Shown here piece after piece: positions 1-34,635 of a stretch of DNA of 34,635 nucleotides. How positions within the stretch are numbered: the first letter of the stretch is position 1; the number at the start of each line of letters is the position of its first letter. The DNA comes from an uncultured bacterium (GTDB taxonomy: Bacteria > Planctomycetota > J058): positions 1 to 34,635 of the forward strand of contig CALDQK010000071.1 in assembly GCA_937911525.1 (NCBI GenBank), given 5' to 3'. The position numbers and the translations under genes are program-made. Under the pieces are notes generated by a model. That model saw only the letters and a program-made list of their open reading frames with translations, had not been told where the DNA came from and did not search any database.

Positions 1-370
1 GGTGACCACCAAGCTGCGCGTGATCAAGCCGCGCTACGTGGAGGTCTCGGCCAACGTCGCGGTCGTGCTCAAGCAGGGCGGCCCCGGCACCGACCGGATC
101 AAGGCGCGCCTCGAGGACGCGATCCGCAAGGCGCTGCACCCGCTCTTCGGCGGCCCCGACGGGAAGGGCTGGCCCTTCGGCCGGGCCGTGCACAAGTCGG
201 ACCTCTACCGGGTCGTCGAGGGCATGGAGGGCGTCGACTACGTCGAGGACCTCGACCTCTACGACGAGGACCTCAAGCGGACGGTGGTCCAGGTGCCCCT
301 CCGTGACGACGAGCTGGTCCACGTGGTCAGCGTCTCGGTCAAGGAGATCACCAAGGAGACGCTCACTTGA
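1..370 (+). CDS. Baseplate assembly protein J-like, C-terminal part (5' truncated by window)
   Basis: The reading frame is open from the window edge, so the GTG at base 2 is probably internal and only the last ~122 residues are visible. These match the C-terminal end of the 'putative baseplate assembly protein' family (TIGR02243-like, J/gp6 wedge) of phage-tail-like and extracellular contractile injection systems: a PRYVEVSANV strand, then a helix, then HPLFGGPDGKGWPFGRAV, then SDLYRVVEG and GVDYVEDL. In related particles this protein builds the wedge of the baseplate around the hub. Its stop overlaps the TTG start of the next gene (TTGA), which indicates one operon with translational coupling. 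The family call is by recognition of the motif order. The upstream half, needed to confirm the full domain set, is not in the window. Confidence 0.82.
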   Translation, partial: VTTKLRVIKPRYVEVSANVAVVLKQGGPGTDRIKARLEDAIRKALHPLFGGPDGKGWPFGRAVHKSDLYRVVEGMEGVDYVEDLDLYDEDLKRTVVQVPLRDDELVHVVSVSVKEITKETLT

Positions 371-1371
371 GCGAGCAAGGCGGAGACAACGGGGACGGGC
401 TCGAGCTCGACGCGCTCCGCCGCCAGAGCGCGCTCGAGACGCTCAAGAAGCAGCTCGCCGCCCGCGAGGTGCCGACGCCGCAGCTGGAGGGATACCCGCT
501 GCAGAAGGCGCGCAAGATCCTCTCGCTGGTGGGCGTGTCCCCCGAGCGGATCCGCCTCCGCCTGACCGAGCACCCGGGCGAGCGCGGGACGGTGATCCGC
601 CAGCGCCCCGCTCCGGGCCGCAAGGTCGACCTGACCGACCCCAACCAGCGCATCGAGCTGCAGGTGGCCGACGCCTCGCTGATGCACATGCTCCCCCAGA
701 TCTATCAGCGCAGCGACCTGACCGGCCGCAACTTCGTGCGCGAGTTGATGTGGGTCATGCAGCACGTCCAGTTCCAGACGGACGAGAAGCTGGACAACCT
801 CGAGCGCTACTTCGATCCGCACGAGTGCCCGCGCGAGTTCCTCGACTACCTGGCGAGCTGGGTCGCGCTGACCATGGACGCCGGCTGGCCCGAGGCCAAG
901 AAGCGCAGCCTGATCAAGAAGGCGGTCGAGCTCTATCACCTGCGCGGCACGCCGCGCGGCCTGCGGATCTACCTGCGGATCTTCACTGGTGTCGATCCGC
1001 TGATCATCGAGAACACCTGGCCCTTCCAGGGCTTCGTCGTCGGCGAGAGCTGCACGGTCGGCGTGGACAGCGTGATCACGCACCGGGTCAACCCGGCCCA
1101 CGCTTTCGTGGTCAAGATCCCGCTGCCGATCGAAGAAGTAGACAACCAAACCATCCTGCGGATCCACCGGATCATCGAGCAGGAGAAGCCCGTCCACACC
1201 GACTACTACCTGATCTTCGCCGAGCGCGAGGAGGAGGAAGTCGACACCGCCCTGACGGTCGGCGTCAGCTCGACGGTCGGCGTGGACACATGGCTCTCGG
1301 GGGACGACGCCGAAGGCTACTTCGACCCCCTGGCCGGCGATGGCGAGATGGAAGTCTCGTCGGAGTACTAA
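367..1371 (+). CDS. PASTA domain-phage tail protein I fusion (contractile injection system baseplate)
   Basis: 334 residues from a TTG that overlaps the previous stop by four bases. Residues ~37-101 look like one PASTA domain (GYPLQKARKIL at the start, VIRQRPAPGRKVDL in the middle, final strand IELQVA). Residues ~107-265 match phage tail protein I of the TIGR02242 type: LPQIYQR, then LDNLERYFDP, then FLDYLASWVAL, then ELYHLRGTPRGL. The C-terminus carries three TVGV repeats near residues 238-305 and an acidic tail. Tail protein I completes the baseplate wedge next to the J-like protein, which is exactly its neighbour here. PASTA domains are known from peptidoglycan-sensing kinases and PBPs, so the fusion could place a wall-binding module on the baseplate, but that is inference. 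No signal peptide is visible. Confidence 0.85.
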   Translation: MSEQGGDNGDGLELDALRRQSALETLKKQLAAREVPTPQLEGYPLQKARKILSLVGVSPERIRLRLTEHPGERGTVIRQRPAPGRKVDLTDPNQRIELQVADASLMHMLPQIYQRSDLTGRNFVRELMWVMQHVQFQTDEKLDNLERYFDPHECPREFLDYLASWVALTMDAGWPEAKKRSLIKKAVELYHLRGTPRGLRIYLRIFTGVDPLIIENTWPFQGFVVGESCTVGVDSVITHRVNPAHAFVVKIPLPIEEVDNQTILRIHRIIEQEKPVHTDYYLIFAEREEEEVDTALTVGVSSTVGVDTWLSGDDAEGYFDPLAGDGEMEVSSEY

Positions 1372-1382
1372 CGAGGAACTAA

Positions 1383-2999
1383 ATGGCTGACGACGCACGC
1401 CAGGGCTACCTGCGCCTGAACCACTTCCACGGGCTGCGCCTCGAGAGCGAGGACTTCCAGACGGGTGAGCGCTACCACGTCGAGAAGCGCAAGCTCCACA
1501 ACGCCGCCCTGCACGGGCACGGGATCGTGGCCCACTGGCGCGGCGAGCTGAAGGTGATCGGCCGCCGCCGCGGCGACATGTCCATCGACGTCAACGCGGG
1601 CTACGCGATCGACGGCGAAGGCAACGACGTGATCCTGTGGGACCCCAAGATCGTCACGATCGACCCGGGCAAGCAGCTGCCGCAGCTGCCCGGCACGGCC
1701 TACATCGTGCTGAAGTACGTCGAGGACCCGGTCGAGTTCGTCGTCAACAAGGCGAACCCCAAGTTCAAGGGCCACCGGCGCATCTTCGAGACCTGCCGCG
1801 TCGACGTCGACAGCAGCCCGCCCGACCCGCGCGACGGGGTCGAGCTGGCGCGGATCCTCATCACGGCCGACACGATCGAGATCACCGACGCGCGCGACCC
1901 CAACAACCCGGGCCCGGGCGAGATCGACCTCCGCTACCGCGGACACGCCGGCCAGGCCGGCACCGCGGTCGACGTGGACCTGCGCAACAAGATGCAGGAC
2001 CTCTTCGTCGAGCTGCGCAAGATCCTCGGCAACTTCGCGCGCAACGGGATCCACTCGGCCCGTGACATGCGCGCCGCGGCGATGGTCCTCCAGATGCTGC
2101 TCGAGACCAACAACCTCGACTCGCCCCAGGTCGTGAGCGGGATCCGACTCCTGCTCGAGCTCGCCGACGAGATGCGCGTCGACGTCGACCTCAACTTCCC
2201 CGAGCTGAACGGCGTGCGGGAGTGGGAGCAGTGGAAGGAGGTCATCGACGCGCTGACCAGCATGGCGCGCGAGGCCAAGCCCCTGCGCGGCGACCTCGAG
2301 AACCTGCTCAACCGCCTCATCACCGCGGCGGACTCGCTCCGCCTGGCCGCCGACGTCAAGCCGGCTCCCAAGCCCGAGCCCAAGCCCGTCGAGGAGGCCA
2401 AGCCCGAGGCCGCCGAGGAGGAGGAAGAGGAGGAAGAGGAGGAGGAGACTCCAGCGGAGCCGGTCAAGGACCCGGCCGCCAAGGAGCTCACCTGGGACCA
2501 GCTCAAGGAGTCCTCGGTCCTGCCGGACAAGATCTTCATGGACGGCAAGAACTACCACCTCGTCGACCAGATCGCCGTCGGCGACCGCAAGAGCGAGGCG
2601 AGCCACGACTTCCAGATCGTGGGCGCCAAGCAGGACTGGAAGGCCAACCAGACCTTCTCCTACCCCGACGGGGTCAAGGCCACCGCGCGCGGTCGCTCGC
2701 ACGTGGGCGGCACCTCGCAGTGGAACATTCAGAACCTCGCGCCCGGCCGGGACGTGGTGATCGCCAAGCGGATCGACTTCGTCCGCGGCGACATCGTGAC
2801 CCGGATCGAGATCGACGGCTCCTCGGTCGGAGACTGGACGATCGACGGGAGCGACCGCAAGCACCGCTGGCGCAACTGGCTGTTCCGGGTCCCCGGTGAC
2901 TCGATCGGCTCTAACTCCGTCGAGTGCAAGCAGGTGGCGGTCGAGGCCGACCGCGACGTCAACATGTTCGGGCTCTGGTTCTACCAGGCGCAGGAGTAG
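1383..2999 (+). CDS. Tail-associated protein with N-terminal HFHG domain, acidic hinge and beta-rich C-domain
   Basis: 538 residues; ATG preceded by GAGG eight bases upstream and eleven bases after the previous stop, so it is in the same operon. The N-terminus (~8-60) has the pattern LNHFHGLRL, ESEDFQ, Y..EKRKLHN, LHGHGIV that I associate with uncharacterised proteins next to tail protein I in eCIS and phage-like clusters. Residues ~60-330 are mixed alpha/beta and then helical. A Pro-Lys-Glu stretch with a run of ten or more glutamates (~330-365) acts as a flexible hinge. The C-terminal ~170 residues look beta-rich (VTRIEIDGSSVGDW, then WRNWLFRVPGD), as in jelly-roll accessory or lectin-like domains. 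Position and modularity suggest a baseplate accessory or receptor-binding fibre. The function is not established. Confidence 0.75.
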   Translation: MADDARQGYLRLNHFHGLRLESEDFQTGERYHVEKRKLHNAALHGHGIVAHWRGELKVIGRRRGDMSIDVNAGYAIDGEGNDVILWDPKIVTIDPGKQLPQLPGTAYIVLKYVEDPVEFVVNKANPKFKGHRRIFETCRVDVDSSPPDPRDGVELARILITADTIEITDARDPNNPGPGEIDLRYRGHAGQAGTAVDVDLRNKMQDLFVELRKILGNFARNGIHSARDMRAAAMVLQMLLETNNLDSPQVVSGIRLLLELADEMRVDVDLNFPELNGVREWEQWKEVIDALTSMAREAKPLRGDLENLLNRLITAADSLRLAADVKPAPKPEPKPVEEAKPEAAEEEEEEEEEEETPAEPVKDPAAKELTWDQLKESSVLPDKIFMDGKNYHLVDQIAVGDRKSEASHDFQIVGAKQDWKANQTFSYPDGVKATARGRSHVGGTSQWNIQNLAPGRDVVIAKRIDFVRGDIVTRIEIDGSSVGDWTIDGSDRKHRWRNWLFRVPGDSIGSNSVECKQVAVEADRDVNMFGLWFYQAQE

Positions 3000-3013
3000 C
3001 GCAAGCCCTTGCG
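3000..3013 (+). terminator. Short hairpin just after the tail gene stop
   Basis: CGCAA-GCCC-TTGCG forms a perfect five-base stem directly behind the TAG of the tail-associated gene. There is no U-tract, so it is at best a weak terminator or 3' end stabiliser. The remaining ~180 bases up to the FHA gene show no clear promoter by eye. Confidence 0.25.
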
Positions 3014-3194
3014 TCGTTGAGGCCTACGGGCCATAGTGGGCCGCGGCATGCGCCCTAAGTGCTTTGGGTTCACGCCGTAGGGATCTGGAACTCGAGTCCT
3101 CGACTTAGGTAGGGGCTCAGGACGAAACTGAGCTCACGCGAGCGAGGCAGTTGGGGAGCCTCCCGAGGACCCCACTGGAGACTGGGAAGTCAGC

Positions 3195-3791
3195 ATGGGC
3201 GATACGAAGCTGTGCAAGAACGGGCACATCATGGAGGCCAACTGGGACACCTGTCCCTACTGCCCCCGGCCCGCTGGCGCTCCTATGGCGCCGCCTCCCA
3301 TGGCCGCGCCGCCTGCGGCGGGTCGACCCCAGATCCCCCCGACCCGCATGGCCGTCCCCGTCCCGGCGCCGGCGCCGGCCCCAGCGCCAGCTCCGATGCC
3401 CATGCCGACCCCCGTGCCGGCAGCGCGTCCCTCGGCGAACGCCAAGAAGACCCGCCTGGTCTTCGAGGACAAGAAGCTGCCCGTCGCCGGCTGGCTGGTC
3501 GCTCTGACCGGCAAGTACAAGGGCGAAGACTTCAAGATCCGCGAGGGCAAGACCTCGATCGGGTCCGATCCGAGCAACGACGTGGTCCTGACCGAGGACT
3601 ACATCTCGACCCGCCACGCCACGATCAAGTTCGTGGAGAAGGACGGCGAGCGGATCTTCATCCTCACCGACCTCGACTCGAGCAACGGCACCTTCCTCAA
3701 CGACAGCGAGGAGCCGATCGCCCGCGAGGAGCTGGTCGACAACGACACGGTGACCTTCGGCTCGACCCGCATGAAGTTCAAGTGCCTCTAG
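3195..3791 (+). CDS. Zinc-ribbon FHA domain protein, copy 1
   Basis: 198 residues. The start has a short metal-binding-like knuckle: C7, H11, C20 and C23 in the pattern C-KNGH...DTCPYC. A Pro/Ala/Met linker follows (~28-92). The C-terminal half (~97-198) is a forkhead-associated domain, which normally binds phosphothreonine peptides: IGSDPSND, STRH (~138-141), then SSNGTFLND (~162-170). The usual FHA 'GR' is GS here, so the arginine that commonly contacts phosphate is absent, although the serine and histidine of the second motif remain. It lies 195 bases after the tail genes and upstream of a second FHA gene, a PP2C phosphatase and a Ser/Thr kinase on the same strand, so it is a plausible reader of that kinase's phosphorylation. 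A GGGAAG about seven bases upstream may serve as ribosome site. Confidence 0.9.
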   Translation: MGDTKLCKNGHIMEANWDTCPYCPRPAGAPMAPPPMAAPPAAGRPQIPPTRMAVPVPAPAPAPAPAPMPMPTPVPAARPSANAKKTRLVFEDKKLPVAGWLVALTGKYKGEDFKIREGKTSIGSDPSNDVVLTEDYISTRHATIKFVEKDGERIFILTDLDSSNGTFLNDSEEPIAREELVDNDTVTFGSTRMKFKCL

Positions 3792-4306
3792 CGGCCGCGG
3801 ACTGGCCCTCCTAGCCGCACATTCCAAGAGAGCAGATCAAGATGAACCGAGAGATCCCCCCCACCCGCATGAACGTCCCCGTCCCGCCGCCGACCCCGGC
3901 GCCGGCGCCGATGCCCATGCCGACGCCCGTTCCGGCGCCGCGTCCCTCCGCGAACGCCAAGAAGACCCGCATGATCTTCGAGGACGCCAAGCTGCCGGTC
4001 GCCGGCTGGCTGGTCGCCCTCACCGGCAAGTACAAGGGCGAGGACTTCAAGATCCGCGAGGGCAAGACCTCGATCGGGTCCGATCCGAGCAACGACGTGG
4101 TCCTGACCGAGGACTACATCTCGACCCGCCACGCCACGATCAAGTTCGTGGAGAAGGACGGCGAGCGGATCTTCATCCTCACCGACCTCGACTCGAGCAA
4201 CGGCACCTTCCTCAACGACAGCGAGGAGCCGATCGCCCGCGAGGAGCTGGTCGACAACGACACGGTCACCTTTGGGCAGACCCGCATGAAGTTCAAGTGC
4301 CTCTAG
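3331..4306 (+). repeat. Tandem duplication of the FHA module, ~515-521 bp period
   Basis: Bases 3331-3791 and 3852-4306 are two copies of the linker plus FHA segment. By direct reading, 3528-3751 is identical to 4043-4266 (224 bases, offset 515). At the 5' edge the offset is 521, showing a six-base length difference in the Pro/Ala linker. Synonymous changes occur just outside the identical block. The pattern fits a duplication homogenised by gene conversion, or a recent duplication. Confidence 0.9.
3842..4306 (+). CDS. FHA domain protein, copy 2 (short paralogue without zinc ribbon)
   Basis: 154 residues. It is a tandem duplicate of the preceding gene, beginning inside the linker: the same IPPTRM start, a Pro/Ala linker and a nearly identical FHA domain (IGSDPSND ~76-84, STRH ~94-97, NGT ~120-122). 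Residue changes in the FHA domain are very few, the clearest being near the end, where FGSTRMKF becomes FGQTRMKF. The zinc-ribbon N-terminus is missing, so this copy keeps only the reader domain and the same GS in place of GR. The ATG has only a weak purine-rich stretch upstream (AAGAGAGCAGA), and 50 bases separate it from copy 1, so coupled translation is likely. It may compete with, or dimerise with, copy 1; this is inference. Confidence 0.88.
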   Translation: MNREIPPTRMNVPVPPPTPAPAPMPMPTPVPAPRPSANAKKTRMIFEDAKLPVAGWLVALTGKYKGEDFKIREGKTSIGSDPSNDVVLTEDYISTRHATIKFVEKDGERIFILTDLDSSNGTFLNDSEEPIAREELVDNDTVTFGQTRMKFKCL

Positions 4307-4385
4307 CCCGAGGCTCCAGGTGACCCCAAGGGAGCCTGACTCCCGAGGCGCTCTGCCTAGCCCCCGACTCGCTTCTACTCTCCTT

Positions 4386-4435
4386 GCGCCTCTCGAGGCG
4401 CATCGCCCCTTCGTTGGGCCCTCCGCTGAGGGCCC
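4386..4435 (+). other. Two consecutive perfect hairpins in the FHA2-PP2C gap
   Basis: The 150-base gap holds GCGCCTC-TC-GAGGCGC (4386-4401) and GGGCCCTC-CGCT-GAGGGCCC (4416-4435). Neither is followed by a U-tract. They lie 20-70 bases before the PP2C start, so they could attenuate or process the transcript between the FHA pair and the phosphatase-kinase pair. The function is not shown. Confidence 0.5.
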
Positions 4436-4456
4436 CCAGATGGACCGACGACCTGC

Positions 4457-5749
4457 GTGAAGATTCGCGACGACGTCGAGATCGGACAGCACTCCCACGT
4501 GGGCATGGCCCGCACGGAGAACCAGGACTTCTTCGGCTACTGGGAGCCGGACGAAGATCGCCTGTTCGACCTCAAGGGTCGCCTGGCCGTCGTCTGCGAC
4601 GGAATGGGCGGCCACTCGGGTGGCGAGATCGCCAGCCGCCTCGCCGTAAAGGCGATCATCGACAACTACGAGCAGGCTGAGAGCGAGAACATCGTCGAGG
4701 CCCTGCGGGCCTCGATCGAGCTCGCCAACCGCCAGGTCTACAACGAGGGCCAGCGGCTCAAAGAGCTGGACGGCATGGGGACCACGGTCACGGCCCTCGT
4801 GCACCGCCGCGACATGGTCTATTTCGGCCAGGTCGGAGACAGCCGCGCCTACCTGATTCGAGGTGGCGCGATGAAGCAAATGACCAAGGACCACTCGCTG
4901 GTTCAGCAGCTCGTCGACGAGGGGCTGCTCGACAAGAGCGAGATGGAGAGCCACCCCGACAAGAACGTGATCCTGCGCTCGCTGGGGGTCAAGCCCGAGG
5001 TCGAGGTCGACGTCAGTCACATCCCGATCGCCAACGGCGACCTGTTCCTGATCTGCTCGGACGGGCTCTCGGGCCTCGTGACCGACGACGAAATGCTGGC
5101 CCTCGTCAACGCGGGCGTGTCTGGCCAAAAGGCCCTGCGCCAGATCTGCGAGGACCTGGTCAACCAGGCCAACGCCGCCGGCGGCCACGACAACATCACG
5201 GTCCAGCTGCTGCGGATCAACGCGACCGACAGCGCGACGACCGACACCACCCCCGAAGAGACCGTCACCGCGGCCTTCACGCAGGACCAGATCGACGAGT
5301 CGATCCGCAAGGCCCGTGAAGAAGCCGCCGCCCGCGACGGAGGCGCGCCGGCAGCGGCCGCCGCCCCGGCGCCAGCCGCGAGCGAGGGTCCGGTGATCCC
5401 GGCGACCCAGCCCGCGATGCCGGTTCCTCAGCTCGAGGAGCCGGCCAGCGCCTCGCGCTCTGCGGGAGGCCTGGGCAAGCTCCTGGTCGGGCTCTTGCTC
5501 GGCGCCGTGATCGGCGCCGGCGGGACCTTCGCGGTCCTCTTCGCCCGCGAGCGGGGCGCGGCCGAGGCCGCCCGGGATCAGGCCAAGGAGACCCTCGACG
5601 CGAGCAAGGGCAACGCGGTCCTGATCGACAAAGCCAAGGACGCCTTCGAGCAAGGAAAGGCGGCCTACCGAGAGAACGACTTCGAGGAGGCGCGAGCTCG
5701 GTTCATCGCCGCCGAGCGCCTCTGTGAACTGGCGGGAGAGGCCCAATGA
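4457..5749 (+). CDS. Membrane-anchored PP2C-family Ser/Thr protein phosphatase
   Basis: 430 residues from a GTG start; later starts would cut the first motif. Residues ~1-250 are a bacterial PP2C (PPM) phosphatase that removes phosphate from Ser/Thr using two metal ions: RTENQD (D24), VVCDGMGGHSGGE (D48), VGDSRAYL (~125), LICSDGLSGLV (~200) and GGHDNITV (~240). A Pro/Ala linker leads to one membrane helix (~338-363, LLVGLLLGAVIGAGG). A ~65-residue helical tail with TPR-like character lies on the far side of the membrane, so the catalytic domain should be cytoplasmic. The stop overlaps the kinase start (ATGA), so the opposing enzymes are made together. This pairing is the standard way of setting reversible phosphorylation of FHA-bound targets; the targets here are probably among the neighbouring FHA or baseplate proteins (inference). 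Confidence 0.93.
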   Translation: MKIRDDVEIGQHSHVGMARTENQDFFGYWEPDEDRLFDLKGRLAVVCDGMGGHSGGEIASRLAVKAIIDNYEQAESENIVEALRASIELANRQVYNEGQRLKELDGMGTTVTALVHRRDMVYFGQVGDSRAYLIRGGAMKQMTKDHSLVQQLVDEGLLDKSEMESHPDKNVILRSLGVKPEVEVDVSHIPIANGDLFLICSDGLSGLVTDDEMLALVNAGVSGQKALRQICEDLVNQANAAGGHDNITVQLLRINATDSATTDTTPEETVTAAFTQDQIDESIRKAREEAAARDGGAPAAAAAPAPAASEGPVIPATQPAMPVPQLEEPASASRSAGGLGKLLVGLLLGAVIGAGGTFAVLFARERGAAEAARDQAKETLDASKGNAVLIDKAKDAFEQGKAAYRENDFEEARARFIAAERLCELAGEAQ

Positions 5750-7407
5750 TCGGGGCGCAAGTCGGTGACTACAAGATCGTCGCCGAGCTCGGCGAGGGCG
5801 GCATGGGCATGGTCTACAAGGGCCAGCACGCCGCGCTGGGGCAGATCGTAGCGGTCAAGTCGCTCCACCCGACCCTGATGAGCAACCAGGCCGCGAAGGA
5901 CCGCTTCGAGCGGGAAGCGCAGGCCCTGGCGCGCCTCAACCACCCCAACATCATTGGCCTGTTGAACTTCATCAACAACGCCGACGGCTGCTTCATCGTG
6001 ATGGAGTTCGCCGAGGGTGAGGACCTCGAGGACAAGCTGCAGCGCATGGGCCTGATCCCCCCGCCGCAGTGCATCCCCTGGTTCATCGAGGCCTGCCGCG
6101 GGCTCGAGTACGCCCACCAGCAGGGGATCATTCACCGCGACATCAAGCCCAGCAACATCATCGTCCACCCCTCGGGCACGACCAAGCTGCTCGACTTCGG
6201 CACGGCCAAGCTCGTCGACGCCCAGCGCCTGACCCAGCAGGGCATGACCCTGGGCACGGTGATCTACATGTCGAAGGAGCAGCTCCTCGGCAAGCCGCTG
6301 GACGCCCGCTCCGACGTCTACAGCCTGGGCGTGACCCTCTACGAGTGCGTCACCGGCCAGCTGCCCTTCTACGACGAAGAGGAGCGCAAGCTCGTCGTCA
6401 AGATCGCCAAGGAAGAGCCGATCCCCCCGCGGCAACACTACCCCGGGATCTCGCCTCAGCTCGAGGCGATCATCCTCAAGGCGATGGCCAAGGACCCGGC
6501 CCAGCGCTACCAGAGCAGCACCGAGTTCGAGCACGCCCTGGCGGGCCTCCCCGAGGCCGGTGGCTCGCTGGCCGCCAGCCAGGCCAGCCCCCTCGCCGCC
6601 ACTCCCCCGCCGACCGCGAGCGCGGGCCCCGCGACGCCCTCTCCCACGCCGACGCCTGCCACCCCGCAGCCCGCCTTCGGCGGCGGCTCCCCGGCCCCCG
6701 CGGCGGGCGGAGGAGGCGCCCCGTCGTTCACCGAGATCCTCTTCTCGCCCCTCTTCCTGGGCGGCCTGGTGTGCTGCGTGATCGGCCTCGGCGCGGGCGT
6801 GCCCCTCGTCGCGATCGGCTTCATGAACGAGCAGTCCACGCTCAAGATCGTGGGCCTGATCTTGCTGCCCGTGTTCCTGCTCCTCGGCGTGTTGCTCTGC
6901 GTGCTCGGGATGGTCAAGGCCAAGGCAGCGGGCGGGAAGGGCGGCGGAGGCGGCGCGGTCGCCGCGCCGCCGGCGATGCCGGCCTCGGTCACCTCGACCG
7001 TCCCCCAGAACAACCCCTTCGGCGCTCAGCCGGCGGGCGGCACCCTCAACGTCGACTCGCCAGGCGCCGCCCAGCACTACGCTCCGCCGCCCGCGACGGC
7101 CCAGCCCGCCGCGGCGGGCCAGGCGCTGGTCCAGGTGATCGACGGCAATGACAAGGGCCTCCAGGCCACGGTGACCGCGACCACCCCGGTGACCCTCGGT
7201 CGCGCGCCGGCCTGCTCGATCACGCTCAACGACCCGGGCGTCTCGGGTCAGCACGCCTCGATCGGCTTCGAGGCCTCGACCCTGGTCGTGACCGACACCG
7301 GCAGCCGCAACGGTGTGTTCGTGAACAACCAGAAGATCGCGCGCCAGCAGCTCTCCTCGGGCGACCTGATCGTGGTCGGCTCGACACGCCTGCTGGTCAG
7401 CCTCTAG
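5746..7407 (+). CDS. Ser/Thr protein kinase with two membrane helices and C-terminal FHA domain
   Basis: 553 residues. Hanks-type kinase domain (~8-265): glycine loop GEGGMG (16-21), lysine K38 in VAVK, HRDIKPSN (130-137), DFG (150-152). The usual APE reads SKE (YMSKEQ), keeping the glutamate but not the Ala-Pro. A Pro/Ala linker (~268-330) precedes two predicted membrane helices (~336-358 and ~366-390) that would form a hairpin. After another linker comes an FHA domain (~460-553) with intact LGRAPAC, GQHA and SRNGVF motifs, unlike the two small FHA proteins upstream. Kinase and FHA domain should face the cytoplasm on the same side. The ATGA overlap with the PP2C gene couples expression. Together with the phosphatase and FHA genes it forms a complete phospho-switch directly behind injection-system genes. 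Confidence 0.94.
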   Translation: MIGAQVGDYKIVAELGEGGMGMVYKGQHAALGQIVAVKSLHPTLMSNQAAKDRFEREAQALARLNHPNIIGLLNFINNADGCFIVMEFAEGEDLEDKLQRMGLIPPPQCIPWFIEACRGLEYAHQQGIIHRDIKPSNIIVHPSGTTKLLDFGTAKLVDAQRLTQQGMTLGTVIYMSKEQLLGKPLDARSDVYSLGVTLYECVTGQLPFYDEEERKLVVKIAKEEPIPPRQHYPGISPQLEAIILKAMAKDPAQRYQSSTEFEHALAGLPEAGGSLAASQASPLAATPPPTASAGPATPSPTPTPATPQPAFGGGSPAPAAGGGGAPSFTEILFSPLFLGGLVCCVIGLGAGVPLVAIGFMNEQSTLKIVGLILLPVFLLLGVLLCVLGMVKAKAAGGKGGGGGAVAAPPAMPASVTSTVPQNNPFGAQPAGGTLNVDSPGAAQHYAPPPATAQPAAAGQALVQVIDGNDKGLQATVTATTPVTLGRAPACSITLNDPGVSGQHASIGFEASTLVVTDTGSRNGVFVNNQKIARQQLSSGDLIVVGSTRLLVSL

Positions 7408-7442
7408 GGCACCTCCTAGGTCGTCGCGAGCGCCCCCTCCTC

Positions 7443-7478
7443 GACAGCGCTGTCCCTTCGTCGAGCCAGCGCTGGCTC
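7443..7478. promoter_or_regulatory. Twin palindromes with shared CAGCGCTG core
   Basis: GACAGCGCTGTC (7443-7454) and GAGCCAGCGCTGGCTC (7463-7478) are both perfect palindromes around the same CAGCGCTG core. Their centres are 22 bases apart, about two helical turns. They lie between the kinase stop and a small gene, 70-105 bases upstream of its ATG. Such spacing suits two dimers of a DNA-binding protein on one DNA face. They could instead be RNA hairpins ending the kinase transcript. Confidence 0.4.
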
Positions 7479-7548
7479 ACGGCGGACGCGTGGGCTCCCC
7501 TCTCCCCGGCATGCGGCTTGCGCACTCCAAGGCGAAAGGAGGCCCCAT

Positions 7549-7797
7549 ATGACGATCAACGACCCCCGCGGCCGCCGAAAGGCCAAGCTGAGCGTCAGGG
7601 ACGGCCTGCTGCTCTACGTGCGCCACATCGGCACCAGCCCCTTCACGGAGCGCACCGAGGAGCTGCGCAAGCTCGACGCCTGCGCTGCCCCCTCCAGGGA
7701 AGCGCTGATCCGCTGGGGCGACGAAGGCGGCCAGCTCTACGTCTCGACTGCCGCTCACGCCGACCTGCCCGATCGCTCCCCCGCTCCGCCGCGATAA
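7549..7797 (+). CDS. Small hypothetical protein, 82 aa
   Basis: I do not recognise the family. The gene is supported by a near-ideal ribosome site, AAAGGAGG at 7535-7542, six bases before the ATG, and by back-to-back TAA TGA stops. The protein starts basic (DPRGRRKAKL), has a hydrophobic strand (LLLYVRH), then a helical acidic stretch (ERTEELRKLDA), then LIRWGDEGGQLYVS, and ends Pro-rich. There is no signal peptide or membrane helix. It sits between the kinase and a tRNA gene and starts ~70 bases after the twin palindromes, so it may be separately controlled. Confidence 0.65.
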   Translation: MTINDPRGRRKAKLSVRDGLLLYVRHIGTSPFTERTEELRKLDACAAPSREALIRWGDEGGQLYVSTAAHADLPDRSPAPPR

Positions 7798-7803
7798 TGA
7801 CGC

Positions 7804-7831
7804 TTGCACCCGCGAGGCCCTGGTCTATGAT
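7804..7831 (+). promoter_or_regulatory. Sigma-70-type promoter for tRNA-Ala
   Basis: TTGCAC (7804-7809) and TATGAT (7826-7831) are separated by 16 bases and lie 13 bases before the tRNA 5' end. This is close to the housekeeping consensus TTGACA/TATAAT and is the clearest promoter in the window. The -35 box begins seven bases after the small gene's stop. Confidence 0.75.
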
Positions 7832-7844
7832 CTGGGCCTTCTGC

Positions 7845-7917
7845 GGGGCTGTAGCTCAGCTGGGAGAGCGATACGTTCGCAACGTATAGGTCAGGGGTTC
7901 GAGTCCCCTCAGCTCCA
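7845..7917 (+). tRNA. tRNA-Ala, anticodon CGC
   Basis: A complete 73-base cloverleaf. Acceptor GGGGCTG pairs with CAGCTCC (one G-U). D-arm stem is GCTC/GAGC. Anticodon stem ATACG/CGTAT holds loop TTCGCAA with anticodon CGC at 34-36, reading GCG (alanine). T-arm is AGGGG-TTCGAGT-CCCCT and the discriminator base is A. The 3' CCA is not encoded and must be added. It has its own promoter and terminator, so it is a stand-alone transcription unit. No integrase gene or att-like repeat is seen nearby. Confidence 0.97.
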
Positions 7918-7924
7918 ACGCGAT

Positions 7925-7962
7925 AAGCGCCGAAGTCCACTGGGCTTTGGCGCTTTTGCTTT
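7925..7962 (+). terminator. Intrinsic terminator of tRNA-Ala
   Basis: AAGCGCC at 7925-7931 pairs with GGCGCTT at 7949-7955. The stem continues inwards through a G-U pair and AAGTCC/GGGCTT (7933-7938/7942-7947), giving a fourteen-pair helix with a three-base loop. It is followed by TTGCTTT. This is the only classical rho-independent terminator found in the window. Confidence 0.9.
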
Positions 7963-8028
7963 GGTTCAGCGAAGTCTGGGGACCCCAAGACCCGGCGAAT
8001 GGGACCGACGCTGACACCCTCACGCTGC

Positions 8029-8071
8029 GCAGAGCGCAGAGCCTGCCCTGCCGTCTTCGGCCACGCTCTGC
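8029..8071 (-). terminator. Hairpin after the DUF3370-like gene
   Basis: GCAGAGCG (8029-8036) pairs with CGCTCTGC (8064-8071), enclosing a smaller GCCG-TCTT-CGGC hairpin (8050-8061). It lies directly downstream of the - strand stop at 8073. There is no U-tract, so its action as a terminator is uncertain. Confidence 0.35.
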
Positions 8072-8072
8072 C

Positions 8073-9704
8073 TCACCCCGCAGGCTCGACGCGCAGTCGC
8101 AGGATCACCGGCGCGGTGTTGTTGGCCGCGTAGACGCAGCGGAGGGTGACCAGGCGCGCGCTCCCAGGCGGGACTTCGACCTGGAACAGGGGCTCCTCGC
8201 TGCGGGCGCCCATGCGCAAGCTAGCACGCGCCCAGCGGCGCTCCAGCCCGGCGGGCCCCTGCACCAGCAGCTCGAAACCCTGACGCAGGGCGCGCGCCGA
8301 CCCGTGGCCCTCGCAATCGACCAGGAGCGAGACGCGTTGGGGCGAGCGCGTCGGGTTACGCAGGGCCCCGCGGAGCGCGAAGGTCCCGCCGTAGTTGCCC
8401 CAGCTCCGATAGGCCGAGTCCGGCAAGCGCGCCAGGAGCGGCGCGCTCTGCGCCCGCCCCGTCGCCCCGAGCTTGGCGTTCCAGCGGAAGGCGCGCTCCT
8501 CCCCCGGGTGGGTCAGGAAGAGCTCGCCCCGCGCGTCGTTGCTCACCCGCCCCTCCCAGTGGCTGGACGCCACGATCCCGCTCACGCGCCCGAAGATCAG
8601 CGCGCCGGAGGTCGCGGTTGGCGGACTGGGCGCGCGGTCGTGCTGGCTGCGCGCGGCACGCCGTGCCCTGCGCAGCGCCGTCCGAACCCTCTTCAGGTCG
8701 GGCTGGGGGCCGGGGAGGTAGAGCACGGCGGCGGCGACGCGGCCGCGGGCGACCAGGTGGGCGTGGGTCATTCGCTCCTCGCGCGAGCGCAGGGGGCGCA
8801 GCGAAAGCAGCGTCGCCTCCCCTGCAGCGAGAGCGCGCGCGCGCGCTCCCGCGACCTGACCCTGGAGCGCCGCTGTGGCGGCCGCCTCGCCCGGACCAGA
8901 GGAGCGCCCGCTCCCCGGCTCGACGATCGCCGCGGCGGCTCCCCAGCCCAGGTCGGTGTAGGGCGCCTCGCGGGTCGAAGCGCTCGAGAGCGCACGCACC
9001 TCGATCGTGGCCGTCGAGCGACCGACGTTGCAGAGGACCACGGCCTGCCAGATCCGCCGGCCGGTGCGGTTCTGGTTGGACACGAAGATTCGAAAGGGGC
9101 CCTCGAAGGGGTGATCGAGGTGGACGCCCGGGTCTGCCCGGCCTGCGGGGGGCAAGGTCGAGACCACGATCGCGCCCTCCGGCGGGACCGCGGTCAGGAT
9201 CTCTGGGTGGTTGGCGTTCAGCTGGGGCCACGACTGCGCGTCCGCGCCAAAGCGACCTGCCAAGACCTCGATCCCGCCTGACGGCTGCTTCGCCGCCGAG
9301 ACGGAGCCCTCTCGGACGAACACCGCCCGCTGGCTGCTCCCCCGCTCGCGCCAGCTGCCAAGCAGAAGGTCACCCAGGCGCCGGAAGGTCGCTTCGCCCA
9401 CCTCGCTGCTGGACCGCCCCTCCAGGGCGTCCGCGGCGCCGCGCAATGTGCCCATGGAGACCACCACCGTGTCGCTCTGAACGCGCGCTCTGCCTTCCCA
9501 GACTGGGCGTCCGCGGGGGCCACCCAGCAGACCGACCGCCCGCCAGCCCTCAGGCTCCACTCGAGAGAAACGAAGCGCGTCGACGCTCGCCGGACCAACG
9601 CGCCCCGACTCGCGCAGGGACCAGCTCCCCTCGAGCTCCCCCGCGGCCGCGGGCAGAGCGAGCACCAGCGAGAGCAAAGCCGGCGCGAGAGCGTCGTGGG
9701 GCAT
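8073..9704 (-). CDS. Secreted DUF3370-like protein
   Basis: 543 residues from the ATG at 9704, chosen because AGGAGG lies four bases upstream and a signal peptide follows directly (ALLSLVLALPAAAG). An earlier GTG/ATG eight codons upstream would spoil the signal. Residues ~30-150 are a beta-rich domain I do not recognise. The following ~380 residues resemble DUF3370, a family best known from cyanobacteria: LNANHPEILTAVPPEG, STLPPAG, HLDHPFEG, then VVLCNVGRSTATIEV, and late SWGNYGGTFALRG with a final beta strand. DUF3370 has no established activity; the protein is probably periplasmic or surface located. It is a monocistronic - strand gene facing the tRNA unit. The family call rests on motif order only. 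Confidence 0.78.
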   Translation of the reverse strand: MPHDALAPALLSLVLALPAAAGELEGSWSLRESGRVGPASVDALRFSRVEPEGWRAVGLLGGPRGRPVWEGRARVQSDTVVVSMGTLRGAADALEGRSSSEVGEATFRRLGDLLLGSWRERGSSQRAVFVREGSVSAAKQPSGGIEVLAGRFGADAQSWPQLNANHPEILTAVPPEGAIVVSTLPPAGRADPGVHLDHPFEGPFRIFVSNQNRTGRRIWQAVVLCNVGRSTATIEVRALSSASTREAPYTDLGWGAAAAIVEPGSGRSSGPGEAAATAALQGQVAGARARALAAGEATLLSLRPLRSREERMTHAHLVARGRVAAAVLYLPGPQPDLKRVRTALRRARRAARSQHDRAPSPPTATSGALIFGRVSGIVASSHWEGRVSNDARGELFLTHPGEERAFRWNAKLGATGRAQSAPLLARLPDSAYRSWGNYGGTFALRGALRNPTRSPQRVSLLVDCEGHGSARALRQGFELLVQGPAGLERRWARASLRMGARSEEPLFQVEVPPGSARLVTLRCVYAANNTAPVILRLRVEPAG

Positions 9705-9890
9705 GGGTCCTCCTGATCCGATGACCAAGGCTGAGCACCTTTGGTGCCCGACCTAAGCGACGTCGCGGCGAGGGACTCCGTCTCACCCGTCCAATCCCTG
9801 CGACAGCCTGAGCTAGAGCACCGTCTTGTCCGGGTCGGCCGGATCGCCGAACCGTGGCGGGGTGGGCTCGCGGACAGCGTCGCTCCTCGC

Positions 9891-11090
9891 TCAGGCGAGC
9901 AGGAGCAGCGTGGCCTGCAGCCCGCCCGCCGCTGCCCCGAGCGCCGCGCCGATCGCGGTCAGCTTCCACTCCTCGGCCTGGAACACGGGGCGTAGGACGC
10001 TTACGAACTCCCGCGGCGAGAGGGCCTCCAGCCGCTCGCGCAGGGTCCGCTCCAGCTCGAGGCGCTCCTCGAGGTAGGGCTCGAGGAGCGGGGGCAGCTC
10101 GGGGACGATCGCGCCGATGCTGGCTGAGACCTCGCCCCTGAGCGCCTCGCCTCCCCAGGCTCTCAGGGCCAGCCGCAACGCGGGCGACGCTCCCCGCCCC
10201 CAGCGCTCGAGCTGCCGCGCGCTGCGCGCCTCGACCTCTGCCCCGAGCTCGTCCAAGGGCAGCGCAGCGATCAGGCGTGGGGCGCTCAAGACACGCTCGG
10301 CGAAGAAGGCTGCGTAGGCGGCGCTGACCTCGGCCTGGCGCTCCAGGAACAGCCCTCGCACCCGCCAAGGACCGAGCTGGACTGCCTCGACCGGCGCGAA
10401 CACGAGCCACAGCGCGAGCCAGTTGGTCGCCCCGCCGGTGAGCGCTCCTACGAGCGGAAAGAGCCAGGCGGGCTGGCCGACCGTGACCCAGGCCAAGAGC
10501 TGGAGCAAGCCGAGCAGGAAACCGCACACCAGCCCCGTCAGGATCACGAAGCGGAACTCCGCCGCGCCGCAGCGGCGGAAGAGCTCGCCCAGCAGGGCCC
10601 GGTCGGCGCGGAAGGCCTCCACGATCAGCCGGCGCAGGTCGAGGGTCGTCGTCAGGTCGCGGGCGACCTCGCGCAGGACGCCCTCGACCTGACCGGGCAC
10701 TGCAGCGCGGGCCCGCTCCAGCAGGCGCAGCCGGACTGCACTCGGGAGCGCTCGCCACATCCGCGGGTGGCGCCGGGCCAGCGCCCGCTCCAGCGCGTCG
10801 GCTGCGGCGTCCTGGAACGCTGGCTCTAGCAGCCGCGCTGCCTCCCCCGCGTCCAGGCGCGCGCCCAGTTCGGCCGGGTCGACCAGCCGCTCCAAGAGCA
10901 AGTCCGCGCAGCCGTGGGCCATGACCTCGGCCTGGGCCGGGATCACGCCCTGCCAGCCCAGCGGCCCGAGCCCGCGCCGCTCCAGCGGCTCGAAGAGCAT
11001 CTGAACGGCGAGGAAGTTGGTCCCCCAGCCGATCAACCCGCCCGCGGCTGGGGTCGCCGCCGCGAGCAGGACCTGGGCCAGCTCGAACAC
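9891..11090 (-). CDS. DUF445 family membrane protein
   Basis: 399 residues from a GTG at 11090, eight bases after the stop of the upstream gene and preceded by GAGGGG within that gap. The open frame reaches much further upstream, but that part overlaps the upstream gene and is compositionally a shadow. DUF445 features: an N-terminal membrane segment with IGWGTNFLAVQMLF, a second pair of membrane segments (~185-240) with the related GGATNWLALWLVF, and a C-terminal hydrophobic segment AALGAAAGGLQATLLLL. The middle is helical and Arg/Glu-rich. The family (YheB/YjiN-like) is inner-membrane and functionally unresolved. Tight spacing indicates co-translation with the di-iron protein upstream, so the two may form a functional pair. 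Confidence 0.88.
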   Translation of the reverse strand: MFELAQVLLAAATPAAGGLIGWGTNFLAVQMLFEPLERRGLGPLGWQGVIPAQAEVMAHGCADLLLERLVDPAELGARLDAGEAARLLEPAFQDAAADALERALARRHPRMWRALPSAVRLRLLERARAAVPGQVEGVLREVARDLTTTLDLRRLIVEAFRADRALLGELFRRCGAAEFRFVILTGLVCGFLLGLLQLLAWVTVGQPAWLFPLVGALTGGATNWLALWLVFAPVEAVQLGPWRVRGLFLERQAEVSAAYAAFFAERVLSAPRLIAALPLDELGAEVEARSARQLERWGRGASPALRLALRAWGGEALRGEVSASIGAIVPELPPLLEPYLEERLELERTLRERLEALSPREFVSVLRPVFQAEEWKLTAIGAALGAAAGGLQATLLLLA

Positions 11091-11098
11091 CTCGCCCC

Positions 11099-12232
11099 TC
11101 AGGCCGCCGCGGGGCCGTAGAGCTCGGCCTCGGCGGCCAGCGCTTCGCCGCGGCTGGTCTCGGCAGCGACGAAGTCCCGCCGCTCGTGCCCGGGTCGGCT
11201 GAGGGCGGCGTAGCCGTTGAAGAGCCCGTTCAGGAGGGCCCTCAGCCGCGCGGGGCCGGGCGCCATGTGGAAGCCGACGCGCTCGGAGGTCTGAATCACC
11301 TTGCGCGCCAGGGAGCCGCCGAACTCGAGCGAGTCGATCCCCAGCACGGCCAGGTCCTGCTCGACCTGGACCAGGATCGGCAGCGCAGGGAGGAGCAGGC
11401 TCAGCCTCCTCAGCCGCCGGGCGGGGCTCCAGCGCTGCCAGGGCGTGAGCGGGAACTCGCGCAGGTAGCTCTGCGGGAGCGCGGCGTGGCGCGACTCGTC
11501 CAGGTGGAACAGGCGCAGGATCTCCAGCCCCGGCAGCTCCCCCAGGGCCCCGAACAAGCTGAGCGCGAAGCCCTCCACCAGCACGTTCATCGCGAAGAAC
11601 TTCTCCAGGCCCTTCGACTTGAAGGCCCGCTCCAGCAGGAGGTATTCCCAAGCCGAGAGGCGCGGGACGGGGCACTCGAAGGCCTGGATCAGCTCGCGCA
11701 ATACGACGAAGTGCTTGGCCTCCTCGAAGACCTGCATCGTGAGCGCTGCCCGCCCGCCCGTGCTCTGGACCTCGTTCAGCAGCTCGGCCGAGACCAGCCA
11801 GGCGTAGGCCTCGCCGTGGCCGATCATGGAGAGCACGTTCACCAGCGCCTGCTTCTCGCGCGGGGTGTAGCTGCGCTCGAGCAGGGCCTTGAACTCGGCG
11901 CCCCCGATCCGCTCGCGCTCGACGCGCTCCTGGGCGCTGAGCCCGCGCTCGGCGCTCTCGCTGAGCGTGCGCTCCAGCGCGCTCGCGTCACGGAAGCTGG
12001 ACCAGGAGGCGTGCGTCTCCGCCTTCCAGAGCAAGCGCAGGCTCTTGTCGTAGTGCCGCTTGCGAAGCCGCTCCTGCTCGCCCCCCAAGAACTCGTAGCT
12101 CAGGTCGTCGTAGGGGGCCTTGCGTCCGCGCAGACCCAGGCGCTCCTTCAGCCGGTCGAAGGCCCGCAGGCCCCGGTCGAAGGGGCGCTCGAGCCGGTCG
12201 TGCAGGCGCGGGGGGATCGCTTCGCTCGTCAT
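11099..12232 (-). CDS. Ferritin-like di-iron carboxylate protein
   Basis: 377 residues; ATG at 12232 preceded by AGGAG seven bases upstream. All four helix motifs of a di-iron carboxylate bundle are present in order and with normal spacing: E141 (GHGEAYAW), E171-A-K-H174 (FEEAKHF), E220 (VLVEGFAL) and E246-S-R-H249 (DESRHA). This supports two bound metals and oxygen chemistry such as oxidase, hydroxylase or N-oxygenase activity, as in R2-like oxidases or AurF-type enzymes; the substrate cannot be told. The ~100 N-terminal residues are basic and helical. There is no signal peptide, so it is cytoplasmic, though a hydrophobic stretch near residue 280 (LSLLLPALPILV) could contact membrane. The gene leads a two-gene operon with the DUF445 membrane protein. 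Confidence 0.88.
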   Translation of the reverse strand: MTSEAIPPRLHDRLERPFDRGLRAFDRLKERLGLRGRKAPYDDLSYEFLGGEQERLRKRHYDKSLRLLWKAETHASWSSFRDASALERTLSESAERGLSAQERVERERIGGAEFKALLERSYTPREKQALVNVLSMIGHGEAYAWLVSAELLNEVQSTGGRAALTMQVFEEAKHFVVLRELIQAFECPVPRLSAWEYLLLERAFKSKGLEKFFAMNVLVEGFALSLFGALGELPGLEILRLFHLDESRHAALPQSYLREFPLTPWQRWSPARRLRRLSLLLPALPILVQVEQDLAVLGIDSLEFGGSLARKVIQTSERVGFHMAPGPARLRALLNGLFNGYAALSRPGHERRDFVAAETSRGEALAAEAELYGPAAA

Positions 12233-12757
12233 GGGTTTGCTCCTGGAGATGAAGCGGCAGCAACTGGGGGGCCGAGCTGCAACCCACGCCTGCGACGCGC
12301 GACTTCCTCCCGTCTTGGCGCTCCGTCACGCGCGCTCACCGAGTTGTCATGGGGAGGCGACAGTCAGCGCGCGCGGCGCTCGACGAGCTCTCGCGCGCTC
12401 CCCTGGCGAGGGCTGCCTCGCCCGCCAGCGCGCGGCCTTCGCCTTCGCCGTGGCGGAACGCAGGCTCGGGTCCGTGGCGAGCGCCGTCGTCAGGACCTGC
12501 TCATCGGGGCAGCAGGCCGAGAGCACGCTGGGTCCCACCCATGGCAGGGCCTGCCTGGCGAGCTCCTGGACGAGGCTCGTCGCCCGCTGGCTGCGCAGCA
12601 CTGAGCGAGGGCCGCTCGAGCGCCTCCTGTCACCCGGGCTGAACGGCCTGTCGCAGGCTTTGGACGGTGGGACCGACGGCGCCCTGCGCGCACGGTCCTC
12701 GTTGGGCTTATCCCCGGCACCCCCTGTGCCTGGCCATGGGCAACAAAGGAGGAGTCC
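12233..12757. other. 525-base divergent intergenic region
   Basis: It separates the di-iron operon (-) from the PrcB/CBM20 gene (+), so promoters for both should be here. I find no open frame with a convincing ribosome site. A - strand frame ending at 12347 reads protein-like near its end (SLVQELARQALPWVG) but has no clear start and overlaps the + strand gene upstream. No strong hairpin or sigma-70 pair stands out. The + strand gene's ribosome site (AAAGGAGG) is at its right edge. Confidence 0.5.
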
Positions 12758-14953
12758 ATGAGACTCGACGTCCAAAGAAGCGCGGCGGTGGTCGCATTGA
12801 TCTTGGCGCTGGCGCCTGGAGCCGACGCCTATCCCGTCCCCTTCACCGAGCTCTCCAGCGGAACGCAGGCGCCCGCCGCGCTGCCGTCCGGGGCCTACGT
12901 CCTGCGCTCCCAGGCAGACCTGGGCCGCTATGGCCTGGAGGCCCTCGTCCCGCCCGGACGGATCGACTGGAGCCAGGAGTTGATGGTGGCGTTGGCGAGC
13001 GACACCAAGCCGACCCATGGCTACTCGATCGAGGTCGCGTCAGCCCGGCGCACGTCCTACCAGGGGCGCCCGGTGATCCTGGTCCGCTACGGGGAGGTCG
13101 CGCCCCAGCCGGGGGTGCCGCTGGCAGCGGCGCAGACCCGCCCCTATCAGCTCGTCAAGCTCCGTCGCGGGGGCGAGCTCGTCCTCGAGCCGGTCGATCC
13201 GGCCGGCACCTCGCCGCAGCCCAGCCCCGCCCCCGCGCCTGCCCCGCCGGGCGACGGCTCGCTCCCCTTCAGCATCCTCGCCAGCGGACCGCAGGCCGAC
13301 GCGACCTTGCCCGCGGGGACCTCGGTGGTCCACTCCCTGGCGGACCTGCGCCGCTACGGGATCCAGCCGAGCGGGATCTGGACCCAGATCGACTGGGACG
13401 ATGAGATGGCTCTGATCCTCGTGGGCGACACCAAGCGGACCCTGGGCCACTCGATCGGCGTGGAGTCGATCAAGCTCGAGGTCGAGACGCCGCCCACCGG
13501 AGCCGCCGGGGTCCGGATCGTGGCCGTGGTCCGTTACCGCGAGCGCGCCCCGCGCCCCGGGACGATCCTCGCTCCGGCCCTGAGTCGGCCCTACCAGGTC
13601 GTCAAGTTGGCCCGGCGCGGCGGCGCGGTCGAGTTCCGCCGTGTGGGAGCCGAGCTGGCGCCAGAGCGCCTGAGCGGGCGCGTGAGCGTGAAGGGCAAGG
13701 AGGTAGCGGTCGGCGGTGAGCGCGTGATCCCCGCGAGCTTTGCGGCCCGGCTCCGCTCCTTGAACGGCTTGATCGTGACCCTGGAGGGGCAGAGCCACGG
13801 ATCGAGCTTCGCGGGCGAGCGCGTCCTCTCGCCGCAGATGCGGCGCGCGGCGGGCACCGTCGCCACGCGGCCGGGCTCCCAGGGGGTCGTCCTGCAGCGG
13901 CGCGGAGCGCCGAACCTGCCGCCCTTGGAGCTGGAGGGTCCGCTGACCAGGCTGCTCCCGGTAGGCGAGGAGATCGGCCTGCGCGGCTGGCTCGACGACC
14001 AGGTCAGCCCTGCGCGGCTGCACGTCGTGGCGCTGCTGGCACGGGCCAAGGGTCACTCGGTCCTCCTGCCCCTGGGCCGGGTCCGCCCCGGTGAGCTGAT
14101 CGAGGTCAGCGCGGGCCGGGCCGGCTTCTGGCAGGTCACGACCCCCCAGGGGAGCAGCGGCTGGATGCGTCGCGAGAACGCCGAGCTGATCTCGCCGCCC
14201 GCGCGAGCGGCCGCGGTCCGGGGCGCCGCCGGCGCGCTGCGGGGGGCCCCTCCGGTCCGCGGAGCCGCCCCCCGCGCGACCGGGTCCGCCAGCACCAGCG
14301 CCGCGGCCAGCGCTGGCGCCACCAGCGCCGCGGCCAGCGCCCCCGCCCTCCCCGCGAGCGGCGCCAAGGGGACGATCGTGCTGCGCGTCTACCGCCAGGC
14401 CTACCAGGACGGCGGCCTGATCAAGCGTCCTTACTCTGGCGTGGGCGTGTTCCTGGACGGCAACTCGCCCCGGGGCGGACCGCCGGCGGACGGGCACACG
14501 AGCGGCGGCGTGGTCAGCTTCGAGCTCGAGGCCGGCCCGCACACCGTCTCCTTCTCCCAGATGACCAGCAGCCACTCGGTGTTCTACAGCCCGACCTTCT
14601 CCTTCACGGTCGAGGCTGGCCAGCGCCGCGAGCAGGAGATCGTGCTCCAGCCGGCCAGCACGAGGATCGTCGCGAACACCGCCACCCGTCCCGGCGAGGC
14701 GCTCTTCGTGACCGGCGCCACCGACCTGCTCGGTAACTGGCGCACCGCCTACCGGCTGACCCCTGGCCCGGACGGCTGGAGCTACACGGGCAAGCTGCCG
14801 CTGGGCCTGCGCTACAAGCTCCTGCGGGGCCCCTGGATCGCGGGCGACACCACCCCGATTCACGGCGGCCTGACCTGGGAGCGTGGCTCCAACCGGGCCG
14901 TTCGGTCCGAGCTCGACTGGCAGCCGAACCGCGTCAGCCCCGCCTTCGACTGA
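12758..14953 (+). CDS. Secreted multidomain protein: two PrcB-like domains, SH3-like segment, CBM20-like domain
   Basis: 731 residues; ATG with AAAGGAGGAG just upstream. A signal peptide covers ~1-24 (VVALILALAPGADA). Two homologous ~120-residue units follow (~28-148 and ~168-300), each with the PrcB C-terminal pattern: SLADL-type strand, ID W..E, T.GHSI or THGYSIEV, VRY.E.AP.PG, then RPYQ.VKL. PrcB is a protease-associated protein of Treponema and this fold is common in secreted proteins. Next come an OB/SH3-like stretch (~440-480, LIEVSAGRAGFWQVT, SSGWMRRENAE), an Ala/Ser-rich linker (~500-540) with a 27-base direct repeat, and an Ig/transthyretin-like domain (~545-640, YSGVGVFLDG). The end (~645-731) has CBM20 starch-binding hallmarks: FVTGATDLLGNW, LPLGLRYKLL and TWERGSNR. 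A role in surface polysaccharide binding is likely. No catalytic domain is seen. Confidence 0.82.
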   Translation: MRLDVQRSAAVVALILALAPGADAYPVPFTELSSGTQAPAALPSGAYVLRSQADLGRYGLEALVPPGRIDWSQELMVALASDTKPTHGYSIEVASARRTSYQGRPVILVRYGEVAPQPGVPLAAAQTRPYQLVKLRRGGELVLEPVDPAGTSPQPSPAPAPAPPGDGSLPFSILASGPQADATLPAGTSVVHSLADLRRYGIQPSGIWTQIDWDDEMALILVGDTKRTLGHSIGVESIKLEVETPPTGAAGVRIVAVVRYRERAPRPGTILAPALSRPYQVVKLARRGGAVEFRRVGAELAPERLSGRVSVKGKEVAVGGERVIPASFAARLRSLNGLIVTLEGQSHGSSFAGERVLSPQMRRAAGTVATRPGSQGVVLQRRGAPNLPPLELEGPLTRLLPVGEEIGLRGWLDDQVSPARLHVVALLARAKGHSVLLPLGRVRPGELIEVSAGRAGFWQVTTPQGSSGWMRRENAELISPPARAAAVRGAAGALRGAPPVRGAAPRATGSASTSAAASAGATSAAASAPALPASGAKGTIVLRVYRQAYQDGGLIKRPYSGVGVFLDGNSPRGGPPADGHTSGGVVSFELEAGPHTVSFSQMTSSHSVFYSPTFSFTVEAGQRREQEIVLQPASTRIVANTATRPGEALFVTGATDLLGNWRTAYRLTPGPDGWSYTGKLPLGLRYKLLRGPWIAGDTTPIHGGLTWERGSNRAVRSELDWQPNRVSPAFD
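14294..14340 (+). repeat. Short in-frame direct repeat in Ala/Ser linker
   Basis: The same twenty bases occur at 14294-14313 and 14321-14340, 27 bases apart and therefore in frame. They encode the linker motif TSAAAS twice. Length variation between strains would be expected here. Confidence 0.7.
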
Positions 14954-15047
14954 AGGGCGAGCCAAGCGTGAGGGACAGGGGTCGGCCGGACGAACGAAGC
15001 GACCCTTCGAACGCTGGCTCGAGCGAAGGAAGGGCCGCCCCCCCAGC

Positions 15048-15077
15048 CAGCGAGCGCCGCGCGAGCGGCGCTCGCTG
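15048..15077. terminator. Perfect hairpin between convergent genes
   Basis: CAGCGAGCGCCG (15048-15059) pairs fully with CGGCGCTCGCTG (15066-15077). An inner C-G pair closes a GCGA (GNRA-type) tetraloop, for thirteen pairs in total. It lies between the + strand stop at 14953 and the - strand stop at 15179, as expected for a shared bidirectional terminator. No U-tract follows on either strand. Confidence 0.6.
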
Positions 15078-15178
15078 CACGTTCAGGAGGACGAAGGCGC
15101 CTCCTCGACCCGTCGCGCCCGCCCTGCGACGCGCCGCGCAGAGCGGACTGCCCTCTCTCATCAGCCGAAGGCCCTCGC

Positions 15179-17488
15179 TCAGGGTGGGAGGACCCACACG
15201 CTGAGGGTCCCGTCCTGCTGCCCGAGCCCCAGCAGGTCGCCCGCCGAATCCACCGCGAGACTGCAGGGAGACGCTGGCAGTTGGGGGGTGACGTGGGTCG
15301 GCAGGCCCGCGGGGGCGGCCAGGTCGAAGCGCTTGATCGTGCGGTCGGCGACCGCCACGTCCTGCCCCGGCAGCGCGAGCAGGGCCTGGGTCCCGGGGAG
15401 GCGCGCGAGCGCCCCGACGGACCCTCCGTCGGCGAAGACGCGCTCAGCCCACTGGAGCTCGGGCGTCCTACCGTGCAGGCGGCGTTGGACCTCGAGCCCC
15501 TCGCCCTGGAGCAGGAGCACCTGGCCCCGATACGTGCCGAGCAGGAACGTGTCGGGCCCGAAGCTGAGCAGGGCGCTGGTCGGCGGGAAGCGGGCGCGAG
15601 CGACACGCTCCCCGTGCTCGAGCTTCCAGACGGCGAGGACGGAGCCTTCACGCAGCTTGGAGGCCACCAGCAAGGTCCGCTCGTCGAGAAAGGTCAAGCG
15701 GTGAGGCGCTTCGCCCGGACCCGCAGCCAGGCGACGGAGCACGCGCCCGGAGTCGAGCGCGAGCACCACCACCCTCGTGTCCACGATCACGGCCACCCGC
15801 CTCCCTTGAGGCTCCAGGGCGAGCGCGCCCACGTCCCCCAGGCGCGCGACCCAGCGCGCGCCTCGCCCGAGCCGATCCCCTCGCCCCAGCTTGCCCGCGG
15901 CTCCGCGCCCCGACCCACCCTCCCCCCACAGCGCCTCCCCTGGCCAACGCTCCAGCCCCGCCTTGCCTGCCAGGAGCCACGCACCTCCCGGCAGCGGCAA
16001 CGCGCGCTCCAGACCGCGGACCCGCAGCCGAGCGCTCAGTGTGCCTCCGGGCAGCGACCAGCGGCGCAGCCGGCCGTCGCCGCAGCTGACCACCGCCTGG
16101 TCCCGGTCGAAGGTCAGCCGGACTCGACCTCCCTGCGGATGGTGCACGAACTGGAGCAGCGGGGCGCTGGGCGAGGAGGCGAAGAGCCGCTGGGCGCGCG
16201 CCGCGGCGGGGTGACGGGGGTGTCGACGCAGCCAGCGCCGCGCGGCGAGCAGCTCCAGCTGCCCGCCGAGCTCCCGCCCATCGCGCTGCCAGGGACGAGC
16301 CGCGGCAGCGCTCGGCGTGGCGGCGAGCAGCGGAACGCGAGGTGCCCGCGGGGTCGGCGAACTCGAGGCGCTGGTGTCGTTCGGCCAGCGCGAGCGCAAC
16401 GCGAGCCCGACGGTCAGCGCGCTAGCGAGGATCAGGGCCAGGGAGAGGATCAGGGCTCCGCGAGCGCAGGGGCGACGCGCGCCCAGCGCCGCCGGCGGAA
16501 GGCCAGCCAGGACTGCGTCCAGGTCGTTCGCAAAGTCGACGGCGTCGGGGTAGCGCGCTCCCGGGTCTCGCTGGAGCGCTGTGGCGAGGACGGCGTCGAG
16601 CGAGCGCGGCAGCCCATGGCGTTGACCCAGCGAGGGGAGCTCCCAGCGCGCCTGCGCGGCGAATCGCTCCATGATCGAGACGCCGGGAAAGAGCTCCGTC
16701 CCCGTCAGGACCTCGTAGAGCACGACCCCCAGCCCCCACACGTCGGTCGGTGGCCCCTGGCGGGCCAGGTCGCCTTCGACTTGCTCGGGCGCCATGTAGC
16801 CCACGGTCCCGAGCACGGCCCCGGTCCGGGTCAAGCGCTCTTGCTCGCCTTGCTGAAGCGTGAGCCCGAAGTCGCTCACGCGAACCCGCCCCTGACGATC
16901 GACCAGCAGGTTGTCCGGCTTGACGTCTCGATGGAGGACCCCCCTGCGGTGGGCGTAGCCCAGCCCCCGCGCCGCGTCGCGCACCAGCTCCAGCCGCGAC
17001 CGCCAGTCGAGTCCCTCGGCCGCCTCGACGATCGAGCGCGCCCCCTCGACCAGCTCCAGCACCAGATAGGCGCCCTGCGCGGCCTTGCCAGCGGCGTGAA
17101 TCCCCACCACGTTGGGGTGGCGCAGCTCGGCCAGCGCGCAGGCCTCGCGCTGGAAGCGAGCCAGCTGACGCGCGCCAGCCAGGCTCCCCGAGCGGAGCAC
17201 CTTGAGCGCGACCCTGCGGTCCAGGACCGTATCGCGCGCGAGGTAGACCGCGCCCATGCCGCCCTCGGCGATGAGCCGCTCCAGCACGTAGGGCCCGAAG
17301 CGCCGTCCGCCCGGCCCTGGCTGGACGCTCAACGCCTGCAGGCCCGCCAGGCAATCCTCGACCACCTCACGCGCCACGCCGTGACGAGCCGCCAGCGCCC
17401 TCACCTCGGCAGACCCGAGGGCTGCGCTCCCCAGGTCCTCGAACAGGGCCTCGAGGACCTCGTCGGGCGGCAGGTCGCTCGACCTCAC
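15179..17488 (-). CDS. Transmembrane Ser/Thr protein kinase with WD40-like extracytoplasmic domain
   Basis: 769 residues from a GTG that overlaps the sigma factor stop (GTGA). An N-terminal ~60-residue helical segment precedes the kinase domain (~66-330): AEGGMG (74-79), K96, HRDVKPDN (186-193), DFG (206-208), APE (233-235), TDVWGLG. One membrane helix at ~344-365 (LILSLALILASALTVGLAL) is followed by a low-complexity linker. The outer ~330 residues are beta-rich with repeated blade-like strands (VSCGDGRLRRWSLPGG, ALEPQGRRVAVIVD, SAGDLLGLGQQDG..SVWVL), consistent with a WD40/PQQ-type propeller that could sense a ligand or partner. Coupling to an ECF sigma factor is a known planctomycete arrangement in which the kinase is thought to control the sigma factor by phosphorylation. 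Catalytic residues are intact. Confidence 0.92.
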   Translation of the reverse strand: MRSSDLPPDEVLEALFEDLGSAALGSAEVRALAARHGVAREVVEDCLAGLQALSVQPGPGGRRFGPYVLERLIAEGGMGAVYLARDTVLDRRVALKVLRSGSLAGARQLARFQREACALAELRHPNVVGIHAAGKAAQGAYLVLELVEGARSIVEAAEGLDWRSRLELVRDAARGLGYAHRRGVLHRDVKPDNLLVDRQGRVRVSDFGLTLQQGEQERLTRTGAVLGTVGYMAPEQVEGDLARQGPPTDVWGLGVVLYEVLTGTELFPGVSIMERFAAQARWELPSLGQRHGLPRSLDAVLATALQRDPGARYPDAVDFANDLDAVLAGLPPAALGARRPCARGALILSLALILASALTVGLALRSRWPNDTSASSSPTPRAPRVPLLAATPSAAAARPWQRDGRELGGQLELLAARRWLRRHPRHPAAARAQRLFASSPSAPLLQFVHHPQGGRVRLTFDRDQAVVSCGDGRLRRWSLPGGTLSARLRVRGLERALPLPGGAWLLAGKAGLERWPGEALWGEGGSGRGAAGKLGRGDRLGRGARWVARLGDVGALALEPQGRRVAVIVDTRVVVLALDSGRVLRRLAAGPGEAPHRLTFLDERTLLVASKLREGSVLAVWKLEHGERVARARFPPTSALLSFGPDTFLLGTYRGQVLLLQGEGLEVQRRLHGRTPELQWAERVFADGGSVGALARLPGTQALLALPGQDVAVADRTIKRFDLAAPAGLPTHVTPQLPASPCSLAVDSAGDLLGLGQQDGTLSVWVLPP

Positions 17489-18066
17489 CGCTCCGACCCC
17501 CGCAGCGCGCGCCCCAGCTTCGCCTGGGCCCGGGCGACCAGTCGCCGCGCCGTCGCTTCGCTCGTCCCGAGCTGGACCGCGATCGCCGCGAAGGTCTCCT
17601 GGTGGAAGTGGCGCAGCAGCACCGCGTCACGCTCGCGCGCTTCGAGCCGCGCCAGCGCCTCGCTCAAGGCGCGCGCCCGATCGCGCAGGTCGCTCTCGGT
17701 CGCCGGGGAGGCCTGGTCTGCGCGCATGCGCGCCAGGACGCCGGAGTCGCGCAGCGCCCCCTGGAGGGCCTGGCGCTTGAGCGCTCGATAGCGGTCCGCC
17801 GCGTCCCGCAGCCGGTTGTCCGCGATCTGGAACAGCCAACGGCTGAACGCGCCCTCGCCGCGGGCCTCGAAGCCAGGGAACGCGCGATGCGCGGCCAGAT
17901 AGGTGTCCTGGACCAGGTCCAGCGGCTCGAGGTTGCGGCGCAGGCCCGCGCCCATTCTCAACCTCAGGTAGAGGAGCAGGCGGTCGGCCACGCGCGCGAA
18001 GAGGGCCTCGTAGGCCTCCTCGTCCCCTCCCTGGGCGTCGGCCACCAGGTCCTCGGTCTCACCCAC
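17485..18066 (-). CDS. ECF-type RNA polymerase sigma factor
   Basis: 193 residues from a GTG at 18066 with GAGGAG about nine bases upstream. Region 2 (~20-100) carries LRRNLEPLDLVQDTYLAAHRA and the core-binding/melting helix FSRWLFQIADNRLRDAADR. A ~35-residue linker leads to region 4 (~135-190) with ARERDAVLLRHF, ETFAAIAVQLG and SEATARRLVARAQAKL, the helix-turn-helix for the -35 element. Size and lack of C-terminal extension fit an ECF sigma factor of the kind paired with Ser/Thr kinases in Planctomycetota. No anti-sigma gene is visible; instead the stop overlaps the kinase start, so control by phosphorylation is plausible. Target promoters cannot be told from this window. Confidence 0.92.
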   Translation of the reverse strand: MGETEDLVADAQGGDEEAYEALFARVADRLLLYLRLRMGAGLRRNLEPLDLVQDTYLAAHRAFPGFEARGEGAFSRWLFQIADNRLRDAADRYRALKRQALQGALRDSGVLARMRADQASPATESDLRDRARALSEALARLEARERDAVLLRHFHQETFAAIAVQLGTSEATARRLVARAQAKLGRALRGSER

Positions 18067-18554
18067 CGCGAGCGCTCCTCGCGCGAGCGTAGAGGCATCG
18101 GTGAGACCTCGACAGCAGTGCGCAGGCCAGAGAAGCGCTCACCCACGCCGCGCGCGCAGATCGCCAGTGGTTGGCTGGGGCTCGTCGCGGCTGGCTCGCA
18201 TGCTTCACAGGATAGCTCCGCGCGAAGGACAGGGCACAGGGGCCAACAGCGCGCTCGGCGTCGAGCTTGGGGCGGGCCTCACCCAGCGCGACCTGGGCCC
18301 AATCGAGCTCGCGCCGCGCCAGCGGTGAGCGACCGGGAGCGCGCGCCAGCAGACCCCGCCGAGAGTGCTCGTGGGGGTCGAGCGCCTCGCCGGGGAGCAC
18401 CTCCAGTGCAGCCCAGGCAGCCGCGAGCGCCCGCTCGTCCTCTCGCGCCTCGGCGTGCCGATCAGGGCTCCGCTTCGACGCGGTGGGAGTGCCCCTCGAA
18501 GAGGAAGCGGACGGCGCAGCTGGAGCCGCGCTCCCCCCCGAGCAGGTGCCTCCC
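18067..18554. other. 488-base gap between two - strand signalling genes
   Basis: It lies behind the TPR kinase stop and ahead of the sigma factor. Directly after the kinase TGA the same frame stays open for ~30 further codons, nearly all ending in G or C, to a TGA near 18468. A second frame (18059-18400) reads protein-like (GEALDPHEH, RRELDWAQVALGEAR) but has no good ribosome site. This may be decayed coding sequence. An eight-base direct repeat CGCGAGCG (18067-18074, 18082-18089) flanks the sigma factor's ribosome site. No sigma-70-like promoter is evident. Confidence 0.4.
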
Positions 18555-21731
<3,177 letters not shown>

Positions 21732-21823
21732 CCTGCTCAGAAGGTAGCGCAAGGTCCCTGGCCGACGCGAGCCCTCAGATTGGGGACCTGTCCTGCCATG
21801 GCCTCCGCCCAGCTCTTGGCTCG

Positions 21824-21852
21824 GCCTGGCGCGCTCGGGCGGCGCGCCAGGC
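21824..21852 (-). terminator. Perfect eleven-base hairpin after the SH3/hydrolase gene
   Basis: GCCTGGCGCGC (21824-21834) pairs with GCGCGCCAGGC (21842-21852) around a seven-base loop. It is 18 bases past the - strand stop at 21870 and ~90 bases before the TPR kinase. With no U-tract it may end the upstream transcript inefficiently, or protect a 3' end. Confidence 0.5.
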
Positions 21853-21869
21853 GCTCGGGTCCGGGTGGT

Positions 21870-23438
21870 TCACTCCTGGCGCTCCCCCCCCAGCTGGCTG
21901 GCCAGGAGCTGCGTGACCGCGGCCGCAGCGCGCGCGTCGCACACCACGGGGTCGGCGTGCTCGACGCGCAGCGCGAAGCAGAGGGCCACGTCCCGGCCCG
22001 TCCAGGCGTCGTGAGCCTGCAGCAGCGCGACGTAGGCGATCTCGGCCAAGCCGGTCGCGCTGCGGACACCGTGGCCCAGCTTGCTCAAGATCACCACGTC
22101 GCGGAGGCGGTCGGCGAGCCCCAGCTGGACGAGGGCCACGTCGAGGTAGCGAGCCGGGTCGTGGGCCAGGGCCTCCACCAGCGGCGCGAGACCGCTCCAC
22201 TGCGCGGCCGGGATCCGCTGCTCCGCCGCCAGCCCGCGGTGCCAGGCGAGCATCGCCAAGGTGCGGGTCAGGTCGTAGGTCGAGACCAGGTTCGGCCCGC
22301 GCGGGTCGTCGCTGGCAGGCCCCGTCCACACCCGCCGCCCCGTGGCGTCCTCCAGGCTCGGCCGCTCCGCCAGCGGCGCCGCGCCGTAGTCCCCGCGGAA
22401 GTCACTCCGGTGGCCGGTCCAGGCGGCGAGGTCGTCCTCGCGCTCGCTCCGCCGCCGCAGCCTCCCCAGCGCCCCCGAGGCCGCGTTGCTGAAGGAGACC
22501 CCGCGCTCGTAGGAGACGATCGCCCGGAACAGGTCGCTCAGGCGGTGGCTCGTCCCCGAGCGGTCGCGCAGACGCAGGTCTCCCACGCGCAGCGAGGGCT
22601 CGCGGGCGTGCAGGCGCTGGATCAGGCCGAGCGCCTGCAGCTGCTTGGTCGCGCTCCAGCACTGGTCCTGAGCGTAGGGGTCCTGGCCTCGCCAGCGGGC
22701 GCGCAACCCCGCGGCAGCCCGGGTCACCCGGACCAGGCAGAGCTGCGCCGCGTGGTCGAGACGCGCCGGGGCGATCGCGCTCGGGAGGGCTCCCAGCGCC
22801 GGGAAGGCCGGCGCCTGCGCGAGGCCGGCCGGAGGGGCGAGCCGCAGGCCGCGCGCCAGCCGAGCCGCGACCTGCGTCGCCTCGCTTCGCCAGGGCGAGC
22901 GCTCCAACCCCCGGTCCAGGTAGGCCAGGTGCGAGGCGCGGCTGCCCTCGCGCCGGGCGCGCCGCAGGAAGGCCTCCGCGCGGGCCTCGGACGAGGCCTC
23001 GGCCGGGAGCAGGTAGCCCGCGTGGACCCAGCCCGAGCGACCGCCCAGGTCGAGGCGGACCCAGCCCTCCCGTCGCTCGCGCTCGACCAGCCAGGTGTCT
23101 TGTTCCAGCTCGCCCAGCCGAGCGCCCCCAGGTCCGTCGCGGAGGTTGAGCCGATCCGCGACCACGACCGAGGCCGCCAAGGAGCTGCCGCGGGTGTGCG
23201 ACGCGGGGACCCAGCCGCGCTGAGGACCGACCTGGACCTCGACCCACGCGCCGCGCCGATCCAGGGCGGGGTAGTGCTCACCCTCCGCGAGGCGAAGGCG
23301 GGGCGCGCCGAGGTCAGCGGGGCGCTCGCGCAGGGTCGTCGCCCGCTCGATCCGCACACGTGGCGGGGCGGCGGCCGCGCTCGCGCAGAGGAAGCCGAGC
23401 AGCGACAGGGACAGGAGCAGGGATAGGCGCAAGGGCAT
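21870..23438 (-). CDS. Secreted protein with two SH3b domains and a class A beta-lactamase-like serine hydrolase domain
   Basis: 522 residues; ATG at 23438 with GGAG seven bases upstream. Signal peptide ~1-24 (LSLLLSLSLLGFLCASAAAA). Two bacterial SH3 domains follow (~27-80 with WVEVQVGPQRGWVPASH; ~92-145 with LNLRDGPGG and GWVRLDLGGRSGWVHAGYLL), modules that often bind cell wall peptides. After a helical linker, residues ~230-522 fit a beta-lactamase/transpeptidase fold by motif order: SATK (S262-K265) as the SxxK nucleophile motif, SN (317-318) in AIVSYERG..FSNAAS about 55 residues later as the SDN-like motif, STYDLTRTLAML, and KLG (453-455) in SKLGHGV as the KTG motif. The last two motifs deviate from consensus, so activity is uncertain. 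A wall-directed hydrolase or binding protein is likely. It is upstream of the TPR kinase on the same strand. Confidence 0.72.
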   Translation of the reverse strand: MPLRLSLLLSLSLLGFLCASAAAAPPRVRIERATTLRERPADLGAPRLRLAEGEHYPALDRRGAWVEVQVGPQRGWVPASHTRGSSLAASVVVADRLNLRDGPGGARLGELEQDTWLVERERREGWVRLDLGGRSGWVHAGYLLPAEASSEARAEAFLRRARREGSRASHLAYLDRGLERSPWRSEATQVAARLARGLRLAPPAGLAQAPAFPALGALPSAIAPARLDHAAQLCLVRVTRAAAGLRARWRGQDPYAQDQCWSATKQLQALGLIQRLHAREPSLRVGDLRLRDRSGTSHRLSDLFRAIVSYERGVSFSNAASGALGRLRRRSEREDDLAAWTGHRSDFRGDYGAAPLAERPSLEDATGRRVWTGPASDDPRGPNLVSTYDLTRTLAMLAWHRGLAAEQRIPAAQWSGLAPLVEALAHDPARYLDVALVQLGLADRLRDVVILSKLGHGVRSATGLAEIAYVALLQAHDAWTGRDVALCFALRVEHADPVVCDARAAAAVTQLLASQLGGERQE

Positions 23439-23753
23439 GGGGCGCTCCAGGCGTGCCCTCCTTCCGCTCTTCCTCTCTTGCGAAGCTCATGCCGGCGATG
23501 GAAGTCCAACCTCGGTCGGTGATCTCCCCCGGCCGTCTCGCCGATCTCGGTGGTCGTCGCGCGTTCGCACCGCTCGGGCTCCTCGCCGAGCGACCTTCAG
23601 CTCGCCGCCCGCGACGAGACCCGCGCCGCGGGCCGCCAGAACCAAAGAGGGCGAGCCGAGGCGTCCACGAGGACGCCTCGGCCCGACCCTTGAGAGAACG
23701 GAGAGAAAGAGAAAGTTGAGCAATCGAGTGGAGAACGCCCGAGGCGACCGCGC
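23439..23753. other. 315-base gap between two - strand genes
   Basis: No open frame with a ribosome site is seen. It contains a pyrimidine-rich stretch on the - strand just past the zinc-finger gene's stop (23700-23725) and the hairpin at 23655-23682. The promoter of the SH3/hydrolase gene should be in the lower half, but no clear boxes are seen. Confidence 0.5.
23655..23682 (-). terminator. Perfect twelve-base hairpin after the zinc-finger gene
   Basis: GCCGAGGCGTCC (23655-23666) pairs fully with GGACGCCTCGGC (23671-23682) around an ACGA (+ strand) tetraloop. Read on the - strand it is followed by TCGCCCTCTTTGGTTC, a weakly U-rich stretch. It lies 72 bases past the stop at 23754. Confidence 0.6.
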
Positions 23754-24170
23754 CTAGGGCCGGACTCCGGTGAGCGCCAGGAGGGGTCGACCCTCGCGGC
23801 TGGACGACGAAGTGACTCGCCCTGCCTCCTGCAGGGCGAGGGTGTAGCAGAGGGCGACCTCTTGGCTCAGGAAGAGCTTGCGCGCCAGGCGAGCGAGGCT
23901 CAGCGGCCCCAGCTCGAGCTGCTGGAGCAGGCTTCGCGCGGTCAGGCCCTCCAGGTCCACGGCCGAGGAGCCCTCGCGCGCGACCCGCTCCTCCTCGAGC
24001 GCCTGGAGGGCGAGCTGCTCGAGCAGCCCATGGGCGTAGGGCGTCAGCTCGACGTGGTCGACGCAGTAGGGCTTGGCGTCGTGGGTGGTCGTAGCACAGC
24101 CTGCGACGGCGCACTCGCGGAGGAGCGAGTCTCGCGGCGGCAGGGTCGGGGGGGTCATGGCCACTTTCAT
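23754..24170 (-). CDS. Small zinc-finger plus winged-helix-like protein
   Basis: About 138 residues from the ATG at 24170; a second ATG four codons later (24158) is equally possible, and neither has a clear ribosome site. Near the N-terminus C20, C25, H30, C36 and H39 form a compact metal-binding pattern (C-x4-C, then PYCVDH). The C-terminal ~70 residues look like a winged helix: LSLARLARKLFLSQEVALCYTLA as helix-turn-helix followed by LQEAGRVTSSS and REGRPLLALT as the wing. This suggests a DNA-binding regulator. It lies 167 bases downstream of the FAS1 gene on the same strand, with a hairpin between, so it may be separately transcribed. A protein-protein role for the winged helix is the alternative. 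Confidence 0.68.
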   Translation of the reverse strand: MKVAMTPPTLPPRDSLLRECAVAGCATTTHDAKPYCVDHVELTPYAHGLLEQLALQALEEERVAREGSSAVDLEGLTARSLLQQLELGPLSLARLARKLFLSQEVALCYTLALQEAGRVTSSSSREGRPLLALTGVRP

Positions 24171-24286
24171 GAGCAGCGAAAGGGCAACCCGCGGACCAGG
24201 CCCTAAACCTCGCCCGCTCCGCCCGGAGAGGCGTCTTCCCCTCCCGCTGTCTCGAGAGGGCGTGCGACGAGTCGCAGGAACGCGAC

Positions 24287-24311
24287 AGGGCCCGGCCAGC
24301 GGCCGGGCCCT
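24287..24311 (-). terminator. Perfect hairpin after the FAS1 gene
   Basis: AGGGCCCGGCC (24287-24297) pairs with GGCCGGGCCCT (24301-24311) around a three-base loop, 26 bases past the - strand stop at 24338. An outer GCG/CGC extension adds stability. The following - strand sequence, GTCGCGTTCC, is not U-rich. Confidence 0.6.
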
Positions 24312-24337
24312 CGCGCAGGGGACGTCGTCTCTGGGGG

Positions 24338-25723
24338 CTACTTGGTCTTGGCGCCCTCGAGCGCTCGCAGCAGCTCCTGACCCTTCGCCGGGGAGAAGGG
24401 GCCCTCGCAGCGCCAGAGGACGCGGCCGGCCTTGTCGAGCAGCAGGACCTGGATCTTGCTGGTGCCAGGGATCTCGAGCCGCTTCAGGAAGGCGGCCAGG
24501 TCGGTGTAGACCGTGATCGTGCGGGCCCTGGCGGCGGGGTCGGGGATCCCCAGCGCCATCCCGCGGTCCAGGAAGCGCTGGAAGCCCTCGCCCCGATCCT
24601 GGACCGTCGGCAGCTCCCAGTAGGCGAAGCCAGTCCGCGCTGCCAGCGGCGAGCGCCCCAGCCACTCCAACCAGGTGTTCACGTCCCCCTGCTGCCACTG
24701 CAGGAAGGGGATCAGGACGAGGTTCCGCTCGCCCGTCAGCCCGCCGGGGAGGACATAGGGTTGGCCCTCCAGGTTCTTGCCCCGATAGGTGGGGAAGGTC
24801 GGGGCCGCCGAGACCGAGGGAGTCGCCTTGGGCGCAGGCGGGAGCAAGACGCGGTCGATCACGTGGATCACACCGTTGCGCGCGACCACGTCGGCCGTGG
24901 CTACGCGGGCCCCAGCGACCCTCACCCCCTGGCGGACGTCGACCACGAGGCGGGTCTTGGCCAGGGTCACCAGCTCACTCCGCTCCGCGAGCGCGCTGGC
25001 CGGGAGGCGGCCCGCGACGACGTGGTGCTGGAGCAGGCGCGTCAGCCGCTCGCGGTCCTGCAGCAGCGCCTGCAGGGCCTGGGGCGGCAGGACGCCGAAG
25101 GCGGCGTCGCTGGGAGCGAGCAGGGTGAAGGGACCCTGGGCGTCGAGGACCTCGAGCAGGCCGGCCGCCTTGGCCGCGGCCAGGAGGACCTCGAAGCCGC
25201 CGGCGGCCTTGGCCACCGCGACCAGTGAGCCGGGCCCCGCCTGGAGCGACTCGGGCAGGAGGACCTGGTCGATCACGTGAATCACGCCGTTGCTCGCCTC
25301 GACGTCGGCCCGGAGCACGCTGGCGGCGCCGATCTGGACCCGCGCGCCGACCTGGATCCGCAGCGACTCCCCGGCCAGGGTGCGCACCGACTCGAACTGG
25401 ACCACCTCGCGGGCCGTGCGCCGACCGCGGGCCACGTGGTGCAGCAGGACCTGGCGGAGCGCCGCGCGGTCCGCGAGCAGCGCGCTCAGGCGCTCGGGCG
25501 GCAGCTTGGCGAAGGCCGCGTCGCTGGGCGCGAACACCGTGAAGGGACCCTCGCCGCGGAGGGTCTCCTCGAGGCCCGCCGCGCGGAGGGCCTTGCCGAG
25601 GGCGGTGAAGCTGCCCGTCGCGCGGGCCACCTCGGGGATCGTGCTGGCTTCTTGAGCCAGGGCCGGCGCTCCGAGCGCCAGGAGCGCGAGCAGGATCGCG
25701 CAGGTGGGGGTGGGTCGAGTCAT
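24338..25723 (-). CDS. Secreted protein with two fasciclin (FAS1) domains and a redoxin-like C-terminal domain
   Basis: 461 residues; ATG at 25723 with GGAG nine bases upstream. Signal peptide ~1-23 (LLALLALGAPALA). FAS1 domain 1 (~27-160): TVFAPSDAAFAKLP, LLHHVARG, GVIHVIDQVLLP. FAS1 domain 2 (~168-298): TLLAPSDAAFGVLP, LQHHVVAG, GVIHVIDRVLLP. After a short Ala/Pro linker, residues ~310-461 look like a thioredoxin-fold domain (GKNLEGQPYVLP, NLVLIPFLQWQQ, KIQVLLLDKAGRVLWRCEG), loosely like the ATP10/redoxin group, but without CxxC, so no disulfide chemistry is expected. FAS1 domains mediate adhesion and, in some algal proteins, carotenoid binding. The gene is 70 bases downstream of the desaturase-like FAD enzyme on the same strand, so co-expression is likely. 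Confidence 0.9.
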   Translation of the reverse strand: MTRPTPTCAILLALLALGAPALAQEASTIPEVARATGSFTALGKALRAAGLEETLRGEGPFTVFAPSDAAFAKLPPERLSALLADRAALRQVLLHHVARGRRTAREVVQFESVRTLAGESLRIQVGARVQIGAASVLRADVEASNGVIHVIDQVLLPESLQAGPGSLVAVAKAAGGFEVLLAAAKAAGLLEVLDAQGPFTLLAPSDAAFGVLPPQALQALLQDRERLTRLLQHHVVAGRLPASALAERSELVTLAKTRLVVDVRQGVRVAGARVATADVVARNGVIHVIDRVLLPPAPKATPSVSAAPTFPTYRGKNLEGQPYVLPGGLTGERNLVLIPFLQWQQGDVNTWLEWLGRSPLAARTGFAYWELPTVQDRGEGFQRFLDRGMALGIPDPAARARTITVYTDLAAFLKRLEIPGTSKIQVLLLDKAGRVLWRCEGPFSPAKGQELLRALEGAKTK

Positions 25724-25793
25724 GGGGACGTACTCCGGGTGTGGGGCCGCCCCGGCGGGACGACCCGAGTGAATGGGCAGCCGCGAGCGCTGG

Positions 25794-27398
25794 CTAGAAC
25801 AGGCCGGGGCCGCGGGAGGGGGTCACGGTCAGGGACGCCTGGCGGACGCCGTCCGCCAGGAGGAGATGGTTGGCCGCCTCGCGGCCGGTCGCGACGGCGC
25901 GCTCCATGAGCGCCGAGGGGTAGTCCGTCGCGACCCAGTCCCCGGCCAGCGTCAGGTTGGCGAGCCCGTCCTGGGCGGGGGTCGTCGCGCTCGGCCGGAT
26001 CGAAGCCTGGCCGACCGCGAAGGAGGTGAAGTCCTCGTAGCTGCCGACCGTGGCGCCCATGGCGTTGGCGGGCTGGAGCTCCGGCCACAGCTCCTCGACG
26101 GTGGGGCGGACCCGGCGCCAGATGGCGTGGGGGTCTCGCTCGGCCGCCTCCGCCGCGCTCTGGTGGTAGAGGTGCAGCTCGATCACGCTCCCGCCGCTGG
26201 CGGCGGCCCAGCGCTTGGACTCTTCCTCCAGCAGGTGGAACTGGACCATCAGGTTGATCGGCCGATGCTCGGGGGTCTCGAGGATGTCCGGGCGGTCCTG
26301 ACGCGTCGGGCGATCGAGCCACACCCTCAGCACCTGGTAGGGCGGCGCGAGCTCGAGCCGGTCGGTTCGCGCGCGCAGGGCGGCCAGGGCGCTGGCGCTG
26401 GCAGGGTCGGAGCTGGTCGAGCCGCGCAGGATCGCCCGCGCCCCGCCCACCGCGCAGGCCAAGACCACGCCGTCGTAGCTCGTCGGGTCCCCGCGCTCGC
26501 CCACGGCGCGGCCGCGCTCGAAGCGGAGTCCGCTCACCGCCCGACCGAGGTCGAAGCGAACGCCCAGCTGGCGCAGGTGCGCGGCCCAGGGCTCGATCAC
26601 GGCGGTGCCGTGGTCGACGGTCGTCACCTCGCGCTGCATCGCGCGCGGGTGGCTGGTGAAGCAGAGGTGCATCAGCTGCGCCATCTCGGCGGCGCTGATC
26701 CGCTGCGGGTCGTTGAGGGTCACCTCCGCGGCGGGCATCAAGATCACGTCCCGGAAGGCCGGGCTGAGGTTGGCCCGCTGGATCCACTCAGGGAAGGACA
26801 AGCCGTCCAGACGGGCCACGTTGCTCGAGTGCTCGTAGAAGAGGATCGCCCGCAGCATGCCCAGCTGGCGCATTCCGCTGAAGAGGTTGAAGTTGGGCGA
26901 GCGCTCCAGCAACCCGATCAGGTTCTGCGGGTAGCGGGGCGGGTTGCTCTGAAGCACCTCGGGTTGGTAGTTGCGGAACTCGAAGTGCACGCCGCTGGCG
27001 TAGGGGCGGAAGTGGCGGTCCAGCCCCAGCCGGCGGCGAATGTCGCGGAACACGTGGTAGTTGAAGAACCACATGTGCAGGCCGTGCTCGACCTCGAAGG
27101 TCCCGGCGCCGGTCTGGAGCCGGCGCGTGGCCAGCTTGCCGCCCAGGACCGAGTCGGCCTCCCGCACGACCACCTCGTAGCCGCGCTCGGCCAGCTCCAG
27201 CGCGGCCGAGAGCCCGGCCAACCCGCCCCCGACCACGAGCACCTTGCGGCGCACGCCGGCGGGCAGCCGGGCGGGGTCCCAGGGGTTCTTGGGCTGGATC
27301 GTGCGCAGGGGGTAGGGGCGAGCTTGGACGCGCTGACCGCTGGCCAGCACCCCCAGGCTTCCGCCCGCGATCCACTTGAGGACGTCGCGTCGATTCAT
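25794..27398 (-). CDS. Tat-exported FAD-dependent amine oxidase/carotenoid desaturase-like enzyme
   Basis: 534 residues from the ATG at 27398, chosen because a twin-arginine signal follows at once (NRRDVLKWIAGGSLGVLA) and AAGGA lies nine bases upstream. The FAD-binding Rossmann motif is VVGGGLAGLSAALELAERG (~55-73) with E80. Next come LGGKL and EHGLHMWFFNYHVFRDIRRR, close to the phytoene/zeta-carotene desaturase pattern. The C-terminal FAD motif is LAGDW followed by YPSALMERAVATGREAA. The family oxidises C-C or C-N bonds of hydrophobic or amine substrates with a flavin. Export by Tat is odd for a carotenoid desaturase, which normally works at the cytoplasmic membrane face; the folded flavoprotein would be periplasmic. 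A FAS1 gene lies downstream. The substrate is not determined. Confidence 0.88.
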   Translation of the reverse strand: MNRRDVLKWIAGGSLGVLASGQRVQARPYPLRTIQPKNPWDPARLPAGVRRKVLVVGGGLAGLSAALELAERGYEVVVREADSVLGGKLATRRLQTGAGTFEVEHGLHMWFFNYHVFRDIRRRLGLDRHFRPYASGVHFEFRNYQPEVLQSNPPRYPQNLIGLLERSPNFNLFSGMRQLGMLRAILFYEHSSNVARLDGLSFPEWIQRANLSPAFRDVILMPAAEVTLNDPQRISAAEMAQLMHLCFTSHPRAMQREVTTVDHGTAVIEPWAAHLRQLGVRFDLGRAVSGLRFERGRAVGERGDPTSYDGVVLACAVGGARAILRGSTSSDPASASALAALRARTDRLELAPPYQVLRVWLDRPTRQDRPDILETPEHRPINLMVQFHLLEEESKRWAAASGGSVIELHLYHQSAAEAAERDPHAIWRRVRPTVEELWPELQPANAMGATVGSYEDFTSFAVGQASIRPSATTPAQDGLANLTLAGDWVATDYPSALMERAVATGREAANHLLLADGVRQASLTVTPSRGPGLF

Positions 27399-27611
27399 CG
27401 GAGGGTTTCCTTTCGCAGGGGGCGAGCTGCGGCGCGGCAGGCCAAAGCTCGACAAGGGTTGAACGCCCCTCCTCAAGCGCCGTGCCAGCGCTAGAAGCCC
27501 AGCTCTCCGAGCGCGCTGTCACGCCGCGGAGGCGTCCCCCCGGAATCCGCGCGACAGCCGAGGGTCGCGGAGTCGAGGCGTTGTCCAAGCGGCGGGACTT
27601 GAGCGGCGCGG

Positions 27612-27635
27612 CACGGCGCGCGCTACGGCGCCGTG
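27612..27635 (+). other. Hairpin in the leader of the amidohydrolase gene
   Basis: CACGGCGC (27612-27619) pairs with GCGCCGTG (27628-27635) around an eight-base loop, ending about ten bases before the ribosome site GAGGAA. It lies in the 263-base divergent region between the FAD enzyme and the amidohydrolase. It could be a translational control element; no other clear promoter boxes are seen in the region. Confidence 0.4.
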
Positions 27636-27661
27636 GATCCCCAACTCGAGGAACCATCCCG

Positions 27662-28798
27662 ATGAAGACCAAGACCTCGCTCGCCCTGCTCGCCCTCGCC
27701 CTGCTCCTGCTCGTGCTCCCCTTCGGCTGCAACGGCGGAGGGAGCGGCGGCCCCCGCCCCCTGGGCGTCGCCACGACCTCCGGTCGGCGCCTGCCCGTGA
27801 TCGACATGCACCTCCACACCGGCGAGTGGGACCAGATCCCCAAGGTCGCGCAGGACTTCCTCCGCGACGCGCTCCCCTTCCCGATCAAGCTCGACCCCCG
27901 CAGGGCGGTGAACTCGATCCTGAGCAGCGACGGGATCAAGAAGCAGCTCGACGAGGCGGGGATCGCCCACGGCGTGCTCTTCGCGGTCTACGCGCCCCAC
28001 AGCGTCGGCGTCGCCACCAACGAGCTGGTCCGCGACCGCCGGAACCAGAACCCAGACCGCTTCTTGGCCTTGGCGAGCATCGACGTCGAGAGCTGGGCCC
28101 AGCACAGCGCCGCGCGACTGGCCGAGCTGGAGCGGGCGCTCAAGGACTACCGAATGATCGGGATCAAGCTCGCCCACCCCCACATGAAGCTCGGCCTGGC
28201 CGATCCCGCGATCTTCCCCATCTACGCTCTGGCCGAGCGACTCGAAGCGGCCGTCTACGCGCACATTGGCAACAGCCCCGGCCCCGGCGTCGACAACGAC
28301 CGCCACAACACCGACCCGCTCTTCTTCGAGGAGGCCGTCCGCCGTCACCCCCGCTGCCGCTTCATCCTCGGGCACGTGGGCTACGACTTCATCGGCAAGA
28401 CCCTGGGCGACTTCGACACCGTGATCCGGTTGGCCCACCAGTACCCCAACGTCTACCTGGAGGCCAGCGCGCTCGGCAGCGACGCCTCCGATCCGACGGG
28501 CGCCAACCTGCTCGAGGTCTATCGCCGCTTCAAGGCGGAGGGGCTGATCGACCGAGTGATCTACGGCAGCGACGGCCCCCAGCGCCCGGGCTTCGTGCGC
28601 GACTACCTGGACAAGACCGTCGCGGCCATGGTGCAGAACGGCTACACGGACGACGAGATGGCCGGGGTGCTGGCGGGGAACTTCGAGCGCGTGTTCGAGC
28701 CCGGGTTGAGGAGGATCGGCCGCTTTCCGCTCCTGTCGAGCGGCGCTACGAGCCCGGTCTCGAGCGCGACCGCGGCCGCTGCCACCAGCAACCCCTGA
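27662..28798 (+). CDS. Lipoprotein amidohydrolase (amidohydrolase 2 family)
   Basis: 378 residues; ATG at 27662 with GAGGAA nine bases upstream. The start is a lipoprotein signal (LALLALALLLLVLPFGC, lipobox LPFGC), so the enzyme is exported and membrane-tethered. The TIM-barrel metal motifs of the amidohydrolase 2 group are visible: IDMHLHTG (HxH on strand 1), GIKLAHPHMKLG, AHIGN, FILGHVGYDF and VIYGSDGP (late aspartate). This group performs hydrolysis or decarboxylation of ring acids, lactones or amides; the substrate is unknown. A Ser/Ala/Thr-rich C-terminus ends the protein. It is transcribed divergently from the FAD enzyme/FAS1 unit, sharing its promoter region, and may act on the same class of compounds. 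Confidence 0.9.
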   Translation: MKTKTSLALLALALLLLVLPFGCNGGGSGGPRPLGVATTSGRRLPVIDMHLHTGEWDQIPKVAQDFLRDALPFPIKLDPRRAVNSILSSDGIKKQLDEAGIAHGVLFAVYAPHSVGVATNELVRDRRNQNPDRFLALASIDVESWAQHSAARLAELERALKDYRMIGIKLAHPHMKLGLADPAIFPIYALAERLEAAVYAHIGNSPGPGVDNDRHNTDPLFFEEAVRRHPRCRFILGHVGYDFIGKTLGDFDTVIRLAHQYPNVYLEASALGSDASDPTGANLLEVYRRFKAEGLIDRVIYGSDGPQRPGFVRDYLDKTVAAMVQNGYTDDEMAGVLAGNFERVFEPGLRRIGRFPLLSSGATSPVSSATAAAATSNP

Positions 28799-28848
28799 GC
28801 GCCGGTGAAGAGGTCCGAAGGGCGCTCCAAGCGTCCCAGTTGTGCTTC

Positions 28849-29226
28849 GTGTCGCGTGTCTATCGAGTCCCCTCCCTCGTCGTGACGCCCCACCTCGGCG
28901 AGATCCCCACCGTGACCCTGAGCGGCGCCCACCACGCCGAGCTGGAGGAGCGCGTCCTGGAGCTGTGGTCCCAGCGCTTCGACCTCGACCGCGCCGGGGC
29001 CGAGTCGTCGCGAGCGGCTGCCAGAGCCTTCGTCAGCTCTGCCCTCGCGCTGCGAGCCGCCCCTGGCGCCACCCGCTCCGCGGCGCTCCTCGAGGCAGCC
29101 GAGCTGCTCGACGCCGACCGCTCAGCGCTTGGCTCCTTGCTCGCCGTCGTCGCGGCGGACGAGCAGGTGCGACTGGAGGCGGAGCCCGTGCTCGTGCGGC
29201 TGCGCCTCGGTGACGATCTCGACTGA
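28849..29226 (+). CDS. Hypothetical protein, ~125 aa
   Basis: I do not recognise the family. The frame from the GTG at 28849 (a TTG at 28840 is possible) reads as a small globular protein: beta-rich start (YRVPSLVVTPHLGEIPTVTLSG), a helix HAELEERVLELWSQRFDLDR, further Ala-rich helices, and an acidic end (VRLRLGDDLD). No signal peptide or known motif. It follows the amidohydrolase by 50 bases on the same strand and may be co-transcribed. No strong ribosome site is seen, so start and reality are moderately certain only. Confidence 0.5.
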   Translation: MSRVYRVPSLVVTPHLGEIPTVTLSGAHHAELEERVLELWSQRFDLDRAGAESSRAAARAFVSSALALRAAPGATRSAALLEAAELLDADRSALGSLLAVVAADEQVRLEAEPVLVRLRLGDDLD

Positions 29227-29291
29227 GGGCCCCGCCTTGACGGCGCGATCCTGCGCGGGGCGGAACGCCGCCTGGTGGTCCGCGACCCTGC

Positions 29292-29498
29292 TCAGCGGCC
29301 CTCGATCGTCGGGGTGTCCAGCAAAGTCGAACTGGGCTGCTCGCCGGCGTGCAGAGTGAACACGTAGGACTTGCCAGGCCGGATCCAGGGGATCTCCACC
29401 TCCGCGCAGGGGAAGCTCGCCAAGAGCTTGGGCTCCCCTGCTTCGACCGCGACCCACGCGCTGACGCCAACCGTGGGCGACTCGGTCCAGAAGCGCAC
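29292..29498 (-). CDS. Small Ig/FN3-like ORF behind the carotenoid oxygenase
   Basis: About 68 residues from a GTG at 29498 with GGAGGG eleven bases upstream. The protein looks beta-sandwich-like (FWTESPTVGVSAWVAVEAG, VEIPWIRPGKSYVFTLHAG). It begins 38 bases past the stop of the carotenoid oxygenase and runs in a different frame on the same strand. It could be a separate small gene, or a C-terminal domain detached from the oxygenase by an ancestral frameshift. No signal peptide. The open frame continues upstream through the oxygenase only as a shadow. Confidence 0.38.
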   Translation of the reverse strand: MRFWTESPTVGVSAWVAVEAGEPKLLASFPCAEVEIPWIRPGKSYVFTLHAGEQPSSTLLDTPTIEGR

Positions 29499-29536
29499 GA
29501 CGTAGGGCTTCCCTCCGCTCGGCGGCGCGCGCGGGG

Positions 29537-31465
29537 TTAGAGCCGCGGGAAGACCTGCCGCAAGAACACGTCCCGCAGCGCGGGGTCGAGAGCGTCGACG
29601 TCTCGCGCGTGATCCTGGACGGGGTCGACCCGATAGCCCGCCGTGCGCGGACGGACGTCCGCCGTCCAGGCGGTGTGGAGGGTGAAGGCCAGGCGCAGGT
29701 CGGGATGTCCGAGCCGGCAGAGCGGCCCCTGGGCCAGGTCGTCCTGGGCGAACACCCACAGCTCGTCGCCGCTGGAGCGCGGGTCGCTCGCGTCGTCGGA
29801 GATCACCGCGCACACCACGTAGCCGCGGCCCGTCGGCGCCAGCTCGGGCGAGCAGGGCACCCACCCGCTCGGGAACACGAAGGCGTCGCCGAGCTGGGCG
29901 CTGCGAGCGTCGTAGCGGAGCAGCGTCCCGGGGCGCTGCTGAGGGAGCTGGGCCAGGGGCCGCACCCGGTGGGGGTAGCCGGAGTAGGCCTGAGCCACGC
30001 GCTCGGGCAGGAGCGCGGGGTCGAAGCCCGTCCAGGTCTGGAACACGTGCTCGTGGCGCGCCGCGACCCCGTAGCCGCCGCTGTAGAGGGTGTGGCCCCA
30101 GGTGAGCCGGTCGTCTCCCACCAGCTGGCTCGAGACCAGGCTCGGGCGCTTGGCGTCGATCACGTGTCGGCCGAGGTGGCCGAGGTCGGTCGGCGCGCTG
30201 ATGAAGCCGAGGTGGTCGCGCGAGACCGGAGCGCCGTTGTCGAAGCGCTTGTCGCTGGGGAGCAGCCACTCCGAGCCGTCGACGCCGGTGGTGTGGATCG
30301 CGTGCAGGGTGATCCGCTCGCCCGCGTCGTCGTAGTCGAGCAGGAAGTGCGCCACCTCCCGCGGGAGGTCCAGGCTGCGGGCGACGACCTGGCCGCCGCT
30401 GGAGGTCGCCGCGAGGTCGCTGCGCCGGACCAGGTAGAGGCGCCCGTAGGGCTCCTGGGCTTCGAGGTAGGAGGGGTCGAGCATCTTCTGCAGCTCGAGC
30501 CGGAAGGCGGCGTCGGCGAGGACCACGTAGTGCTCGGTGACCCCCATTTGGTGGACCGACTGCAGGATCCGGATCGGTGTTCCCTGCGGGTCGACCAGGG
30601 TCCAGCGCTCCAGCGCTCCGTGCCCGTCCCAGCGGATCAGGTCGGTGAAGTCCGGTCCCAGGAGCGGGAGGCCGAACACGCGCACGTTTTGAGGCCCGCC
30701 GTAGTTGGCGCCGAAGGTCTCGCCCGTGAAGCGATCGTGCGCCATGTGAGCGCTCGTCTGCAGCAAGGGGAACACGTCGTCGTTCAGCGCGGTCCCAGCG
30801 ATCGAGGGCAGGTCGAAGCCGGGCCGCCACTCGCTCCGCCAGCCCACGGCGGTCACGGTCTCGAGCGTGACTGGATCGAGCTCGAAGGGGCGTCCAGCGT
30901 CGCTGGTCACCAGCAGGCGATCGTCGCCCAGCGGGATCAAGGCGGTGTTGGGGTGGTTGCGCACCCCGAGCGCGGTCGACATCCGCGCTGGCCCGTCCTG
31001 AATGTTGCTGAACGCGGCCGATTGGCCCGCCAGGGCCTGGTCGGCGTAGTAGCAGGGCGTGGTGACCAGGCGGGAGCGCAGGCGCCCGCTCGCCAGGTCG
31101 AGGCGACGCACGACCCCCTCGCCGTTGAAGGTGAACACGCCGGCGCCGCGCGGCTGAGAGCCGACGACGAAGTAGTGGCCGCCGAGGTCGGCCGGCAGCG
31201 CGCCGCTGAGGACGTTCAGCTGCAGGTCGAGCGGCGCGGCGCTCCCGTGAAGCAAGGAGCGGGGAGTCCCCGTCCCCGGCGCGGGCAAGCTCGCCAGAGA
31301 CCCTGCCGGCGCGGCAGGAGCGGGGGCGCTCGTGACGGGAGCGCTCGTCGCCGCGGACGCTCCGAGCGGCGAGCGATTGCGCTGCTGCGAGCAGCCCGCC
31401 AAGGCGCCCAACGCGCCCGCGCCGCAGGTCTCGAGGAAGGCGCGGCGGCTGAGCGTGGTCGGCAT
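29537..31465 (-). CDS. Carotenoid oxygenase (RPE65/CCD family) with Tat-lipoprotein signal
   Basis: 642 residues from the ATG at 31465 with GGGAG seven bases upstream. The N-terminus has both a twin-arginine motif and a lipobox (SRRAFLETCGAGALGALAGC, lipidated Cys25), so the folded enzyme should be exported and lipid-anchored. A Pro/Ala linker precedes the seven-bladed propeller of the carotenoid cleavage family. Four histidine-bearing segments are in the right order for the Fe(II) site: SAHMAHDRFTGETFG, SVHQMGVTEHYVV, EVAHFLLDYDD and AFTLHTAW. The family splits polyene double bonds (carotenoids, apocarotenoids, stilbenes, lignin-like compounds) with oxygen. A third segment with LDYDD in place of the usual NAYE may alter iron coordination. 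It lies near a desaturase-like flavoenzyme and a FAS1 protein, all exported. Confidence 0.9.
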   Translation of the reverse strand: MPTTLSRRAFLETCGAGALGALAGCSQQRNRSPLGASAATSAPVTSAPAPAAPAGSLASLPAPGTGTPRSLLHGSAAPLDLQLNVLSGALPADLGGHYFVVGSQPRGAGVFTFNGEGVVRRLDLASGRLRSRLVTTPCYYADQALAGQSAAFSNIQDGPARMSTALGVRNHPNTALIPLGDDRLLVTSDAGRPFELDPVTLETVTAVGWRSEWRPGFDLPSIAGTALNDDVFPLLQTSAHMAHDRFTGETFGANYGGPQNVRVFGLPLLGPDFTDLIRWDGHGALERWTLVDPQGTPIRILQSVHQMGVTEHYVVLADAAFRLELQKMLDPSYLEAQEPYGRLYLVRRSDLAATSSGGQVVARSLDLPREVAHFLLDYDDAGERITLHAIHTTGVDGSEWLLPSDKRFDNGAPVSRDHLGFISAPTDLGHLGRHVIDAKRPSLVSSQLVGDDRLTWGHTLYSGGYGVAARHEHVFQTWTGFDPALLPERVAQAYSGYPHRVRPLAQLPQQRPGTLLRYDARSAQLGDAFVFPSGWVPCSPELAPTGRGYVVCAVISDDASDPRSSGDELWVFAQDDLAQGPLCRLGHPDLRLAFTLHTAWTADVRPRTAGYRVDPVQDHARDVDALDPALRDVFLRQVFPRL

Positions 31466-31484
31466 GGGTGCTCCCTGGGGGAGG

Positions 31485-31523
31485 GCCGCGGCGACCGGGA
31501 GCAAGGCTCCTGGTCGCCGCGGC
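31485..31523 (-). promoter_or_regulatory. Eighteen-pair hairpin in the 5' leader of the carotenoid oxygenase
   Basis: Bases 31485-31502 pair with 31506-31523: GCCGCGGCGACC/GGTCGCCGCGGC, one G-U, then GGAGC/GCTCC, closing a three-base loop. It ends 20 bases before the ATG and just ahead of the ribosome site. It could end transcription from upstream or control ribosome access. No U-tract follows. Confidence 0.55.
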
Positions 31524-31698
31524 TGCGGGATGATTCTGGAAGCGTTGGAGAGCGCGCGACCCAGTGGGAAAGAAGAGGGAGTGCCTCGCGCCCGCAAGGT
31601 CCCGTGCACAGGGCGGGCCAGCTCTCAAGCCCAACGAAGTCGTCGCTGGGGGCAAGGGTGTCGCGCCGAATCCCGCGGCTTGTCGCGCGCGAGCTGCC

Positions 31699-32445
31699 TC
31701 AGCGCTGGGGCGCGACGGACTCCACTCGCCCGCGCGCCCCCCGCGAGGCCTCGCGAGCCCCGTTCAGCTCGCGCAGGGCGGAGCCGACGAGTCGCTGCAC
31801 GAGCCAGCGGCCGAGCGAGCCGCTCGGCCGCAGCCGCAGGCGCTCGCTGATCAGGCGGCGTCGATCGCGCAGCTCACGGACGACCCGGGTCAGGAGGCAG
31901 GACCCGAGCCCCTCCTCGCGGCAGGCCTGCACCAGCCCACGCAGCACCTCGATGATCTGCCGCCGCCCCCGCGCCGAGAGCAGATCGCGCGCGTCGGGGG
32001 TCGAGCCGATGATCAGCAGGTCCCGCGCGGGGAGCTCGCTCAGGCCGGCCTCGAGGTAGGCGCGCGGGTGCGTGTCGTAGGCGAAGTCGAGGAAGCGCGC
32101 CGAGTCTCGCTCGAGGTCGGCGAAGCCGAGGGGGTCGCGAGCTCGCTCCGCCTCCAGCGCTTGCTGCAGCCCCTCGCGGACGCGATCCAGCCAGGCCTGC
32201 CCGGCAGGGCTGAGCAGGGGGCGGGTCTCCTCGCTGAAGCGCCGCACGTAGCGGTCGCCGTAGCTCAGGTAGTAGTCGGGGGGCTCGGCGGCTGGCTGGC
32301 GACGGACGAAGTCGTCGGCGCGACAGCGGTAGTAGCCCAGGTCGCCGTCGGCAGGGCAGGGCTCTGGAGACGGTTGCGCCAGCGCAGGGCTCAGCGCTCC
32401 GAGCAGCAGCACGAGGGGCAAGAGCAGGCGCGCAGCAGCGGTCAT
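31699..32445 (-). CDS. Secreted hypothetical protein, 248 aa
   Basis: I do not recognise a named family. Signal peptide ~1-23 (LLLPLVLLLGALSPALA). The mature part starts with a Cys pair (EPCPADGDLGYYRC) and continues with DYYLSYGDRYVRRF, LSPAGQAWLDRVREGLQQ, DTHPRAYLEAG, LPARDLLIIGSTPDARDLLS, then a second Cys pair in ACREEGLGSCLLTR and a basic helical tail. The two Cys pairs suggest disulfides in the envelope. It lies 24 bases downstream of a kinase gene, which itself follows a wall peptidase by two bases, so all three are probably one operon. The ribosome site is weak (GAGA). Confidence 0.75.
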   Translation of the reverse strand: MTAAARLLLPLVLLLGALSPALAQPSPEPCPADGDLGYYRCRADDFVRRQPAAEPPDYYLSYGDRYVRRFSEETRPLLSPAGQAWLDRVREGLQQALEAERARDPLGFADLERDSARFLDFAYDTHPRAYLEAGLSELPARDLLIIGSTPDARDLLSARGRRQIIEVLRGLVQACREEGLGSCLLTRVVRELRDRRRLISERLRLRPSGSLGRWLVQRLVGSALRELNGAREASRGARGRVESVAPQR

Positions 32446-32469
32446 GATCGTCTCGCGTTGGGGAAGGGG

Positions 32470-33441
32470 TTAGCGACGCGTCAAGGCGCGGGAGCGCGGG
32501 CGCAGGCGACGAGGGCGCGGGGCCGTCGCGCGCTGGCGCGCCCGCGACCAGGCTCGCAGCAGCTCGCCAGCGGAGCTGTAGCGCTCACGCGGATCCTTGG
32601 CCAGCGCGCGCGCGAGCACGTCCGCCAGGGGCTCGGGCAAGCCGGGGACGGGCGCGGGCTCGGCGTGCTGCAAGAGCGCGATCAAGCGGTCCAGGCGATC
32701 CGCGTCGAAGGGAGGCGCTCCGCTGAGGAGCCGGAAGGCCGAGACCCCGAGCGAGAACACGTCCGAGGTCGGCGTCGCGTCTTGGCCCTGCAGTCGCTCG
32801 GGGGCAGCGTAGAGGGGAGTCCCCACCACCTGCCCGGGGCGGGTCAGCTCACGCGGGTCGACCAGGGGACGGGCCAGGCCGAAGTCGATCAGCCGCAGGC
32901 CAGCGCGTCCCCAGATCACGTTCTGGAGCTTGATGTCCCGGTGGACGATCCCTTGCTCGTGCACGTAGGCCACCGCCTCGAACAGCTCCTCGAGCAAGCG
33001 CGCGCCCTCGCGCCAGCGGAGGGGGCCGCTTCGCTCGAGCAGGTCCTTGAGCGAGCGCCCCGGGACCTGCTCGAGGACCAGCGCGGGGATCCCGCGCCAG
33101 CGACCGGACCCGTAGATGCGAACGACCCCGGGATGGCGCAGACCGGCCAGAATGCGCGCCTCCTCCTGCAGCCGCCGCGCGCCGGGTTGGCTGGGGGTGG
33201 CCAGGAACTTGAGCGCGACCGGGCGGCGGAGGCGCAGGTCGTAGGCCGCCCGCACGCTGGCCTGAGCCCCGCGGCCCAGCTTGGGTCCCAGGCGGTAGCG
33301 CCTGCTGGACAGCCGCGTCGGGAAGCCCCTCAGCGCCTCATAGGGGTCGTCGAAGGCGTCGAGCGGCATGGACCAGGTCAGCTCCGCGAGCGGAGGGCGC
33401 GGCCCCGGGATCAGGCAGGTCTCGCTGTGGCTGGCGCTCAT
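32470..33441 (-). CDS. Soluble Ser/Thr protein kinase
   Basis: 323 residues; the ATG lies two bases after the stop of the upstream peptidase gene. A ~48-residue N-terminal arm precedes a compact kinase domain (~50-300): glycine loop GRGAQA (56-61), K78 in VALK, HRDIKLQN (167-174), DFG (186-188), APE (213-215), TSDVFSLG. All catalytic residues are present. The C-terminus is a strongly basic tail (PRPRRLRPRSRALTRR) with no membrane helix, unlike the other three kinases here, so it is cytoplasmic, perhaps held to membrane or nucleic acid by charge. Coupling to a wall-binding peptidase suggests control of, or response to, envelope events, but no direct link is visible. Confidence 0.92.
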   Translation of the reverse strand: MSASHSETCLIPGPRPPLAELTWSMPLDAFDDPYEALRGFPTRLSSRRYRLGPKLGRGAQASVRAAYDLRLRRPVALKFLATPSQPGARRLQEEARILAGLRHPGVVRIYGSGRWRGIPALVLEQVPGRSLKDLLERSGPLRWREGARLLEELFEAVAYVHEQGIVHRDIKLQNVIWGRAGLRLIDFGLARPLVDPRELTRPGQVVGTPLYAAPERLQGQDATPTSDVFSLGVSAFRLLSGAPPFDADRLDRLIALLQHAEPAPVPGLPEPLADVLARALAKDPRERYSSAGELLRAWSRARQRATAPRPRRLRPRSRALTRR

Positions 33442-33443
33442 GG

Positions 33444-34635
33444 TCAGTCCACCGCCTGGTAGCCGCGGCCGTTCTCGAACAGGATCCGGTGACTGCTCTG
33501 GTAGCGGTGCCCCAGGTGCAGGTGAGGCCCGGTGGTCTGGGTGTGGGGTCCGTGCAGGATCAGCTCGAAGCCGCCGCCGACGAGGACCTCGCCGCGATTG
33601 CGACGGATCAGGTCGAAGGCCTGCTGAAGGGTCAGGCCCTCCACGTAGAAGTCGGCGGCGCGGTTGGCCATGTGCAGGCTGCGGTGGCTTCCGCCGCTGG
33701 GGACGTAGTTGCGATCGCCGCTGGTCAGCACGACGGGCTTCCCCGCCACCGCCGAGATCCGCTCCAGCGCCCGGCGCAGGACCGGGTCCGAGACGCGGTG
33801 CCCGCGGTTGAGCACCCGGCCCTTGGGCCGGCGAGCCTCGACCTGCAGTCGGGCCAGGGTGGTGGGTCCGACCTGACCCGTGGGCTCCAGCCCCCGGCTC
33901 CGCTGCCAGTCCTGCAGCGCCTGCTGGGTCGTGGGCCCAAAGAGCCCGGTGGGACCGACGCCGAGCTGCCGCTGCAGGTCCTGGACGGCCGGGCCCCGCG
34001 CCCCGAAGGAGAGGACCTGGCCGCCGCCGACGTAGTCGGCCAGGGTCCCCCTCGCCTCGTGCAGGCGTCCGGTCTGGGCGGGCGGTCTGGCGTCCTCGGG
34101 CTCGGGGCGGCTGGCCTGCGACCTGCGCGCACGCAGGGCCTGGCTCCGCGCAGGGGGGACCGCGCTCGGGGCGGGGCGGACCTCGCTCGGAGCGAGGCTG
34201 GACTCAGCGCGCACCTCGCGGGCCGAGGGCTGCGCTTCGTTCGCTCGGAGGGGTCGCAGCGGTTGCTCCCAGGGAAGGCGCGCGCGGCGCCGGGGGTAAA
34301 TGCGCTCCTCTTCGGGCACGTCGTAGAGGCCTCGCTCGCGTCCCACCGCCCCCGGCTCCTCGCTCGTCGAGGCGCCAGCGCCCTCGCGTGCCTGCTCCTC
34401 TGCCGCCGCCGCGCGCGGCGCGCTCGCTGGCAGGGTCGCTGGCTCCCCGCGCAGGCGGCCGGCGATCCCCTTCGTCGGGGCGGCTACCGCGGACTCGGCT
34501 CGCGCGGGCTGGGCTCGGGCGGACTGGGCTCGGGCGGACTGGGCTCGGGCGGGCTGGGGCTGCGAGGGTCGGGCCTGCTGCGCGGCCGGCGCATAGCGCT
34601 GGAAGAGCGCCGGGACGTCGTGGTTGCGGCTGAAG
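33444..34635 (-). CDS. Peptidoglycan-binding, M15-type peptidase-like protein (5' end outside the window)
   Basis: The frame is open to the window edge, so a GTG at 34346 is probably internal and ~396 residues are visible. The visible start is a long Ala/Arg/Gln/Pro-rich region with pentapeptide repeats (ARAQS). Then comes a PG_binding_1 domain (about 33850-34020: FGARGPAVQDLQRQLG, GLFGPTTQQALQDWQ, VGPTTLARL). The C-terminal ~130 residues resemble zinc D,D-peptidases of the M15_3/DUF882 (YcbK-like) type: LTSGDRN, SLHMANRAADFYV (His and Asp ligands) and GPHLHLGH (third ligand). Such enzymes cut peptide cross-links in peptidoglycan or act as wall-bound structural relatives. The signal peptide, if any, is outside the window. 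It is followed after two bases by a Ser/Thr kinase. Confidence 0.83.
   Translation of the reverse strand, partial: FSRNHDVPALFQRYAPAAQQARPSQPQPARAQSARAQSARAQPARAESAVAAPTKGIAGRLRGEPATLPASAPRAAAAEEQAREGAGASTSEEPGAVGRERGLYDVPEEERIYPRRRARLPWEQPLRPLRANEAQPSAREVRAESSLAPSEVRPAPSAVPPARSQALRARRSQASRPEPEDARPPAQTGRLHEARGTLADYVGGGQVLSFGARGPAVQDLQRQLGVGPTGLFGPTTQQALQDWQRSRGLEPTGQVGPTTLARLQVEARRPKGRVLNRGHRVSDPVLRRALERISAVAGKPVVLTSGDRNYVPSGGSHRSLHMANRAADFYVEGLTLQQAFDLIRRNRGEVLVGGGFELILHGPHTQTTGPHLHLGHRYQSSHRILFENGRGYQAVD
34506..34550 (-). repeat. Three 15-base tandem repeats in the peptidase gene
   Basis: The unit GGACTGGGCTCGGGC occurs twice exactly (34521-34535, 34536-34550) and once with a single change (34506-34520). 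It encodes the (S/P)ARAQ repeat of the flexible N-terminal region, in frame. Copy number is likely variable. Confidence 0.8.

Follow-up and report, generated by a model that had tools for sequence, protein, structure and literature searches.

FHA-domain proteins accompany the baseplate genes of an eCIS-type contractile injection system (CIS) in two bacterial phyla, and the association between machine and FHA proteins is well supported. This association is real and wider than the initial annotation, made from one stretch of DNA, could see, and its core consists of the FHA adaptors. Taken as a whole, the best explanation, which we favour by a cautious judgement, is that the locus is an operon for the baseplate of a contractile injection system related to eCIS, present in one Planctomycetota class and in many Myxococcota.

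Architecture of the locus and of its contractile machine

The window, the whole 34,635-nucleotide stretch analysed here, corresponds to the entire contig C71, one of the 1342 contigs that make up a Planctomycetota draft genome of 10.2 Mb (G000). The contig begins within gene J, and the genes between positions 2 and 7407 all run in the same direction (Table 1), at the positions given in the initial annotation, whose co-directional order of a J end, tail protein I, a tail-associated protein, two FHA proteins, a PP2C phosphatase and a kinase-FHA protein is confirmed in full. The J fragment matches the intact J of the relative G004 in phmmer at E=3e-56, while the PASTA domain on tail protein I is a feature absent from that annotation. 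A TTGA overlap joins J to tail protein I, and the ATGA coupling described earlier for the enzymes is found between the PP2C and kinase genes, recurring in six relatives (G001, G002, G003, G004, G006 and G009). The two stand-alone FHA genes form a tandem duplication, their FHA regions being 95.8% identical at the DNA level over 359 bp, and the same pair occurs in the congener G001. A promoter and terminator scan of positions 2900-7950 returned no signal above chance.

Table 1. Genes of the baseplate and phospho block in the window, and neighbours recurring near CIS loci of both phyla
Feature	Position	Strand	Basis
Baseplate protein J, C-terminal end (TIGR02243)	2..370	+	NCBIfam 1e-11; start beyond contig edge
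Tail protein I (TIGR02242/Tail_P2_I) with N-terminal PASTA	367..1371	+	Profile matches
CIS13-like tail-associated protein	1383..2999	+	CIS13_fam 8e-6, weak, N-terminus only
Zinc ribbon + FHA protein (F1 family); Ser replaces phosphothreonine Arg	3195..3791	+	Profile match, alignment
Second FHA protein, tandem copy without zinc ribbon	3842..4306	+	Profile match
Membrane PP2C phosphatase (Stp1/IreP type), intact catalytic motifs, one TM helix	4457..5749	+	
Ser/Thr kinase, two TM helices, C-terminal FHA with canonical Arg	5746..7407	+	
AAA ATPase gene and DUF1257-like neighbour	L084 1177-3180; L041 18435-20360; L189 1-908; L190 1-718		DUF1257-like label judged from sequence, not by profile match

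Directly downstream of the phospho block lies a tRNA-Ala (CGC) gene at 7845-7917. The minus strand of the contig carries three more Ser/Thr kinase genes (15179-17488, 18555-21752 and 32470-33441) and an RPE65/carotenoid-oxygenase-like gene (29537-31609). The genome encodes at least 150 FHA domains and is unusually rich in both kinases and FHA domains; a single FHA gene next to a tail gene is therefore unremarkable, and the significance of the arrangement rests on conservation across genomes rather than on adjacency in one.

Because C71 starts inside J, the upstream genes of the machine were sought on other contigs. Contig C541 (L003) carries two sheath (Phage_sheath_1) genes, three tube-family (TIGR02241/CIS-tube-like) ORFs, a Pvc16/DUF4255-like cap gene and a coiled-coil gene. 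At the end of this sheath/tube operon, a very long Gly/Ser/Met-rich repetitive ORF (L003 2-4498, minus strand) runs off the contig, and G004 and G006 each have a long ORF at the equivalent position. The sheath/tube set of G004 and G006 lies on one contig and the gp25-J-I-CIS13-FHA-PP2C-kinase set on another. G010, from another family of the same class, has sheath, tube, baseplate and phospho block together on one 191-kb contig, with an eCIS_core-domain protein adjoining the locus; several of its sheath ORFs are frame-broken in the assembly. The initial annotation had named missing sheath and tube genes as a finding that would tell against its reading. Both are present on C541, and in G010 they adjoin the baseplate block, so this objection falls away. 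The machine thus combines the components by which an eCIS is recognised, namely sheath and inner-tube genes, the Pvc16/DUF4255 cap, J (TIGR02243), I (TIGR02242) and gp25. It may be cell-based, as argued from its predicted membrane-anchored partners. An AAA ATPase gene with a DUF1257-like neighbour also recurs near CIS loci of both phyla (Table 1).

Two features of the tail proteins bear on targeting. PASTA is also present on tail protein I of myxobacterial orthologues, and the C-terminal beta-sandwich of the CIS13-like protein resembles CBM35/CBM6 in an AlphaFold and Foldseek comparison confined to this domain, the N-terminal part of the model being unreliable. Together, the PASTA domain and the predicted CBM35/CBM6-like fold suggest contact with glycan or peptidoglycan.

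Linkage of FHA genes to the machine in two phyla

The initial annotation had proposed conservation of the phospho block beside TIGR02242/02243 genes as a test of its idea, and the block directly follows the CIS13-like gene in six genomes of three planctomycete families (G000, G002, G004, G006, G009 and G010). G003 provides a seventh case if a split contig is counted, the contig break falling within the FHA gene. The exception is G001, a member of the same genus as the window genome, which has an intact block on a separate contig with an unrelated gene before it; the linkage between CIS and phospho block was broken in this genome. At the end of its contig C99 (L019 1-1037), tandem copies of about GACCCCGTTCTCATGTGA directly follow the CIS13-like gene, at the place where the FHA block is missing, and a stretch matching the tRNA-Ala region of the window adjoins the relocated block (L066 6034-6155). 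No orthologous FHA was found in G011, where the contig terminates inside the CIS13-like gene, and G005 and G007, which have no CIS of this kind, also have no orthologous FHA. The available flanks of other planctomycete CIS (G022, G060, G070, G075, G113, G156 and G327) and of CIS in other phyla (L047-L065), some of them short, contain no FHA, kinase or PP2C gene.

A PASTA-type tail protein I is found in 71 of 379 sampled Myxococcota genomes. Forty myxobacterial loci were read, 35 of them extending 5 kb or more past tail protein I, and in 20 of these 35 a same-strand FHA gene directly follows the CIS13-like gene, 19 having two or more FHA genes. The first of these, F1, often combines a zinc ribbon with its FHA domain. 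A membrane anchor is predicted for the second, F2, which has a hydrophobic stretch at its N-terminus in many loci, a zinc ribbon ahead of the FHA domain in several and a vWA domain in L041. A kinase gene lies about 8-9 kb downstream in six of the 35 loci, beyond the F1-F2 pair, and PP2C occurs in none (0/35). Outside the planctomycete class a nearby kinase is confined to one myxobacterial subgroup, and PP2C is found in the planctomycete class only. Past the FHA pair, L142 (12078-18282) encodes a TPR/PEGA protein, a 1171-aa thrombospondin-repeat putative lipoprotein and a kinase, and the genes of L146 show an equal size pattern.

In the J tree, the FHA-linked loci are spread over the two phyla and over several clades of myxobacteria, and since parsimony requires nine state changes, the linkage has been gained or lost repeatedly. 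The F1 gene is encoded elsewhere in 14 of the 15 tested CIS-positive genomes that have no FHA at the locus, and the relocated F1 gene usually still adjoins a second FHA gene. Family identity is defined by an HMM of the planctomycete CIS-FHAs, which scores 73-136 bits on myxobacterial F1 and at most 40 bits on 40 further FHAs that the window genome encodes; the alignment contains a common GWLVxLxGxxKGxDF motif and a common C-terminal end across both phyla. Among the Myxococcota, F1 occurs in 17 of 18 genomes with the CIS and in 0 of 20 without it (nominal Fisher p = 6e-10, phylogeny ignored), the best match in the CIS-negative genomes reaching 85 bits and true members scoring at least 187 bits. 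An AlphaFold model of the FHA protein from 8 rows had a mean pLDDT of 46 and was left unused.

Phosphothreonine sites and a proposed docking model

An FHA domain contacts phosphothreonine through the Arg of its GR motif. Of 40 further FHAs encoded by the window genome, 37 have this Arg; it is absent from all 12 planctomycete stand-alone FHAs of the F1 family (one a G010 paralogue, the other 11 located at CIS loci or deriving from them), each of which has Ser instead. All 21 myxobacterial F1 proteins likewise have Thr, Ala or Lys at this position, Arg is found in 4 of 19 myxobacterial F2 proteins, and the C-terminal FHA of the kinase has it in 7 of 7; nominal p-values for these counts overstate the evidence, the rows within each family being related. 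F1 retains the Ser and Asn of the phosphothreonine site. This pattern indicates that F1 is probably a non-canonical FHA and that the kinase keeps a phosphothreonine reader. With the phosphothreonine-contacting Arg missing, the stand-alone FHAs may dock without phosphorylation.

The kinase Lys/HRD/DFG motifs and the Asp metal-site motifs of PP2C are invariant in all planctomycete orthologues. Several planctomycete kinases also carry a zinc ribbon ahead of the FHA domain, generating the TM-zinc-ribbon-FHA order of several myxobacterial F2 proteins, which suggests that the kinase may occupy the place of F2 in Planctomycetota. The "full Ser/Thr phospho-switch" of the initial annotation accordingly holds in one part, the conserved linkage of the CIS to FHA, PP2C and kinase genes, and needs revision in another: judged from sequence, the conserved core is the FHA pair, one soluble and one membrane-anchored, to which kinase and PP2C are lineage additions.

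In the best model, which we consider somewhat favoured, FHA adaptors would attach the baseplate to the inner membrane, with kinase/phosphatase gating in Planctomycetota. Synteny, family identity and co-occurrence are its observed basis, from which we infer binding by F1 and recruitment to the membrane. Specifically, F1, with its zinc ribbon and FHA domain, would act as a dedicated adaptor, normally partnered with a membrane-anchored FHA protein; its non-canonical FHA surface would bind baseplate or tail-associated proteins, and the membrane-anchored partner would recruit the tail to the inner membrane from the cytoplasmic side. The planctomycete class has this membrane-anchored FHA module fused to a Ser/Thr kinase that is apparently active by its motifs, with a membrane PP2C co-encoded. 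The kinase would most likely autophosphorylate and also phosphorylate FHA or baseplate partners, its Arg-bearing FHA would read phosphothreonine and PP2C would reverse the phosphorylation, whereby docking or assembly would answer an envelope signal. More tentative is a reading in which the FHA pair would hold the eCIS-type machine at the inner membrane and the co-encoded kinase and phosphatase would gate docking, assembly or firing via baseplate proteins, a post-translational control of an eCIS that would be separate in evolution from that of the type VI secretion system (T6SS).

Phospho-control of the machine is a plausible proposal for the planctomycete class. Against it stands the finding that most myxobacterial loci have neither kinase nor PP2C, which makes phosphorylation dispensable for the CIS lineage; the missing Arg of F1 (0/12 planctomycete, 0/21 myxobacterial) and the unlinked block of G001 also weigh against the model. 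An appreciable, though clearly less probable, alternative is that the FHAs have a purely structural role in docking the CIS, comparable to that of the degenerate FHA-fold cytoplasmic domains in T3SS ring proteins, that phosphorylation is irrelevant to the machine and that the planctomycete kinase and PP2C are just operon passengers. Replacement of Arg by Ser, Thr or Ala in the stand-alone FHAs, their match to the model of the T3SS YscD cytoplasmic domain and the F1-F2 pair without kinase or PP2C in most Myxococcota agree with such a role. Mere passengers, however, would sit uneasily with a PP2C-kinase pair whose motifs are intact in every planctomycete locus of the lineage readable that far, with ATGA coupling kept in six relatives besides the window, with Arg in all seven kinase FHAs and with a kinase in the same place in a separate myxobacterial subgroup.

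That the block serves the T6SS of the same genome or general signalling, its adjacency to the CIS being a matter of history, is highly improbable. The window genome does have a T6SS locus (TssK on C507), as T6SS is also found in several relatives, but this locus has its own FHA with a canonical GR, and G005 has T6SS yet neither CIS nor orthologous FHA. Moreover, TssK is missing from 15 of the 18 tested Myxococcota with the CIS, and F1 is encoded by 14 of these 15; with TssK in just 3 of 38 Myxococcota genomes tested, T6SS does not explain the F1 distribution. The G005 pattern, the tracking of CIS by F1 and the rarity of TssK together lead to rejection of T6SS ownership. Least probable of all, chance neighbourhood in a genome extremely rich in FHA and kinase genes, with its 150 or more FHA domains and three further kinases in the same 34.6 kb, is rejected for the FHA genes by synteny that spans three families of planctomycetes as well as a second phylum, by F1 similarity at the level of orthologues and by co-occurrence with the CIS, and for the PP2C-kinase pair by conservation in seven genomes.

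Comparison with known contractile and secretion systems

The eCIS surveys and reviews searched contain no mention of FHA, and the surveys none of PASTA. A full-text literature search, with subscription papers and preprints outside its scope, returned no report of FHA, kinase or phosphatase with eCIS, in agreement with the earlier remark that phospho-control is no established eCIS trait. The eCIS regulators in one survey are GerE-type transcription factors with histidine kinases, and the regulation it describes is transcriptional. An FHA adaptor found throughout the lineage and accompanying the machine in two phyla would add a layer of membrane docking and signalling to eCIS and would blur the border between extracellular and cell-anchored contractile systems. 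How contractile systems other than T6SS find the membrane, and what triggers their assembly, becomes directly testable in Myxococcota.

The cytoplasmic domain of the T3SS protein SctD/YscD/MxiG/PrgH has an FHA fold with non-canonical phosphothreonine-site residues within a secretion machinery, and Pfam Yop-YscD_cpl matches F1. In contrast to T3SS, the FHA domains described here sit on individual proteins, some soluble and some in the membrane and many with zinc ribbons, that are associated with a phage-tail machine. With eCIS of the Afp/PVC type the locus has in common the sheaths, three tube-family proteins, Pvc16_N cap, LysM tube protein, gp25, J, I and CIS13-like protein; it differs in the PASTA domain on tail protein I, the zinc-ribbon FHA adaptors and, in Planctomycetota, the kinase and PP2C.

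The PpkA-PppA-Fha module of T6SS likewise comprises a Ser/Thr kinase, a PP2C and an FHA protein encoded with contractile-machine genes, its FHA being the assembly effector. PpkA, TssL and Fha of the T6SS threonine phosphorylation pathway have been described, and in Agrobacterium Fha the R30A substitution reduces and R30A/S46A abolishes Hcp secretion (PMC3953482). As in that pathway, the kinase and PP2C active sites are intact, whereas the canonical phosphothreonine residues are incomplete in F1, the stand-alone FHA having no Arg corresponding to R30, and the machine is of eCIS type (TIGR02241/02242/02243, Pvc16). The CIS locus contains no TssK/TssL/TssM complex, TssK being encoded on the separate contig C507, where the T6SS locus (L082) with its canonical-GR FHA has no PP2C or kinase matches. 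In the cytoplasmic CIS of Streptomyces coelicolor, the membrane protein CisA is needed for function and firing (PMC12237407), a likeness in description; the text of that article mentions neither FHA nor kinase. The T6SS threonine phosphorylation pathway and CisA of the Streptomyces CIS are the closest functional parallels to the system described here.

Follow-up and report, generated by a model that had tools for sequence, protein, structure and literature searches.

Results

The window, that is, the whole stretch of 34,635 nucleotides analysed here, comes from an uncultured planctomycete whose genome assembly (G000) totals 10.2 Mb in 1342 contigs and is 90.36% complete with 6.37% contamination. 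At 12758..14953 (+) lies a gene (P0001) for a modular protein of 731 amino acids. In the ORF listing it is one uninterrupted frame of 731 codons that begins with ATG, 5 bases downstream of a consensus Shine-Dalgarno sequence read from the DNA (aaggagg, 12746..12752, +). The open frame that holds it (12605-14950) has a G+C content of 0.72/0.59/0.91 at the three codon positions. A long antisense ORF (13040-14965, -) overlaps the gene; the domain matches fall on the + strand. We regard the ORF, which an earlier note on this DNA had already picked out, as a credible gene. No promoter-like site was found for it, and two terminator-like sites nearby both lie at its start.

The protein opens with a signal-peptide-like segment (residues 1-24; 12758..12829, +), MRLDVQRSAAVVALILALAPGADA, which is hydrophobic, ends in ADA and is modelled as a helix over residues 6-17. 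This pattern indicates that the protein is probably exported and cleaved at this site. Such a start would suit the surface scaffold that the earlier note envisaged, but the protein contains no cysteine and therefore no lipobox, and neither Pfam nor NCBIfam recognised an anchor to the surface. Nor did they recognise, at E ≤ 1, an enzyme family or catalytic domain, in line with the earlier note.

Two PrcB domains follow (copy 1, 12833..13192, +; copy 2, 13262..13645, +). The earlier note had described double PrcB-like units and the Pfam search bears this out, as PrcB_C (PF14343) matches two stretches (1.7e-12, 47.8 bits, against a gathering cut-off of 24 bits), the first at residues 77-135. Scored singly in a genome search, the copies reached 33.7 and 24 bits, both marked as over the cut-off. 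The full units, 120 and 128 aa against the 56 positions of the Pfam model, were delimited with a full-domain profile, which copy 1 matches at 2.4e-45 (the profile seed included copy 1). The two copies are 47% identical and are underlain by a DNA-level repeat with a spacing of 426 nt. Residues 28-134 match positions 63-165 of 176 in NF033596, the equivalog model for dentilisin PrcB (E 1.5e-5), at 24.9 bits, below its cut-off of 125. A literature search found no published description of PrcB_C or PF14343.

Folded alone with a 32-row alignment, PrcB copy 1 gave a model with pLDDT 96.9. Its best VIA-align match has Z 3.0 (44 of 997 chains at Z ≥ 2, none at Z ≥ 5) and its best Foldseek row E 0.17; among PDB sequences the PrcB part found nothing better than E 0.034. 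No protease-inhibitor fold stands among the rows listed in the fold searches. Judged from this predicted structure, PrcB would have no solved relative that VIA-align or Foldseek can find, from which neither a new nor an old fold follows.

Downstream of the PrcB domains the model points to two beta-rich units at about residues 300-424, absent from the earlier note, which we read as OB-like. Domain 1 (residues 300-362; 13655..13843, +; pLDDT about 85-91) has an order of strands and helix compatible with an OB fold, and domain 2 (residues 363-424; 13844..14029, +; pLDDT about 83-93) is aligned in relatives. For domain 1, PF19135 (DUF5818) was matched at E ≤ 0.1 by 4 of the 19 family members scanned, the 731-aa protein not being among them. 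The next domain (residues 425-480; 14030..14197, +) had been called SH3-like and the fold comparison upholds this. Residues 424-479 of the predicted structure align by VIA-align with SH3 chains at Z 8.1-9.5 (~53 residues, rmsd mostly 1.4-2), though the Pfam SH3_3 match (residues 439-472, E 0.02, 15.5 bits) is under the gathering cut-off of 27. A PDB profile search with this region, weak when taken alone, placed an antibody chain first (E 0.0043) and SH3 domains from E 0.013.

An Ala-rich and probably disordered linker (residues 484-533; 14207..14356, +; pLDDT under 50) leads to a beta-sandwich of moderate pLDDT (residues 535-632; 14360..14653, +). This is the Ig-like module of the earlier note, but the best VIA-align matches of residues 533-634 include CnaB-type pilin, teneurin and carboxypeptidase N tail domains (Z 8.8-9.9), which suggests transthyretin-like topology rather than a classical Ig fold. 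The whole-protein model, made from a 14-row alignment, has a mean pLDDT of 69.2 and pTM of 0.34; it is good for PrcB copy 1, the OB-like units and the SH3 region, moderate for PrcB copy 2 and poor for the linker and the C-terminal domain. In Foldseek this model had two rows below E 0.001, and the TM-score of each was ≤ 0.15.

The C-terminal domain (residues 633-715; 14654..14902, +; mostly pLDDT under 50) is of CBM20 type, an assignment that from the sequence is borderline but credible. On the whole protein the Pfam CBM_20 match (residues 639-715, 8.9e-5, 22.7 bits) falls just below the gathering cut-off of 23.3 bits, but the C-terminal part alone scores 23.4 bits and a genome search gave 26.7 bits (3.5e-5). 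The claim that the final ~85 residues are CBM20-like has the two latter scores and the site residues described below on its side, and the whole-protein score against it. When the last 117 aa were searched against PDB sequences, 23 of the 27 distinct sequences at E ≤ 1 were cyclodextrin glucanotransferases (CGTases), the best being 1cyg (E 9e-4) and the rest lying at 0.12 and weaker.

Weak as this match is, the CBM20 and CGTase rows (1cyg, 1eo5) have in common the motifs LGNW, YK or FK (the lysine before a loop), TWE and GSN. W661, K687, W707 and N712 of the 731-aa protein sit in these motifs, and their 1eo5 counterparts, counted from the aligned rows, are W616, K651, W662 and N667. We take these residues to correspond to maltose site 1 of CGTase CBM20; a literature search found no source for the CGTase site residue names. 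The second sugar site of CGTase CBM20 presumably comprises a tyrosine, of which no counterpart was seen in the domain described here. The 731-aa protein further differs from CGTases in having no amylase domain. Compared with most planctomycete copies, the loop before the last strands of its CBM20 is ~8 residues longer, and in a tree with 22 other planctomycete CBM20 domains this CBM20 forms a long branch of unsure place.

The part of the protein that precedes this tail is not unique and belongs to a planctomycete family. With an alignment of the 731-aa protein and its closest paralog as the query against 58 genomes, 7 were matched at E ≤ 1e-5, six from the same taxonomic family and one from the same order; a single genome of that taxonomic family (G003) was unmatched. 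All 14 aligned proteins, the 731-aa protein included, have OB-like units and the SH3 region, and 13 of the 14 (all but L051) carry PrcB, in one to three copies. Seven of them (L002, an own-genome paralog on contig C1134, and L043, L045, L046, L047, L048 and L049) resemble the 731-aa protein in a signal-peptide-like start, at least one PrcB, two OB-like units and SH3. These differ from it in ending soon after SH3, and several bear another domain, A5, in the position of the second PrcB.

A5 is a domain of ~130 aa found in eight paralogs (L002, L044, L045, L046, L047, L048, L049 and L051), and it follows PrcB in those that have PrcB. Eight A5 domains were scanned against Pfam without a usable match. 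Its identification as emfourin, a metalloprotease inhibitor, was considered and dropped, as Pfam gave no emfourin match and only two unrelated families at E 0.086 and 0.19, and a PDB profile search reached only E 0.066 and 0.75.

In a tree of 32 PrcB domains, copies from one and the same protein fall together: those of the 731-aa protein (98/97), copies 2 and 3 of L043 (99/96), those of L045 (100/100) and two of L052 (89/69). The place of the two L050 copies was not resolved and the deeper tree is weak. Since same-protein copies pair, duplication within the protein (or gene conversion) has probably occurred more than once, as judged from these sequences. The pairing is as expected for an avidity-type expansion, gene conversion being the alternative. 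L052 (L052:3168-7001, -; contig C198 of G007) is more distant than the aligned proteins; it has 1278 aa and at least three PrcB stretches, which alternate with a unit of ~100 aa; judged by eye this unit is a repeat, and Pfam does not match it. In two other proteins (L054:4693-5754, -, in G006 and L055 in G004) PrcB is followed instead by another C-terminal region, ~190 aa long, which hints at an exchange of the modules behind PrcB.

PrcB itself extends further than the family. PF14343 was matched at E ≤ 0.01 in 14 of the 58 Planctomycetota genomes (13 over cut-off), including all seven of the taxonomic family. Among 14 control genomes it was matched in four, Thermus, Deinobacterium and two archaea, with three of these over the cut-off. 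NF033596 was matched at E ≤ 0.1 by 14 of the 19 family members scanned. The family-alignment search gave 10 named relatives; six are Planctomycetota MAGs matched over the whole family, and four are Patescibacteria/Parcubacteria and Archaeoglobales MAGs matched in the PrcB part only. A single-sequence scan of named genomes gave no relatives, and no plasmid match was found.

The CnaB-like and CBM20 tail has a very different distribution from that of the body. It is absent in 13 of the 13 other aligned proteins, which have a short end only after the SH3 region, and in Pfam scans of 19 family members CBM_20 was matched in the 731-aa protein alone. Surveyed across 294 Planctomycetota genomes, the tail (14360-14950) was found in its own genome and as one weak stretch in G024 (E 8.4e-4, 27%, with a stop inside). 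The joining of this tail to a PrcB-OB-SH3 body, as read from sequence, is therefore a combination seen in no relative examined, and the earlier view that the domain order is unusual gains from the wider survey.

CBM20 is by contrast not rare in the lineage. The 58 genomes gave 26 CBM_20 matches in 10 genomes, some with two per protein. Of these 26 matches, 12 lie in frames with an HKD motif of phospholipase-D type, 9 in frames with HDGQN (esterase type) and 3 in frames with neither motif; one is that of the 731-aa protein and one gave no row. Among these frames only that of the 731-aa protein has a PrcB match. The tryptophan of LGxW is missing in 9 of the 9 esterase-type copies. As CBM20 is carried mainly by PLD-like and esterase proteins, its use away from amylases appears usual in this lineage, and its joining to PrcB does not.

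Two such proteins are encoded in the same genome. One, on contig C1142 (L009:1580-3286, +), combines PLDc_2 with two CBM_20 domains by Pfam, an unusual pairing, and frames with CBM20 and the HKD motif recur in the order. The other, on C194 (L010:2589-4004, +), combines Esterase with CBM_20. Both resemble the 731-aa protein in a signal-like start and in a CBM20 outside a GH13 context, and differ from it by the presence of an enzyme-type domain. GH13 has 7 matches in this fragmented assembly, none of them on the three CBM20 contigs, and a role for the 731-aa protein as an amylase accessory is not supported.

No candidate for a partner was recognised among the adjacent genes. Those neighbours that Pfam could name encode kinases, an ECF sigma factor and one protein each with DUF3370 and DUF445; the ORF at 11099-12232 was without a match. 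A Pfam scan of 20 frames of the window, which represent 19 distinct genes or frames, recognised neither a peptidase nor a glycoside hydrolase. The 10 frames beside relatives included one gamma-glutamyltranspeptidase, one glycosyl hydrolase family 57 protein and four without a Pfam match, and no subtilase or other endopeptidase was recognised among them. The family 57 gene adjoins the PrcB-less L051 (L051:3895-4929, +; contig C1288 of G000). When window frames were compared by tblastn with 21 locus stretches (E ≤ 1e-8), no synteny was seen: the frame of the 731-aa protein itself hit 6 loci, and the other 8 query-locus pairs fell on two loci, where three of the queries are kinase genes by Pfam and the fourth hit the stretches that the kinases hit.

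Discussion

We propose that the 731-aa protein is a secreted, non-catalytic adaptor in which PrcB docks a protein and CBM20 tethers it to alpha-glucan, a reading to which we give somewhat less than an even chance. The signal peptide would export the protein, and the two tandem PrcB domains would be the heads that dock a protein. The family's conserved body would consist of the two OB-like units and the SH3-fold domain, and behind it the flexible Ala-rich linker would carry the CnaB-like spacer and CBM20. The latter may hold the protein to an alpha-1,4-glucan, such as starch, glycogen or a maltodextrin-bearing surface. We infer the adaptor role, the export, the docking and the glucan binding alike from sequence and homology.

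The docking function is suggested by distant homology to PrcB of Treponema denticola, which interacts with the subtilase PrtP. Published work places T. denticola PrcB, a lipoprotein, in the dentilisin complex of the outer membrane and finds it necessary for PrtP expression (PMC8167434). The same paper states that PrcB has no homologs outside oral Treponema (PMC8167434); contrary to that statement, distant homologs by sequence are found here. The domain is homologous to that of dentilisin PrcB and probably extracytoplasmic as well, but there are differences: (i) the 731-aa protein has two PrcB copies and dentilisin one; (ii) it lacks the lipobox cysteine and no prcA-prtP operon was seen; (iii) it adds OB-like, SH3, CnaB-like and CBM20 modules. 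Identity with the dentilisin PrcB equivalog is ruled out. A dentilisin-like operon was rejected too, as Pfam recognised no S8 peptidase in the 20 scanned frames of the window and the S8 matches of the genome lie on five other contigs.

The tethering function is suggested by the conserved residues of the CBM20. The tail may well not bind glucan, given that its CBM20 is divergent and, in the family, was found in the 731-aa protein only. The CBM20-type domain could instead be a beta-sandwich spacer that secreted proteins of this lineage have taken up repeatedly and that binds no glucan here, the function lying in the PrcB-OB-SH3 body as it does in the relatives; we consider this a less probable but serious alternative. 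It would fit the occurrence of CBM20 in this lineage mainly on PLD-like and esterase proteins, the lack of the LGxW site tryptophan in every esterase-type copy, and the absence of the tail from the 13 other aligned relatives, which implies that the tail is dispensable to the family. Unlike the esterase-type copies, the 731-aa protein retains W661, K687, W707 and N712, which argues for the tethering reading.

PrcB might also regulate a secreted protease, for example by chaperoning or inhibiting a subtilase whose gene lies in another part of the genome. A non-polar prcB deletion in T. denticola reportedly leaves prtP transcribed and the PrtP protein undetected (PMC8167434), and the planctomycete genome has 5 matches to S8 peptidase, one of them a short stretch, on five other contigs. 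One relative does adjoin a peptidase gene, that for gamma-glutamyltranspeptidase, which is not an endopeptidase. Against this stand the equivalog score of 24.9 against 125 and the fact that no subtilase was recognised in the scanned frames beside the gene and its relatives. The PrcB fold searches, which gave no informative match, recognised no inhibitor fold either. We consider such regulation rather unlikely, and the protease partner suggested in the earlier note finds no backing at this locus.

We consider it highly improbable that the architecture came about by accident, through wrong joining of a contig or through a recent fusion that is confined to a single genome and has a functionless tail: the assembly is fragmented and partly contaminated and the tail, apart from one weak match, is confined to one genome, but the frame is uninterrupted, the tail is joined through the Ala-rich linker outside the recognised domains, and G+C shows no jump at the junction in 2-kb steps.

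Returning to the proposed adaptor, what is new at the level of sequence is the joining of known modules, PrcB-OB-SH3 with CnaB-like and CBM20. The protein offers a concrete case for a PrcB role outside oral treponemes, and its CBM20, if it binds glucan, would extend the uses of starch-binding modules beyond enzymes. A broader speculation, which we think improbable as a whole, is that PrcB is a widespread extracytoplasmic dock of unsolved fold, which planctomycetes multiply and whose C-terminal targeting modules they swap. The 731-aa protein would then be a dock tied to alpha-glucan, gathering a secreted partner (a protease or something else) on particles of storage polysaccharide, akin to cellulosome targeting without enzyme domains on the scaffold.

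Two further gene groups lie in the window. At 307-7404 a Tail_P2_I gene (phage tail protein I) occurs with FHA proteins, a PP2C phosphatase and a Ser/Thr kinase with FHA, which has the look of a phage-tail-like or contractile-injection cluster that is controlled by phospho-signalling. At 24341-31624 genes for a fasciclin-domain protein, an amine oxidase-type flavoprotein, an amidohydrolase and an RPE65-type protein are grouped.
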